This document shows positions 1 to 64,000 of a stretch of DNA of 64,000 nucleotides, in pieces. A model generated the notes under the pieces. It saw only the letters and a program-made list of their open reading frames with translations, did not search any database and had not been told where the DNA came from. How positions within the stretch are numbered: the first letter of the stretch is position 1; the number at the start of each line of letters is the position of its first letter. Position numbers and translations under genes: made by a program. This DNA is from Methanococcoides burtonii DSM 6242. GTDB lineage: Archaea; Halobacteriota; Methanosarcinia; Methanosarcinales; Methanosarcinaceae. The DNA is taken from contig NC_007955.1 in NCBI RefSeq assembly GCF_000013725.1, positions 1,829,579 to 1,893,578 of the forward strand. Reading direction: 5' to 3'.

Positions 1-62
1 GTGCGCCTGAATCCATGTAAGTTCGAATAAGTGTCATTTCACATAAATAAGGAGAATGGAAT

Positions 63-344
63 ATGGAATTATATTTGTACATTCTCCTGTATCTTTTTCT
101 AGTCAATATCTATTCTTTCTGGCTGATGTACTCTGACAAAAAAAAAGCTATTAAAAACAAATACAGGATACCGGAAAAGACCCTTTTCACCTGGGCATTG
201 CTGGGCGGAAGCATAGGTTCCATAATGGGAATGCAGAAGTTCAGGCACAAGACCAGACATCAGACATTCAGGGTCGGGATGCCACTGATATTTATCGTGG
301 AAGGCTATCTCTTCTTTGAATATATTCTGCCTGTACTGCTTTGA
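63..344 (+). CDS. DUF1294 family small membrane protein
   Basis: A 93-residue, three-helix membrane protein. Hydrophobic segments lie near residues 5-22, 42-57 and 73-92. The DUF1294 pattern is clear: RIPE at 35-38, a glycine-rich LLGGSIGS at 46-53, then RHKTRH at 61-66. Function of the family is not established. An AAGGAG Shine-Dalgarno just upstream supports this ATG. It stands alone at the window edge and ends in TGA. Confidence 0.85.
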   Translation: MELYLYILLYLFLVNIYSFWLMYSDKKKAIKNKYRIPEKTLFTWALLGGSIGSIMGMQKFRHKTRHQTFRVGMPLIFIVEGYLFFEYILPVLL

Positions 345-997
345 GGTCTTTGGATCCTGTGATCCCTATTTTTTGTAAGAGTCCTGTTGTTAACCCATTC
401 ATTATTGATGAATTACGGAATGATGTGTTGGTTCATATCACTCCTCAGATATGTGATCTAATTTATTCCTGGATATAGTATCTCAATTTGTATGGTAATC
501 GATGTCGGCGTCACAAAAATTTTGTAATTCTTATAATTGGTCCTGGAGACCGTCAACATAGCCATAATGAATAATGCAGCATGCAGATCTGGAAAACAAT
601 GATAACATTGGAAGAGACCGAACAACAGCTCTATTTTCAGCATCAAAATACGGTGGTATCAGGGATGTGAGACGTTTCATCTCATTGTCACACATCAGTT
701 ATATCATTTGTTTCACACTTACTATTTATTGTTAAAGTGAGATGATGCAATTGATGATGTTCTGGCTAAGATTGAAAATGTCAACAGGAATTTTCATTCT
801 CTCGAGTTTAGTTGCAGTTAACACGCTGCTGGTAGTACAGATTGCGGATGATACAATTCAAGGTAATGTCCATCCCCTGTTCCTGTACCACAAACAAGGC
901 TTGCATACTGCTTATAGTCGAGCAGCAGGGACACGATCAAAGGCAAATATTCCCTCGTAAAACAGTCAAAAAAAGCTCAAAAATAGAAGATGATCAA
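345..997. other. 650-bp gap without a recognisable gene
   Basis: Short open frames on both strands are present but have no recognisable domain, no convincing ribosome-binding site and no fit to the amino-acid composition of neighbouring genes. The stretch upstream of 998 is probably the promoter/leader of the beta-propeller gene, but I see no strong TATA box. It may hold decayed coding sequence. Confidence 0.4.
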
Positions 998-2527
998 ATG
1001 TTCAAGAAACAAATTAAACTAACACTAATGTTTATTGCATTGGTTTGCCTGTCTTTTCAACCGGTTTCTGCAAGTGGCAGTCTAAAACAGGTGAATGTAA
1101 CCGAAGTATCTGATTTGAACCAGATCGCAGGCAAAGACATCATAAGTCTTGTGGAAACGAATCGCCTTGATATCAGCAATATCAACAACAAACCTGTTTT
1201 TAATGTCATCTGGAACCCTGACGGCAGTCAAATGCTAATTGATGCATCTCTTTTCCTCCTTCCAAAAGGAGGAGGGGATTTTAATAGTAGTCTGATATCA
1301 GCACTTTATATAGCAAATGCAAACGGCTCTGACGTTAAGCGTGTTGCATGGGGAGAATCAAGTTACAGCGGAAGTAAGAGTGTCACAGCACCTGTATGGA
1401 GCCACTCAGGTGCTTATTTTGCATATATGGAATTATCAAAAGAAAGAATGTACAGAGTAACATCTTCTCAACTTATCATCATGTCAAGTGACATGCAGTT
1501 AACTCAACAAGTAGAACTTGATCCCGAAATGATAGAACTAGAAAGCGATCCATCGAATTTTAAATATTCGCCTACTGAAGATAAAATAGCTGCACTAATG
1601 CCTGGAAACCTCATCATTTATGATTTGGAAGAAAATACGAATCTTGTCTTTAACCTGCCTGATGATACCGCAGATGTCGAAAATATGGAGTGGTCTCCGG
1701 ATGGGGAAAAAATTGTCTTTATACAAAATATCTGTAATATTATTATTGTTGATATTGAAAAAAGAGAACTCAACCAGATATATTCTGCAGAACATGTTGG
1801 AATGTATGATGCACAATGGAGCCCGGATAGTAATAAACTAATTTTCTATGAAATAAGTGGTTCGGAAGAAGATGGAACTCTCAATTACGACATATATGCA
1901 ATAAATGATAGTGGGGGAAACCCTGAAAAAATAGCTGTATTTGATTCAGGTTCCTCAAGAGTTATACAATGGTATCCGGACAGTGAAAAGCTTCTGGTTA
2001 AAAAGAGGTCAGATGATGATACATATGCATTATACTCACTCTCAATAATCGGAAAAATGGGAAAACTGATTGAAGGTAATCATGGTCTTGATGGGATGGT
2101 GGGTCCGAATGGTTATATTTTAGCGACCGATCTCAATCCTAGCTACAGGGTCCCGCCTTACATAAAAACGTCGAATCTGTTCCTGTTTAACGAATTGGAT
2201 AAACTGACGATCGAGAATGTGACCTACCACACATGGAAAGGTACAGATCTGCTATTTGTCAAGGATAATGAGATCTCAGTACTGAACACCAGTACACATG
2301 ATATTCAGGATATACCATTGCCGGTAAAGAATTATGACAGGATTAATGTGGCTCCATCTGGACGTTTTATTGCTGTGGATAATAATATTTTTGGATTCTA
2401 TGAACAGGGTCATTCCATAAACATAACTGCTGGAAATGATATGAAAGACAATTCGGGAGGAAATACTACAGAAGAAACTTCGAATTATAAGGATTTACTG
2501 CAATTATTGCAGTTATGGGAGTACTAA
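998..2527 (+). CDS. Secreted beta-propeller (TolB/WD40-like) protein, frameshifted at its C-terminal anchor
   Basis: About 509 residues. The chosen ATG at 998 begins a typical signal peptide (MFKKQIK, then a hydrophobic core ending PVSASG); a longer frame upstream would hide it. Blade motifs of the PD40/TolB type recur: WNPDGSQ, WSHSGAY, YSPTEDK, WSPDGEK, WSPDSNK, WYPDSEK. The protein is therefore exported and folds as a propeller, probably for binding. As read it ends LLQLWEY at 2527. Restoring one A near 2488-2490 would instead give a hydrophobic C-terminal helix (GFTAIIAVMGVLIAF) with a basic tail ending at 2559, a normal archaeal cell-surface anchor. Ligand unknown. Confidence 0.75.
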   Translation: MFKKQIKLTLMFIALVCLSFQPVSASGSLKQVNVTEVSDLNQIAGKDIISLVETNRLDISNINNKPVFNVIWNPDGSQMLIDASLFLLPKGGGDFNSSLISALYIANANGSDVKRVAWGESSYSGSKSVTAPVWSHSGAYFAYMELSKERMYRVTSSQLIIMSSDMQLTQQVELDPEMIELESDPSNFKYSPTEDKIAALMPGNLIIYDLEENTNLVFNLPDDTADVENMEWSPDGEKIVFIQNICNIIIVDIEKRELNQIYSAEHVGMYDAQWSPDSNKLIFYEISGSEEDGTLNYDIYAINDSGGNPEKIAVFDSGSSRVIQWYPDSEKLLVKKRSDDDTYALYSLSIIGKMGKLIEGNHGLDGMVGPNGYILATDLNPSYRVPPYIKTSNLFLFNELDKLTIENVTYHTWKGTDLLFVKDNEISVLNTSTHDIQDIPLPVKNYDRINVAPSGRFIAVDNNIFGFYEQGHSINITAGNDMKDNSGGNTTEETSNYKDLLQLLQLWEY

Positions 2528-2804
2528 TTGCATTTGCCGGTACAAATCGGGAAAAATAATGGATGGAGCAATTATGGAACCCTCTATTCATATTACTTTT
2601 TTGGTTAATTATTGGTTCAGGATTTTGTATGATAGTAAAATTCGTAAAACACATATCAAACCTATAAATTCTTTATTGGAAATAAGGGCTGTAGTAGTTT
2701 CTATTTCGTATGTTCTTAATCTTTGTTTGTTGTTTTGGTCGACGCAAACATAATCCAGACAATGAAAAACTAAAAAGTAAGGATAAATGCCAATTGGCAT
2801 TTCC

Positions 2805-4157
2805 TCAATACAAAGGATTCTCAACCTTTCCCATGAAAAGGATACATCCCGTTCTCTTGTCTTCGATGAAGAACATGAATGGATGATCTACCTTGAATTC
2901 CATTACCTCTCCGGGTAGTGGTAAACAGCTGTCGACAGCTTCGATGGCCGTTGCCGCTGTTGCCTCAGTACCTTCTTCCTGGACATCGATAAATGCCTGG
3001 TGAACCACATCGTGTAGCCATAAAGCATAATCTTCCGGCACCTTCTGGATATCAAAAATACCTGAGAAATCTGCGTTGCCCGTAAAAGCTTCCACAAGTC
3101 CCATAGTTTTCAGTGTATCTGATAATTTAGCTTTCGTATCAAACTTGAATTTGGGCAACCAGATTCTTACCTCATTTCCAGATTCCATAGAAGACTTGAG
3201 GTTGTTATAATCGGAAAGTCTAAATCTGCTTTCAAAATTTTCAATGTTATTTTCTTCAGGAAGAACAATGTACATACATAGATCATCACCCTTGTAAGGC
3301 AGTTCAACGATTTTTGCATCTTTGTTTTCACCGTAACTAAAATACTGCTTTGTATACATCATATCTATGGGAGTTCCTTCTTCGTTTGAAGATGAATTGT
3401 AGAAAAGTTCCTTTTGGGTCTCTTCTACGTCAAATTCATTAAGCCATTTTCCTTTAAAGTAAATCGCATTTGTAATGATCATGGCTGTGTCGGAGGTTAC
3501 CATGTCATCCGGGACCAGGTCCTTGATTTTTTCGTTGGTCTTTGTTGCAACCCACTCATTGATAATATCCCTGGACCTTTCTGGTTCATTTCTAAAATCA
3601 ACGTTTGTTACTTTTCCATCATAATAGATTTTTGAGTTACCCACAAACCTTTCATTTAATGGATAATTTTCCCGTACCCAGAGAGCATTTGCAGTTTTCA
3701 GGTCGTTGTTGTCATCATCTGAATTTATTATATTCATCATCTCTTTCGAACTCTTTTCAAGCACAGGCTTGCTTAGAGGATAGTAGAACACATAGGCTAT
3801 CTCTTCTTGTGTGGTACTTTCAGCGCCATTATAACAAATAGCCATTGCAGTAAATATGCTGTATGGCGAAAAGACAATATTGCCATCTGTGGCCAGATTG
3901 TTATACATATCAAAGGAAAAGGCGTTGTTTGCAGTGGCAATATCATAATCACCAGGCGAATATGCATACATCATAGAACTTTTATCTACAGTTTCTGATT
4001 CTACGTTTATCGAAGGGGAGCTTATGTTTCCAATTTCTAATTCTGTGGAAGTTGGGTCTAATTCACTATCTGAGTTTGTGCCGGTGCCTATGCATCCAAT
4101 ACATGAAAAAAGGAGAACACAGATCACCACTGTGCAAATAATATTTTTTACATTCAT
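2805..4157 (-). CDS. Serpin-family protease inhibitor, lipoprotein-like
   Basis: About 450 residues. The N-terminus has a hydrophobic signal with a lipobox-like SCIGC (Cys19/Cys22), suggesting a membrane-tethered extracellular protein, followed by a full serpin domain. The hinge of the reactive-centre loop (EEGTEATAATA) has the small residues typical of inhibitory serpins. The C-terminal signature DHPFMFFIEDK and FMGKVENPLY is intact. Counting from the hinge puts the scissile bond near the VDSC stretch. ATG 4157 is preferred over a TTG at 4178: a TTTAAATA box at 4179-4186 lies about 25 bp upstream, implying a leaderless mRNA. It is divergent from the transglutaminase-like gene and shares a symmetric operator with it. 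Confidence 0.9.
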   Translation of the reverse strand: MNVKNIICTVVICVLLFSCIGCIGTGTNSDSELDPTSTELEIGNISSPSINVESETVDKSSMMYAYSPGDYDIATANNAFSFDMYNNLATDGNIVFSPYSIFTAMAICYNGAESTTQEEIAYVFYYPLSKPVLEKSSKEMMNIINSDDDNNDLKTANALWVRENYPLNERFVGNSKIYYDGKVTNVDFRNEPERSRDIINEWVATKTNEKIKDLVPDDMVTSDTAMIITNAIYFKGKWLNEFDVEETQKELFYNSSSNEEGTPIDMMYTKQYFSYGENKDAKIVELPYKGDDLCMYIVLPEENNIENFESRFRLSDYNNLKSSMESGNEVRIWLPKFKFDTKAKLSDTLKTMGLVEAFTGNADFSGIFDIQKVPEDYALWLHDVVHQAFIDVQEEGTEATAATAIEAVDSCLPLPGEVMEFKVDHPFMFFIEDKRTGCILFMGKVENPLY

Positions 4158-4190
4158 ACTATATGCTTGAAGTGACAATATTTAAATTTT

Positions 4191-4277
4191 ATGGCCATAT
4201 CTTCGAACTGATTCCGGATGCTGCTGATCACACCAATGTAATGTGGTGATTCTCAATCAGTTCGAAGATATGGCCAT
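4191..4277. promoter_or_regulatory. Symmetric divergent operator: 23-bp inverted repeat between serpin and transglutaminase-like genes
   Basis: Perfect 23-bp inverted repeat: left arm 4191-4213, right arm 4255-4277, core ATCAGTTCGAAGATATGG. Each arm lies immediately upstream of a TATA-like box, TTTAAATA for the serpin (4179-4186, minus) and TTTATATG for the secreted protein (4282-4289, plus). So both divergent promoters carry the same element in the same orientation relative to their TATA box. The same element occurs at 6803 and 9566 before two more secreted-protein genes. Probably the site of an activator or repressor; the protein is unknown. Confidence 0.7.
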
Positions 4278-4312
4278 ATAATTTATATGCAATGAATTCA
4301 AAGAATCTTGCA

Positions 4313-4436
4313 GGGTTCAACTGAACCTTTCAAGCAACGGTTGAACCCCGGAATTGCCCAAAGGCAGGGCTAAGTTTGTAATTTACAGTATATAAACGTA
4401 GCTTTGCTTCTTGGATTTAATACAAGAGGTGAAATA
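4313..4436 (+). ncRNA. Structured 5' leader RNA, copy A
   Basis: First of three related leaders. A 9-bp stem is formed by GGGTTCAAC (4313-4321) and GTTGAACCC (4340-4348). It is followed by a small TTGCC/GGCA hairpin (4354-4366). CTTCTTG (4407-4413) can pair, with one G-U, to CAAGAGG (4423-4429), which contains the Shine-Dalgarno of the gene at 4437. The loop CAAGCAA (4331-4337) can pair with TTGCTT (4404-4409), which overlaps the anti-SD strand, so the two pairings exclude each other. The TATA box at 4282-4289 predicts transcription starting at the first stem. This copy lacks the small leader ORF of copies B and C. Confidence 0.6.
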
Positions 4437-5775
4437 ATGCGAAATTTAAAAATTGGATACTCAATAATATTCGCAGCAATATTATTGATAAGTCTGGCAC
4501 TGATACCTGTATCAGCTACAGTCAATGACAGTAAAGTGGAAAATGACCCTTCGTATATGCCGGAATTTGAAGAATGGGTAAAACCCATGGATCTTTCGGA
4601 ATACAACGGGCATAAACCTCAGCTAAAACAAGAACCTCTGTCCCCGGAGGAACTTGAAAAAACAAATCCTTTCATAATTGCATTGAATGAATCTGAAAAA
4701 AAAGAACTCAATAGTATTCCTAAAGAAACTACACTCCAGAAAGCAAATTTCGAATCCGGCGGGCAGATTTCAATAAATATACCTGCAACGTCAACAGAAC
4801 TGTCTGAAAGTGAAGGCAAAACGAGATCAGATCCTGATGTCAAAATCACGGGAATAACTTATCAGTGGTATTGGGTACAGGATACAGTATTCAATAATTA
4901 CGTTACCATCCATAATTACGGCACTTCAACTGCAAGCGGAAAAGTTCTCTTCTGGTCAGCAGAAAGATGGTTACGGTTATTACAAAGCATTCAGTAATCT
5001 GGCTCCAGATTCCAACACGACAGTAACTGTTCCCTTCAAGCCAACAAGTACGCAGAGTTCCATAGGTATAAAACCTATTGCTCTTGAAGTGCGGGTTGAT
5101 CCTGACGATACATCTACTCATTTTGTATGGATGCCGTATGATGGAATTGAAAAATACAACAATGATGCAAATCATCTACCTGATCCTGATAATGGAGTGA
5201 ACCTGAATACAAGTGACATTTATCATTTCCCATTCAATGAAGGCTACAATATCATATTTGAAGCTGCAGTTGCGGGTGATAACAGCACGACTCCATATGA
5301 AACTGCAAACCAAATTACAGATTATGTTTATAAAGTGATGCATTATGATGATGAGGCATTCCTAGATAGAAGTTATACTGCCTCTGATCTATGGATAATT
5401 AACCACACAAATGCTAGTGGGTACTATATTGGTGTTTGTGATGAATATGCCACTCTCTCTAATGCATTTAATAGAGCACTGGGAATACCTTCAAAGCAGT
5501 ATTACCTGAATATGACCAATAGTTCAGGGAACAGAAGTGCACATGAAATGGCAGAAATTTGGGATGGACAGGAGTGGATTCATTCTGATCCAACATGGAA
5601 TTCTTTTGATAATCCAGATATTTATGTTTCACGGAATTGTTCAAATATGTATTTCTGGAACATGAAGAATGCAGATGACAGTCTTGATGCCGGTGATCCT
5701 ATGGGAGATGGGTTGCTGCACTTCTGGCTTGATTTCGAAAGGGAATATCTAGGGATGCTGGACAAATACAACTAA
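4437..5775 (+). pseudogene. Secreted transglutaminase-like cysteine peptidase, split by a frameshift
   Basis: ATG 4437 follows AAGAGGTGA and begins a signal peptide ending PVSATV. The first frame stops at 4997. A continuous second frame then runs to 5775. Removing one A from the AAA at 4963-4965 joins them into a protein of about 445 residues. The C-terminal half has the transglutaminase-like core: Cys in GVCDEYATL, His in SAHEMAEIW, Asp in HSDPTW. The fold is that of exported transglutaminase-like proteases that process or cross-link surface proteins. No in-frame start of its own exists for the second half. It is either a recent pseudogene or a base-calling error. Confidence 0.75.
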
Positions 5776-5859
5776 CATGATGATTTCAAGATGGGTAAAT
5801 ACAGATTATATTTTCTGTGTTTATTCATATTTTTCAGAATGATTATCAGGGGTGAGTAC

Positions 5860-6762
5860 ATGAAAAAAATAAAACCAATTGTAATATCCATTCTCATAAT
5901 AGGAGCAGTTATGCCTGCATTTGCCGAAGAGCTTCATCCTCGTCCCGGAGATGGTAATTCGATAGAAAACTATCTTATGCCACATATCTTGAGTCTGGAA
6001 GAAAATCAAGAAATCATGGATTTCATAAACAAATATGGGATCAGTGATTATGAAATTGCATATATCAACGATAGTAATCAATTTCTATATATAATTCCAA
6101 AAGAAAATCATTCAAAAAAATTAGTTGTTCTTGAGAAAACTGGAGGAATCGACCAAAAATGGAAAAGAGAGATCGTATGGGTCCGTCAGATAGGGATGAA
6201 TGAGACGATTTCCTTTGAACCCCCCGGTCCACTGGATGATTTTTTCGCCGCTTATCCTGAGGCTGAAAAGAATGACACGATTATTTCCTTTATCAACTCC
6301 TATGATCCGAGGAAATGGAAAGAAATGTCCACAGACCTGAACCGGACTTCTTCACTGGTCTACCTGGTAGCCGACAGGGATGTTTTCAGGGAACTTATGT
6401 TCATGGAACAAAAAGGCAATATCAGCTGGGTGAAGACATTCAATGAGTTGCAGGTAGCCGTGGATAAGGAGCAGGCGCTCTGGATAGCTGCAAAGGAAAT
6501 GAATTCGTCGGTATCTCCAGTGGATGTTCATATCGTTTTCCGGGATTCACAGCCTTTCTGGGTTGTGACCTACATAACGGGCCCTGCTGCCACTACATTT
6601 TATATCGATACCGGTGACGGTGAAGTCCACTATTACCTGATGGATGCAGGAGTTAATGGATCCGGGGAACCTTCGTATAACGTCCCCGGTTTTGGCGGAA
6701 TGCTTACTTTAGTTGCATTTGCAGCGTCTTTGAGGATGACCAGGAAGACGGGTGGGAAATGA
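5860..6762 (+). CDS. Exported protein with PGF-CTERM surface anchor
   Basis: 300 residues. ATG 5860 is set by the preceding GGGGTGA Shine-Dalgarno and starts a signal peptide (MKKIKPIVISI... ending AFAEE); an upstream in-frame codon has no SD. The C-terminus has a PGF-CTERM sorting signal: PGFGGM, a hydrophobic stretch, then a basic RMTRK tail. In known systems this is cut and lipid-anchored by archaeosortase A. A region around residues 210-270 (KEQALWIAAKEM, PFWVVTYI, FYIDTGDGEV) resembles PepSY-type modules. Function unknown; it follows the transglutaminase-like gene by 84 bp and may be co-transcribed. Confidence 0.75.
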   Translation: MKKIKPIVISILIIGAVMPAFAEELHPRPGDGNSIENYLMPHILSLEENQEIMDFINKYGISDYEIAYINDSNQFLYIIPKENHSKKLVVLEKTGGIDQKWKREIVWVRQIGMNETISFEPPGPLDDFFAAYPEAEKNDTIISFINSYDPRKWKEMSTDLNRTSSLVYLVADRDVFRELMFMEQKGNISWVKTFNELQVAVDKEQALWIAAKEMNSSVSPVDVHIVFRDSQPFWVVTYITGPAATTFYIDTGDGEVHYYLMDAGVNGSGEPSYNVPGFGGMLTLVAFAASLRMTRKTGGK

Positions 6763-6802
6763 TTCCGGATGCAGATCACCTCAATGAAATGCAAGGATTC
6801 CG

Positions 6803-6837
6803 GTCAGTTCGATGATTTGCATAGAAAACTTATATAG
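6803..6837 (+). promoter_or_regulatory. Operator and TATA box of secreted-protein gene at 6988
   Basis: GTCAGTTCGATGATTTGCAT (6803-6822) matches the 4191-4277 operator, followed at the same spacing as at 9566 by TTATATAG (6830-6837). The predicted transcription start, about 25 bp on, coincides with the first stem of leader B. Confidence 0.65.
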
Positions 6838-6857
6838 AATAGCTGTATAGGATTTTA

Positions 6858-6987
6858 CGGAGTTCAACTGAACCTACCAAGCAACGGTTGAACCCCGGAA
6901 TTGCCCAAAGGCATGGTAATGTTGGCTTTGAGGACACTTAAAGCTTGCTTGGTTGTGCCTCTTGGGACAAAACAAGAGGTGAAATAA
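6858..6987 (+). ncRNA. Structured 5' leader RNA, copy B, with small leader ORF
   Basis: Hairpin GTTCAAC/GTTGAAC (6862-6868/6887-6893) with loop CCAAGCAA (6877-6884), which is the exact 8-nt complement of downstream TTGCTTGG (6945-6952). A TTGCC-CAAA-GGCA hairpin follows. CCTCTTG (6958-6964) pairs perfectly with CAAGAGG (6973-6979), which holds the Shine-Dalgarno of the gene at 6988. A 22-codon ORF (6919-6987, beginning MLALRTLKAC) ends in TAA directly abutting the main ATG, so translation of the two could be coupled. Confidence 0.6.
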
Positions 6988-7467
6988 ATGAAAGCAAATA
7001 TGAAATCTGGAATAGGTACGCTGCTAACAGCAATGCTGCTGGTGAGCATGGCGTTTGCACCGGCTGTGAGTGCAGTAGAAGATACTCAAAATGGAGATAT
7101 TGGTATTGAGAGTACTCAGTATGTTGACATCACAGCTCAAAAAGTGAAACTATATGTTGCTCCTGACGCGGGAGACAACACCGGTGAAATATACGCAGAA
7201 TATACCACAGACGATCCGGGAGATTTCGATGTAAAGACGGGAGTAATAAGTGTCCTTAAAGACACTGAAGAATCCTTTACCGTTTCTCCATATGAGTGGA
7301 CAAATCTACGATATGCTGCAGACAGTCTCCATGTACTTGTATGGGACGACGACACACTTTCAGGTGACGATAAGTTGTTTGATGCATATAAGACTGTCTC
7401 CAGTGGAGTTTACGTTTGGAGCAATTCCAACGTAAAGCTGACAACGTATGTGAATGTCCACTGGTAA
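6988..7467 (+). CDS. Secreted protein of unknown function
   Basis: 159 residues with a signal peptide (MKANMKSGIGTLLTAMLL, cut after AVSA near residue 29) nearly identical to those at 9751 and 10975. The mature part is acidic and rich in beta-prone residues (KLYVAPDAGDN, DSLHVLVWDDDTL, SNVKLTTYVNVHW), suggesting a small extracellular beta-sandwich. No recognised domain. GAGGTGA precedes the ATG and may be masked by the leader hairpin. A terminator hairpin follows. Confidence 0.75.
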   Translation: MKANMKSGIGTLLTAMLLVSMAFAPAVSAVEDTQNGDIGIESTQYVDITAQKVKLYVAPDAGDNTGEIYAEYTTDDPGDFDVKTGVISVLKDTEESFTVSPYEWTNLRYAADSLHVLVWDDDTLSGDDKLFDAYKTVSSGVYVWSNSNVKLTTYVNVHW

Positions 7468-7509
7468 AAAACATAAAGTTCTGACGCAGTTTCTTAATTT
7501 CTCAATTCG

Positions 7510-7540
7510 GTGCCTCCTTTGAGGCACATTTTCAATTTTT
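7510..7540 (+). terminator. Intrinsic terminator-like hairpin
   Basis: GTGCCTC-CTTT-GAGGCAC (7510-7527) followed by T-rich sequence ATTTTCAATTTTT. It closes the 6988 transcript before the next gene. Confidence 0.6.
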
Positions 7541-7552
7541 GAAGTGATTCAA

Positions 7553-8179
7553 ATGAGCAAAGAAGAGAATTCATCTGGTCTATTAAAAATCGAATTCATT
7601 ATAGCTGCGATTGTTTTATTCTCCTTTTTATTTTGGGGCCTCACATCATCTGCGTTTATGGAAAATGATGATAGCCAAAATCTTTCAAAAAACTCAAATT
7701 TTATTGCAATAGGAGACGATCCAACACTGGATCTACCCTGGGAAGATAGTTTCTCTCATGCAGTTAAAGTTGCAAAAAAAAGGAACAATTTAATTTTAAT
7801 TCACATGCATCTGCAGGATAAAAATGTAGATTATGAGGGTAAATACAATGTGATAGGTGAAAATGATAGCGAATTTATGATGGATGTGTATTACAGATTA
7901 TTTGTCATGGGTAATGATACTATTAAGTCAACTTTAAAAAATCAATTCGTTTTGTATAGAATGCCATATCCTTCAGAGCATGAATTTAATGGTACAAAAT
8001 TGAAGGAACCAGCATTATTGTTACTCTATGATCCTGTTTCCAAGAAAATTTTAAAACAGGAATCTATAAATTACAGTACATTTGCCCCTGATTACATGGG
8101 CACATCAACAAAAAAAGCTGAAATGGAAGACATTGAGAATAAAACATTAAGATTTTCAAAATGGCTTGAATTAGAATGA
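7553..8179 (+). CDS. Membrane-anchored thioredoxin-fold protein lacking CXXC
   Basis: About 208 residues. ATG 7553 is preferred over a GTG 9 bases upstream because AAGTGAT then acts as SD. One N-terminal membrane helix (IEFIIAAIVLFSFLFW) is followed by an extracytoplasmic domain resembling DUF255/thioredoxin_7 proteins: PWEDSFSHAVKVAKKRNN, LILIHMHL, then PALLLLYDPVSKK. The CXXC redox pair is absent, so a redox role is doubtful. It ends in TGA immediately before the M28 peptidase gene, so the two probably form an operon. Confidence 0.55.
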   Translation: MSKEENSSGLLKIEFIIAAIVLFSFLFWGLTSSAFMENDDSQNLSKNSNFIAIGDDPTLDLPWEDSFSHAVKVAKKRNNLILIHMHLQDKNVDYEGKYNVIGENDSEFMMDVYYRLFVMGNDTIKSTLKNQFVLYRMPYPSEHEFNGTKLKEPALLLLYDPVSKKILKQESINYSTFAPDYMGTSTKKAEMEDIENKTLRFSKWLELE

Positions 8180-8191
8180 GTGTGGTTGACA

Positions 8192-9484
8192 ATGGTTGAA
8201 TTTTTTAATATCAAAAAATATAGTGAATTATTCCTTACAGCTTTCCTCATATGCATATTGACAACAACTAGTTTAACTGTAGGAGAAGCGTATTCTGAGG
8301 ATACTTCGTCCCCTGATTTTACTGTGAACACTTCAAACTTAGAACAGATCACTCAAAAAATTGTAAGCCATGGTCCTCGTATAACAGTATATTCCTCGCT
8401 GTCTTCTGAAATGGAACATGAAGAAGGCAAACTGGCTACAGAGCAATCTGTAGAGTACATAAAGAATACAATGGAAATGTACGGTCTGGAAACTTCATTG
8501 GAAGAAATTCGTGATGAGCCATTTAGTATCAATAATATCATTGGAGTAAAACGTGGTACGAATCTGGAGAATCAGATAATCATAGTCTGCTCTCATTATG
8601 ACACTGCAAGAACAAGCCCAGGAGCTGATGATGCCGCTCTTGGTGTGGCCGCAACCCTGGAGATAGCAAGACTTCTTCAGGACTATGAACTCAACAGGAC
8701 AGTATACTTCATGGTTTTCCCGGAACATAGCCAGCCAATAGGAGCCGATATGTGGATAGAGATGCACCCGGATTTAAAAAATAATATAACCGGACTTATC
8801 TGCCTTGATCAAATCGGATATGGCAATAACCTGCAAATTTCATACATTCCACAAACTTCATGGCTTGCAGATATTGTCCAGCTTTCAGCCAATGAATCGA
8901 ACATATCTGTTAGCAAACATATGGGTCTCATTGCTTTCAGCGATCATACACCATTTATTCAAAATAACATTCCAGCAGTAGAGTTAATCGAATCTGAGTT
9001 TACACCATTCCATCACAAACCTGGAGACACCATAGAAACGATCAATTTCTCTCTGGCAGAGAATGCAACTGAAATTGCAGTAGAAAGCGTTTATCATTTG
9101 GCCACTCCAGAAGATATTGAACCGCCTTTAGTGGATATTTCATCTCCCAATAATCTGGCTGTTCATGGCAATAACATCATCCCTCTCATGTACAACATCT
9201 CCGAGAATGATACTCATGTGCAGGTTTTGTTGGATGGTCAAAATCTTGGAGAGATCAGTTCTGGAGAGTGGCTGATTTTTAGCCTTGCCCAGCATGATAT
9301 AAAAGTATGGGCAATTGATGAATATGGAAACAGAGGGGAAGCGACAGCTTCTTTTGAGGTGATCGACTATCCAGAAATCTTGAAAGGCGGTTCAGATACT
9401 GGTTCCAAAACCTATGGTCTTGGATTTTTTGCAATCTTGTTGATAATTCTGGTTGTTGTTCTGCGATCTAAAAGGAATAAATGA
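8192..9484 (+). CDS. Membrane-anchored M28-family metallopeptidase
   Basis: About 430 residues: signal/anchor helix, an M28 aminopeptidase-type catalytic domain, a beta-sandwich-like stalk (PPLVDISSPNN to ATASFEVID), and a C-terminal membrane helix with RSKRNK tail. Zinc-site motifs are visible: SHYDT, PGADDAALG, LDQIGYG and FHHKPGDTIE. The usual catalytic Glu-Glu pair is represented by PEHSQ, so one Glu may be missing. GTG 8180, overlapping the previous stop, is an alternative start; ATG 8192 with GGTTGA upstream looks better. Probably degrades peptides outside the cell; paired with the thioredoxin-fold protein. Confidence 0.8.
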   Translation: MVEFFNIKKYSELFLTAFLICILTTTSLTVGEAYSEDTSSPDFTVNTSNLEQITQKIVSHGPRITVYSSLSSEMEHEEGKLATEQSVEYIKNTMEMYGLETSLEEIRDEPFSINNIIGVKRGTNLENQIIIVCSHYDTARTSPGADDAALGVAATLEIARLLQDYELNRTVYFMVFPEHSQPIGADMWIEMHPDLKNNITGLICLDQIGYGNNLQISYIPQTSWLADIVQLSANESNISVSKHMGLIAFSDHTPFIQNNIPAVELIESEFTPFHHKPGDTIETINFSLAENATEIAVESVYHLATPEDIEPPLVDISSPNNLAVHGNNIIPLMYNISENDTHVQVLLDGQNLGEISSGEWLIFSLAQHDIKVWAIDEYGNRGEATASFEVIDYPEILKGGSDTGSKTYGLGFFAILLIILVVVLRSKRNK

Positions 9485-9515
9485 AAAAGGTGGTACTGGG
9501 TGCGCCTTTTTAATT
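9484..9515 (+). terminator. Terminator-like hairpin after M28 peptidase
   Basis: AAAAAGG and CCTTTTT arms separated by about 14 bases, ending in a T run at 9507-9511. It lies directly after the peptidase stop. Confidence 0.45.
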
Positions 9516-9565
9516 GGCTGATGCTATTGCCATATCAAATCAATGTCTCCCGTTAGCGATTCCCA

Positions 9566-9600
9566 GTCAGTTCGAAGGTTTGCATAGAAAACTTATATAG
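9566..9600 (+). promoter_or_regulatory. Operator and TATA box of secreted-protein gene at 9751
   Basis: GTCAGTTCGAAGGTTTGCAT (9566-9585) then TTATATAG (9593-9600). Same sequence and geometry as at 6803-6837, and the same core as the 4191-4277 inverted repeat. Confidence 0.65.
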
Positions 9601-9621
9601 AAGTGATATATAGGATTTTAC

Positions 9622-9750
9622 AGGGTTCAACTGAACCTACCAAACAACGGTTGAACCCCGAAATTGCCCAAAAGCATGATAATGTTGGCTTTGAGGATAC
9701 TTAAAGCTTGCTTGGTTGTGCCTCTGGAGTAAAGAAATGAGGTAAACAAG
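9622..9750 (+). ncRNA. Structured 5' leader RNA, copy C, with small leader ORF
   Basis: Stem GGGTTCAAC (9623-9631) / GTTGAACCC (9650-9658). Loop CCAAACAA (9640-9647) pairs with TTGCTTGG (9708-9715) with one mismatch. CCTC in GTGCCTCTGG can pair with GAGG of the Shine-Dalgarno (ATGAGGTAAA). A 16-residue leader ORF (9682-9732, MLALRILKACLVVPLE) matches copy B's for its first 15 residues except one, then stops before the main ATG. Confidence 0.6.
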
Positions 9751-10620
9751 ATGAAAAGCAATATGAAATTTGGAATAGGTACGTTGCTTGCGGCAATGTT
9801 GCTGGTGAGCATGGCGTTTGTGCCGGCTGTGAGTGCAGAACCCGTAAATATGAAATCTTTTGAGATGACAGATGTTGAAAGAAGTATCAATTCAAGTGAT
9901 CAGGTGTTTATGGCAAAAATGAGCAAAACAATAACTCCTGATACTCCAGGATTATCCGAAAAAGATTTCGAAGATTATGTAGAAAAAATGAAACAAAAAT
10001 ACGGAGAAGCAGGTGTATTTGGAATAGAGCCAGAAATCAGTGTGAAAGTTTCAAATCCAGATAATATGGAGAATATACATTATATCAATTCGTGGACTGA
10101 GTATTTAGAAGTAAAAGATTCCAATGGGATTGTAATGGCAAGTTCTGATAATCTGGTTGCTCTCTATAAACTAGATAAAACTGACGAGCTAGGTAGAGAA
10201 CATTACTATTACTGGCACTGGAGTTCAGCACAAAATCGAGAAAACACAGAGCCTTTAGGTGATGACTCAAATCTCCGGAATTTTTGGAACAAAGTAAAGC
10301 TTGATAACTCAAATTATGATCTGCTGGTTTACTCTCCTGATGCTGACATTATAGGTGATGAGGATATTGTAACAGTTAGTCTTGGTGCTGTATATCAGGG
10401 AGTAAGTTGTGCAATATCCGGTGATTTTATACTCCATCAAGACAAAGTAAGGCCCAAACCCGGGGAGTGCCAAGTAGGAAGTGCTGGTAAATATACAGTA
10501 GAGTGGATCGGAAACTATGAAGGTTCTCAGTCAGTAAACGGAGCTTGTGAAGAGAGAAGACCATATGGTGCAGGATACGACTTTGTGTGGGACACTTACC
10601 TATCCGCTTCTCAATTTTAA
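9751..10620 (+). CDS. Secreted protein of unknown function
   Basis: 289 residues. The signal peptide (MKSNMKFGIGTLLAAMLL... AVSA) differs from the one at 6988 by only a few residues, but the mature parts are unrelated. The mature protein has two halves: an N-terminal charged region with KDFEDYVEKMKQKY, and a C-terminal region with paired cysteines (GVSCAISGDF, GECQVGSAGKY, NGACEERR) that could form disulfides. No domain recognised. Start fixed by the leader, GAGGTAAACAAG and signal peptide. Confidence 0.75.
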   Translation: MKSNMKFGIGTLLAAMLLVSMAFVPAVSAEPVNMKSFEMTDVERSINSSDQVFMAKMSKTITPDTPGLSEKDFEDYVEKMKQKYGEAGVFGIEPEISVKVSNPDNMENIHYINSWTEYLEVKDSNGIVMASSDNLVALYKLDKTDELGREHYYYWHWSSAQNRENTEPLGDDSNLRNFWNKVKLDNSNYDLLVYSPDADIIGDEDIVTVSLGAVYQGVSCAISGDFILHQDKVRPKPGECQVGSAGKYTVEWIGNYEGSQSVNGACEERRPYGAGYDFVWDTYLSASQF

Positions 10621-10626
10621 GTTTTG

Positions 10627-10690
10627 AAATGGGGTGATTTTGAATAGTCTCAAAACTATTCCATTATCCCCCATTTTCAGTTTTTGGTTG
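10627..10690 (+). terminator. Two-stem terminator-like hairpin
   Basis: Nested stems AAATGGGG (10627-10634)/CCCCATTT (10669-10676) and GAATAGT (10642-10648)/ACTATTC (10655-10661), followed by CAGTTTTTGG. It sits directly after the 9751 gene. Confidence 0.55.
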
Positions 10691-10733
10691 TTTGAACATA
10701 GTTCATTGAAGTCAAAGAAAATGGAAGATAAAA

Positions 10734-10973
10734 ATGATAAACAAAAATGATGTACTCAAACGGAAAACAACATCCTTCATTTCAGCCCTTGTTTGTGCAT
10801 CTCTTGGCATGCTTTTTGTTAATTTCGGTGCGAATGAAATGGGGGTTTCATCACAGCATTGGTGGATTCCACTTTTTCATGTTGAACCCATTTATTATAT
10901 GAGCATAGGTATTGGGGGCGTATTTATTGTAACTGCAATCTTTTTCGTTAGAGAATGTTTTAGAAGTGAATAA
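10734..10973 (+). CDS. Small two-helix membrane protein
   Basis: 79 residues with hydrophobic segments at about 14-31 and 53-72 and charged ends (MINKNDVLKRKT, RECFRSE). No recognised family. It lies between a secreted-protein gene and a decayed signal-peptide copy, so it may be co-duplicated cargo. GGAAGAT upstream is a weak ribosome-binding site. Confidence 0.5.
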   Translation: MINKNDVLKRKTTSFISALVCASLGMLFVNFGANEMGVSSQHWWIPLFHVEPIYYMSIGIGGVFIVTAIFFVRECFRSE

Positions 10974-10974
10974 A

Positions 10975-11118
10975 ATAAAAACAAATATGAAATTTGGATT
11001 AAGCGTGCTGCTTGTGGCAATGTTGCTGGTGAGCATGGCGTTTGTGCCGGCCGTGAGTGCTCAATCAAATAAAAATGTGGAAATAAAGTTATTTATATCA
11101 CTCTCCGGAAATATTTAA
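10975..11118 (+). pseudogene. Decayed copy of the signal-peptide cassette
   Basis: From 10975 the sequence reads as the same signal peptide as at 6988 and 9751 (KTNMKFGLSVLLVAMLL to AVSA), but the first ATG has become ATA. An internal ATG at 10987 would give a 43-residue product ending SLSGNI at TAA 11118. Neither operator nor structured leader precedes it, and no mature domain follows. It looks like a broken duplicate. Confidence 0.7.
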
Positions 11119-11196
11119 TTACTTTTTGGTTGATCCGGATGATAACGTGGATCCTTTCGAAAAGCGTTTTATAAAAAAGAAGTTGATTACTCCATA

Positions 11197-11604
11197 ATGA
11201 AGATACGGATCGAAACTCCCAAATTCAGTTTTTTCAAGTATCAGAAAGTAGATGATGAATACAAAAGAGTCCTTTTTTCCCCGATACCTACGATATTCAA
11301 CTATGGTTTCATTGAGGAAACTATGGGAGATGATGGGATGGAAGAGGACGCCATCGTACTCGGACCCCGGCTTCCTCAGGGCACCCTGGTAAAACTGACC
11401 AATGCCGGTGGTGTGGTCAGGTTTGTTGATGACTCAGTTCAGGATGATAAAAAAGTGTTCTATCTAGGGGACAGGTATTCTGAAAAACTGTTCGGATTAT
11501 ATTTCAGGATGTATGCACTTTTCAAAAGGTTCCGTTATATGGTCCATGAAAGAAGACTTGCAGAATGCAGGTTCGAAGGCATTGAACTGTTCGAGGAAAA
11601 GTGA
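11197..11604 (+). CDS. Inorganic pyrophosphatase-like protein
   Basis: 135 residues. The segment FSFFKYQKVDDEY...SPIPTIFNYGFIEET..DGMEEDAIVLG resembles the OB-barrel core of family I inorganic pyrophosphatases, with the Asp/Glu-rich DGMEEDA in the metal-binding position. It is shorter than usual PPases (about 170 residues) and the C-terminal helix FRMYALFKRFRYMVHERR is basic. Enzyme activity is therefore uncertain. It stands alone, without a clear operon partner. Confidence 0.5.
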   Translation: MKIRIETPKFSFFKYQKVDDEYKRVLFSPIPTIFNYGFIEETMGDDGMEEDAIVLGPRLPQGTLVKLTNAGGVVRFVDDSVQDDKKVFYLGDRYSEKLFGLYFRMYALFKRFRYMVHERRLAECRFEGIELFEEK

Positions 11605-11857
11605 GAACCGGTCAGTGTAAACTAAACTGATAACTGTAAATTAAATAGTGTTCTGCAAAAAAGAGATCAGGAAAAGGTAAACCTTTAGAACAGACTGAAG
11701 TAGTAAGGTTTCTGGTGATAATTGATGTTGTTTTCCTCATTGTACATGGGGTTATTTTCAACCATGTATTATACATCCAGTATATACATATCTCTGGATC
11801 GTCGACTCTCGAATCTTTGAGTTTATCTTTTATATGTTATCCATGCATTTTTTATCC

Positions 11858-12097
11858 ATGGCTCAAATCTCAAAAGCAAAACAAGAAATAATCTTTGAAT
11901 TGATGCTTGAGGGAAAAACCACCTATCGGATTGCCAAAGATTTAAAAATAAGTTGGGCGACTGCAAATAAGTATGTTCAGATATACCAACCTCTGCTAAA
12001 TGAAGTTGAACAAAAGGTTAATAATGAAATCTCAAATTTCGTAGAGGATAAACAGAATCGTTTGAGCCGATTTCTGAGTTCTATAATTCACAGATAA
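11858..12097 (+). CDS. Small helix-turn-helix protein
   Basis: 79 residues from ATG 11858 (MAQISKAKQE); in-frame ATGs upstream at 11834 and 11843 are possible. An HTH covers about residues 10-45: IIFELMLEGKTTYRIAKDLKIS then WATANKYV as recognition helix. This is the layout seen in resolvase/transposase-type and phage small-terminase DNA-binding domains. The C-terminal helix is charged. It is directly followed by an array of CAATTG palindromes, which may be its binding sites. It could also be the N-terminal remnant of a transposase. Confidence 0.5.
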   Translation: MAQISKAKQEIIFELMLEGKTTYRIAKDLKISWATANKYVQIYQPLLNEVEQKVNNEISNFVEDKQNRLSRFLSSIIHR

Positions 12098-12144
12098 TAC
12101 CAGGTCTGAATATTAAACCCTTCCATTCAATAGTTAGTATTTTG

Positions 12145-12330
12145 GTATCTCAATTGAGATACTAAAAAATACAAGTCGCTTGTTTGCATGGGGTAAATTC
12201 AATTGAGCTATGAAAACGCTATGTATAGACTAAACTCGCATATCTCAATTGGAAACAAAATACATCTCAATTGCAATTGAGATATCAAAAACAGATGCAA
12301 GGGCTAAAACTTGTATGTCTCAATAGGGTA
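12145..12330. repeat. Array of CAATTG-centred palindromes
   Basis: A perfect 18-bp palindrome GTATCTCAATTGAGATAC (12145-12162) is followed by related sites: TTCAATTGAG near 12198, ATCTCAATTGG near 12242, a perfect 20-bp palindrome ATCTCAATTGCAATTGAGAT (12264-12283) and GTCTCAATAGGG near 12317. Core spacing is roughly 45-50 bp. This is the pattern of operator or iteron arrays. Confidence 0.6.
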
Positions 12331-12981
12331 AAAACAAGTACGGTTTTTTACGTTTTTAGCTATTTTCCGGTTTTTTGACTGGAAATAAGGGAATTATTGG
12401 AAATTATCACGGTTTGAAGGATATGCCTTGAAGCCAAAAAACTTAGTATTGGCCAGAATTCCAACAGGTTAGATCTGCAAGGATCTTGAATATCTAGAGC
12501 TGAAACCAGACACTTTGAGGGATATCCCTGCAGCTTTATTCACACTCGCAGCCGGCCAGAGTTTGATATCCGGATACTCAAGGACCTGAAAGTCTCCGGA
12601 ATGCCAATAGGGCAGATCTCCCGGGCGGTATTGTATCAGAGCTGTAGCCAGGCATTACGTGGAAGGCCTCAGGGAACCTGTTGTATTTGCCTTTCTGGTA
12701 CTTCCAGAGATATCCATCACCAGAGATGCAGGCAGAAACTATGAGGAAGGCTTCAGGGAATTTGTTGTATTGGCCTTCCTTGTTATCCATGGGATGCTAT
12801 CACGTGGGCTGCAGCAGTCGTGCCATCATTGGCCTGCAACCAAAAATTATGGGAGCTATCTATACAACTCTATCCAACCTACAGAACCTAAGGGTTTGAG
12901 ATATGGATTACCAAGGATTTAGTATCTTCAAAGGGGTGGGGTGTGGCTAGAAGTTTACAGTCCTTCAACATTGCGATTATG
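12331..12981. other. 650-bp gene-free, apparently decayed stretch
   Basis: No intact gene. A segment at about 12658-12700 and one at about 12748-12790 are imperfect direct repeats (GGAAGGCCTCAGGGAA / GGAAGGCTTCAGGGAA, then TTGTATT). Broken plus-strand frames contain HTH-like fragments (ARIPTG.ICKDL near 12455-12490; SGMPIGQISRAV near 12597-12635), compatible with decayed transposase or recombinase DNA. The assignment is tentative. Confidence 0.35.
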
Positions 12982-13338
12982 TCATTTTCTTCTAAGGATG
13001 TCCTTCTTAAACCAGTTCCATAAATCGACCCATGATTTCCCTGGCAAGACTAGTAACGGGAAAAATAGTGTACAAAAGATAATTGAAATTCCAATGTATA
13101 ATTGAATTCCTTCAAGGCTGATAACTCTCCACAGACTGATTAATGCAACAATAGCTACTTCAGTACAGTAAATAAGGAGTGGGATTGTTTCGGGAGGAGC
13201 TTTCTCAAAAACGATCCTCCACCTTTTTTGATTTTCAAGATGTGCTTCTGATTCATTAAGATCTATTTTAGATTGCCTAAAAGCCAGAAGCTGATCCTGT
13301 TTATCTTGAGATAATTTTAAAAAAGCGTCTTCTCTCAT
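12982..13338 (-). CDS. Two-helix membrane protein of unknown function
   Basis: 118 residues. Charged N-terminal helix (KLSQDKQDQLLAFRQSKIDLNESEAHLENQKR) followed by two membrane helices (about 52-70 and 77-98) and a basic C-terminus (WFKKDILRRK). Last gene of a three-gene minus-strand cassette. No family recognised. Confidence 0.6.
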   Translation of the reverse strand: MREDAFLKLSQDKQDQLLAFRQSKIDLNESEAHLENQKRWRIVFEKAPPETIPLLIYCTEVAIVALISLWRVISLEGIQLYIGISIIFCTLFFPLLVLPGKSWVDLWNWFKKDILRRK

Positions 13339-13430
13339 AGTTCTTTGTCTCTTTTGCCTCTGCTTGCTTAATGAAGTGCTTTATTGCTCAAGGCTGTTCC
13401 ATCCTGCAGCTGCCTTTGGTCTTAACCTTA

Positions 13431-14432
13431 TCATTCTGTCTGCAAATCAAAAGCCTTAAGGGATTCGACGGCGCTAAAACCGGTTGTTTTTTTGAACGCC
13501 ATTCGGTGAATAAAGTTGCTCATCGAATCTGATGGATCGAGCATTTCAAAATTTAGTCCTTCGAGTGTTTTTCGTGGAATTGCTACACTGAGAATGGGCT
13601 TTTCTTCCATATAACCGGTCTGACTGTTCAAAAGATTCCCCATACAATTAACTATCACCATTTCGATGGGAAGCAATGCAAAAACCTCTCTCGCAACTCG
13701 CAATACACAACTACAAATGTAATCTTGATATAACTCGTAATACTTGCCTTTAGGCATCTGTTTTACTGAAAGCTTCCCACTTTTCAATTGACTCTTAATT
13801 TCTGAAGGAACAACATCTTCACCGTTCACGTGTAGAGTTGCTTCAAGTAAGGAATTACTCATAGCTTTAAACTCGAGAGATGAGCCAAGTTCGCTAATAT
13901 CATTGAAGGGGTCTGTCTGTTTGATTGCATCTAAGTAGGCTTCGGTATCACCCGAAAGTATCCTATCGGAAAGTTCACGGATTGTAGCCCAGTCTGCATA
14001 TTCTTGTTCGTACACTTGCAGACTCTCTCGATATTCCTTCTCATCTGCTTGTCTTGCCTCTTCAACATTCTGAGTTAATGTGTCACGCTTAGACTCTACA
14101 CGCTTCAGTATCTTGTCGAAAAATCCTGACCTAAACTTATCCAGTTTTGTTTGTGCTAATTCTTCATTTTTATGAGATTTTGTCGGCTTGATGGGTGGTT
14201 CAGAAGATTGAATTATTCTCCAATCCCACAAATCACCACATTCCTTGTGAACAGAAAGCAATAGGTCAATATAATTTTCATATACGTTGACTTCATAGGC
14301 TGCCCGCTCTATTTCTTGCATTTTCTCAAGCTGTTTCTGCTGCCTTTCGAGTTCACGCTGTCGCCGTTGTGCTTCACGTTCATACTTACGATGGGCTGCA
14401 TTTATTGAGCGTAGAGTTCCTTTCCACCCCAT
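13431..14432 (-). CDS. Coiled-coil protein of unknown function
   Basis: 333 residues. MGWKG start, then a long Arg/Gln/Glu-rich coiled coil (about residues 15-45), a linker and a second charged helix (KRVESKRDTLTQNVEEARQADEKEYRE, in two parts), then a globular C-terminal domain (about 190-333) with VVPSEIKSQL, ALLPIEMVIVNCMG and PILSVAIPRKTL. I do not recognise the family. A strong TAAGGAGGAGG precedes ATG 14432. The context of two small membrane proteins suggests a membrane-associated accessory system, possibly defensive, but this is inference. Confidence 0.65.
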   Translation of the reverse strand: MGWKGTLRSINAAHRKYEREAQRRQRELERQQKQLEKMQEIERAAYEVNVYENYIDLLLSVHKECGDLWDWRIIQSSEPPIKPTKSHKNEELAQTKLDKFRSGFFDKILKRVESKRDTLTQNVEEARQADEKEYRESLQVYEQEYADWATIRELSDRILSGDTEAYLDAIKQTDPFNDISELGSSLEFKAMSNSLLEATLHVNGEDVVPSEIKSQLKSGKLSVKQMPKGKYYELYQDYICSCVLRVAREVFALLPIEMVIVNCMGNLLNSQTGYMEEKPILSVAIPRKTLEGLNFEMLDPSDSMSNFIHRMAFKKTTGFSAVESLKAFDLQTE

Positions 14433-14463
14433 TATAACCTCCTCCTTAGATCTCTTTTTGAAA

Positions 14464-14616
14464 TCATGGAATTTTCCCGATAGACCACAGTAAATAGAGC
14501 CCCATGAGCACTGCTCCCATACCTATGCCTTCTAACATAGCCCAAAGTTTTGCAGAGGCTATTTTTTCTTTATATTCCTTTTCAGGCATCGATACCATGC
14601 CGTCTTTTATTTCCAT
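14464..14616 (-). CDS. Small single-helix membrane protein
   Basis: About 50 residues from ATG 14616 (MEIKDGMVSMPEKEYKEK), with GGAGGGGG about 11 bases upstream; an in-frame TTG at 14673 would give 69 residues. One C-terminal membrane helix (LEGIGMGAVLMGLYLLWSIG). First gene of the cassette, 31 bp before the coiled-coil gene. Confidence 0.5.
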   Translation of the reverse strand: MEIKDGMVSMPEKEYKEKIASAKLWAMLEGIGMGAVLMGLYLLWSIGKIP

Positions 14617-14737
14617 CGTGCTGTGCCCCCTCCAATCAAGCCTTTTTGCATTTTCTCGCCGCAGCTTTTCCAAAGAATCTTCTTTAATAGTGTCTTATGC
14701 TTCAATTTAATTATCTTATGCTCAAAGGTAGTTGAGC

Positions 14738-15772
14738 TTAAAGAATGTCGATGGTCTGAAGATTCTTGACCTTATTGCTAAAAGGTATGCCTTCCTGTTT
14801 GAGATGCTCCTTTATCGTGGTCTCAACGATCTTTACAAGGTCCTCCTTTTCCACATTCGTAACTGCTGAGAGGAACTTCAGGGTGCATTCTTTACTTTTT
14901 GTTTCAAAGAACTCTATATTGGGTATACTTTCGGAAGATGTGATACTGGCTTTCATGAGGGTTTCGGGGTATTCCAGTGCCATCTTGATGTGACCTACAA
15001 AATCCGGATTGAGCTTTTTGATCTGTTTGCCTATGGAAGTTAGAACATCGATGGCATATTTTTCCGCTTTTTCGGCTTCCAGTTCGCAGTCCTTGATGGT
15101 GAGTTCGCCGGAATAGGAGCTCACTTCGGAGGCTTCAATGGAATTGATATTCTCCCTTGCGTCTCTTTCCTTGCTCTGACCGGCCAGCAGGTCTATGAGT
15201 CTCTGGAACTTTTCATCGGCTTCCTTTGCAGAGAATTCGATAACTTCTGCCTCGGGATTGAGCCCTTCCAGGAAATTCCTTACCTCTGCAACCTTTTCTT
15301 TCTCTGCTATATCGACCTTGTTGATACAGAGGATATCAGCATCCTCGATCTGTGTCTGAATGAACTTGGGTGTCTGCTTTATCTCCGTATTGAACCTTGT
15401 TCCATCCACAATGTTGACGATAGGTGCAAAGCTTAAGTTCTCGATCTTCATCAGTGCAATATCATCCTTGATCTGTCTTGGGAAAGCGATTCCGGTAGGT
15501 TCGATGATAATGACATCCGGATGGAATTCATCGGAAAGGTTGCTCAAAGTGTATTCCATGCTTATCTTGAGCGTACAGCAGATACACCCGCTTGTGAGTT
15601 CTTCCGTAACGATACCGGTACTTGAAAGGGTATCACCGTCAAGGCCTATCTCGCCTATCTCGTTCACTATTATTGCTATCTTGTGTCCTGTATCGCTAAG
15701 ATGTTTTCCAAGCTTCAACAGAGTAGTGGTTTTGCCGCTTCCGAGAAAGCCGCCTATTATCATTATTTTCAA
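14738..15772 (-). CDS. CobW/P47K (G3E) family GTPase, putative metallochaperone
   Basis: 344 residues. P-loop GFLGSGKTTT (9-18), NEIGEIGLDG switch region, CxCC metal-binding motif GCICC (Cys63/65/66), EPTGIAFP and NKVDIAE GTP-base motif. The C-terminal part is longer than a minimal CobW and divergent. The start is TTG 15772, chosen because GGTGA lies 5 bases upstream; ATG 15763 would cut into the P-loop beta strand. It is divergent from a MetE-like methyltransferase at 15946, which suggests it supplies or repairs the metal or corrinoid of that reaction; this is inference from context. Confidence 0.85.
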   Translation of the reverse strand: MKIMIIGGFLGSGKTTTLLKLGKHLSDTGHKIAIIVNEIGEIGLDGDTLSSTGIVTEELTSGCICCTLKISMEYTLSNLSDEFHPDVIIIEPTGIAFPRQIKDDIALMKIENLSFAPIVNIVDGTRFNTEIKQTPKFIQTQIEDADILCINKVDIAEKEKVAEVRNFLEGLNPEAEVIEFSAKEADEKFQRLIDLLAGQSKERDARENINSIEASEVSSYSGELTIKDCELEAEKAEKYAIDVLTSIGKQIKKLNPDFVGHIKMALEYPETLMKASITSSESIPNIEFFETKSKECTLKFLSAVTNVEKEDLVKIVETTIKEHLKQEGIPFSNKVKNLQTIDIL

Positions 15773-15945
15773 TTATTTCACCAGCGGAAGAATGATATTT
15801 TTAAAAGATAATTGTTTAAGATCAAGACTGGGTTTTAACTTGTGATTCTTACCTTATAAATCTTGCAGATATCTGGCAGGACAGGGGATATTTTCCAGAT
15901 TCTCATTTCGCTACTATTATAAATGATACTTACAGTAGAGTAGCT

Positions 15946-16986
15946 ATGACAGACCTGATCTTTGATGATATTGGAAGTTTTCCGTTACCGGAAGATGTAA
16001 CGAAAGAGTGGATGGCAAACGCCTTTTCAAAAAGGGATAGTGATGAGCAGCTTTTCAATATCATAGGATCAGCATTCAAACAGAAATTGGACGCAGGTGT
16101 GCAGGTCGCAACATATCCGCAGTTTCAGGACATGAACGAACAGTTTCTGTCCATAATTAAGGACCCGAAGTGTGTGGAAGAGCCTTTCAAGGTCAAAGAG
16201 GACAGTGCGCGCATCCTCGAGCTTGATATTTTGGAGAAGACTGCCGCACAATACAAAGAGGAGACAGGCAACAAACCGGATGTCCGTGTTTGTGTAACAG
16301 GTCCTCTTGAACTTTACCTCAAGGATTTCGGGGGAACTCAATACACCGACATCCTGGATACGCTCGCAGTCAGCATTGATCGTTTTATCAGTAAGGCCAT
16401 CAAGTCTGCAAAGAACTTCACCATAAGAACGATCTCCATCGATGAGCCAAGTATAGGTATCAATCCACAGGTAATGTTCGAAGATGCTGAACTGGTGAAA
16501 GCTTTGAGCCTTTCTACCGCCTATGCAGGCAAACAGGATGTAGATGTGGAGATCCATTTACATTCACCATTGCATTACAAGATCGCATGTGACACTCCGA
16601 ACATCAATGTAATAGGTGTGGAATCAGCAGCGAATCCTTCCTATCTTGACCTTATAGACAAAAAAGTGCTTGAAGACACGGATTCTTTCCTTCGTGTAGG
16701 TATCGCAAGGACCGATATTTTCAATCTTGTTTCTGTTCTGAACGAGAAATACAATACAAATGTCTGGAAAGACACCCAGTATCTGCCTGAGATCGTAACA
16801 AAAATGGAGACTCCTGAGATCATTGCAAAAAGGCTTGAGGATGCCTATTCCATATTTGGGGACCGCATAAAATATGTTGGTCCGGACTGTGGAGTTGGCT
16901 CATGGCCGACACAGGAGATCGCCTGTCAGTTGCTGAACAATGTCGAAGAAGGTATCAGTATTTTTCAGAACAAGCATTTGTCCTAA
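15946..16986 (+). CDS. MetE-like (UROD/MetE fold) methyltransferase
   Basis: 346 residues, the size of a core MetE catalytic domain without the N-terminal folate-type half. Seen: IGSFPLP near the N-terminus, ISIDEPS, HLHSP, GVESAA and GPDCGVGSWPT. The last three match positions of the zinc ligands (His, Glu, Cys) of the MetE C-terminal domain. Archaeal core MetE proteins take the methyl group from a corrinoid protein rather than from folate to make methionine; alternatively it is a methylcobalamin:thiol methyltransferase. A TATA-like ATTATAAATG at about 15917 lies close to the ATG, implying a very short leader. Confidence 0.7.
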   Translation: MTDLIFDDIGSFPLPEDVTKEWMANAFSKRDSDEQLFNIIGSAFKQKLDAGVQVATYPQFQDMNEQFLSIIKDPKCVEEPFKVKEDSARILELDILEKTAAQYKEETGNKPDVRVCVTGPLELYLKDFGGTQYTDILDTLAVSIDRFISKAIKSAKNFTIRTISIDEPSIGINPQVMFEDAELVKALSLSTAYAGKQDVDVEIHLHSPLHYKIACDTPNINVIGVESAANPSYLDLIDKKVLEDTDSFLRVGIARTDIFNLVSVLNEKYNTNVWKDTQYLPEIVTKMETPEIIAKRLEDAYSIFGDRIKYVGPDCGVGSWPTQEIACQLLNNVEEGISIFQNKHLS

Positions 16987-17213
16987 ACGAAAAAAGATGC
17001 AGGAGCATAACAGTTACCTGCAAATTTTTTGATTAACTCTTGGTCTCTTCATCGAAGGCAGTGCATTGATAATTTTTATATATTTGATCAAGTTATCTCA
17101 ACGAGTGAAACATTAATGCAATCAAATAGCAACGTATTAATATAATTAAATACTAATTTAGATGTTAATCACAATTTGGGTTATAATAATTTATTAATAG
17201 TTGGGGTTTATTA

Positions 17214-17957
17214 ATGAGAATACCATCTGGAATTGAAGGGTTGGACGACATAATTCAGGGCGGACTAGTTGCGGATCGTGTCTATCTTTTGAGTGGTCCT
17301 CCTGGCGGTGGAAAAACTACTTTTGGTATGCAATTCCTTTCACAAGGAGCAACTTTTGGAGAAGTCGGTCTTTATGTAACACTTCTTGAAAGCCCGCAGA
17401 ATGTCATTAACGACATGTCTAATTATGCAATGAACGTGGCAACTTTAATAAAAATGAAAAAGCTGCTTTTTGCTGACCTTGGTCCAAGAATGGAATATGG
17501 TTACATTGACGATCTTCATGAGGTCATCAACTCGGACTATGAAGTTGGCTATTCATCAGTTGAAGGGGAAGCACCATCACCTGCTATGGTCTTCAAGGAA
17601 ATTGCAGCATATGTTTCAGAGTACAATGTAAAAAGACTTGTAATAGATTCAATGTCGGCCATACGCTTTAGTACAAAAGATCACTCCTTGGAAGAAAAGG
17701 AAATGGGCCGCTTTATCAGGAATCTTAAGAACCTTGGGTGTACAACGATCATTCTTTCTGAAATGACGGATCCGAATTCCTATTCTACTGAACAGTTTGC
17801 AGCACATGGCGTATTATTCCTTCATAATTTCCTTTATGGAAAGAAAATGACCCGGGCAGTGCAGGTCATTAAGATGCGTGGTACAAAACATCATTGTGAT
17901 ATGATGGAAGTTGAATTCACTGATAAGGGTCTGGCAATAAAGTCTGTCCTTGTGTAA
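17214..17957 (+). CDS. KaiC-like RecA-superfamily ATPase, single domain
   Basis: 247 residues. N-terminal IPSGIEGLDDIIQGG, Walker A GPPGGGKTT (28-36), Walker B-like LVIDSMSA, and a basic KMRGTKHH near the C-terminus, all typical of archaeal KaiC-like ATPases (RadA/GvpD/FlaH relatives). Probably signalling or regulatory. TTGGGGTTT acts as ribosome-binding site. The next gene follows by 12 bp from its ATG, forming an operon. Confidence 0.85.
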   Translation: MRIPSGIEGLDDIIQGGLVADRVYLLSGPPGGGKTTFGMQFLSQGATFGEVGLYVTLLESPQNVINDMSNYAMNVATLIKMKKLLFADLGPRMEYGYIDDLHEVINSDYEVGYSSVEGEAPSPAMVFKEIAAYVSEYNVKRLVIDSMSAIRFSTKDHSLEEKEMGRFIRNLKNLGCTTIILSEMTDPNSYSTEQFAAHGVLFLHNFLYGKKMTRAVQVIKMRGTKHHCDMMEVEFTDKGLAIKSVLV

Positions 17958-17969
17958 AGAGTGCTGAAA

Positions 17970-18455
17970 ATGGACCTTTTAAAGAATCGAAAAGACAAAC
18001 TTACACTTGCTGAACTCAAGAAAGCGGAGCTTGAAGATAAATCTTATAATCTTGGATTAGAGGTAGGCTATAATAAACATTCAGAGATCGGCTGGGTCAA
18101 TGAGAGCCTGGTAAAGCTCAAAACCCTTTCAAAAAACCTTGGTCTTGGAGATGTTATCTCTGCTCAATATCATTATGGTAAACAGAAAGGAGCTATTGCC
18201 AGAGAGAAAGGGCTTAAGATAGATGCTTTTCAGAAGGCAGAACGGAATGAAGGAACTTCTGTAATAATAGATCTGATACCCGGACCAGAAAAAGAGATTG
18301 ATACAGGATTTCGAGATAATTCTTCAAACGATGAATTATTTGCCCCCGTTGATCGCCCAAAATTCCTTAGTACTCCTGAATGTACTTCCTTGACAAAAGC
18401 TATTGATCGCCCTACGAATATGGATGGTTTCAAACCATTGAGGCCGAAAAAATAA
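17970..18455 (+). CDS. Unknown protein co-transcribed with KaiC-like ATPase
   Basis: About 161 residues from ATG 17970 (MDLLKNRKDK), with GAGTG 6 bases upstream; GTG 17961 is an alternative. Residues 10-90 look helical and conserved-like (LTLAELKKAELEDKSYNLG, GWVNESLVKLKTLSKNLG, QYHYGKQKGAIAREKG). The C-terminus is low-complexity with two VDRPKF/IDRPTN repeats. No family recognised. Likely partner of the ATPase at 17214. Confidence 0.6.
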   Translation: MDLLKNRKDKLTLAELKKAELEDKSYNLGLEVGYNKHSEIGWVNESLVKLKTLSKNLGLGDVISAQYHYGKQKGAIAREKGLKIDAFQKAERNEGTSVIIDLIPGPEKEIDTGFRDNSSNDELFAPVDRPKFLSTPECTSLTKAIDRPTNMDGFKPLRPKK

Positions 18456-18474
18456 AAATAAAAGATGACAAACT

Positions 18475-18890
18475 ATGGTCCATCTTTCAGAACTCATAGC
18501 TCCCTGTGGCATGAACTGTGGTACATGCATTGCTTTTTTTGGTTATACAATGAGTGGGAGCAAAAGAAAAAAAAGATGTCAAGGGTGCAGAGCAGAAAAC
18601 AAAAGTTGTGCTTTTCTAAAAAAGAGATGTAATAATTAGATAAGAACGAAATAAATTATTGTTATGAATGCGAGTCTTTTCCTTGTGCCCCCCTCATAAT
18701 ACTTGATGAGGATTACCGTAAACGGTACAATATCAGTCTGATAGACAATCTCATCTCCATCAAAGAAAAGGGTATGAACTCCTTTTTAAGATCACAGGAG
18801 AACGAATGGAAATGTCCGGAATGTGGTGAAATTATATGCTGTCATAAATATGTATGTTTCAACTGCGGTTTCAAGAAGCCAAAGAACTGA
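18475..18890 (+). pseudogene. DUF3795-type cysteine-rich protein, frameshifted
   Basis: Reads MVHLSELIAPCGMNCGTC..., a DUF3795 start, with further pairs CQGC, CAF and C. The frame meets TAG at 18637-18639. A single-base insertion just before it would continue into DKNEINYCYECESFPCAP and on to WKCPECGEIICC and FNCGFKKPKN, ending at TGA 18890. The complete product would be about 138 residues with many paired cysteines, probably metal-binding. Because the rest is in another frame, amber read-through alone cannot rescue it. Confidence 0.7.
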
Positions 18891-18940
18891 AATTTAGAAT
18901 TAGAATTAATGGAAAGAACAGTGTTAAAAAAAATGTGGTT

Positions 18941-19978
18941 TTAGGCCATGTAGCCATATCCCACAAATCTCTGTTTTTCATCCAGATTACAGATTATGAA
19001 TCTGTCAGATCCATTGTAAGCCAGTAATTTTGATCCTGAGAGAGTAAGCATACATTCAGCTTCTGTTGTAGTCCTCTTAACTTCTTCTCCGTTGACGAGG
19101 ATCTTTTCCACTCGCATTGGTGCTGACTGCAAACCTACGAAGATATGAGGAACATCTTCTATTGCAAAACCTTTTGAGAAGGGTGTGAAATGACATTTGA
19201 GTGTAAGGTCCTCTGTAACTTCTTCCTTTTGTGAGAGCACAAAACCTCTTTCAACATCCTTTGATTGCACGTTCTTGAGTGCAAGTCCAACTCTTGCACC
19301 CGCTGGTGCAGTTTTTGCATCTACATCATGCAGCTGAATGGAACGGATCTCTATCTGCTTATCAGTTGGGAAAGCTATCAGTTTATCTTTTGCATTGATG
19401 ATTCCCTGATCCACGACACCTAAAACAACACATCCGATACCGGTAACATTGAATGTCTGATCGACAACCACACGTGGGGGAAGTTCGTTCAATTCTTCGA
19501 GCTCTTTATCGACAACCTCGCCAAGATCGAATATCATTTCCTTGAGCTCTTCCATTCCCTCAAAAGATGTTGTGGAAACAGAAATATATTCCCAGTTCTC
19601 AAGAGCTGTTCCTGTTGTTAATTTCGTTATCTTTTCCTTCAGCTCTTCAATGGCAAAAGGATAGCTGGTATCTGATTTTGTCAGAACGATGATACCGTGC
19701 TTATAGCCCAGAAGGTCAAGTGCAATGATACACTCTCCTGAATAAAGATCAAGTCCTTCAGGAGGTATGCACAGAACTGCAATATCTGAAAGGTTTAAAC
19801 CAGCCATCATCGGCTTGATAGCTGTAGGATACCCTGTTGCATCGATAGTTGTCAGAACTTTACCGCTCTTGGCAAAATCATACATTGTAAAATCTGCTAC
19901 GGTTCCTTTCTTCCCTAATTTTGCAGCAAGGGTGGTCTTTCCGCTTTTTTCGCTTCCGATGATAATTATTTTTGTCAT
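18941..19978 (-). CDS. EF-Tu/SelB-like translational GTPase family protein
   Basis: 345 residues: G domain with GSEKSGKTTL (8-17), DATGYPTA in the G3 position and TKSD for G4, then EF-Tu domain 2-like beta barrel (RVVVDQTFNVTGIGCVVLG...) and a domain 3-like end. The G1 and G3 motifs are divergent from EF-1A. It resembles the SelB-like lineage kept by methanogens that lack selenocysteine. The role is unknown. A link to amber decoding has been discussed for such proteins, but nothing here proves it. Confidence 0.7.
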   Translation of the reverse strand: MTKIIIIGSEKSGKTTLAAKLGKKGTVADFTMYDFAKSGKVLTTIDATGYPTAIKPMMAGLNLSDIAVLCIPPEGLDLYSGECIIALDLLGYKHGIIVLTKSDTSYPFAIEELKEKITKLTTGTALENWEYISVSTTSFEGMEELKEMIFDLGEVVDKELEELNELPPRVVVDQTFNVTGIGCVVLGVVDQGIINAKDKLIAFPTDKQIEIRSIQLHDVDAKTAPAGARVGLALKNVQSKDVERGFVLSQKEEVTEDLTLKCHFTPFSKGFAIEDVPHIFVGLQSAPMRVEKILVNGEEVKRTTTEAECMLTLSGSKLLAYNGSDRFIICNLDEKQRFVGYGYMA

Positions 19979-20035
19979 ATATGATCACACTTTTTGTGTA
20001 CACAAATACTTATTGTAATATATGCTTTTTTGAAC

Positions 20036-21205
20036 TTACCATGTTTCTCCCTTCCACATGGAAAGCGTCTTATCATTGGTACTCTTATTCAGCTTCTTTA
20101 TCTTGACAATAAATTCATCGCCTACCACTTCAGGTTCACTGAAAATAGCATCTATACCTTGCCGTCTTAAATATTCCTTGAACTTTGAAACGGTTTCAAG
20201 ATTTGATAACCTCATCTGAACTTCATCGGCTAAACGGACACCATTTCCGATATTGACGATAGAATCTATCATGGGGTAAAGTATGCTTCTGCCAAGTTGC
20301 AGGCAGCGCTTATCTATATCATCACCGGTCTCTTCCCATTCAACTGCTTGAAAACCTTCGCGCACCACTCTGGAGAACAGATAATCTCTGCCTGCATCAT
20401 TGTAGAACTTGAAAGCATGTTTCAGGTCTGCACAATTGCTTTGCGAACAGGTATATTTTAAAGGTGCTATCTCCATCATGGGATCTTTGATAATAACACC
20501 TTCGTGTTCTATCTTACCAAGCTCCCTGATGATCTCACTTATCCTTAAGGGAGCTTCTTCCTTTGGAAATTCGCCAAAGAGCCTGACCTGTGTGAATCCG
20601 TATTCCTCTGCAAGCTGCCTTCGCTCATGAAGCGGAAGAGGAATGCCACTATGCTTATGTCTGATATCGAAAACGAAAAGTTCAAGGGATTCGACATTGT
20701 AGATCTTCTTTGGGATATAAGGATTGTCAGGACCTACCATCTCGCCGTGGAGCACAAGTTCCGGATGTTCTTCAAAAAAATCAATATTCAAAAACTTCTG
20801 TGCTCTTTCAGTTGAATAGGGGCAGACGTAACCTCCACGGGTTATGGCAATGATCTTCCCGTCAACTGTCACGATACGCACATTAAAACCGTTCATCTTC
20901 TCTTCGACACAGACTGTCTCGACATCCGAAAAGTGAGCTTCTATAGCAGGTTTTAACAACATGGCCCGATGGATCTTTGGAAATCCCATTATAAGTTCAA
21001 AACAGCCGTTCTTTTGCTACAGAACTGATCCGCTGTCAATATGAGAAATAGATGTATCAAAACGAAAAAGATGCTGATGGTCTCCCCAGAGCTGCAAAAG
21101 CTCACGCTTTTGTAATAATTTCTGGAGTTTGGATACGGGCAGGTCCAGATAATCTGCAGCTGCCCTCACATCCAGTCGAATACCATCAGCATCATCAGGT
21201 TTCAT
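20036..21205 (-). CDS. Archaeal RNA ligase (Pab1020/Rnl3 family) with in-frame amber codon
   Basis: From ATG 21205 the frame runs to TAA at 20036 (390 codons) interrupted only by TAG at 21019-21017 (codon 63). The part before TAG (LDVRAAADYLDLPVSKLQKL... ISHIDSGSVL) and after (QKNGCFELIMGFPKIHRAM) together give the N-terminal region and length expected of the circularising archaeal RNA ligases. Nucleotidyltransferase motif I is EEKMNGFNVR, with the Lys at about codon 103; HGEMVGPDNPY, FVFDIR and EGVIIKD are further ligase motifs. If TAG is read as pyrrolysine the product is 389 residues; otherwise ATG 20989 gives a 317-residue truncated form. It follows the CBS gene by 4 bp. Confidence 0.8.
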
Positions 21206-21209
21206 TCTT

Positions 21210-21986
21210 TCACTGCGCAAATGCACTAATGATGTTTCTTCTTGTAATGAACCCTACCATATCTCCTTCAAGGTTCACTACCGGCAAACCACCTATCTTT
21301 TCCTTGAGCATCATTGCTGTAACATCCGACATCAGCGTGTTAGATTGCACCGTCTTGACACCTCTTTTCATAATATCTTCTACAATGAGGTTCTTAATAC
21401 GTGTATCTTGCTGATTTCCAGAAACAATATCTCTGAAAGCACGCATTGATTTAGCGATGTCCTGCTCAGTGACAATGCCTATAAGCTTACCATCCTCAAT
21501 AACAGGGAACCTTCCAATATCTTTATCAAGGATTATGTGCCTGATATGGCTGACCCTGTCCCCGGGGTGTACAGTTATGGGGTCCTTGTTCATGATTTCA
21601 GCAGCATAACCATCGATCTGACTATTGGCTAGCACTTCATTTGGTGTAACCCAGCCAAGAATTTTCTCATTCTCGCTTACAATTATAATACCGCGGTTCT
21701 TTGCCATCAGAGTAAGTGCATCGTCTACATCCATATCCGGCAGGACCTTTACAAAATCATCTGAAACAGCGGTTGCTACATGGAGTGAAGATGCAGGTTT
21801 AGCTCCCTTCTTTCGTGTACCAAGTTCTTTAGTAAGACCTCTCATTGTAAGTATGCCGATGAGCTTATCGTCATGCTTTACCAAAAGGCGGCGTGTCGCC
21901 TTCTTTTCCATCACATCAAGTGCATGAGATATCGTGTCTGCTTTATCAATAGATATCGGTTGTACCATTATGTCCTTCACTTGCAT
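21210..21986 (-). CDS. CBS-domain protein (four CBS motifs)
   Basis: 258 residues: two CBS pairs. Blocks start [18 protein letters not shown], then [33 protein letters not shown] and [16 protein letters not shown]. Such modules bind adenosine nucleotides or SAM and act as energy or ligand sensors. No effector domain is fused. AGAGGTGAGAAGATATG gives a strong start. Last of five tandem CBS genes on the minus strand and 4 bp before the RNA ligase start. Confidence 0.9.
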
Positions 21987-22051
21987 ATCTTCTCACCTCT
22001 TTTATTCGTGATATCAAATCACTAATCTATCACTAGTCTCTCACATATCCA

Positions 22052-22891
22052 TCAAGCTGCTCTCATGATATCTGTTCTGCTGACAATACCGACGATCTCA
22101 TTATTTTCAGCAATAGGAATACCTGTAATATTTTTATCTACCATTATCTTTGCAGCTTTTGTGATATCATCTCCAACATCCAATACAGCGAATATATCAC
22201 TCATTACATCTTCTGCTACAAGAGGAACGGTTTTGATATATCTGTATATTTTCTCCCCACTGGGTTCTGCTCTTCTTGCCATCTTTATATTCTTTGAAGG
22301 AAGTTGTCCCTCATTATCTGTAAGTACATGTAGTGCAAGTTCTCTTGTTGTTATAAATCCAACAGCTTCTCCAGAATCATCTGTAACTATGAGCTTGCTT
22401 ACTTTGTTAATCTCCATTTCATCTACTACATGGTTCAGAGTGTGATGTCTGTGAACAAAAATAGGGTCTGCTGTCATGATCTCACCCAGATTTTTCTTAA
22501 CAGGGAGCTCAGACATGCAGCGAACTACATCCACTCTTGTAACAATGCCCACAAGTTCTCCATTGTTGACCACAGGTATGTTATTGATGTCGTTATCGAC
22601 CATCAATGCCGTTGCTTGGGAAACAGATGCATCTTTATAGATCGTAACAGGGTCTTCTGTCATTATCATCTTTACAGGAACCTTGTCAATAGGCCTTCGT
22701 CTCCACATTGGTTCTGCCTGGGCCAGGCGTCTTCCAAGATCGGATTTGGTAACGATACCTACCATCTTGTTGCCTTCCACGACAACAATTGTGCTTATCT
22801 TATGTCTAAGCATCAATTTCCTTGCATGTGACACAGGCTCTTCTGGTTCCATTACATATACCGGGGAGCTCATGATGTCTGATACATTCAT
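22052..22891 (-). CDS. CBS-domain protein (four CBS motifs)
   Basis: 279 residues, two CBS pairs: MNVSDIMSSPVYVMEPEE, VKMIMTEDPVTIYKDA, LGEIMTADPIFVHRHH and AEDVMSDIFAVLDVGD. The motif GIVTRVDVVR/GIVSRTDIMRAA ends two blocks. AAGGAGGAAGAGATATG is the ribosome-binding site. Fourth gene of the tandem CBS cluster, 65 bp from the next. Confidence 0.9.
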   Translation of the reverse strand: MNVSDIMSSPVYVMEPEEPVSHARKLMLRHKISTIVVVEGNKMVGIVTKSDLGRRLAQAEPMWRRRPIDKVPVKMIMTEDPVTIYKDASVSQATALMVDNDINNIPVVNNGELVGIVTRVDVVRCMSELPVKKNLGEIMTADPIFVHRHHTLNHVVDEMEINKVSKLIVTDDSGEAVGFITTRELALHVLTDNEGQLPSKNIKMARRAEPSGEKIYRYIKTVPLVAEDVMSDIFAVLDVGDDITKAAKIMVDKNITGIPIAENNEIVGIVSRTDIMRAA

Positions 22892-22936
22892 ATCTCTTCC
22901 TCCTTTGTTTGTTAGTTATTCCTGTGGAAAAATAAT

Positions 22937-23884
22937 TCATTCAGCTATTGCTCTTAGGACATCTCTTTCTGTGATTATACCACAAAGCTTTCCATTATCG
23001 ATAATAGGCAGAGATCCAACACCATGTTTAAGCATGAGGCTGCTCGCTTCCCCGAGGTCTGTATCAGAAGTGGTCCATACCACATCCTTTGAGACCAATG
23101 AACTGATAGGAACATCCATTGCTTCGTGGAAATTACCGGTGACCAAATTCTCAAATACCTCCCCGCTACCAAAAAAGTTCATAATGGCCGATGCATTGAC
23201 AACTCCTATGAGTATACCCTTCTTTACAACAGGAAGTCTTCTAAAGTTGTTCTTGACCATCACTTTAGCAGCCTCTCCAATCTTCATATCAGAAGATGCC
23301 TTTTCCACTTTTTTGCTCATGTGACCTGCAATTGACATATTAGTAGGAAGTCCGCTTGCAAAAGTCAAGAAGTCCTTTTCAGTACATATACCACAAACAT
23401 GATCTGTACTATCAACTACAGGTAAGCTCCCTATGTTGTGTTTCAGCATGAGCTCAAAGGCTTCCTTGATATTACCAGTGCTATGAATGGACACTACATG
23501 GGGTTGCATTATTGAACTTATATTAGCGTTGATAGCAGCCAGTAAGTTCCCTTTGTATTTATTTTCGATAAGTTGGCTCTTATCTCCCCCAAGGAAATCG
23601 ATTATGTCAAAAGATGTAATGATACCTTCAATTTTGTTCGTGCCAGCGTTTGTTATAGGGATGTGCCTGAACTTCTTTTCTGTCATTATCTTGATGGCAT
23701 CAATGATCTTTGTTGTAGGCGGGATAGTAATAACATGCTTAGTTGCCACAGACATAATATCCCCTTCATGCTCTGATATCTTCGCATGAAAATCAAAAGC
23801 CCCTCTATTCATCGTTTCATTTGTAGCAAACTGAACAGGATCCTTTTTCTTATTATTCACAGGGCTATTGTTTTGAAGTTTCAT
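22937..23884 (-). CDS. CBS-domain protein with N-terminal extension
   Basis: About 315 residues from ATG 23884, fixed by AAGGAGGATAAAATG; an in-frame codon at 23917 lacks an SD. A Lys/Asn-rich extension of about 35 residues precedes four CBS motifs (GDIMSVATKHVITIPPT, SIMQPHVVSIHST, AGHMSKKVEKASSD, VSKDVVWTTSDTDL). Blocks end GIITERDVLRAIAE. Upstream, GGGCTGT-GGGT-ACAGTCCC (23969-23989) is a small inverted repeat that may be an operator or hairpin. Confidence 0.85.
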   Translation of the reverse strand: MKLQNNSPVNNKKKDPVQFATNETMNRGAFDFHAKISEHEGDIMSVATKHVITIPPTTKIIDAIKIMTEKKFRHIPITNAGTNKIEGIITSFDIIDFLGGDKSQLIENKYKGNLLAAINANISSIMQPHVVSIHSTGNIKEAFELMLKHNIGSLPVVDSTDHVCGICTEKDFLTFASGLPTNMSIAGHMSKKVEKASSDMKIGEAAKVMVKNNFRRLPVVKKGILIGVVNASAIMNFFGSGEVFENLVTGNFHEAMDVPISSLVSKDVVWTTSDTDLGEASSLMLKHGVGSLPIIDNGKLCGIITERDVLRAIAE

Positions 23885-24058
23885 TTTATCCTCCTTATTT
23901 TTTTGAGAATTAGGCATTCGACTGGCGGTACATATTTTGGAATAAACAAAAAGCTATCCAAAAATATTATATGGGCTGTGGGTACAGTCCCAATTGTTTA
24001 ATTATATGGTCTTGATAAATCTGTTTCATTATACTAATTTATAAAGTGGGATCAACAC

Positions 24059-24835
24059 TCATAAAGAAGCGCGGAGTATATCGGTCCTGGATACTATACC
24101 TATTACCTTTCCATCATTAACAACCGTTAGTCTTCCGACATCATAGTGGAGCATTTTTTCAACACACTCTTTTACACTTGTGTCCGATAATACTGTATAG
24201 GCAGGAGTTGACATAATTTTATCAACTGATGGAACATCCTTCGTCTGTGTTTGTTGTTTATCCCCAATGGCTGGCCGGATAAATCCGAATCTTATGATAT
24301 CTCTTATAGTTATCATCCCCTGAAGTTCATCAGCATTGGTGACCACAGGTAGACCGGAATAATTTGATGTAAGCAGGATCGGCCATATTTTTGTAAGAAG
24401 GTCATGCGGGTTACAGCTAATGATATCAGTGGTCATGACATCAGCTGCAACTTTAGTATTTATTCTATTCGATCCGATATTTGCAAGAATATCTGAATTG
24501 CTGAGAATTCCGACTATCTCTCTTTCAGTTTCGGATCTCACTATTGGACAGCGACCGACACCTGATTCAATAATAAGTCTTGCAGCATCCATAATGTCTG
24601 TTTTTGGAGTTATAAGCGGACAATCATGCACAAATCCTCCAATAGTTACATTGGAACGTGTGGATGTGATGTTGAGAATATCCTGATCTTTAAGGATACC
24701 AACCATCTTTCCATTGGCATCAGTTACAGGAAGACCTCTAAGAAAGTGGTCTCTCATTAACTGCCGCGCATGTGTCATGTTATCATGCTCTTTTACACAA
24801 ACAGCATCTTTAGACATAATTTCGTTGACTTTCAT
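24059..24835 (-). CDS. CBS-domain protein (four CBS motifs)
   Basis: 258 residues from ATG 24835 (MKVNEIMSKDAVCVKEHD), set by GGGGGG 7 bases upstream; ATG 24853 is an alternative. Further blocks: IGGFVHDCPLITPKTD, AADVMTTDIISCNPHD, VDKIMSTPAYTVLSDT. Ends GIVSRTDILRASL like its neighbours, pointing to origin by tandem duplication. 38 bp downstream of the 24874 gene stop. Confidence 0.88.
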   Translation of the reverse strand: MKVNEIMSKDAVCVKEHDNMTHARQLMRDHFLRGLPVTDANGKMVGILKDQDILNITSTRSNVTIGGFVHDCPLITPKTDIMDAARLIIESGVGRCPIVRSETEREIVGILSNSDILANIGSNRINTKVAADVMTTDIISCNPHDLLTKIWPILLTSNYSGLPVVTNADELQGMITIRDIIRFGFIRPAIGDKQQTQTKDVPSVDKIMSTPAYTVLSDTSVKECVEKMLHYDVGRLTVVNDGKVIGIVSRTDILRASL

Positions 24836-24873
24836 ATAAAACCCCCCATTCATATGACAGATGAAGAAGTTTC

Positions 24874-25476
24874 TTATTCGTCTTCTTCCTCTCTACAATC
24901 TTCACATAGTATAAGACCATTAACTGGAATCAGATCATCCACATGTGATCCACACCTTTGACAGATCCCCCTTTCAATACCAATATTTTCAACGATATCT
25001 TGCTCACTATTTATCTCTATAAGGTCTTCCAGAATTGTATTCAGACCCGGGGATACTGTAAGGATATCCCTGTCGGTAACAAGTCCTACAATCGCCTTCC
25101 CATTGGTGACCGCAAGCCTTCGAATATGGAATTTCACCATCATTTCGGATGCTTTTATGACACCTGTATTTGGTTTCACTGTTAGAATGGGTGATGACAT
25201 TATTTCTTCAGCATTTACAGTGTGGGGTATGACATCTTTAACCATTACCTTACATACCATATCTCTTTCAGTTATAATGCCTGTAGCTTCACCATATTTT
25301 GTTATGATGACGCTATCAATATTCTGTTCATCCATAGCCTTGGCTACTTCAAGAGTTGTGCTTGTCACATCAAGGATAAAGACGTCCTTAGTCATTATCT
25401 CATGAACGGCAACATCTTTCAGGGTCTCTTTGATAGACCCGTCAGCCGCAATGTTCCCTTTGGTCACCATAACCAT
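24874..25476 (-). CDS. CBS pair with C-terminal zinc ribbon
   Basis: 200 residues from ATG 25476 (MVMVTKGNIAADG), preceded by GGAGGGTGAT. One CBS pair (VHEIMTKDVFILDVTS; AEEIMSSPILTVKPNT) followed by a CxxC...CxxC zinc ribbon: GICQRCGSHVDD and LILCEDCREEEDE. First gene of the CBS cluster, so it probably heads the operon. The ribbon suggests nucleic-acid or protein binding controlled by ligand binding to the CBS pair. Confidence 0.88.
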   Translation of the reverse strand: MVMVTKGNIAADGSIKETLKDVAVHEIMTKDVFILDVTSTTLEVAKAMDEQNIDSVIITKYGEATGIITERDMVCKVMVKDVIPHTVNAEEIMSSPILTVKPNTGVIKASEMMVKFHIRRLAVTNGKAIVGLVTDRDILTVSPGLNTILEDLIEINSEQDIVENIGIERGICQRCGSHVDDLIPVNGLILCEDCREEEDE

Positions 25477-25562
25477 AAATATCACCCTCCTATGCTACTA
25501 ATTGAATTCCCACATCAATAATAGAAATGTTCTACTTTATAGCATATATAGGTGTTTGTTTT

Positions 25563-26684
25563 TTACTTTATGCTTATTCTTGTACGGTTTCCGGCGCTTA
25601 GTTCTATATCCTCGTATCCGGATTTTGAGTATGTATCAATTATTTCAATAGGGGTTTCAATGTCCAGTTCATCTACAAGAAGGGCATGATCTCCCCACAG
25701 AGCAATTCGAATACGGCCGGTATCATCAGATACATAGATGTTTGAGACCATATTGCTGGTTCCGTCATCTTTCTCGAACTCCCTCAGTTCTCCAAGACCG
25801 GAAACAAATCCTTTTATCGAATAGGATTCACCGGGTATGATGTCGGCGATAGGTGTGAAGCTCTCTTTGTACTCAACATTTGCTTCGGTCTTTCTGAGAA
25901 CACCATGGTTTCCGATCTGTACCTCAACCTGCTGGCTGAAGTTATTTGTTCTTGCATATCCGTTGATTATCTCAACAGCATCATCAAGGTTCAGAGAAGT
26001 GGTGGAATCTACTTTTTCGTCCCACAGTGTCACGCGTATCTTTCCGGTTTCGTCACCTATCAGTATGTTCATGACGCGGCCAGGGTTACCATCCTTTTTC
26101 TGGAAGTTCCTGACATCAGAGATATCCAGAAGTTTTCCTGAAATATTGATGTCGGACATGCCGTCCTTTATATCAGCTATCTTCTGCGACTGCATGCTGA
26201 CCTCCACTTTCTGGTCGGTCTCACGCATCAGGCCGTATTTGCCGATATTGATCTCTGTTCCGGAATAGCCATCCTTTGCATAGCCTGTGATCTCCAGACA
26301 ATCTCCAACTTCGATGCTACCATTCTTGATAATATCTGCACGTTCATCCCAGAGAGTGAGCTTTATGGAACCTGTTTCGTCTGCGACCTTAACTGTTCCC
26401 ACTCTGCCAATAGTACCATCGTTCCTATTGAATTCACGTACATCAAGAATAGAAGTGACCTTTGCTACAAAGCTCACATTGCCTATTTCAGCAGTTATAT
26501 CTTTTATTTTGATGATATCTTTTACAGTATCTGTGACCCCAAGATCATGAGCAACAAGCATTGCTGCTGTCTTCATATCACAAAGACCGCTCATTTGGTC
26601 TACTTTTTCATCGACCCTCTTTCTAAAATCGTCTTCGCTGATAATGCCTCCAAGCTTATTGTAGATCTCAGTTATCTCGTCCAT
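25563..26684 (-). CDS. RPA-like single-stranded DNA-binding protein, three OB folds
   Basis: About 373 residues from ATG 26684 (AGGTG 5 bases upstream; a GTG 9 bases earlier is possible). After an N-terminal helical region three OB folds repeat the pattern GRVGTVKVADETGSIKLTLWD, GRVMNILIGDETGKIRVTLWD and VSNIYVSDDTGRIRIALWG at about 96, 208 and 318. There is no zinc finger, so it resembles the multi-OB RPA1-type proteins of Methanosarcina rather than the shorter RPA2/3. Role: binding ssDNA in replication or repair. Confidence 0.85.
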   Translation of the reverse strand: MDEITEIYNKLGGIISEDDFRKRVDEKVDQMSGLCDMKTAAMLVAHDLGVTDTVKDIIKIKDITAEIGNVSFVAKVTSILDVREFNRNDGTIGRVGTVKVADETGSIKLTLWDERADIIKNGSIEVGDCLEITGYAKDGYSGTEINIGKYGLMRETDQKVEVSMQSQKIADIKDGMSDINISGKLLDISDVRNFQKKDGNPGRVMNILIGDETGKIRVTLWDEKVDSTTSLNLDDAVEIINGYARTNNFSQQVEVQIGNHGVLRKTEANVEYKESFTPIADIIPGESYSIKGFVSGLGELREFEKDDGTSNMVSNIYVSDDTGRIRIALWGDHALLVDELDIETPIEIIDTYSKSGYEDIELSAGNRTRISIK

Positions 26685-26939
26685 TGATGACACCTGTAAA
26701 TAGGATTAAAAGGGTCCATAAGAATTATCCAAACTTATGGGAAAAGGATATAGCTATTTCCCTGTTTTATAATAGCATAGGCCCCGGGTAAGTTTAGTTC
26801 GATATGATATAACCCTGACGAAAGGTAGATCATACATTATATTTGCAATAATTCGTTCTTATTTTTTATTATTTGCTGTTTGATTCGTGGATATAGATAA
26901 AGATATATTAAGTATAAAATGCATCTAAATTTAGATAGC

Positions 26940-27569
26940 ATGATTCGCAAGTGTAATGAGCATGGATACTTCAGGGGCGAAAGTTGTCCGGACTGTGGTG
27001 AGAGCGGAAGATATGTACTGGACGATGAACGCGAAGAGCGTCTCGGAAGGTTCATCTCAGGCGCATTGAGGCACTTTCCCGATGATGTTGGACTCACTAT
27101 GGACGAACAGGGTTGGGTCAATATGGACTTGCTCTGTGACATAATGGACCGCCGCTACAAATGGGCGACAAGGGAACGGCTTATTTCTCTGATCGAATCC
27201 GATCTGAAAACTAGGTATGAGATAAAGGGTTCCAAGATAAGGGCAAGATATGGTCATTCCGTTAATGTGGAATTGGACTATCTTGAAACTGAGCTTCCAT
27301 ATCTTTACTATGGTGTTAGTCAGGAAGAGGTTGATATGCTTCTTGATACTGGTATTGCTCCAATGAGGCAACGTTATGTACATCTTAGCACAAGTTATGG
27401 AAAGGCGATCGAATCAGCTTCGGTCCATACTGAAAATCCTGTCGTGCTTGAGGTCGATGTAGATGAGGCACAAAATAATGGGTTGCATTTCATGTTGGTC
27501 AATGATGATATTGTGCTAACGGATGGTGTTCCGCCGGAATATCTTAGCGTTGTGGAAATTGAGGAATAA
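26940..27569 (+). CDS. kptA: RNA 2'-phosphotransferase (KptA/Tpt1)
   Basis: 209 residues from ATG 26940 (MIRKCNEHGYFRG), the usual archaeal KptA start; ATG 26919 is an alternative. N-terminal zinc ribbon CNEHG...CPDCG, then the KptA core: SGALRHFPDDVGLTMDEQGW, RARYGHSV, LPYLYYGVS, APMRQRYVHLS and a final DGVPPEYLSVVE. It removes a 2'-phosphate from RNA ends using NAD. Beside RtcA, it forms an RNA-end-repair neighbourhood. Confidence 0.92.
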   Translation: MIRKCNEHGYFRGESCPDCGESGRYVLDDEREERLGRFISGALRHFPDDVGLTMDEQGWVNMDLLCDIMDRRYKWATRERLISLIESDLKTRYEIKGSKIRARYGHSVNVELDYLETELPYLYYGVSQEEVDMLLDTGIAPMRQRYVHLSTSYGKAIESASVHTENPVVLEVDVDEAQNNGLHFMLVNDDIVLTDGVPPEYLSVVEIEE

Positions 27570-27571
27570 GC

Positions 27572-28567
27572 TTATTGAATTGAAATTTTCACTATATCAT
27601 TTCTTTTTTCGATTTTGAACTTTACATCAAGGAATTTTTCTGTAACCCATATGTTGGTCTTTGTATGGGGTGATATTTCTTTTACAGTAAAAGAACCGCC
27701 TTCAGCAAGTCCGAGATAGGGGATAAGCTGGTCTGCAAGATGAATATCAACGGAAGAAGGGGTCAAAAGTTCATCCAGAAGAGATGTAGCAGCATCATTA
27801 CCTACCTTTTCTGCAGTTGTTCCTCTTTTGCCAGGTACGAAAGAACCTTTCATTCCACAATATAATGTTATTCCACTACCTGTGGAGGTAAAGTCAGTAC
27901 GGCATGTTTCTATTGAACATTCATGGCCAGCATTTTCAAGAATGGCCTTTGCTTTGTCGGCTTGCCTCTGCGCAACATGTTCCGGTAGATTGGAGCAATG
28001 TGATATTCCACGTATGGTCCCTCTTTCTTCTGAAAAACGATCAGGTACTAAATGTGAAGGCTCAATTATTGCATTAACAATACCTCCACCACGTGGATAG
28101 TATCCTCTTTTTAAAATATCGATGTTGCATCGATAGCCCATTTTCGAAAGGGCGCTGAGTGTGACATTTTTAAGATAATCGATACTTGGAGCCCACGAAA
28201 CATCGGTTCCACCTTTTATCTCAAGTTTGATATTAGTGTTAGAATAAGTGGCAATAGGCATTATGCATTGTAATAGTAAAGCTATACTTCCTGCAGTACC
28301 GATATCAATGGTATATTTACCCCCCCTTATTTCCTGTGGAAAGAATGCAATATTTGTAGAGCCGATCTTAATTCCTTCTACTTTTGCATCACACAATAAG
28401 GCCGCGATCCCTATTGCTTTTACATGCTGGGCTGAGAGTCCGGGGTTTGGCCGGTCTTTACGTATATTCTTTATGGATGTTGCTTTTCCCGTAACAGCAG
28501 AAAGTGCTATGGCGTTTCTGACTATCTGTCCGCCGCCTTCTCCATAGGAACCATCGATATCGATCAT
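27572..28567 (-). CDS. rtcA: RNA 3'-terminal phosphate cyclase
   Basis: 331 residues. MIDIDGSYGEGGGQIVRNA is the RtcA start; RPNPGLSAQHVKA, GGTDVSWAP and RGYYPRGGG are conserved motifs, and HLADQLIPYLGLA carries the catalytic His. It makes 2',3'-cyclic phosphate at RNA ends using ATP. It is convergent with kptA (2 bp between stops) and overlaps the upstream oxidoreductase gene by 4 bp (ATGA), so the two are translationally coupled. Confidence 0.93.
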   Translation of the reverse strand: MIDIDGSYGEGGGQIVRNAIALSAVTGKATSIKNIRKDRPNPGLSAQHVKAIGIAALLCDAKVEGIKIGSTNIAFFPQEIRGGKYTIDIGTAGSIALLLQCIMPIATYSNTNIKLEIKGGTDVSWAPSIDYLKNVTLSALSKMGYRCNIDILKRGYYPRGGGIVNAIIEPSHLVPDRFSEERGTIRGISHCSNLPEHVAQRQADKAKAILENAGHECSIETCRTDFTSTGSGITLYCGMKGSFVPGKRGTTAEKVGNDAATSLLDELLTPSSVDIHLADQLIPYLGLAEGGSFTVKEISPHTKTNIWVTEKFLDVKFKIEKRNDIVKISIQ

Positions 28568-29925
28568 GTTCTTGCCTTTATTTTCCTGAAAGCGTCTTTA
28601 ACTGCATACATAAGGGGATCCACAACAGTAGATACCGGTGGTGCGTAACAGGTTTCAATTGAAAGCATTTCTTCAATTGTGGCCTTCTTCTTTATCATGA
28701 AAGCAAGACTGTCAATTCTTTCTTTTACACCGCTTTTTCCGATTATCTGTGCACCTGTAAGTCGATCATCACTGAAAATAAGCTTGATGTGGATATCACT
28801 GCTGCCTGGGTAGTAAGATGCTTTTGTCGTTCCTGTTGCGTAACCTGTGATGATGTAGATGTCTTCTGCCCTTGCTCTTTTACTTGTAAGACCCACCGAG
28901 CCTATCAGGAGATCACCTGCAACGTAGATACTGGGACCCAGAAGTGGTTTGAGTACGGTATCTTTCCCACAGACGTTGTTAGCCATTATCGTAGCCATGT
29001 GTCTTGCAGCAGGGGCGAGTTGGACAAGTGTTTTTTTGTTGGTGATAAAGTCTGTGATCTCACAACAATCCCCACCTGCAAAGATGTCGGTTGAAAAATT
29101 GCCATCTACAAATACTTGCAGGTGTTGGTTCACGATAATACCTCCAAGTTCTCCTGTGGAGATGCCTGCCTTTTCTGCAAGCTCGACATCAGGTAATATT
29201 CCTGTGCTTATTATAACGATATCCGCTGGTATTCGTTCTCCTGAAATTAAAACGCTCTCCACCCCTTCTTTCCCTTCGATAGTATCTGGCACATTTCCTG
29301 TAACGAGGGTTACACCGACAGACTTGAGGTATTCTGAAACTATCTCTGCCATATCAGGATCTATCAGACGTGAGAGAATTGCAGGACCGCGGTTGATCAG
29401 TGTTGTGTCTATCCCTCTTTTTGCTATGCCGGCTGCGATCTCAACACCTATTGCACCGGCACCGATGATGACCACGGTCTCAGCGGAAAGAAGTGCAGTT
29501 TCGATTTTCATGCCGTCAGCAAGTGTTTGCAGGGTGAATACGCCATCCATTCCGATATATTTCTGTAAGGGCTGAGGTATACGCTGTTTTCCACCGGTAG
29601 CGATTATAAGCTTATCGAATAAGATATCATAGTTCTCAAGCTTTATCGTTCGATTGAGAATATCTATTGACAAGGCTTCGGTTTCAAGTGCTATGTCTAT
29701 CCCCATTTTATCAAAGAATTCAGGAGTTTTGACAATAAGGGAATCAAAATCATGTACTTTGCCTGCCAGCTTGAAAGGTATCCCGCATTCACTGTATGAT
29801 ATGTGAGAATCTTTTGAAATGACTATAACAGAAAGGTCACTACAACGCTTTACGTGCGTAGCGGTAGCAAGTCCGGCAGCACCTCCGCCTATGATGGCAA
29901 GGTCATATTTTCTATTATCTTTCAT
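28564..29925 (-). CDS. FAD-dependent NADH oxidase / CoA-disulfide reductase family protein
   Basis: 453 residues. FAD-binding AIIGGGAAGLATA (11-23), single redox Cys in SYSECGIPF, NAD-binding VVIIGAGAIGVEIA, FAGGDCCE for the second FAD contact, and a C-terminal dimerisation domain with CYAPPVS. The single active Cys marks the CoA-disulfide reductase/NADH oxidase group, which serves thiol or oxygen defence in anaerobes. It shares an operon with rtcA. Confidence 0.85.
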   Translation of the reverse strand: MKDNRKYDLAIIGGGAAGLATATHVKRCSDLSVIVISKDSHISYSECGIPFKLAGKVHDFDSLIVKTPEFFDKMGIDIALETEALSIDILNRTIKLENYDILFDKLIIATGGKQRIPQPLQKYIGMDGVFTLQTLADGMKIETALLSAETVVIIGAGAIGVEIAAGIAKRGIDTTLINRGPAILSRLIDPDMAEIVSEYLKSVGVTLVTGNVPDTIEGKEGVESVLISGERIPADIVIISTGILPDVELAEKAGISTGELGGIIVNQHLQVFVDGNFSTDIFAGGDCCEITDFITNKKTLVQLAPAARHMATIMANNVCGKDTVLKPLLGPSIYVAGDLLIGSVGLTSKRARAEDIYIITGYATGTTKASYYPGSSDIHIKLIFSDDRLTGAQIIGKSGVKERIDSLAFMIKKKATIEEMLSIETCYAPPVSTVVDPLMYAVKDAFRKIKART

Positions 29926-30940
29926 AAAGATAATCTTAGATGCATGTTATTAGGGTTTTGGCATTTGATGAGAACTGAGGATAGTAGAACAGTAAGATAA
30001 TTGACGAGCGAGTTTGGGGAGTGGGGGGGGTTATTGTAGTAAAAAACAATGTGTCCCGCTCGTCAACATCCATATTATGTTATTATATTTAATCATGTTG
30101 GTATTATAGAACTATAACTATCCAACCACATATAAATTTGAAAACAGTTGGCTGCATTTGATTTTATTAAAAATATACGTCCTATACATCTCTTTAATTT
30201 CCAAAGAGGGTGAGGTCGTATCAGTTACTTAATTATAGCCCCCTTGTGTCATCATAACAATCCTTAAAATACGTTTTGAACACATTTTTAAAATCGTGTT
30301 GCAGAGGTATTTCAGAAAAATCCAAAACCACAAAGTTATTAAAGTGTAAGAACTAATTAGCCTATTGTGATTGGAATAATATCACAATAAAACTTAATTA
30401 ATTTATCAAATCTTCCATTGGGTGATTTATTCAATGGAAATAAACAGATTATCAAAATAAAAATCTGGATCATTGTGGTTGCGCCATCACTTTATGCGCA
30501 CCATTATCACATGTTACAAGCAGAAGGAGCAGTCGAGAGAGTCAGGCTTATTCGTATTACAGGAATTGGACAAACGGCACTTTATATTTTGTGTCCATTG
30601 TCTATGGCTATTCAAAGGTTTGATATCAGCACACAGAATTATTCGCATGAACAGGTGACACATCCATGTGCAATTGATGCACGAGGGGATTTTGGGATGT
30701 CTTATATATATGTGGATTATCTGAATAGTTGATGGCTTACTTGATAGTTCAAACTATGGGGAATTTGTTTGAATTGATGGTCAATAGACAATATCTGACA
30801 TAGTAAATGCAGCCGAAAGATCTTTTTTCTTCTACTCTTGAGATCCTATTTTGTAGTATGCATAATTGATCCTATTTTGTTAGTCTGTTTAAACGTAGAT
30901 TCTGCCTAATATGGCAGCTACTGTATAAGAAGGAGATAAT
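29926..30940. other. 1-kb intergenic region without a convincing gene
   Basis: Holds a G-rich hairpin (30001-30066), a TATTGTGAT/ATCACAATA inverted repeat (about 30364-30389) and the dnaG promoter region. A 104-codon open frame at 30418-30732 has no recognisable domain and no clear start signal; I do not call it. The stretch is unusually long for this window. Confidence 0.5.
30001..30066. repeat. G-rich inverted repeat, possible small RNA or regulatory hairpin
   Basis: Perfect 10-bp arms TTGACGAGCG (30001-30010) and CGCTCGTCAA (30057-30066) enclose a run of nine G in GAGTGGGGGGGG, and an inner ATTGT/ACAAT stem. It is not downstream of any gene, so it is not an ordinary terminator. Confidence 0.45.
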
Positions 30941-32368
30941 ATGCAAAATACAGACACCACTAAATATATCATTCATTCAAAGATCAGCGCTGACGGAATA
31001 ATTGAGCGTCCTGATATTGTAGGAGCTATTTTTGGCCAGACAGAAGGTCTGCTAGGTTCAGATCTGGACCTTCGTGATCTTCAAAAAACCGGTCGTATCG
31101 GAAGGATAGAAGTTGCCGTAGGTGCAAAGGGCGGTAAGACCAAAGGTAACATCTTTATACCGTCTAGCCTCGATAGGGTTGAGACATCTATTCTTGCAGC
31201 ATCTCTTGAGACCATTGACAGAGTGGGTCCATGTGCGGCAAAGATCGAGATCACACAGGTTGAGGATGTTCGTGCAACCAAAAGGAAGCATATCATTGAG
31301 CGTGCTAAGTTTATTCTTACCGATATGTTCGACGAGAACCTTCCGGAATCCCAGGAGATCGCAGATGAAGTTCGCCAATCAGTACGTATTGAAGAGATGC
31401 AGTACTATGGAAAGAACAAGATCCCATGTGGTCCCAATGTGGTTGAATCCGATGCTATTGTTGTCGTCGAAGGTAGGGCAGATGTACTGAACCTTTTGAG
31501 ATATGGTATCAAGAACACTATCTGTGTAGGTGGCACCAATGTACCTCCTGAGGTTGCAGAGCTCACAAAGAAAAAGACTGTAACTGCATTCACAGACGGT
31601 GATCGTGGTGGAAAGCTCATCATAAAGGAGCTTCTACAGGTTGCAGACATTGATTACATTGCACGTGCTCCTGACGGAAAAAGTGTCGAAGATCTTGTCC
31701 AGAGGGAGATCGTACGTTCACTGAGACAGAAGATCCCAGTCGAGCAAGCTCTTGAGAATTATACTATCAAAACAGATGCTAAACCTGTAACAACAGAAAC
31801 CCCTGCTAAGGGTAGTAGGATCACACGCCTTCCAAAACGTAAGGAAAGACCTGAGCTATCTGTACCAGCTGTCAAACAGTTACCTAACAAGCCTTCTAGA
31901 TCAGAAGAGAAACCAGGGGTGACTAGGGAACCAAGGACAACTAGGGAACCAAGGACAACCAGGGAAGCAAGGACAACCAGGGAAACAAGATCACCTAGGG
32001 AAACAAGATCACCTAGGGAAACAAGATCACCTAGGGAAACAAGAGAGCCAAAAGAAGCAAAACCTGCAATGCTCTCTCCACAGGCACTTAGATTTAAACC
32101 GCATTCTGATGCACTCATCGGAACTCTTGGGGCAAGACTATTAGATTCAAAGGATGAGATTATTGAGGAAACTGCAGTTCGTGATCTGGTCAATACACTG
32201 AAAGAGAATGATGAAGGGATCAAGAGCGTTGTTTTCGATGGTGTCGTAACTCAGCGTATCCTTGATATTGCATCCGATAAGGGCATTGAGAACCTTATTG
32301 GTGTGAAAAAGGGCAATATTGCAAAAAGTCCTGCAAGTGTCAATGTTTTAACAGCATCTGATTTTTGA
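30941..32368 (+). CDS. dnaG: Archaeal DnaG-type primase
   Basis: 475 residues. Archaeal DnaG start [18 protein letters not shown], a TOPRIM domain with [13 protein letters not shown] (catalytic Glu), [11 protein letters not shown] (DxD) and [11 protein letters not shown], then a C-terminal domain with [16 protein letters not shown]. Known archaeal roles are RNA primer synthesis and association with the exosome. Between TOPRIM and C-terminus is a tandem Arg/Thr/Glu repeat tract (residues about 328-369). Strong SD AGAAGGAGAT. Followed by a terminator hairpin. Confidence 0.93.
31922..32047 (+). repeat. 18-bp tandem repeat inside dnaG (7 units)
   Basis: Seven in-frame 18-bp units encode [42 protein letters not shown]. 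Units 4-6 are nearly identical, which suggests recent slippage. The tract is a charged, probably disordered linker. Confidence 0.9.
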
Positions 32369-32398
32369 TCCTCTAAGGATCAAACCTCTTCTTTTTTT
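32364..32398 (+). terminator. Terminator of dnaG
   Basis: TTTGATCC (32364-32371) / GGATCAAA (32377-32384) hairpin overlapping the stop codon, followed by CTTCTTTTTTT. Confidence 0.65.
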
Positions 32399-32447
32399 AT
32401 TTTCCCTCAATAGAGCATTATTAATCATAAAAAATAAATCGAAACCT

Positions 32448-32563
32448 ATTTATATCATAAATAGGAATAGCTCGTCCGCGAATAATGGTTTTATTTGAGT
32501 CTTAAGTTTACTGTATTGCAACGCACACAAAGCGGTGTGTTGTAAAGAAAACGGACTAAAACC
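32448..32563 (+). promoter_or_regulatory. Promoter and structured leader of the UPF0058 gene
   Basis: A TTTATATC box near 32448 predicts a start near 32474. The leader begins with GTCCG (32474-32478), which can pair with CGGAC (32552-32556) directly before the start codon. TGGTTTTA (32486-32493) is complementary to TAAAACCA (32557-32564), which includes the A of the ATG. Between them CAACGCACAC/GTGTGTTG forms a hairpin. The two long-range pairings cross, so they are either a pseudoknot or alternatives. Confidence 0.45.
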
Positions 32564-32851
32564 ATGCAAAAAGATGAATTGATCCAGTTGCATACATTGT
32601 TGGCTCAGATAAAGAGACATCTGGAATCTTAGAGCAGTGATTATGACTTTTCTGAATATAGGTCGCTGTCAATAAGCCCTGTTCATATCCATCGCAGTAA
32701 AGCAGATCACAAACATGCTATATTTGTTCTTGGAAATCATCTTGCATCGATAATTTCAGATGATGAGCTTTCGGGTATTGGCAGGACATCTGCAAGAATG
32801 CAGGAATTTGCAGAACGTACAGGAAGGCACACACCAGTCAGCAATAATTAA
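32564..32851 (+). CDS. UPF0058 family protein with in-frame amber codon
   Basis: 96 codons including the stop. MQKDELIQLHTLLAQIKRHLES, split here by nothing but the frame itself, leads to TAG at 32630-32632 (codon 23), then SSDYDFSEYRSL, ISPVHIHRSKADHKHAI, FVLGNHLASII and GIGRTSARMQ, the family signature, ending at TAA 32851. With the amber read as an amino acid the length equals that of normal UPF0058 proteins. Function of the family is unknown. It overlaps the convergent acetyltransferase by 4 bp. Confidence 0.8.
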
Positions 32852-33369
32852 ATATTGTCAGGTAATCGGAACTTGGTATCAGAAAGTGAAGGTACTTCAA
32901 AAGAGATATTCTTGGAATGATTTACCCACGATCTTGGAGAAAGTTGTTTTTTCATAATGATCCCACTTTCTCCATCCGAATAATAATCCTGTTCGATCCA
33001 GCACGCTATAAAATCCATGTTCCTGTACATCTGAATAGCTTTATCGTTACTGATCCTTACCTCAAGGGTCGCAGATTTTATGCCCTTATCTTTGAACAGG
33101 TCCAGAATAGAATTAAGGAGCTTTTTTCCAACTCCTATATTCTGCCATTCCTTTTTAACTGCCAGGGAGAATATACGACCTTCGTTCGTTTCAGAACGAT
33201 ATCCCATGACAAAACCAATGATATTGCTGTCCATGGTCGCAACAAGAAATCCTTCATCCTTCATCTCATAGAAGTTCATGTAAACGAAAGGATTGTGTTC
33301 GGTAAATGCTTCCATTTCAATGGCCAGAACCTGTTCAAAATCCCGGGGCATAAACTTTCTGAGAATCAT
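32848..33369 (-). CDS. GNAT-family N-acetyltransferase
   Basis: 173 residues. RFM-type start MILRKFMPRDFEQVLAIE, acetyl-CoA loop VKKEWQNIGVGKKLL, then LEVRISNDKAIQMYRNMDF, the RimI-like signature. This suggests acetylation of protein N-termini or small molecules. The C-terminal tail (after MKKQLSPRSW) is extra and may be unstructured. Little leader precedes ATG 33369. Confidence 0.85.
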   Translation of the reverse strand: MILRKFMPRDFEQVLAIEMEAFTEHNPFVYMNFYEMKDEGFLVATMDSNIIGFVMGYRSETNEGRIFSLAVKKEWQNIGVGKKLLNSILDLFKDKGIKSATLEVRISNDKAIQMYRNMDFIACWIEQDYYSDGESGIIMKKQLSPRSWVNHSKNISFEVPSLSDTKFRLPDNI

Positions 33370-33462
33370 TGTATTTTAGTAGGTATCTCATTATAAAAAA
33401 GAATATTGAAAGAGGGAATAAAGAAAAGAAAATAAGAAAAGGTACTAAAGTAAATTAATACC

Positions 33463-35310
33463 TTAGTCAGCTTTTTTTACGTGTCTGAGGTCTACAGCTA
33501 CGCCTCTTGAGGACCCAACCATCTCTTCTCCACTCATCATAGCGCGTCCGACTCCGATTGCTTTACTTCCGGTGATCATAACCTCATCTCCGGGTCTGAT
33601 GTTCTTGTCAGCTGCAACAACACCTGGTGCAAGCAATGATCCCCTTGGGAGGAAATCATCTATGGTCACAGTATAACCTGAGTACTCCTCGGAATTTGAA
33701 AGCAATCGTATCCCTGCGACGGTAAGTGCGAGTATACCATACTGAGGTATCATTGTAGCGATCTGCTCTTTGCCGATGAAGACCTGATGTTTGGGGAATG
33801 GCGCTTTTATCTTTGCATCGTCAGGTACGATCAGCTTGCCAGCACCTGGACCGAACTGGTAGTCTGCAATAGACCTCATCATGTCGATCCTTGATCTGTT
33901 CTGCTTATACTCCCTTTCAGCTACTATATCAGAAACGGTCTTTTTCAGGTTATCAAGGGAGTCGTATGATGACACGTTCCCTGTACTTGTATAGATGAAC
34001 TCTATGGAAAGTTGTTCTGAAACGATCTCACATATTTCCCTGTAAGCACCTTCTAAATGTGCTACGACATGTGAATATTTGTGTTTTGACAGATAATCTC
34101 TGAGGCAGGCAGAGACCCACTTTATTTCTTCAGCATCCCAGTATCCTGTCACAACAGCATCATAATGTGCTGCAGGATAGGTCATTTCAAGTTCTCTGGG
34201 TATGATACCGAGTGGGGAGGTAAGGATTACCTCATGTACGAATTTCCTATACTTTCCAAGCGATTTTATGAACTTGTTATGGGAATTGGATATTGAATAT
34301 GGTTTCTTTGCCGAGCAAGGAAAAAGCACAAGTATTTCGGATTCTGGCGGTGTATATCTTTCCTGTATCCTCTTTGCAAACCTGACGACCTCAGGCCGTG
34401 TCATGGATTCAGAAGTCGTTGCAAGCATCTGGTTGGACCTGGCAATAGGAGTTTGCTTTTCCATGTAGTCGTATTGGGTATCGGAAAGTCTCAAAAGTGC
34501 CGCAAGCCATGGCTCTGTTCTACATTGTCCTTCAATGTATTCACGAAGGTTACCGGAGCGTATCCTTTCCCTCGCCAGGACTATCTCTGCTTCCAGCATG
34601 TTGCGGTTGTGTCTGCTGATCAGCTCTGCCCTATCAGCTTTAGGCATTGCCCTTAGTTCCTCGATGGTAATAGGTGCGCATGCTTCACATCTGCATGGCA
34701 GCTCTGTCATCGAATCAAGGAAATATTTGCCGGCAGTTGTCATGTAGATATCGCTACATCCGGCTATTATTGCCTTTGTATCATCGACAATATCTATTCC
34801 AAGGTAGACAAGCATTGCAGCATTTGCAGGGGTACAGAGGTTCGGCAGATATATTGCGGTATCAGGAGCAACACTACCCTTCAGATCGATAAGTCTCTCC
34901 AGGAACTTTCTCGCATTTCCTTCTAAAGAACCTGCACCTTCCATTACGTAAAGGTCAGCCTTTTTCACATCCACACCTTTGCGGAAGATGCGGCCTATGG
35001 GACCTGTAGATTCAACTTCGGTTCTCTCCGAGATCTTCATTACCACATCTTCAGGTACTTCCAAGGTCAGGTCCTGATGAGGAAGTATGATAATAGTTTC
35101 ATCCCCGACCTCTTCGCGGATCTTCCTGATCCTTTCTTCTGCTTCTTCAATAGAGATGTTCCAGATGGAGCCTGCATCTGTTATGGGGGAATGGGCATCG
35201 TTAAGGGATGCTGTATCAATTATATATGGTGTCCTTACTGGTGTTGGAAAGAGTATTTTTCCAATTCGGGCAGCACCATCCCGTTGTTCTACCTCAAAGT
35301 ATGATGTCAT
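33463..35310 (-). CDS. arcS: Archaeosine synthase (ArcS), TGT-related
   Basis: 615 residues. N-terminal TGT-like domain (FPTPVRTPYIIDT...), a cysteine-rich region PCRCEACAP, the ArcS-specific PCSAKKPYS motif, and a C-terminal PUA RNA-binding domain (GDEVMITGSKAIGVGRAMMSG). ArcS converts preQ0 at position 15 of archaeal tRNA to the archaeosine precursor using lysine. Single gene on the minus strand, TAA stop. Confidence 0.9.
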   Translation of the reverse strand: MTSYFEVEQRDGAARIGKILFPTPVRTPYIIDTASLNDAHSPITDAGSIWNISIEEAEERIRKIREEVGDETIIILPHQDLTLEVPEDVVMKISERTEVESTGPIGRIFRKGVDVKKADLYVMEGAGSLEGNARKFLERLIDLKGSVAPDTAIYLPNLCTPANAAMLVYLGIDIVDDTKAIIAGCSDIYMTTAGKYFLDSMTELPCRCEACAPITIEELRAMPKADRAELISRHNRNMLEAEIVLARERIRSGNLREYIEGQCRTEPWLAALLRLSDTQYDYMEKQTPIARSNQMLATTSESMTRPEVVRFAKRIQERYTPPESEILVLFPCSAKKPYSISNSHNKFIKSLGKYRKFVHEVILTSPLGIIPRELEMTYPAAHYDAVVTGYWDAEEIKWVSACLRDYLSKHKYSHVVAHLEGAYREICEIVSEQLSIEFIYTSTGNVSSYDSLDNLKKTVSDIVAEREYKQNRSRIDMMRSIADYQFGPGAGKLIVPDDAKIKAPFPKHQVFIGKEQIATMIPQYGILALTVAGIRLLSNSEEYSGYTVTIDDFLPRGSLLAPGVVAADKNIRPGDEVMITGSKAIGVGRAMMSGEEMVGSSRGVAVDLRHVKKAD

Positions 35311-35399
35311 GTTTCCCTAATATGCTTAAGTAGATGTAAATCTTTTCTACTGAACATAAGTACCCAAACATTTATTTTTTAAAAGAGATTCAGGTTAAG

Positions 35400-36773
35400 A
35401 TGATGCTCACTAAAGAACTTGAGGACATCCTCGGGAAAGAGAATGTTTCTACCCGAATGTCAGAGCTTTACTGTTATTCCTTTGATGCTTCCGGCGTAGA
35501 AGGGCTGCCGGACTTTGTTGTAAGGCCTGCAACCACTGAACAGGTAGCTGATGTAGTCAAATTAGCTGATATGTCTAACACTCCTGTTGTTGCAAGGGGT
35601 GCAGGCTCAGGTCTTTGCGGCGGCGCGGTTCCGGTAGAAGGCGGCATTGTGCTTGATATGTGCTCAATGGACCACATCCTTGACATCGATATTGACAATC
35701 TTCAGATAACAGTGGAACCCGGTGTTGTTCACGAAAAACTTAACAAGGCACTGGAGCCGTATGGTTTTTTCTTCCCGCCTGACCCTGGGAGCACTGCCAT
35801 GTGTACTATCGGCGGGCTCATGGCGAACAATGGAAGCGGGATAAGGTGTGTGAAATACGGTACTACCAGGAACTATGTTCTCGATCTTGAGGTCGTCATG
35901 GCCGATGGCAGAATAGTGCACACCGGCTCGAAGACTTTGAAAACAGCTTCAGGGTATGATCTGACCGATCTGATGGTAGGTTCTGAAGGCACTCTTGGTA
36001 TTATCACTAAGGCTGTGCTCAAGGTACATCCTCTGCCCCATGCCCGCAGTGTCATACTTGCATCCTTTGACAATACCACTCTTGCCGGCAAGGCCGTGGT
36101 GAAGGTGCTCTCATCCGGGATCATACCTTCGGCATGTGAAATTCTTGACAGTACTGCCATCAAGGCTGTCAGGAGTTTCGATCCTTCTGTGGAACTTTCG
36201 GATGTGGGTGCTATTCTTATGATAGAAGTGGACGGGATGGAGAACGCGGTCAGGGAAGAAGCTGCTCTTGTGGGGAAAGCCTGTGAGGAGCTGGCTTCTG
36301 CCATAAAGGTCGCGGAGAGTGGAGCTGAAAGTGAGAATCTATGGAAGGCACGCAGGCTGGTAGGTGCTGCCATATCAAAGATCGATGTTAAGCGCACTCG
36401 TATCTATGTCGGAGAAGATATCGGAGTTCCAATAAAAGAATTACCTGGTATGCTCGAATACGTGCGTTCGCTTTCAGAAGAGTTTGATATTCACATCATG
36501 ACCTATGGTCATATCGGCGATGGAAATCTCCATACCGGGATGGCCATCGATATGCTCAGTGAGGAAGAACTGGAAACTGCACATGCTGTGGCGGACAGGA
36601 TATACAGGCGTGCCATTTCTGTGGGCGGTACTGTGAGTGCTGAGCATGGGGTAGGAAAGGCACGAGCGATGTATATGGAACTGGAACATCCAACTTCCCT
36701 TGAGATAATGCGGCAGATAAAGAAGACCCTTGATCCGAAAGGGATACTGAATCCGGGTAAAATGGGGCTTTGA
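35400..36773 (+). CDS. FAD-linked oxidase, D-lactate/glycolate dehydrogenase subunit (GlcD family)
   Basis: 457 residues. FAD-binding PP-loop ARGAGSGLCGGAVP, FFPPDPGSTAMCTIGG and VGSEGTLGIIT, then C-terminal FAD-oxidase domain with GHIGDGNLH and the final EHGVGKAR...LDPKGILNPGKM. Oxidises a 2-hydroxy acid. The next gene, an iron-sulfur subunit, starts one base after its TGA, so the two form an operon and probably a complex. Confidence 0.9.
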   Translation: MMLTKELEDILGKENVSTRMSELYCYSFDASGVEGLPDFVVRPATTEQVADVVKLADMSNTPVVARGAGSGLCGGAVPVEGGIVLDMCSMDHILDIDIDNLQITVEPGVVHEKLNKALEPYGFFFPPDPGSTAMCTIGGLMANNGSGIRCVKYGTTRNYVLDLEVVMADGRIVHTGSKTLKTASGYDLTDLMVGSEGTLGIITKAVLKVHPLPHARSVILASFDNTTLAGKAVVKVLSSGIIPSACEILDSTAIKAVRSFDPSVELSDVGAILMIEVDGMENAVREEAALVGKACEELASAIKVAESGAESENLWKARRLVGAAISKIDVKRTRIYVGEDIGVPIKELPGMLEYVRSLSEEFDIHIMTYGHIGDGNLHTGMAIDMLSEEELETAHAVADRIYRRAISVGGTVSAEHGVGKARAMYMELEHPTSLEIMRQIKKTLDPKGILNPGKMGL

Positions 36774-36774
36774 T

Positions 36775-37845
36775 ATGCAGGAAGATAAGCAAAGATCTAT
36801 CCTCAAATGTGTCCGTTGCGGGGCATGCCGTAGCATATGTCCGGTCTTTGAAGAATTTGGCTGGGAATCTTTCAGTACGAGAGGGCGTATGCTTCTCGCA
36901 AAGGGCATTTCAAATGGGATGGATGTGGATGAAAGTATGATCGATAGCATCAATACCTGTACTACATGCGGGTTGTGTGAGCAGATGTGTCCCGCAGGGG
37001 CAAAACCCTCGGATGTTTTTGAGGAATTACGTCGTGACCTTGTCAGCATGGGCAAGATCACAGGTACACAATTGGAATTGTATAATAATACTCTCCTTAC
37101 GGGAAACCCACTGGGTGAAAAGAGACCCGATACAAGTTTTATCCTGAAACAAAGGGATGTTCCCAAGGTCGCAGACTATGTATATTTCGTAGGGTGTTTA
37201 GGTTCATATCGATTCAGGGAAACTGCTCTCAAGACATATGATCTTATTAAAGATATGGGGGTGACCGTACTTTCTGATGAGGTATGTTGTGGCTCTCCGC
37301 TACTCAGGACCGGATTCGATGCGGATGAGCTCATAAGACATAATCTTGAGCAGATCGAAAAGACCGGTGCACATACCATAGTAGCCAGTTGTGCAGGGTG
37401 TTATAATACTTTCAAGAATGACTATCCTGACAGGTTCAATGTTGTTCACATAACTGAATTTTTAGCAGAACATATTGATGAATTGGGGCTTGAAATGCTG
37501 GACATTACGGTAACATATCATGACCCATGTCATCTTGGCAGGGCAAACAGGGTATTTGATCCTCCCCGAAAACTGATAATAGCTGTTTGTGATCTTAAAG
37601 AAATGAGGACCAACAGGGAAAATGCCAAATGTTGTGGAGGTGGTGGAGGAGTTAGAAAAGGCTATCCTGAACTTTCGGCTTCAATTGCTAAAAAGAGGAT
37701 AATGGATGTTCCTGATAATGTGGATTACATGGTGACATGTTGTCCGTTGTGTAGGACGAATCTGGAACAGGCAAGTGCTGTTCCGGTAATTGATCTGCTG
37801 GACCTGTTATATATGGCACAAAAGGAAAGGCTGAAGGTCGCCTAA
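36775..37845 (+). CDS. Iron-sulfur oxidoreductase subunit (GlcF-like)
   Basis: 356 residues. Two 4Fe-4S clusters near the N-terminus (CVRCGACRSICP at 12-23; CTTCGLCEQMCPAG) and two CCG domains (DEVCCGSPLL...SCAGCYNTF; CCGGGGGVRKG...VTCCPLCRTN). It takes electrons from the GlcD-like flavin subunit to a membrane or soluble carrier. Substrate is probably D-lactate, but the sequence cannot separate that from glycolate. Confidence 0.9.
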   Translation: MQEDKQRSILKCVRCGACRSICPVFEEFGWESFSTRGRMLLAKGISNGMDVDESMIDSINTCTTCGLCEQMCPAGAKPSDVFEELRRDLVSMGKITGTQLELYNNTLLTGNPLGEKRPDTSFILKQRDVPKVADYVYFVGCLGSYRFRETALKTYDLIKDMGVTVLSDEVCCGSPLLRTGFDADELIRHNLEQIEKTGAHTIVASCAGCYNTFKNDYPDRFNVVHITEFLAEHIDELGLEMLDITVTYHDPCHLGRANRVFDPPRKLIIAVCDLKEMRTNRENAKCCGGGGGVRKGYPELSASIAKKRIMDVPDNVDYMVTCCPLCRTNLEQASAVPVIDLLDLLYMAQKERLKVA

Positions 37846-37847
37846 GT

Positions 37848-39380
37848 TCATTTATTTGCAGATATTTCCTTCTCAACGAATACAGGCAATTTGACATGGA
37901 TCTCAGTGCCATGGTTTACTTCACTGTTTATCCATATGGAGCCTCTATGTGCTTCGATTATCTTTTTACAGATGATCAGTCCATAATCCTGATTGCTGTA
38001 ACAAAGATCACATTCATCCCCTTCTTCAGGAACCTCACTGAATATATGGGTAAGCATATCAGTTGGAATACCTTTACCTGTATCTTTTATGATAATGTGT
38101 ATGTCCCCGTTCTCTTCCGAGGCAATGAGGGAGATACTTTTTCCAGAGGGGGTATATTTGATAGCATTGTCAAGAAGATGCATCAATACACTTTCTATAT
38201 ATTTTGTGTTCCCGTGTATGGGTGGGAGTGAATCTGGAATGTCGGCATTGACCTCGAGTCCTTTATGATCGATCTGGGGGAACATGTCCTTTTTAAGCGT
38301 TTCAAGTATATTTTTGATATTAAGGAAACTGAATGTGTATTTTATAGTCTCATTCTGCATTTCACTTACATAGAACAGTGATTCTATAAGATGCTGAAGA
38401 CGTTCTGAATTTCTGACAACTGATTCCATTGTCCTTTTTTGACGCTCGTTAAGGTTACCCAGCCTTTCATTGTAAAGCAATTCGCTGAAACCTTTTATTG
38501 ATATTAATGGTGTTCTCAGTTCGTGATTGATGTTTGCCAGGAATTCATCTTTCATCTTGTGAGAACTGTGGAGCTTTTCGTTAGCCTTTGAAAGTTCTTC
38601 TTCAATATTTTTTCTTTCAGTCGTGTTTTCTCCTGAACGAATTATCCCTGTGATGTTGCCTTCACTATCTTTCAATATCACATCATGCCAGAGGATTATG
38701 CGTTCGGAAAACGTGCCATCCGCATTTTTAGTCACTATTAAACGTTCGTAATATTCAGGTGGTTCGGCTTTACCGCTCAAGATGTTGTGCAAGTCCTGTT
38801 TTCGGCTTTCACGTCCGTTTTCCTGAATTAAATCTATCCAGCTTTTACCGCGAATATCCTTTTTTTCCCAACCAAAGATATTACAGCTCTTCTTATTTGC
38901 AAATACTATCTCTGTGTCCTTGTTGATTATGACAATAATAGAACCTGCTGCATCGAGATATTGGTATGCCTGATTCTTTTCCTGGATTATGTTCTCCTGC
39001 AAGTGCTTTATTTTTAATAGGGAACGCACTCGGCTTGATATCTCCAGATAATTGACAGGTTTGTTGAGAAAATCGTCTGCACCTTCTTCAAGGCTTTTTA
39101 TCTTTTCTTTCTTTTCTGTCAATGAGGTTAGCATGATGATAGGTATGAGCCTTGTGCGTTCATCATTCTTCAGTATCTTGCACAATTCATGCCCTGTAAT
39201 GTCTGGTATCATGATGTCAAGTAAGATAATATCAGGACTTTCGGTAGTTGCTATTTCAAGACCTTTGTAACCAGAATATGCTTTTATAACTTCATAGTCG
39301 GAACTGAGTATAGCTTCCAACAGCTCAACATTGAAAATTTCATTGTCAATGATCAATATTTTCGATTTTTTTAGTGGCAT
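37848..39380 (-). CDS. Hybrid response-regulator/PAS/histidine kinase
   Basis: 510 residues: receiver domain (1-122; phospho-acceptor Asp55 in LLDIMIPD, Lys107), PAS domain with PAC tail (about 135-258), HisKA with His286 in NHELRTPL, and HATPase_c with N box DNAIKYTP and G box DTGKGIP. The receiver precedes the kinase, so the protein may be controlled by an upstream kinase. No output partner adjacent. Cytoplasmic: no membrane helix. Confidence 0.9.
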   Translation of the reverse strand: MPLKKSKILIIDNEIFNVELLEAILSSDYEVIKAYSGYKGLEIATTESPDIILLDIMIPDITGHELCKILKNDERTRLIPIIMLTSLTEKKEKIKSLEEGADDFLNKPVNYLEISSRVRSLLKIKHLQENIIQEKNQAYQYLDAAGSIIVIINKDTEIVFANKKSCNIFGWEKKDIRGKSWIDLIQENGRESRKQDLHNILSGKAEPPEYYERLIVTKNADGTFSERIILWHDVILKDSEGNITGIIRSGENTTERKNIEEELSKANEKLHSSHKMKDEFLANINHELRTPLISIKGFSELLYNERLGNLNERQKRTMESVVRNSERLQHLIESLFYVSEMQNETIKYTFSFLNIKNILETLKKDMFPQIDHKGLEVNADIPDSLPPIHGNTKYIESVLMHLLDNAIKYTPSGKSISLIASEENGDIHIIIKDTGKGIPTDMLTHIFSEVPEEGDECDLCYSNQDYGLIICKKIIEAHRGSIWINSEVNHGTEIHVKLPVFVEKEISANK

Positions 39381-39439
39381 GTTAGCTCTGTGAAGTTCTG
39401 GGATTTAATATCTCGATAATCTTCATATTATAAAAAATT

Positions 39440-41308
39440 TCATCTTTTTGGTGCAAACATATTCTTGCCTTTTCGTGGTATAAGGCAATTCCAGGTATTC
39501 CCGATAAGGTCCTGACGGTCCGCATTTTTCAATCCTTCGAAAATAAGACCATAGTTTTTTGGGTCACGATAATGCATCATTGCTCTCTGGATGTTCTTTT
39601 CTCTACGAGAAGTAGCTACATAGACTGGTTTTCCTGTGAAGGGATCAAGTCCTGTGTGGAACATACAGGTTGCCGCGGTCATCGGGGTTGGTATGAAATC
39701 CTGTACCTGTTCGGTATATCTGTCAGTTGCTTTGATGTACTCTGCAAGTTCTATCATATTATCCATTGTACATGCAGGGTGACCTGACATAAGGAACGTT
39801 ACAAGATACTGGTCTTTGTTCAGTCTCTTGTTAGTTTCCTTAAATATCTTGGCAAATTTTTCAAATACTTCTCTTCCTGGCTTTTTCATACAGTCCGTGA
39901 CTGATTTTGAAAAGTGTTCAGGTGCAATTTTCAATTGACCACTGACGTGATATTGGCAGAGCTCTGTGATATATTCAGGGTCTTGTAAGGCGAGGTCATA
40001 TCGAACTCCATAACTTACAAAAACACGCTTTACTTCCGGCATTTCCCGAAGCTGGCGCAACATTTCGATATTTTCTTTGTGGGATGTGTCCATGGAGGGG
40101 CAGGGTTCAGGGTACAGACAAAGTTTATCCTTGCAGGCGCCCTTGTTCTCCCAGTTCTTGCATTTCATGGCATACATGTTAGCACTTGGTCCGCCAACCC
40201 CTATTATGTTGCCTTTGAATTCTTTCATTCTTGTCAGAAGCTCAGCTTCACGCAGTATGGAGTCAATGCTACGGCTTGTTATCATTCTTCCCTGATGTTG
40301 TGCGATGGCACAGAATGAACAGCTTCCAAAACAGCCTCTGTGAGTTGTTATTGAAACTCGGACAGTTTCAAGAGCAGGTACTGGCTCTTTGTATGAAGGG
40401 TGCTCCCGTCGGGTGTAAGGTAGGTCATAGACATGATCAAGTTCCTTTTGGGAAAGCTGTCTCATTGGGGGGTTCTGGACGATAGTCGTTTTTGGGTGGG
40501 GCTGGACAAGGGTGATCCCTCTTACAGGGTCCTGTTGGTCATACATTAGTTTGAATGCTTTTGCATATGTCGGCTTGTCCTTTGATACTTCATTGTAGGA
40601 AGGCATTTCCACGTAAGGGAATGGTATCTGATCGTTCTCTTTCGCTTCCTTCCATTTCTTCACCTCAAGTTTCCATGTGGTACCGGGAATCTCATTTATG
40701 TTCCTGATATCTTCACCTGAATCAAGCCTTCGGGCGATCTCAGGTGTTTGCAGCTCTCCCATTCCATATACGAGAAGGTCTGCGGGCGCATCGGCGAGTA
40801 TGGATTGTCTTACTTTGCCGGACCAGTGGTCGAATTCAGCAAAACGCCTGAGGGACGCTTCTATTCCGCCGATGATAATAGGTACGTCAGGATATGTTTG
40901 TTTTAGACGGTTGGAGTAGACAACGACTGCACGGCTGGGGCGAAGTCCTGGTTTGCCTCCAGGGGAGTACATGTCCTTTGGACGTGGTTTTAGTGCAGGG
41001 GTATAGTTGCTGACCATTGAGTCAGTGTTCCCTGAAGTGACTGCGAAGAAAAGCCGGGGTTTTCCCAGTTTGGTGAAATCCTTTGTGTCTTCCCAGTTAG
41101 GTTGGGCGATGATCCCTACTTTGAATCCTGCATCTTCCAGGACGCGTCCTATGATGGTTGCACCAAAGCCGGGGTGGTCTACGTAGGCGTCACCTGTTAC
41201 AATTATTATGTCAAGTTGATCCCATCCGCGGCTCTTGATGTCTTTAATATCCATCGGAAGAAAGCGGGATGTGTCTAACTTTTTCGGGTTACGTTTTTTA
41301 TGTGACAT
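39440..41308 (-). CDS. YgiQ family radical-SAM protein
   Basis: 622 residues. N-terminal cobalamin-binding-like Rossmann part (IIVTGDAYVDHPGFG, GGIEASLRRFAEFDHWS), the radical SAM cluster CFGSCSFCAIAQHQGR, and a third Cys-rich segment (CKNWENKGACKDKLCLYP). Substrate unknown across the family. Ends KGKNMFAPKR. It is 11 bp upstream of an MBL hydrolase, with which it may be co-transcribed. Confidence 0.9.
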   Translation of the reverse strand: MSHKKRNPKKLDTSRFLPMDIKDIKSRGWDQLDIIIVTGDAYVDHPGFGATIIGRVLEDAGFKVGIIAQPNWEDTKDFTKLGKPRLFFAVTSGNTDSMVSNYTPALKPRPKDMYSPGGKPGLRPSRAVVVYSNRLKQTYPDVPIIIGGIEASLRRFAEFDHWSGKVRQSILADAPADLLVYGMGELQTPEIARRLDSGEDIRNINEIPGTTWKLEVKKWKEAKENDQIPFPYVEMPSYNEVSKDKPTYAKAFKLMYDQQDPVRGITLVQPHPKTTIVQNPPMRQLSQKELDHVYDLPYTRREHPSYKEPVPALETVRVSITTHRGCFGSCSFCAIAQHQGRMITSRSIDSILREAELLTRMKEFKGNIIGVGGPSANMYAMKCKNWENKGACKDKLCLYPEPCPSMDTSHKENIEMLRQLREMPEVKRVFVSYGVRYDLALQDPEYITELCQYHVSGQLKIAPEHFSKSVTDCMKKPGREVFEKFAKIFKETNKRLNKDQYLVTFLMSGHPACTMDNMIELAEYIKATDRYTEQVQDFIPTPMTAATCMFHTGLDPFTGKPVYVATSRREKNIQRAMMHYRDPKNYGLIFEGLKNADRQDLIGNTWNCLIPRKGKNMFAPKR

Positions 41309-41319
41309 GTGTTTGTCCT

Positions 41320-41955
41320 TTATCGGTATGCTCTTGACATCTGTAGTGATAAACGTATCTGCTTGTTCACGTCATCACTGGTAACTGGGCCGTGTCCCGG
41401 GTAGAGTGTAATTACATCCAGTTCTGTTAGTTTTTCTATAGATACTGAAAGCTTATCCAATGAGCCGCCGGTAAAATCGGTGCGGCCAATCCCTCCGTTT
41501 GGAAATACAGTGTCACCGGAGAAAAGGCTTTTCGAAGATGGCTCGTAAAGTGATATTCCTCCAGGGGTGTGGCCGGGGGTGTGAATGACCTCCAGGGATT
41601 CGGTCTCACTTATCTTTATTATGTCACCATTCTCGTAGAGGATATCCGGGTCGATGTCCGGGGCTGGTGCTGAGAAAAGTATGGATACACTCTCTTCTTT
41701 ACTTTTCAGGGCTTGAGCATCATCTTTATGGATAGCGATAGGTGCATTGCATATTTCTGCTACGGCTTTAGCTGCGGCGCAATGGTCGAAGTGGGAGTGG
41801 GTCAGTATTATCAGTTCGATGTTTTCCGGCTGGGTGTGCTCTTTTATTTTTTGTATGAGCTGATCTGTATCCATTCCGGGATCGATGAGTATCTTTTCGT
41901 TTATGAGGTATGAGTTGGATGCGTATGGGGACGTGGTTATGCTGGTGATCTTCAT
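41320..41955 (-). CDS. Metallo-beta-lactamase-fold hydrolase (glyoxalase II-like)
   Basis: 211 residues. Metal ligands HSHFDHCAA, HTPGHTPGG, FSGDTVF and YPGHGPV make the binuclear site. Small size and no extra domain fit a glyoxalase II-like thioester hydrolase. It lies between the YgiQ and TatD genes on the same strand, probably in one operon. Confidence 0.88.
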   Translation of the reverse strand: MKITSITTSPYASNSYLINEKILIDPGMDTDQLIQKIKEHTQPENIELIILTHSHFDHCAAAKAVAEICNAPIAIHKDDAQALKSKEESVSILFSAPAPDIDPDILYENGDIIKISETESLEVIHTPGHTPGGISLYEPSSKSLFSGDTVFPNGGIGRTDFTGGSLDKLSVSIEKLTELDVITLYPGHGPVTSDDVNKQIRLSLQMSRAYR

Positions 41956-41975
41956 TGTTTGACTCCGGGTGTGTT

Positions 41976-42731
41976 TTAGATGCCAAATATCTTCTTTGTG
42001 TTCCTGAAGGTGGCGTTTGCAATGGTCTCAATATCTGTACCTTTTGCTTCTGCTATTACTGAGAGGTTGTCCAGTACGAATGCGGGTTCATTCCTTCCTT
42101 TGCGAGGGGACAGGTAGGGGCTATCGGTTTCAATGAGCATTTTGTTAAGGGGGACGTTCTCTGCTATTTTTTTATGATGCTCTGAAAAACAGACTATTGT
42201 GGGGATGGATATGTAGTATCCTGCATCGTTTATTCTGGCCGCTGTTTCTATTGAACCTCCATAGCAGTGGAAGACAACCTTGTCGAGATCCTTTACCATT
42301 TCAAAACAGTCTTCTTCAGCTTCCCTTCCGTGAATTACGAGTGTCTTTTCGTATTTTTCTGCTATCTCTATTACTTTACGAAAGTATTGTTTCTGGTGTT
42401 CTCTTTCCTTGTCTTCCTTATAGTAATGATAGTCAAGACCTGCTTCTCCTATGCCTACTGCTTGTTCTGCATGTAGTTCTAGCTGGAGAAGAATCGAATT
42501 GGCGACTTCGTTGCCGTAGTGGGATACTATCAGAGGGCTTAGGCCGATTGTAGGATAGATAAAATCGTATTCGTTTGCAAGTGCGAGTGTTGCCTGGTTT
42601 GTCTTCAGGTCAATTCCTGAGTTGACCATTTTAACAACACCCGCATTGTGTGCTCTTTCTATTGTTTTATCACGGTCACGATTGAACTTTGGGAAGTCAA
42701 GGTGACAGTGTGAGTCTATGACCTTTAGCAT
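41976..42731 (-). CDS. TatD-family metal-dependent hydrolase
   Basis: 251 residues from ATG 42731 (MLKVIDSHCHLDFPKF). An in-frame codon at 42821 would add 30 residues that are a stray copy of the leuA 3' end, so it is rejected. HCHLD metal site, GEAGLDYHYY, LVIHGREA, FHCYGG and IETDSPYLSP are TatD motifs. Role: DNase-like or DNA-repair hydrolase. Its upstream region is disturbed by the element at 42747-44618. Confidence 0.9.
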   Translation of the reverse strand: MLKVIDSHCHLDFPKFNRDRDKTIERAHNAGVVKMVNSGIDLKTNQATLALANEYDFIYPTIGLSPLIVSHYGNEVANSILLQLELHAEQAVGIGEAGLDYHYYKEDKEREHQKQYFRKVIEIAEKYEKTLVIHGREAEEDCFEMVKDLDKVVFHCYGGSIETAARINDAGYYISIPTIVCFSEHHKKIAENVPLNKMLIETDSPYLSPRKGRNEPAFVLDNLSVIAEAKGTDIETIANATFRNTKKIFGI

Positions 42732-42746
42732 GCTTCTTATGTTGAA

Positions 42747-42778
42747 GAGCATGTTAATAGCTGTTACGAGAGCTTCGA
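42747..42778. repeat. Left direct repeat (displaced leuA 3' end, attL-like)
   Basis: Identical over 32 bp to 44587-44618. In the minus strand it still encodes SIEALVTAINML, matching the leuA C-terminus SVEALVTAINML. Confidence 0.8.
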
Positions 42779-42923
42779 TAGATGTGAGGGCAATGGAAAT
42801 TACATTATATATGTATAACATGTAAAATTGAGTACATCAATATGCACTTCCAATATTAGACAAACCTTCATTAAAAAAGTTTAACATGGAAAATCTTATT
42901 AGTTAAAAAGCAAATATCGGTTC

Positions 42924-44180
42924 ATGGCTGTTCGACGAACTCTTAAAACCCGTGAATTCGGCTATGAATTGTCAGGATTCGAACATAGTCTTCTTTTTGA
43001 AAAGGATGAAATCGGGTTTGTAAGATTTGATGGAAGAAGTCAATCAATTTTTTATCTTGATCCATCTCCATTTCTTCCAAGTCCAAAGCGAGATATTTAT
43101 GCAATAAGAGATTCAAATGTCCCTGTTCCTGAAAAAAATGAGCTTATTGAAGTTACATCATTTGAACTTGAGAGGGTCGTTAGTGGTAAAATAAATAATT
43201 TAGTCAATACTAACGTTAAGTATGTAAGAGCATGGGTAAAAGTAAATCCCAATAAACTTCTTCATCGAAAGGTGATGAACTCAGAAGAGTATGTTGATTA
43301 TTTTAAGCGACCATTCAAAAAAGAAGCTGAAAATGTAGATGAAATAGCACAAACACTTGCATTGTGTTCTGTCTCTTCAAATGCAGTGGGTGTAAATGAG
43401 AAAGGTGGCATTGATTCCGGCATTATTTCTAAAAAAAGTGGGTGGGAGCATTTCAAATCCATAATGAGAATGATCCCAAAAGAATTTAAATCGACAAAAT
43501 CGGCATATTATTATACTTCGCTTGAATCGGAAAAGAATATTAATCCAACAACTAGTTTGGAAGTGAATTTATCAATATTTAACCCAAAGGAAATGTTTGT
43601 GCATGTTCCAGTAACATTTGATATTGATACAAGAAGCAAAGATCAATATTTGAAGGATATCTCATTTGAAATTCCATTTGTTCGAGCACAATTAATTGAT
43701 TCTCTGATGTTCCAACCATTGATTACAAAAAAAGCTGAGAAACGTCTTACTGATCGTATTTATGACATGGTTGAAACATTCACACACACCGATCAAATTG
43801 GATACAAACAAGATTTGGGTGATGCAGCTCCCAAGATTGCATCTAGTATTGCCAGGATGAATTTTAAAACTGAAGTTTCTGTTGATGATGTAGATGATGG
43901 CTATAACAATTGGTTGGATATGTTCCATCATTCTCAACAATTCCGATCTTCGAATCTCGAAACAGATGATATTTTCCGGCTACCTGAAAATGCCAGGCAT
44001 CTCTATCTTGAGATCGAGCAATACTTTGGTGTGGATACGGTTATTGATATGGTGGATATTGAGCAAATCTCACTACTTTCTCCAAAAGCACTTTCAGATG
44101 CGATTGCTAAATTAATAAATGTAGGTGCAGCATACTCGCCGAGGCGGAAAAATCTTAAATTGTTAGCATTTAAACTTTAA
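42924..44180 (+). CDS. Unknown protein, cargo of the leuA-3'-end element
   Basis: 418 residues; no family recognised. N-terminus basic (MAVRRTLKTREFG), centre with SSNAVGVNEKGGIDSG, FKSTKSAYYYTSLES and a mixed alpha/beta region, C-terminus (about 335-418) looks like a winged helix: DDIFRLPENARHLYLEIEQ, LLSPKALSDAIAKLINVG, YSPRRKNLKLLAF. It could be a replication or DNA-binding protein, by analogy only. The two element genes have TAA stops and A/T-rich codon use compared with leuA and tatD. Confidence 0.6.
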   Translation: MAVRRTLKTREFGYELSGFEHSLLFEKDEIGFVRFDGRSQSIFYLDPSPFLPSPKRDIYAIRDSNVPVPEKNELIEVTSFELERVVSGKINNLVNTNVKYVRAWVKVNPNKLLHRKVMNSEEYVDYFKRPFKKEAENVDEIAQTLALCSVSSNAVGVNEKGGIDSGIISKKSGWEHFKSIMRMIPKEFKSTKSAYYYTSLESEKNINPTTSLEVNLSIFNPKEMFVHVPVTFDIDTRSKDQYLKDISFEIPFVRAQLIDSLMFQPLITKKAEKRLTDRIYDMVETFTHTDQIGYKQDLGDAAPKIASSIARMNFKTEVSVDDVDDGYNNWLDMFHHSQQFRSSNLETDDIFRLPENARHLYLEIEQYFGVDTVIDMVDIEQISLLSPKALSDAIAKLINVGAAYSPRRKNLKLLAFKL

Positions 44181-44194
44181 TTGAGGGTATGATT

Positions 44195-44428
44195 ATGATC
44201 AACCAAGAAATGTATGATGCTGCAAAAAAATCTGAAAAATTAAAATGGGATGTTATAAGATATGAGGATCAGATTGAAGAAATCGATAGGAAAGTACAGG
44301 AAGCAATTAATGATAATGTGAAGTTTGATTTGTGTCAAGACCGTAAAGAAATACAGGCTCGTCTCGATACTACAAAGGCATGCATAGATGAAATTCTGTG
44401 TGTATTTGACCCGATTCCCTTTGACTAA
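44195..44428 (+). CDS. Small coiled-coil protein, cargo of the element
   Basis: About 77 residues from ATG 44195 (GAGGG 7 bases upstream; ATG 44189 also possible). Almost entirely helical and charged: YDAAKKSEKLKWDVIRYEDQ, IDRKVQEAINDN, KEIQARLDTTKAC. 14 bp after the 418-residue gene, so co-transcribed and probably a partner. Confidence 0.6.
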   Translation: MINQEMYDAAKKSEKLKWDVIRYEDQIEEIDRKVQEAINDNVKFDLCQDRKEIQARLDTTKACIDEILCVFDPIPFD

Positions 44429-44510
44429 AAACGTACGTTGGTCATTTTTTTGTAAGTTTCTTAAATGCTTTTAATATTCAATGTGGGGTTCTACATACAT
44501 CCTATTTTTT

Positions 44511-44552
44511 TATAGAAGTCATAAGCCCAAAACAAGATCTATGACTTCTATA
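44511..44552. repeat. 13-bp inverted repeat near the element's right end
   Basis: TATAGAAGTCATA (44511-44523) and TATGACTTCTATA (44540-44552), spacer 16 bp. It lies between the small cargo gene and leuA, where it may act as a bidirectional terminator or as an element-specific recombination site. Confidence 0.6.
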
Positions 44553-44574
44553 GATTGCATGCTCACGCTGCTCC

Positions 44575-46117
44575 TTATTTTTTGAGGAGCATGTTAATAG
44601 CTGTTACGAGAGCTTCGACGGATGCGAGGACAATGTCAGCGTTTGCTGCGCGTGCGGTCACTATCCTTCCATTATCGTTCTGCACGCCGATAACGACTTC
44701 TGCAAGTGCATCGGATCCACCGGTGACAGCTTCTATCCTGAAGTCGTGTATGGTTACTTTTGCGTGTTGTCCGATAAGGGTCTCAACTGCTTTTAGGGCT
44801 GCATCGACCGGACCGATACCTACGTTGGATGTTACGCATTCTTTTCCGTTGAAGAGTGCTTTGACAACTGCGGTAGATGTGGTTATGTTTCCGGTCATGA
44901 CACTGACCTCTTTCAGGTCGATAGCTGGCATTCCTTCGGGTTTTCCGAGGATATCGAATGCTATCGTGTAAAGGTCTGAATCGGTTATGCGTTTGCCTTT
45001 GTCTGCAAGCATTTTCACCTTTTTGATGATCGCATCGAGCTGATCTTCGGTCGGGTTGATGTTTGCAGATTGCAGTGATCTTAGTACGGCATGTTTTCCT
45101 GCGTGTTTACCGAGTACGATCCTTCGAGTATGTCCGACCATTTCAGGGGTCATGATGCCTGGTTCGAACGTATCGGAATTTTCAAGAACCCCATGGGTGT
45201 GTATGCCGGATTCATGGGCGAATGCGTTCTCTCCTACGACAGGCATGTGAGGAGGTATTTGAACGCCCGTGTAACGTTCGACCATTCGTGCGGTCTCTAC
45301 GATATACTCGGTGTTGATGCTTGTCTTTGCACCGTAGATCGAGTGCAAGCTCATTACTGTTTCCGCAAGATCTGCATTTCCGGCACGTTCGCCCAGTCCG
45401 TTGACGGTGACCTGTGCCTGACTTGCACCGGCTTCTATTGCCATGAGACTGTTTGCAACGGCAAGTCCGAAGTCATTGTGACAGTGGGTGTCTATCGGGA
45501 TGTTCATCTCTTTGTCCAGTTTGCTGATAAGGCGGTACATACCGGAGGGTGCAATTATTCCCACTGTGTCGGGAACGTTGATGATGTCACATCCTGCGTC
45601 TTCAACTGCCCTGTATACTTCTATCAAATAGTCAAGGTCTGTGCGGGTTGCATCCATTGCAGAGAACATGCAGCGCATGCCGTGGTCCTTTATGTACTGT
45701 ACGGCATTTACTGACATCTCGACGACTTCTTCGCGACTCTTTTTGATGGTATGTATTCTCTGGATGTCAGATGTGGAAACAAACGTATGGATCATTCCAA
45801 CGCCTGCATCTATACATGCATCAAGGTCTTTTGTTAGTACCCTTGCAAGGCCACATACTTCTGATGTGAGCCCTGCGTTTGCGATGTTGCGAACGGACTC
45901 CATGTCTCCGGCGGAGGCTATGGGGAATCCTGCTTCGATGGTATCCACTCCAAGCTTGGAAAGCTGGTGAGCTATCTCGATCTTTTGCTCAGGAGTTAGG
46001 GATACGCCGGGGGTTTGTTCGCCGTCACGAAGGGTAGTATCAAAAATGCTTATCTTTCGGTTTCGGATGGGTTCATCGACGTAAAAATCGATCCCTCAGT
46101 TGTGTATTTGTATCCAT
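44575..46117 (-). pseudogene. 2-isopropylmalate/citramalate synthase family protein, frameshifted near its start
   Basis: Codes for HMGL-like TIM barrel (FDTTLRDGEQTPG, EAGFPIASAGD, HCHNDFGLAVANS, NGLGERAGNAD) and a C-terminal LeuA dimerisation/feedback domain. The frame with the catalytic FDTTLRDGEQ has no start codon: TGA lies at 46096-46098 just before GIDFYVDEPIRNRK. A good ATG at 46117 (MDTNTQL) is in the neighbouring frame, so one extra base between 46095 and 46115 would explain it. GTG 45948 would lose the catalytic start. LeuA and CimA cannot be told apart by eye. The stop is adjacent to the element. Confidence 0.75.
44587..44618. repeat. Right direct repeat (leuA 3' end, attR-like)
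   Basis: Native 3' end of the leuA-family gene, identical over 32 bp to 42747-42778; encodes the C-terminal EALVTAINML on the minus strand. Confidence 0.8.
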
Positions 46118-46236
46118 AATAATCGTTTAATACTACATGATTAATGGTATAAATAGAAAACGATTTGAAGTAGTTTATTACATCGAATGGTCTGTATTTT
46201 TTAATATAGTAGTATTAGTAGAGTATTCATATATTT

Positions 46237-46437
46237 TTAATTACTGATCTTTGTGAGCTTACGCCGAAGAGTTTCATATCTTCCGAAGTAGAAGGCACCA
46301 ATTAAGAAAAAGGTTGTTCCTATTATAGCAAATTTGTTTGAGATATCAAGGGCATATGTTCCTGCAACTATGATACTTCCCAATCCTGCGAAAAACAATC
46401 CTATTCCTTGCATACGTTGTATTTTGTCGTTTTGCAT
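46237..46437 (-). CDS. Small two-helix membrane protein
   Basis: 66 residues; helices at about 10-27 and 36-50, basic C-terminus (RYETLRRKLTKISN). No recognised family. It stands alone upstream of the rRNA operon. Confidence 0.5.
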   Translation of the reverse strand: MQNDKIQRMQGIGLFFAGLGSIIVAGTYALDISNKFAIIGTTFFLIGAFYFGRYETLRRKLTKISN

Positions 46438-47044
46438 TTTATCACGGCAATTTCATCATTTGTACTATTAATGTATCTAACTTCTTTTAGATTTGTTTAA
46501 TTCAATCTATGGTTTTTCTTGCAATACGTGGATCATTTTACCATGTTGCTATAAATATATATTTTGTGTAATGTACAATATACAGGTTACATATAAACCC
46601 ATGTTATCCATTGACACACAATCTATAAATATGAGAGCGTAGTGTTAGGGGTGCTCTCATTGAGCTGATTGGTGCCGTTTTCGGTACGATCAGGATGAGG
46701 GTTCAAAAAACGTTTATGCTCTTTCATGACTGGACTCACATTTGTCAAAAATGTGGTTGTGCTTTCCTATTCGGAAGGTATATATAGCATGGAGGAGTTT
46801 AAGGAAATCCACTCAATGGGTGGACTTTCAATCACCTTCAATTTAATATTATTTAGTGGAGACCGGAGCTTTTTCGGTCTGACGTTGAATTTGGCAGTTC
46901 GATTAATTCTGACTGATAGTGTAAATCTATCTATCGAGAACTAATCGAAATTGTGCATGAATAAGTAACTCTCTAATTCACTTTAGAGTGTTCTTTTCCG
47001 ACAATTTTTAAGTTTAACTTCCAATTAGTGTGCTTTAACAACAA
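46438..47044 (+). promoter_or_regulatory. rRNA operon promoter and leader region
   Basis: Contains two TATA-like boxes, TATAAATA (46624-46631) and TATATATA (46780-46787), which suggest tandem promoters. Then comes a hairpin AGACCG/CGGTCT (about 46860-46880) and the left half of the 16S processing stem. A 72-codon open frame at 46726-46944 lies in this leader and is not called a gene. Confidence 0.65.
46884..46919 (+). other. Left strand of the 16S pre-rRNA processing stem
   Basis: GTTGAATTTGGCAGTT (46884-46899) pairs with AACTGCCAAATTCAAC (48570-48585), and TTCTGACTGATAG pairs with CTATCAGTCAGAA (48550-48562). A helix of about 30 bp with internal bulges thus encloses 16S, as expected for archaeal bulge-helix-bulge processing. 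Confidence 0.85.
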
Positions 47045-48520
<1,476 letters not shown>

Positions 48521-48627
48521 AAGCAAGATCCGCACAAAGCGGATCACCGCTATCAGTCAGAAATCGATAAACTGCCAAATTCAACAAACCACTTTCAATG
48601 AACTGAGATTCGCTGGAAAGTTCTCAG

Positions 48628-48700
48628 GGGCTTGTAGATCAGTTGGAAGATCGCCGCCTTTGCAAGGCGGAGGCCTAGGGTTCGAATCCCTACAAGTCCA
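48628..48700 (+). tRNA. tRNA-Ala (TGC)
   Basis: Acceptor GGGCTTG/CAAGTCC with discriminator A, anticodon loop TTTGCAA (anticodon TGC) closed by GCCGCC-type stem, T arm AGGGTTCGAATCCCT. It lies in the 16S-23S spacer as in other euryarchaea. No CCA encoded. Confidence 0.97.
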
Positions 48701-48799
48701 TTGGATCAATTAAGATTCACAATCATCAAGTGCACCGAGCAAGTAATGTTGCTTGGGAAGGATGGATGTGCCTGATACCCCATATCAGGTACTATGAGA

Positions 48800-48824
48800 T
48801 CATGTATACATATTACATATCAGA
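48800..48824 (+). other. Left strand of the 23S pre-rRNA processing stem
   Basis: TCATGTATACATATTACATA and the next five bases (to 48824) pair with 51794-51820 (TCTGATATGTAATAT, then ATCATACATGA). Further pairing GGACAAAG/CTTTGTCC flanks it. It encloses the 23S gene. Confidence 0.85.
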
Positions 48825-48853
48825 CGCTCACTGGACAAAGTGAGATGGACTCT

Positions 48854-51772
<2,919 letters not shown>

Positions 51773-51840
51773 TCTCGCTTTGTCCGGGCGAAATCTGATA
51801 TGTAATATGATCATACATGATTCCATTCCATTAATTTGAA

Positions 51841-51968
51841 TGAGTATGGCGGCCATAGTGGTAGGGCAACTCCTGTTCCCATCCGAACACAGAAGATAAG
51901 TCTACCTACGTTGTTTACTGTACTGAAGTACGAGAGTCTTCGGGAAATCTGCATCGCTGCTATGCTCA
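51841..51968 (+). rRNA. 5S ribosomal RNA, first copy
   Basis: About 128 nt with helix I TGAGTAT/ATGCTCA and the conserved loop CCATCCGAACACAGAAGATA. It is followed by CAACTTTTTTCTTG, a likely terminator. Confidence 0.95.
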
Positions 51969-52157
51969 CTCTATTCAACTTTTTTCTTGACTGATCTTTA
52001 ACTCAATAGTTGTAACTCTGTCTGACAACATTTACAATGGTAATTGATCTCATTCTAACAGACATCGTGTCTATCATAATCACTTCGCAGTACCTATATT
52101 TGTCACAAGGTAAAAGTTTATATGCATGTTTTACCTACTAGGAAATACATCCCAATT

Positions 52158-52229
52158 GCCAAGGTGGCGGAGCGGCTACGCAATCGCCTGCAGAGCGATA
52201 CCATTCCGGTTCGAATCCGGACCTTGGCT
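52158..52229 (+). tRNA. tRNA-Cys (GCA)
   Basis: Acceptor GCCAAGG/CCTTGGC, anticodon arm ATCGC-CTGCAGA-GCGAT (anticodon GCA), T arm CCGGTTCGAATCCGG, discriminator T. Downstream of the first 5S gene, possibly with its own promoter. Confidence 0.95.
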
Positions 52230-52321
52230 TTATTCATTAAAATAAGAGGGTCTGACTTAAAATCCTGACCTCTTGAGCAAAGCTCAAAGGTCGCGCGCTC
52301 CAGAAGCGCTAATCTGGATTT

Positions 52322-52351
52322 GGACCTTGGCTTTATTCATTAACATAAGAG
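52322..52351 (+). repeat. Duplicated tRNA-Cys 3' end preceding the second 5S gene
   Basis: Thirty bases starting GGACCTTGGCTTTATTCATT match 52219-52248 with one mismatch, joining the second 5S to a stub of the tRNA-Cys tail. It marks the duplication junction of the tRNA-5S unit. Confidence 0.75.
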
Positions 52352-52477
52352 TATGGCGGGCATAGTGGCAGGGCAACTCCTGTTCCCATCCGAACACAGA
52401 AGATAAGTCTGCCCACGTTGTTTACTGTACTGAAGTACGAGAGTCTTCGGGAAATCTGCATCGCTGCTATGCTCACT
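52348..52477 (+). rRNA. 5S ribosomal RNA, second copy
   Basis: Nearly identical to the first 5S copy but with four substitutions. One T-to-C at 52369 is matched by an A-to-G at 52411 on the opposite strand of the same helix, keeping the pair. So it is probably functional. Confidence 0.9.
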
Positions 52478-52621
52478 CTTATTAAGTTGCTTTTCTTATC
52501 GGATTTAAACTCAATAGCTGTAGCTTTTTTGATAAATGGGATATTTTGTATAATTTTTTGTTCAATTAATGTTATATCACATTGAAGTTAACCTTTATCT
52601 GAATTCTTTTGGGGTGTAGGA

Positions 52622-52996
52622 ATGAGTAAAAATACTCTTATCTTTGTGTATAATGCAGACAGTGGTCTCATAAATGAAATGAAAGACTATGTTCACAAGA
52701 TCGTATCTCCATCTACTTATGAATGCAATCTTTGTGCCATAACTTATGGTAACACAGGAATTAAAAATGAATAGAGCTCGTTTGTATCAAATCTTGGAAT
52801 TCCTGTAAAGTTCTTGCATAAGGATGAATTCCATGAAAAGTACAGTGAAAAAGGATTTTCATTTCCCTGTGCTTATCTCGAAGATCACAACAAACTCGAC
52901 CATTTCATTTCATCTGATGAAATTAATAATTGTAGGACTCTTGATGAACTGATGTCACTTGTGACCAAAAAAGTGAACCTAATATTGGGGAGTTGA
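52622..52996 (+). CDS. Small conserved-type protein with in-frame amber codon
   Basis: 125 codons. MSKNTLIFVYNADSGLINEM and CNLCAITYGNTGIKNE lead to TAG at 52772-52774 (codon 51), then SSFVSNLGIPVKFLHKDEF and so on in the same frame to TGA 52996. The Trp in the usual position would be TGG, so the amber could be a Trp-to-TAG change or be read as pyrrolysine. Family unnamed; often beside membrane-lipid genes. It precedes the UbiA gene by 16 bp. Confidence 0.7.
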
Positions 52997-53012
52997 TGCA
53001 ATTAGTTCTATT

Positions 53013-53756
53013 ATGGAACAATTGCGGCCATATTTGGCTCTGACTAGATTTGGAAACTCGCTGTTTGGTACATTTAGTGTTTCCATAGCAGGTGTGCTGT
53101 CAGTTGAACTTATAGGAAATGAAATTGATTATTTAATAGCAGGCACAGTTTCTATCTTTCTATTTATGGGCTCATTTTCCATAAATGATTATTTTGACCA
53201 CAAAATAGATATTGTTAATAACAGGAAAGACAGGCCAATAGTGATTGGTACTATTTCGAGAAGCAAGGCCCTTAATATTGCTACAGTTTGCTTTTTCCTT
53301 GCATTTTTCACGTCATTGTTCTTAGGTGTGTTCCCATCTATATTCATAGGTTTCAACATACTATTGGCAATTGTTTACAGCAGTCACTTGAAGAAAGTTC
53401 TCCTGTTAAAAAATATAACCATTGCCTATTGTTTTATGGCAACAATATTGTTCGGCACTATCATTGTTGATAACAGAATAGATCAACTGGTAGGTTTTTA
53501 CATGATAATGGCATTTCTGGTAGGGTTCGCTTTTGAGATCATGGCAGATATCTCAGATATGATCGGAGACATGCAACATAATATTAAAACAATAGCATCC
53601 TTTCATTCACCACGGGTTGCAGCATTTGTCTCTTCATTTTTCTTTATATCAATATTCTTATTTGACCCGCTTCCATTTTTTGAAAGCATCGAATATAACA
53701 ATAAAAGCAATCTAAAACCTTATCATAAATTGGGGTATGAACATGAAAGAATATGA
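53013..53756 (+). CDS. UbiA-family prenyltransferase, C-terminally short
   Basis: 247 residues with about six membrane helices. First Asp-rich motif NDYFDHKIDIVNNRKDRP and second DISDMIGD are intact. It probably transfers an isoprenoid to a soluble or lipid acceptor. The end is a polar tail (SIEYNNKSNLKPYHK) after helix 6, so the last helices of typical family members (about 280 residues) are absent. Its TGA overlaps the start region of the next gene. Confidence 0.8.
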   Translation: MEQLRPYLALTRFGNSLFGTFSVSIAGVLSVELIGNEIDYLIAGTVSIFLFMGSFSINDYFDHKIDIVNNRKDRPIVIGTISRSKALNIATVCFFLAFFTSLFLGVFPSIFIGFNILLAIVYSSHLKKVLLLKNITIAYCFMATILFGTIIVDNRIDQLVGFYMIMAFLVGFAFEIMADISDMIGDMQHNIKTIASFHSPRVAAFVSSFFFISIFLFDPLPFFESIEYNNKSNLKPYHKLGYEHERI

Positions 53757-55170
53757 TTTGATCGTCATTGGCAGTGGTTCAGGTATGAACTATGTAAGTT
53801 TGATAATACAGCAGTATCCTGAAATGAAAATTGCTGTCATAGATAAAGATAAGCCCGGTGGTATATGTTTAACAAGAGGCTGCATTCCTTCCAAAATGCT
53901 GCTTTATCCTGCGGAACTTGTCAGGGAGATTGGTAAAGCAAACCGTTTTGGTATCGATGCTGAAATAAAATCAATTGATTTTAAATTTGTAATGGAGCGA
54001 ATGCGTTCCAGCATAGATAAAGATATTGAAATGATCCACCATGGTCTTTCATCCGATCCAAATTTAGATTATTATGAACACGTTGCAAAATTCGTTGAAC
54101 CTTATGTACTAGAGATCGGGGAAGAACTGATCACATCAAAAATGATCTTCTTGAGTATAGGATCAAAGCCTATGATCCCTCCTGTGAAAGGTCTTGACGA
54201 TATTTCCTATCTTACCAGTGACACTGTATTGGAGCTAACAACCCTCCCAAAAAGTCTTGCGATTATTGGTGGGGGCTATATCGCAGCCGAATATGGTCAT
54301 TTCTTTTCTGCAATGGGATCAAAGGTAACTATCATCGGCCGTAGTCCAAGAATTGTGGACAATGAAGAACCTGAAATAAGCGAACTTGCAAGAAAAAAAA
54401 TGGCACGATATGTCGATATCATCACTGACCACGAAGTGTCTGAGATCCATCCGTCAGGTAGACAAAAGAAGATAGTTGCAAAAGACAGGAATTCAGAAAA
54501 TGAAATGGAAATTCTTGTAGATGAGGTTTTAGTAGCTACTGGCAGAAGCCCCAACACTGATATTCTCCACCCTGAAAAAGGAGGTATTGAAACCGATGAA
54601 AGGGGTTGGATAAAGGTCAACGATCATTTGGAAACTACCTGTTCTAATGTATGGGCATTTGGAGATGCTAACGGTCAATATCTTTTCAAGCACGTTGGCA
54701 ACTATGAATCCACTCTTGTATATGAGAACGCGATCCTGAACGAAGGTATCAAAATCGACTACAATGCAGTTCCCTATGCTATATTTTCTTATCCTGAAAT
54801 TGCAGGTGTGGGCATTGGTGAATCTGCAGCCATTGAACAATACGGTGAGGACAACATCTCCATTGGTTTCCATAGGTTCGAAGACACTGGAAAAGGTATG
54901 GCAATGGGCCTTGACAGTTACTTTGTTAAGGTAATTCTGGGGGATTCGGGAAACACTCTTCTGGGAGCACATATAATTGGTCCACAAGCATCAATTCTGA
55001 TCCATCAATTAATAACGTTGATGAACACTCCTGGAAGCAATGTAGGTCCTGTCGTCAATGGAATGGATATTCATCCTTCTCTAAGTGAAGTGGTGAAAAG
55101 AGCATTATACTCGAGGATGTCTGTGGAAGAGTATCACTCAGTATTGAAATCTCTTGAGCTTGAATACTGA
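53743..55170 (+). CDS. Dihydrolipoamide dehydrogenase-like flavoprotein
   Basis: 475 residues from ATG 53743 (GGGG six bases upstream; ATG 53737 also possible). GSGSGMNYVS FAD motif, redox pair CLTRGC followed by IPSKM, NAD-binding AIIGGGYIAAEYGH, AFGDANGQY, and C-terminal HPSLSEVVKRAL with the catalytic His-Glu region altered from the usual HAHPTLSE. It overlaps the UbiA gene by 14 bp. The partner may be a lipoate or other disulfide; not certain. Confidence 0.82.
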   Translation: MKEYDLIVIGSGSGMNYVSLIIQQYPEMKIAVIDKDKPGGICLTRGCIPSKMLLYPAELVREIGKANRFGIDAEIKSIDFKFVMERMRSSIDKDIEMIHHGLSSDPNLDYYEHVAKFVEPYVLEIGEELITSKMIFLSIGSKPMIPPVKGLDDISYLTSDTVLELTTLPKSLAIIGGGYIAAEYGHFFSAMGSKVTIIGRSPRIVDNEEPEISELARKKMARYVDIITDHEVSEIHPSGRQKKIVAKDRNSENEMEILVDEVLVATGRSPNTDILHPEKGGIETDERGWIKVNDHLETTCSNVWAFGDANGQYLFKHVGNYESTLVYENAILNEGIKIDYNAVPYAIFSYPEIAGVGIGESAAIEQYGEDNISIGFHRFEDTGKGMAMGLDSYFVKVILGDSGNTLLGAHIIGPQASILIHQLITLMNTPGSNVGPVVNGMDIHPSLSEVVKRALYSRMSVEEYHSVLKSLELEY

Positions 55171-55188
55171 TCCTCCTTTTCTTTTTTA

Positions 55189-55430
55189 TTACAATGTTCC
55201 TATCCATCCCCATCCGAAACTATAGCTGCAGAAAAGCACCAGTGTAAGTGCACCTATTGGAAGTATATTGTTAGCAAATATGATATATTCCAGATCAAGG
55301 ATGGATGCTCCTTCCCCATTCGTCCATTGAAAAAGATATTACATTCTCCGAGATTTCCATTACAGTTGACATTGAATCAAAGGCAAGGAAAAGGAAGATG
55401 AGAGTTCCCCACAAAATATCTGCAGATATT
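55189..55430 (-). pseudogene. Remnant of an NSS-family Na+ symporter
   Basis: Broken frames on the minus strand. LWGTLIFLFLAFDSMSTVME with SENVISFSMDEWGRS resembles the middle of SNF/NSS transporters, and the in-frame piece LEYIIFANNILPIGALTLVL...GWGWIGTL ends at a TAA (55191-55189). The rest is lost. It lies just before the GltS-type transporter and its direct repeat. Confidence 0.55.
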
Positions 55431-55529
55431 TGATTGAAAATATTCGGTAATTATTCAAGAGAGTTAGTAGAGGATGTTGCGGTATGTAATATGACTGTGA
55501 CAACATATTGGTAATCAAATTTTACATTT

Positions 55530-55582
55530 GATAGCATAAGCTTTGCAGTTTGTAAAAAAGGGCAGTTGATCGGAACTACTGA
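55530..55582 (+). repeat. Left 53-bp direct repeat flanking the GltS gene
   Basis: GATAGCATAAGCTTTGCAGT... to ...GATCGGAACTACTGA; 50 of 53 bases match 57121-57173. It lies between the NSS remnant and the symporter gene. Confidence 0.8.
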
Positions 55583-55667
55583 AAAAGCAAAAATGTATAT
55601 TCGTTCCCGACAAAGATGGGTCGTTGCCTTTATTCACATCCTGAAAAGGCAAGCGGAGGTTCTCTAA

Positions 55668-57083
55668 ATGTCGGCTGCAATGATCGGAATGAGCTTTCTC
55701 GTACTTGGTGTCATCCTGCTTCTTGGGAAATGGATAAGGGTTATGTCACCCCCCATCCAAAAACTGTTCATTCCCAGTTCTCTTATCGGTGGATTCCTGG
55801 CTTTATTTCTTGGACCTGAGGTCCTGGGTTATTTGATCTCATGGATAGGAGATAGCAGTACGTTCCTATCAGGTGGGATATTTCCAGAAGAGATGCTTGA
55901 TGCGTGGACCACTCTGCCTGGGCTTTTCATAAACATCATATTTGCAACACTTTTTCTTGGGAAAAAACTACCCGCGATCAAAGACATATGGCTTCTTGCA
56001 GGGCCACAAATTGCCCACGGACAGACCATAGCATGGGGTCAGTATGTGTTCGGCATATTGGCTGCAATCCTGATATTGACCCCTTTTTTTGGAATGGACC
56101 CAATGGCAGGTGCCCTTCTAGAAATATCATTTGAAGGCGGGCATGGTACTGCAGCTGGTATGAGCGCTACTTTTGAGGAACTTGGCTTTTCAGATGCAAC
56201 AGACCTGGCACTTGGGCTTGCAACTGTGGGTATTCTCTTTGGTGTTATTCTTGGGATCGTGCTTTTGAACTATGGTGTAAGGTCAGGAAAAACAAGTGTG
56301 CTGAAAGACCAATCCCAGTTATCCCTTAGTGAAACCTATCAGAAAGGCATCATTGATTTTGACGCAAGGGAGTCTGCGGGGAAGATAACTACAAGACCCG
56401 AATCCATCGAGCCGCTTTCACTTCATTTTGCTTATGTGGGAGTTGCTATTGGGATCGGGTATTTGATCCTTCAGGCACTGATATGGATAGAGGCGATCAC
56501 TTGGGGCCAGGCAACGGGAATATATCTGCTTGCCCATTTACCTCTTTTTCCTCTGGCAATGATAGGAGGCATCATACTACAGATGTTCCTTGATAAGTTC
56601 GACCCGTACTATACTCTGGACAGAGATCTTATGATGAGGATACAGGGTTTATCTCTTGACATTCTGATAACCAGTGCAATAGCCACACTGTCACTAACGG
56701 TTATCGGAAACAATCTGATGCCTTTCGTCATACTTGCTACAGTTGGAATTGTATGGAACCTGATAGCGTTCTTATACCTTGGACCAAAAATGATGCCTTC
56801 ATACTGGTTCGAAAAGAGCATAGGTAATTTTGGACAGTCCATGGGGATGACGGCCAGTGGCCTGTTGTTAATGAGGATAGCCGATCCTGCTTCAAAATCT
56901 CCTGCCCTTGAGGGATTTGGTTATAAACAGCTGCTATTTGAACCGATAGTGGGTGGTGGGATATTTACAGCTGCCTCTGTACCCCTGATATTCTATTTTG
57001 GCCCGATGCCGATACTTATCATGACATCGGTTATCATGGTATTCTGGGCAGGACTAGGGGTCTTTTACTTTGGCCGAAAATAA
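55668..57083 (+). CDS. Sodium/glutamate symporter (GltS/ESS family) protein
   Basis: 471 residues, 10-12 membrane helices. Family elements: FLVLGVILLLGKWIR start, SSLIGGFLALFLGP, the EGGHGTAAGM motif in helix 5, and a repeated ETYQKGIIDFDARE loop. GGAGG lies 8 bases before ATG 55668. Likely Na+-coupled uptake of an acidic amino acid or related anion. It is bracketed by 53-bp direct repeats. Confidence 0.85.
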   Translation: MSAAMIGMSFLVLGVILLLGKWIRVMSPPIQKLFIPSSLIGGFLALFLGPEVLGYLISWIGDSSTFLSGGIFPEEMLDAWTTLPGLFINIIFATLFLGKKLPAIKDIWLLAGPQIAHGQTIAWGQYVFGILAAILILTPFFGMDPMAGALLEISFEGGHGTAAGMSATFEELGFSDATDLALGLATVGILFGVILGIVLLNYGVRSGKTSVLKDQSQLSLSETYQKGIIDFDARESAGKITTRPESIEPLSLHFAYVGVAIGIGYLILQALIWIEAITWGQATGIYLLAHLPLFPLAMIGGIILQMFLDKFDPYYTLDRDLMMRIQGLSLDILITSAIATLSLTVIGNNLMPFVILATVGIVWNLIAFLYLGPKMMPSYWFEKSIGNFGQSMGMTASGLLLMRIADPASKSPALEGFGYKQLLFEPIVGGGIFTAASVPLIFYFGPMPILIMTSVIMVFWAGLGVFYFGRK

Positions 57084-57120
57084 ATTCGGGAAAGATTTTT
57101 TGATAAAATCATTGTAATTG

Positions 57121-57173
57121 GATAGCATAAGCTTTGCAGTTTATAATAAAGAGCAGTTGATCGGAACTACTGA
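57121..57173 (+). repeat. Right 53-bp direct repeat flanking the GltS gene
   Basis: 50 of 53 bases identical to 55530-55582, same orientation, 38 bp after the symporter stop. Confidence 0.8.
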
Positions 57174-57233
57174 GAATTGATATACCGTGTCCTATCCAAA
57201 GGACAATAAAAAAACTAGGAACCCATTAAGGGC

Positions 57234-57584
57234 TCATGAGGAAAGAGCGAGAATGGCCTCAGCCAGATCTCCATTCGCACTTTTAAGAGATTCAAGAGCA
57301 GCTTCTTCGGACACACCGGTCTGTTCAGCCACAAGTCTAACATCATCTTCAGGGATGACAAGTTCTCTTAGGACCTCTTCAGGAGTGCCGACTACTTGGT
57401 AAGTATCTACGCCTTGTGCGTTCATGATACTAACATCTGCATCGTTGAACACAATATCCTTATCTGCGGTTCTAATGATGACCTGTTCAACACCCTCGAT
57501 CTGATCGATATTGATGCCCATCTGTTTCATCATCTGCTTAACTTTTGCCGGGTTCATGCCCCGACCGCCCATACCTGGAATCAT
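57234..57584 (-). CDS. nac: Nascent polypeptide-associated complex protein (archaeal NAC)
   Basis: 116 residues. MIPGMGGRGMNPAKVKQMMKQMG start, NAC beta-barrel (VEQVIIRTADKDIVF...YQVVG), and a C-terminal UBA domain (EDDVRLVAEQTGVSEEAALESL). It binds nascent chains at the ribosome exit as a homodimer. Confidence 0.95.
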   Translation of the reverse strand: MIPGMGGRGMNPAKVKQMMKQMGINIDQIEGVEQVIIRTADKDIVFNDADVSIMNAQGVDTYQVVGTPEEVLRELVIPEDDVRLVAEQTGVSEEAALESLKSANGDLAEAILALSS

Positions 57585-57648
57585 ATGATCACCTATTAAT
57601 TGTTACCGCTTAGGATTACCTTACTACATTAAATGCCTTGTTCTAATA

Positions 57649-57972
57649 TTAGTGGCAGCTACCACCGCAGCTACCGCATCCGGAATTTACTGATGGATTG
57701 TCAATGATGAAACCTTTGCCACCATCTGTGTCAATGTAATCTACAGTTGCTTCTTCAAGCTGTTCGCTGATGTCAGGACCTATTACTATCTTGATATCCT
57801 TGCTTGTTACTGTAATATCATCTTCCTTTATCTCATCATCAAGTGCCATTCCATACTGGACGCCACTGCATCCCATGCCAGCAACAAATATTCTGAGTGC
57901 GTGATCCTTCTTTTCTTCAGTCTCAAGCAGTGCTTTCAATTCTGTTGCAGCAATGTCTGTTATCTCGATCAT
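57649..57972 (-). CDS. IscA/HesB-family iron-sulfur cluster carrier
   Basis: 107 residues. ELKALLETEEKKDHALRIF, MGCSGVQYGM, and the C-terminal GCGSCGGSCH cysteines. It acts as an A-type Fe-S carrier. Monocistronic; starts MIEITDIAATELK. Confidence 0.9.
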   Translation of the reverse strand: MIEITDIAATELKALLETEEKKDHALRIFVAGMGCSGVQYGMALDDEIKEDDITVTSKDIKIVIGPDISEQLEEATVDYIDTDGGKGFIIDNPSVNSGCGSCGGSCH

Positions 57973-58067
57973 TCTTTAATCACTCCATTTTGATGTATAA
58001 AATCAACAAATGCATTGAACGTTATATATACGTTGTCATACTTAAAAGTTCGCAAAACAACGAACGA

Positions 58068-59237
58068 TCATACAAATTCCACATCATCATCTACCGGTTC
58101 GGTAAGGATCTCCTGAGTGTAAGCATTTATCTCCATCGAGTTCCTTGATCCTTTGACTTCCCATATTGGAATATATACAAGATCTATATTGAGTTGAATA
58201 TCATCCTTTGTAGGCTTGAACATCTTATGTTCGGATATCATGGCCTCCCTGACAACATTGCTAAAGCGTACATCTTTCGTATATTCTTCTATGATCTCGG
58301 CCAAAAGGGTACTTTCTGCTTCCTGCTGATCGAACATCTTATTCTTTATTTCGTAATTATCATCTGGTAACGTGATATTTTCATTTATCTGCTGTAGTTC
58401 GATCTGTTCCTTGTTCCCATTCAGTGCATTCAGACAACCCTGACCTTGTCCTGATATATCGATTAACTTGTTCTTGAACCGGTGTTCCGCTTTTACCGCA
58501 TATGTATATCTCCAGTATGGGACAAATTTTAGAACTACATCATTAGGCATTCCTATCTCGGACCTTGCCATTGCAACAGCCCTGTCCTTTAGTAATTTAA
58601 TTGGTGCAGTGGGAAGATCAAGTGTAAAAGGTTGGCTCTGTTGCTGCCAGGATGTGGTCTGTGACTCCTGCATAATTGTTGACGTAGGTGCTGGTTCCTG
58701 TCGAATGAGATCGTTGATTGGTTCTGCTGTTTGCATCTCGGGGGATGTTCTCCATATATTGAATCCAGGCTTATTGGTTGTTGATGTATCAGGTTCAATA
58801 TTGTTCGAGTTCCCCATTTCGGTGTCTGCATATGAGGAGCTTGCATCAAGTGTCTGAGTTGGAAGCTCTTCAGTCTGGGATGACTCTGCATCATATGCGA
58901 CAAGTTCCAGATCAGAAGTATTTCCTTCTATATCAGCAATCACTGCTTTTCCTATTTGGAATGCAAGTTCATCGCGATCCCATGTAATAAGTCCTATATG
59001 TGTAGCATAATCCCATATGTCAGCATTCATTTTTTCCAAACTTACATAGAGACCAATGTTGTCCTCTACAACATCAGCAAAGGCCCTTATTTCGGAGATA
59101 TCGGGCTCTATTGCCAACTTTATATATGTCTTAGTACCATTTTTCTCGATGATCAGATCCACAGTGTCTGACTCTGAAACACTATGTCCAGAAGTTGCAA
59201 ATATATTTGTCAGGAGTTCTGCAAGGTTATCTTTCAT
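58068..59237 (-). CDS. Unknown archaeal protein with nuclease-fold-like N-terminus
   Basis: About 389 residues from ATG 59237 (MKDNLAELLTN). A TTTAAATA box (59264-59271) puts the transcript start near this ATG, so upstream candidates (ATG 59249, TTG 59285) are less likely. The N-terminal 100 residues (SVSESDTVDLIIEKNGTKTY, GLITWDRDELAFQIG) resemble PD-(D/E)XK restriction-like folds without the full active site. Middle low-complexity linker, C-terminal globular part. It sits directly downstream of the RecA-like gene at 59292, on the same strand. Confidence 0.6.
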   Translation of the reverse strand: MKDNLAELLTNIFATSGHSVSESDTVDLIIEKNGTKTYIKLAIEPDISEIRAFADVVEDNIGLYVSLEKMNADIWDYATHIGLITWDRDELAFQIGKAVIADIEGNTSDLELVAYDAESSQTEELPTQTLDASSSYADTEMGNSNNIEPDTSTTNKPGFNIWRTSPEMQTAEPINDLIRQEPAPTSTIMQESQTTSWQQQSQPFTLDLPTAPIKLLKDRAVAMARSEIGMPNDVVLKFVPYWRYTYAVKAEHRFKNKLIDISGQGQGCLNALNGNKEQIELQQINENITLPDDNYEIKNKMFDQQEAESTLLAEIIEEYTKDVRFSNVVREAMISEHKMFKPTKDDIQLNIDLVYIPIWEVKGSRNSMEINAYTQEILTEPVDDDVEFV

Positions 59238-59291
59238 TTTATCAACCATTTCTTTTAAGCAAATATTTAAAAAAATCTTTTCCAAAAACGA

Positions 59292-60056
59292 TCAGAGAAC
59301 TCTGGTCGTGGTCTCCAGTTCAATACCTTTGTTAGTGATATTATATGAAATGGTCTTATCCGGGGGTATCATTCCTCTCATCTTGCGTATCAATATTGAG
59401 CGTTCGATCTCACTTCCACGCTCTCTCATTCGAAATTCTATCACTCCATCACACACACCCTTAAGTGTATTTTCAACTATTGGGTCATGCATACCATCAG
59501 TCATCATAACAAGCTGGACTGCGTTTGTAAGCTTGCCTATGGATGATATTATTTCAATGGCCTCAATGACAGAGCTAAGTTCATATGATCTCAGGAAGTA
59601 AGAAATTGAATCCACAACACCTCTGTATGACCCCTTTCTTTCTTTTGTAGCAGCCGCTTTAAGTTGGTTCATGGTGTCAGTGTTCAGTTTCAAATAATCT
59701 TTTGCTGAAAGGTTGCAGGCAGCGTTCTTTGGCAAAATATTACAAACCCGCGCAGTATAAGCATCAATAAAGTCAACTTTTCCTTCATCGATCTGTTTTT
59801 CAATATTCCACCCGAAATTCTTCATATCTTCAACTATCTCCTGAATTGGGTGTTCAGCAGAAAAATAGTAGACATCTTCATGGTTCTTCAATCCACCATA
59901 AATAAATTGTTGTGCAAAGACCTCAGCACTTGAACCTGGTTCTGCAAGAAGGAGTATCGTAGTTCCCGGTGGAACTCCTCCTCCGAGCTGCACATCCAAA
60001 CTCACTACTCCAGTTGGGACGCGGTATCCCCCAGTGCCATCGAAACTGTAATCCAT
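59292..60056 (-). CDS. HTR-like/KaiC-related RecA-fold protein with degenerate P-loop
   Basis: About 254 residues from ATG 60056, where GGTGA lies 5 bases upstream; ATG 60068 is the alternative. Start of the RecA fold (VPTGVVSLDVQLGGGVPPG) then LLAEPGSSAEVFAQQ in place of Walker A, so ATP binding is doubtful. VYYFSAEHPIQEI and later RGSEIERSILIRKMRG follow the KaiC pattern. Followed by the 58068 gene after 54 bp, likely an operon. Confidence 0.7.
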   Translation of the reverse strand: MDYSFDGTGGYRVPTGVVSLDVQLGGGVPPGTTILLLAEPGSSAEVFAQQFIYGGLKNHEDVYYFSAEHPIQEIVEDMKNFGWNIEKQIDEGKVDFIDAYTARVCNILPKNAACNLSAKDYLKLNTDTMNQLKAAATKERKGSYRGVVDSISYFLRSYELSSVIEAIEIISSIGKLTNAVQLVMMTDGMHDPIVENTLKGVCDGVIEFRMRERGSEIERSILIRKMRGMIPPDKTISYNITNKGIELETTTRVL

Positions 60057-60184
60057 TTTACTCACCATGTGATATTCCTTAGGAAATAATCCTGACAAAA
60101 CGGTTTGAACATCATAATTGTTATCATAACATATTGATTCCTCTTAGTTTTTATAGTTATAGTATATTTTAATTATCGATTACT

Positions 60185-60550
60185 ATGATCGATCTTGATA
60201 CTCTCAAATTTGATGGAAATGGCCTGATCGGTGCAATAGCTCAGGACAATAGGACCGGTGAAGTACTCATGTTCGCTTTTATGAACAGGGAAGCTCTGGA
60301 AAAGACAATTGAGACCGGTATTGCTCATTACTGGAGTCGCAGCAGACAAAAACTCTGGAAAAAAGGCGAAAGTTCCGGGCACATGCAGAAAGTTCATGAG
60401 CTACTCATTGACTGTGATATGGATGCTATTATCCTTAAGATCTCCCAGGAAGGTGGAGCATGTCATACTGGATATCGTTCTTGCTTCTACCGCAATATCG
60501 AAGGAGATGTTGTAGGCGAGAAAGTGTTCGATCCGGCTGACGTTTACTGA
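60185..60550 (+). CDS. hisI: Phosphoribosyl-AMP cyclohydrolase
   Basis: 121 residues. [52 protein letters not shown] and [10 protein letters not shown] with zinc-binding HTGYRSCFY. Third step of histidine synthesis. Stand-alone HisI without HisE, as is common in archaea. Confidence 0.95.
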
Positions 60551-60647
60551 TATTTTAATGACCCTTTTAAGTCCTATACCTTCCTTTTTTTGATATTTCA
60601 TTGTTTGTGTCAGTTGTGTTAAATAGTTTTGATCGTTAGTTCTATTT

Positions 60648-62504
60648 ATGGTAAAAGGAGAAAATAACAGGATAGTTCCTGATACAAGTGTGATCATCGA
60701 TGGTTTCCTGTCTGAGATGGTCGAGAGTGGTAAGTATGAAGGGATAGAACTGTTCATATCAGAAGCCATGGTGGCAGAACTGGAATCTCAGGCAAACCGT
60801 GGCCTTGATATTGGTAATAAAGGGCTTGACGAGTTAAAACAGCTTCAAGAGATGGCCCGTGAGGGTATGTTAGACATGTCCTTTACAGGCAAAATACCCA
60901 CTGCCGAAGAAAGGATGTATGCAAAAGCAGGTACTATCGATGCTATCATCCGTTCATGTGCTGAAGATCTTGATGCTACTTTTGTGACTGGCGATAAAGT
61001 ACAGTATGATGTAGCAGTGGCAAAAGGTATGGATGTGGAATATCTTCCTCCGAGAAAGAATGAATTAATGCCTTTACTAATTGAAGATTTTTTTACTGAT
61101 GACACGATGTCTGTGCATTTAAAGCATAAAATTGCTCCAATGGCAAAACGCGGTTCTATCAAGAATATCGAGTTCGTGACAATAAGGGATACTCCATGCA
61201 GTTCTCATGAACTCAAACAAATAATAAGGGAACTGCTTGAACGTGCAAGGGCAGATGATGAGTCTTTCACTGAGATGTCCCTTAAAGGTGCAACGGTCCT
61301 TCAGATCCGTGATATGCGAATAGCCATATCAACTCCTCCGTTCTCTGATGACGTTGAAATAACTGCAGTTCGTCCGGTTGCATCGGTAAGTCTTGATGAT
61401 TATTATCTTGGTGATGAACTAAAGGAAAGGATTCTGGCACAACGTGGGATTCTGGTTTCAGGTCCACCGGGTGCTGGGAAATCCACTTTTGGTGCAGGTG
61501 TGGCCATATTCTTGCATGAGAACAACTATGTTGTCAAGACAATGGAATCTCCGAGGGACCTGCAGGTTCCAAATGAGATTACCCAGTATGCACCGCTTGA
61601 AGGAAGTATGGAAAAAACGGCTGATGTGCTGTTGCTTGTCAGACCAGACTATACTATCTATGACGAGGTTCGCAAGACCCGCGACTTTGAGATATTTGCA
61701 GATATGAGACTTGCAGGCGTGGGTATGATCGGTGTTGTACACGCAAATCGTGCTATTGATGCTGTGCAAAGGCTTATCGGCAGAGTTGAGCTTGGTGTTA
61801 TTCCTCAGGTCGTAGATACTGTTATTTTTATCGACAAAGGCGAGGTTGCTCAGGTACAGACCCTTGAGTTCACTGTAAAGGTCCCATCAGGAATGCTTGA
61901 GGCCGATCTTGCAAGACCTGTTATAGTGGTCTCCGATTTTGAGACATCCGCTCCTGAATTCGAAATATATACTTTCGGTGAACAGGTCGTAGTTATGCCG
62001 GTCTCTGACTCGGGTTCGGTAGCCCGTAAGCCTGTATGGGGTCTTGCAGAAGGTGAGATCGAAGATGTTGTGCAGCGATACGCCAAAGGTCCGGTGGATG
62101 TTGAGATGTTGTCAGATACAAGCGCTGTTGTAAAGGTCCTTGGTAGTGAGATATCTAAGGTGATAGGCAAAAGTGGTGTGACCATCGATGAGATCGAGAA
62201 GATAGTCGGAGTTCATATCGATGTGCGTGAACTTGATGAGAAATCTCTAAATAGAGACAATAAGGACCGTTCTCCCGAATTGTCCTACAGGCCTACCATC
62301 GAACACACAAAGAAGCACGTTATACTGAACGTCCCGGAAATAGCTTCGCAGGATGTCGAGATATATGCAGGAGATGACTATCTTTTCACTGCAACAGTTG
62401 GGCGACATGGAGATGTCAAGGTCCGTAGCAATTCTGCTCTTGCAGGGGATATTATGGATGCAGTGGATGATGGGAACTCGATAATTATCAAAGTAATACA
62501 ATAA
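60648..62504 (+). CDS. PIN-domain / PilT-like ATPase / KH-domain protein
   Basis: 618 residues. N-terminal PIN domain (IVPDTSVIIDGF, VTGDKVQYDVA acidic residues), then a secretion-type ATPase with Walker A GPPGAGKST (about 271-279) and conserved DMRLAGVGMIGVVHANRAID, and a C-terminal KH domain (KVLGSEISKVIGKSGVTID). The combination is widespread in euryarchaea and suggests RNA processing, but no substrate is known. Confidence 0.9.
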   Translation: MVKGENNRIVPDTSVIIDGFLSEMVESGKYEGIELFISEAMVAELESQANRGLDIGNKGLDELKQLQEMAREGMLDMSFTGKIPTAEERMYAKAGTIDAIIRSCAEDLDATFVTGDKVQYDVAVAKGMDVEYLPPRKNELMPLLIEDFFTDDTMSVHLKHKIAPMAKRGSIKNIEFVTIRDTPCSSHELKQIIRELLERARADDESFTEMSLKGATVLQIRDMRIAISTPPFSDDVEITAVRPVASVSLDDYYLGDELKERILAQRGILVSGPPGAGKSTFGAGVAIFLHENNYVVKTMESPRDLQVPNEITQYAPLEGSMEKTADVLLLVRPDYTIYDEVRKTRDFEIFADMRLAGVGMIGVVHANRAIDAVQRLIGRVELGVIPQVVDTVIFIDKGEVAQVQTLEFTVKVPSGMLEADLARPVIVVSDFETSAPEFEIYTFGEQVVVMPVSDSGSVARKPVWGLAEGEIEDVVQRYAKGPVDVEMLSDTSAVVKVLGSEISKVIGKSGVTIDEIEKIVGVHIDVRELDEKSLNRDNKDRSPELSYRPTIEHTKKHVILNVPEIASQDVEIYAGDDYLFTATVGRHGDVKVRSNSALAGDIMDAVDDGNSIIIKVIQ

Positions 62505-62511
62505 AAAAATA

Positions 62512-62534
62512 TGAGGGGACTATCCCCTCATTTT
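62512..62534. terminator. Bidirectional terminator between PIN-ATPase and ECF genes
   Basis: TGAGGGGA-CTA-TCCCCTCA (62512-62530) followed by TTTT. It lies between convergent genes and has A-rich flank on the other side. Confidence 0.75.
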
Positions 62535-62549
62535 CCTCATTCTTTGATA

Positions 62550-62846
62550 TTAGGCTTTGATTATCTTTCCAAGGCCAAAGCTTATTGCCAGAATGCCTAT
62601 TGTGCCCAGGCATATTGCGACTATCTCTCCAAGCTTGCCCTTACCTTCGATCGCGTAATCCGGCATTGGTGAATCAATGGTAGCTTCAGTTTCTTCCAGT
62701 TCTGCAAATCTTTCTTCTCCGATCACCTTTTCAGCTGCACTTTCCAATCCATCAGGATCGGATGATGCAAGGAATGGTGCGAGTATTGATATCAGGATAG
62801 CGAGAGCAAGTACGATGTACAGTAGTTTCATGTTAGGATTGCTCAC
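62550..62846 (-). CDS. PDGLE-type component of Ni/Co ECF transporter (CbiN/NikN-like)
   Basis: 98 residues. N-terminal helix (LLYIVLALAILISILAPFLA), SSDPDGLESAAEKV motif that defines the family, C-terminal helix. Starts with GTG 62846: AAGGAGG lies 7 bases upstream and GTGA overlaps the CbiM stop, so the two are translationally coupled. Confidence 0.9.
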   Translation of the reverse strand: MSNPNMKLLYIVLALAILISILAPFLASSDPDGLESAAEKVIGEERFAELEETEATIDSPMPDYAIEGKGKLGEIVAICLGTIGILAISFGLGKIIKA

Positions 62847-63499
62847 AATGTTGCCTCCTTTGAACTTTCCACTGCCTTATCATCTACAAGGTCGGGACGT
62901 GCTTTTGCAATTGCACCAATGGCGATGGCAGTGATAAGACCTTCTCCGATTATCCCTATCACAAAGTGAAATGTTCCCATTGCAACTATTCCCGGAACAA
63001 GTGGGAATGTACCGGCGATGCTCATCTCTATGGCTGTTGCAATAGATGATATGAACAGACCAAGCCATGCGCCGATAAATGCCGATATCTTTATGTCAAT
63101 GTTCCTTTTCCGGAGTGCGACAAACCCATAGTAGCCAATAAATCCTGAAATAACTCCCATGTTGAGTATGTTCGCACCCATTACGGTGATTCCACCATCT
63201 GCAAATACAATTCCTTGTACTAGTAATACGAGTGTAAGAACAAGCACTCCTGCAAACGGACTGCCCAATATTATTGCTACAAGAGCTGCACCGACCATGT
63301 GGCCGCTGGTTCCCATTCCAATTGGGATGTTGAGTGCCTGAATGGCAAATATCCCTGCAGACAATGCTGCAAGGATTGGTATTTTCATGTCATCCATATC
63401 CCTTCTTGCCCATCTGAGGGACATGAAGATGAATGGGATTGCTATTGCCCAGTAAACAAGTGCTTGTGATAGTGGCATAAATGAATCCGGTATGTGCAT
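62843..63499 (-). CDS. Ni/Co ECF transporter substrate component (CbiM/NikM-like)
   Basis: 218 residues from ATG 63499 (MHIPDSFM), set by GGAGAAAGATAAAATG; upstream in-frame codons are non-coding. His2 in MHIPDSF is the metal ligand of CbiM/NikM. Multiple membrane helices; GTSGHMVGAALVAIILGSPFAG is the family signature. NikR-type operator upstream favours nickel. Confidence 0.9.
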   Translation of the reverse strand: MHIPDSFMPLSQALVYWAIAIPFIFMSLRWARRDMDDMKIPILAALSAGIFAIQALNIPIGMGTSGHMVGAALVAIILGSPFAGVLVLTLVLLVQGIVFADGGITVMGANILNMGVISGFIGYYGFVALRKRNIDIKISAFIGAWLGLFISSIATAIEMSIAGTFPLVPGIVAMGTFHFVIGIIGEGLITAIAIGAIAKARPDLVDDKAVESSKEATL

Positions 63500-63542
63500 T
63501 TTATCTTTCTCCTTATGGATCTTGGAAATTACGTACACGGAG

Positions 63543-63601
63543 GTGTTACGCAATTGTATTAAAGTAACACTCGCGAAATTAGTTGTAACATATATAAATT
63601 T
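63543..63601 (-). promoter_or_regulatory. NikR-like operator and promoter of the cbiM/nikM operon
   Basis: GTGTTAC (63543-63549) and GTAACAC (63564-63570), a perfect inverted repeat with 14-bp spacer, matching the NikR-type motif described for archaea and some bacteria (from memory). A TTTATATA box at about 63594-63601 (minus) puts the start of transcription at the operator, as for a repressor. Confidence 0.7.
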
Positions 63602-63785
63602 AATGGTAATACAAAAGATACCTTTCTGATTACTTGCGAACATTTGAAACGACATTCAAAGCAACTCTTTTCAAATTTGTAAGGGGGAATGTTACGTTTG
63701 TGGCATAATTTATTAATAATAATATCTCTTTTTCCTGTCATCTGACTGCTGCCTCTAGTAAAAAAAGCAGCAGGTGAAGGTAATC

Positions 63786-64000
63786 ATGGCTTCTGAAAAC
63801 CCTATTATAGAACTGAATAACCTTTCTTTCAAATATTCTCATAGTGATGTAAAGGCACTTGACGGGATCGATCTAAGCATATATCCCGGTGAGAAAATTG
63901 CTATTCTTGGGGCCAATGGCGCAGGGAAATCTACTCTTTTCAAGCATTTGAACGGCATACTTTCTCCCTCTTCAGGCAATGTGCTAATCAAAGGGGATAC
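63786..64000 (+). CDS. ATP-binding component of the Ni/Co ECF transporter (partial, runs off the window)
   Basis: Only the first 71 residues. Starts at ATG 63786 after [26 protein letters not shown] and Walker [11 protein letters not shown] are typical of CbiO-type ABC ATPases. It is divergent from cbiM, so the transporter is split into two transcripts. Confidence 0.85.

Follow-up and report, generated by a model that had tools for sequence, protein, structure and literature searches.

An in-frame TAG as a probable pyrrolysine codon in the RNA ligase gene of Methanococcoides burtonii

The RNA ligase gene of Methanococcoides burtonii DSM 6242, a cold-adapted methanogenic archaeon, contains an in-frame TAG at codon 63, which is very probably a sense codon for pyrrolysine (Pyl), the 22nd amino acid, which is rare and is mainly familiar from the metabolism of methylamines. 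Its decoding by tRNA-Pyl(CUA) would yield one full-length ligase, in which Tyr63 would have been replaced by Pyl63 through a single base change in the ancestor of the genus. An earlier note on this DNA had suggested a non-methyltransferase pyrrolysine protein, and this is now the best-supported reading, given that the pyl genes are present and that the TAG is common to nine species. The ligase is, in this sense, a well-supported further case of a known type, i.e., Pyl within an ordinary protein, the precedents being Thg1 and 'Ca. Methanomethylophilus alvus'. From the sequences, we infer that Pyl is the residue inserted, that most ribosomes read through the codon, and that the enzyme is active. 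Under the standard code, the annotation of this gene would give a 62-residue fragment and a shortened ligase.

The ligase gene and its family

The window, i.e., the whole stretch of 64,000 nucleotides that was analysed, comes from a single contig, 2,575,032 bases long, on which it occupies positions 1829579-1893578. The main features of the gene are:

20036..21205, minus strand, coding sequence of the RNA ligase (Pab1020/MthRnl type, TIGR01209), giving 389 residues if pyrrolysine is inserted at codon 63
21017..21019, minus strand, in-frame TAG at codon 63, the proposed pyrrolysine codon, placed by the alignment of relatives
20897..20899, minus strand, motif I Lys at codon 103 (EEKMNG), expected to be the adenylated residue and unchanged across the 29 aligned ligases

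The earlier note had described a lone TAG interrupting a frame of 390 codons which has the length and motifs of Pab1020-type RNA ligases, with family-like residues on either side of the TAG, and each of these points was borne out. In translation, the frame shows one TAG, at codon 63, and closes with TAA, and a profile search matched TIGR01209 ('RNA ligase') to residues 20-389 with 375.7 bits, against a cut-off of 136.9, so that the family is continuous through the TAG and covers both of its sides. The frame also matches the RNA ligase domain PF09414 and the Pab1020 C-terminal region PF18330 (131.7 bits). Of the solved structures, 2vug (PAB1020) and 5d1o, an 'ATP-dependent RNA ligase' to which the alignment begins at residue 22, come nearest. 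This is the only ligase of the Pab1020 type in the genome, where PF09414 exceeds its cut-off at one locus, as was also found by the protein search.

Given its sequence, the enzyme is assigned to the Pab1020/MthRnl RNA ligase family, in which the role of the motif I lysine is known from MthRnl (PMC3514331), and its reaction would be ATP-dependent ligation in three steps, as is usual in this family. It shares with the characterised type (TIGR01209, PF09414 plus PF18330) the full-length match, the EEKMNG motif I, the C-terminal domain, and the placement between the CBS and aSelBL genes, whereas position 63 is Tyr, Val, Ile, Gln or Cys in the relatives and TAG in M. burtonii.

Distribution and history of the TAG codon

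The ligase was searched for in 112 genomes of the family and was found in 102, and the same alignment column is a TAG in nine of the 11 Methanococcoides genomes, whose TAG-sharing ligases diverge down to approximately 70% protein identity. The two TAG-free ligases of the genus have CAG (Gln, in G016) and TGC (Cys, in G017) in this position. The alignment with homologs, which had been proposed at the outset as a means of identifying the residue that replaces the TAG, returned mostly Tyr (TAC/TAT) in the neighbouring genera and Val, Ile or Tyr farther out, and none of the 91 family genomes outside the genus in which the ligase was found has a TAG within an intact copy. A nucleotide tree from which the TAG codon had been left out places the CAG and TGC genomes within the group of TAG genomes, with the TAG basal in the genus, and the simplest history is, therefore, one Tyr-to-TAG change in the ancestor of the genus followed by two losses.

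A sequencing error or a pseudogene would leave such an interruption, although nothing other than the stop itself points in this direction. Nine species share the TAG, which is thus not a sequencing error, and both the frame and the selection that acts on it are intact, which makes this reading scarcely conceivable.

The agreement of nine genomes in 11 is unexceptional in itself, given that 275 of the 388 other columns of the ligase reach the same level. A rough estimate from one pair puts the neutral survival of the TAG codon between the two Methanococcoides clades at 2-17%, so ordinary purifying selection is likely and drift alone is unlikely. The retention of the codon over this long divergence, together with the low neutral survival, would also be expected if Pyl63 had been selected for a specific function, such as an RNA contact, stability or a dimer contact, which is a stronger form of the preferred explanation rather than one that excludes it. 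This form is quite unlikely, however, considering both the number of columns that are equally conserved and the occupation of the site by Tyr, Val, Ile, Gln and Cys elsewhere. The Gln and Cys replacements also imply that Pyl is not indispensable at site 63.

Two minor observations were made during this survey. Cys (TGC) at site 63 arose separately in two lineages, represented by G107 (L020) and G017 (L011), and PylS was not found in G107, a genome which is 92% complete. In G073 (genus g12), the ligase (G073:C1:18288-19432) appears broken, with TGA, TAG and TAA stops spread over two overlapping pieces, a possible natural loss of the enzyme.

Decoding machinery and the use of TAG as a terminator

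The absence of pylT and pylS from the genome had been named in the earlier note as the result that would overturn its proposal. In fact, pylS, pylB, pylC, pylD and tRNA-Pyl(CUA) are all found in the genome, the four protein genes being intact and clustered together at about 2186-2191 kb, where the tRNA gene, with its CTA anticodon, adjoins pylS. PylS is present in all 11 Methanococcoides genomes and in 101 of the 112 genomes of the family. The pylB gene (L032:2122-3363, minus strand) itself ends in TAG, as was previously known (PMC2933860), and read-through would lengthen it by about 40 codons, which overlap pylC in a different frame.

Stop codons were counted with a simple and crude gene caller based on codon usage, in the window and in a further 400 kb of stretches, which together make up 464 kb of the M. 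burtonii genome. The 346 genes called in the 464 kb end in TAA (169), TGA (168) and TAG (nine, about 3%), and the TAG ends amount to nine in 293 when the 400 kb of stretches are taken separately. Several of these nine calls are read-through genes themselves. Partial samples of 80 kb were used for the other genomes, and within the genus they yielded TAG stops in two of the 70 genes of G016 and in none of the 161 genes of G017, G019 and G020 combined. The corresponding counts in neighbouring genera were 12 of 63 in g14 (19%) and seven of 54 in g11, whereas TAG ends were rare also in the g13, g9 and g5 genomes that were sampled. This pattern fits a sequence of events in which gene ends lost the TAG first and the codon was gained as a sense codon afterwards, the order of the two steps being inferred.

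A few genes of M. burtonii may nevertheless end in real TAG stops, such as a birA-like gene (L068:3171-4700, plus strand) that ends in TAG TAG and is followed by approximately 186 in-frame codons which resemble a membrane-anchored surface protein. The TAGTAG could be either a double stop or the junction of a fusion that carries two Pyl residues side by side.

These data are best explained by the following course of events. Once the TAG had been nearly cleared from the gene ends of Methanococcoides, the change from TAC/TAT (Tyr) to TAG in the ancestor of the genus would have been a tolerable missense rather than a lethal stop. The tRNA-Pyl(CUA) would then decode TAG 63 and produce a full-length ligase with Pyl63, a residue that is predicted to lie in an N-terminal beta-hairpin, remote from the catalytic motifs along the chain, and which would since have been kept about like any ordinary residue, with two replacements, by Gln (one transition) and by Cys.

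Coding potential on both sides of the TAG

The part of the gene that precedes the TAG behaves as coding sequence. By the Nei-Gojobori method, the dN/dS of codons 1-62 is mostly 0.15-0.47, with a few larger values from pairs of closely similar sequences (the highest, 0.85, being found between two near-identical ones), and that of codons 64-389 is about 0.05-0.2. Judging from these ratios, codons 1-62 remain under purifying selection, and codons 20-62 fall inside the family model. An AlphaFold2 model of the ligase, obtained from 29 sequences (mean pLDDT 77.7), has residues 11-62 confidently folded and places residue 63 in a hairpin well N-terminal of the motif I lysine K103. The two features that bear on this region are:

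20990..21025, minus strand, predicted beta-hairpin holding residue 63 (codons 61-72; strands 61-65 and 68-72, pLDDT about 85-91)
20987..20989, minus strand, possible restart ATG after the TAG, present in three of the 11 genomes of the genus

The second of these features raises the question of a split or shortened ligase, in which translation up to the TAG would give a 62-residue peptide, and the ATG at 20989 or a later one would initiate another protein. A restart product was considered because the frame downstream of this ATG, which lies 10 codons past the TAG, is open by itself for 317 aa and holds the catalytic core, including motif I and the C-terminal domain. In eight of the 11 species, on the other hand, the ATG is replaced by Arg or Lys, so a conserved restart at 20989 was excluded, and this start was rejected as unconserved in the genus. 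A later conserved ATG (codon 82, in RAMLL) would remove both the hairpin and the strand that precedes it, and the N-terminal part is homologous to that of intact ligases, besides being under purifying selection and confidently folded in the model. Taken together, these points make a split ligase highly improbable.

Regulation and RNA structure around the TAG

If the TAG were instead a regulatory stop, the output of the ligase would track the supply of pyrrolysine, and RNA ligation would be tied to methylamine status. The retention of the TAG in nine of the 11 species is compatible with this alternative, as is the partial read-through known from a related genus, given that read-through of just 20-30% was reported for UAG reporters in Methanosarcina acetivorans (PMC2933860), so some of the 62-residue product may indeed form. 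A further element in its favour is a stretch upstream of the TAG:

21059..21109, minus strand, codons 33-49, where synonymous differences that separate the two clades of the genus are unusually scarce

In a 12-codon window within this stretch, the fraction of identical codons is 0.92, compared with an average of 0.53, a value that is reached by 26 of 5000 shuffles (uncorrected for the four window sizes tried). The prefix of the ligase is also somewhat slow in the TAG-free genus g11, however, and a link between this constraint and the TAG is thus not established.

The folding at or after the TAG is not significantly above that of shuffled sequences (z from 1.10 to -1.32), and the 81-102 nt pieces following the TAG that were searched for a PYLIS-like structure had no or weak gain over the shuffles (z 0.36, -1.32 and 0.29). 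Of the 30 pairs predicted in the consensus structure around the TAG, only one shows a change on both sides. The TAG has been lost in two sister species, it is scarce as a terminator, and the hisS gene of the same genome, which bears a TAG, would need constant decoding, all of which renders a regulatory stop very unlikely. The earlier note had raised the possibility that the level of the ligase depends on amber decoding, and this may be so, but it was not upheld here, considering that no structure near the TAG clearly beats the shuffles and that Gln and Cys stand at the site in two sisters. More broadly, it is unlikely that Pyl63 was selected for a physical role or that it acts with an upstream cis element, such as the constrained stretch, which would couple ligase output to the pyrrolysine supply, and a special catalytic or regulatory role for this residue is not supported.

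Other genes with an in-frame TAG

The interpretation of TAG 63 as a pyrrolysine codon is accompanied by in-frame TAGs in the family matches of other non-methyltransferase genes. In the 464 kb, the ligase was joined by four such genes:

L067:6710-7945 = G000:C1:2476710-2477945, minus strand, histidyl-tRNA synthetase (hisS), TAG at codon 378 of 411, TIGR00442 over 5-400
L058:18049-19251, plus strand, AhbC (12,18-didecarboxysiroheme deacetylase), TIGR04546 over 2-394, TAG at codon 73
L053:4868-6040, minus strand, GT4-type glycosyltransferase, TAG at codon 62, best match 21-387, below the cut-off of the model
HerA-like ATPase, HerA_C over 290-377, TAG at 350

The strongest side evidence comes from HisRS, given that the TAG, if it were a stop, would drop the last 33 residues of an essential enzyme, within its anticodon-binding domain, where TAG 378 is located. 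This hisS is the only HisRS gene of the genome. Position 378 is Lys (AAG/AAA) in all 10 congeneric genomes, and the hisS TAG is apparently private to M. burtonii and recent. A UvrD-like protein, a large VWA protein and a NosD-like protein are further possible candidates.

Read in this way, the RNA ligase and HisRS genes indicate that a methylamine-linked amino acid has been built into the RNA and translation enzymes of a methanogen, and a cost of losing the pyl genes should therefore be felt even when methylamines are absent. In addition, natural pairs of close orthologues, Pyl/Gln and Pyl/Cys, occur in the genus for a protein where Pyl is not known to be catalytic.

Comparison with known pyrrolysine systems

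The Pyl of the methylamine methyltransferases MtmB, MtbB and MttB is regarded as a catalytic residue. Their TAG is conserved as a trait of the family (PMC2933860), and the ligase resembles them in having an in-frame TAG decoded, as proposed here, by tRNA-Pyl, but differs from them in that its relatives have ordinary residues at the site. A closer precedent is the Thg1 (tRNA-His guanylyltransferase) of Methanosarcina, whose Pyl is presented as neutral evolution in the title of the study (Heinemann 2009, cited in PMC2933860), and which likewise represents an in-frame TAG in a non-methyltransferase enzyme of RNA processing, although the enzyme is another one and the TAG of the ligase spans most of a genus.

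In 'Ca. M. alvus', a low use of TAG stops was described together with 16 additional Pyl candidates, and the TAGs found in major genes were argued to make Pyl decoding essential (PMC4153887). This archaeon is similar in its very low use of TAG stops and in the in-frame TAGs of many genes, but belongs to the distant Methanomassiliicoccales, whereas the host of the ligase is one of the Methanosarcinaceae. The main text of the 2005 and 2013 papers on Pyl prediction does not mention a ligase. Kivenson and colleagues (Science, 2025) reportedly proposed a 'Pyl code' for certain archaea, with every TAG codon being read as Pyl, and their proteomics reportedly covered M. burtonii.

Neighbouring genes

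The genes on either side of the ligase are the following:

18941..19978, minus strand, SelB-like GTPase (aSelBL, once 'EF-Pyl'), next downstream, 57 bases past the ligase
21210..21986, minus strand, CBS-domain protein, next upstream, ending 4 bases before the start of the ligase

In the relatives, aSelBL follows the ligase in 29 of 29 cases, with the CBS gene in front of the ligase in 28 of 29, and this CBS/ligase/aSelBL order had already been noted for the Methanosarcinales, where the ligase was termed a DNA ligase (PMC3037878). A link to Pyl through the adjacent 'EF-Pyl' was considered and rejected, and the adjacency is taken as a coincidence, because the same synteny is found with TAG-free ligases, aSelBL is distributed more widely than the Pyl users (PMC3037878), and the homologue from M. 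mazei is described as binding Cys-tRNA (PMC4329189).

Upstream of the ligase, a same-strand run occupies positions 21210-24853 of the window (minus strand), with genes at 21210, 22052, 22937 and 24059 whose translations resemble CBS-domain proteins, the first of them (21210) being covered by the family scan and the rest being judged from their translations.
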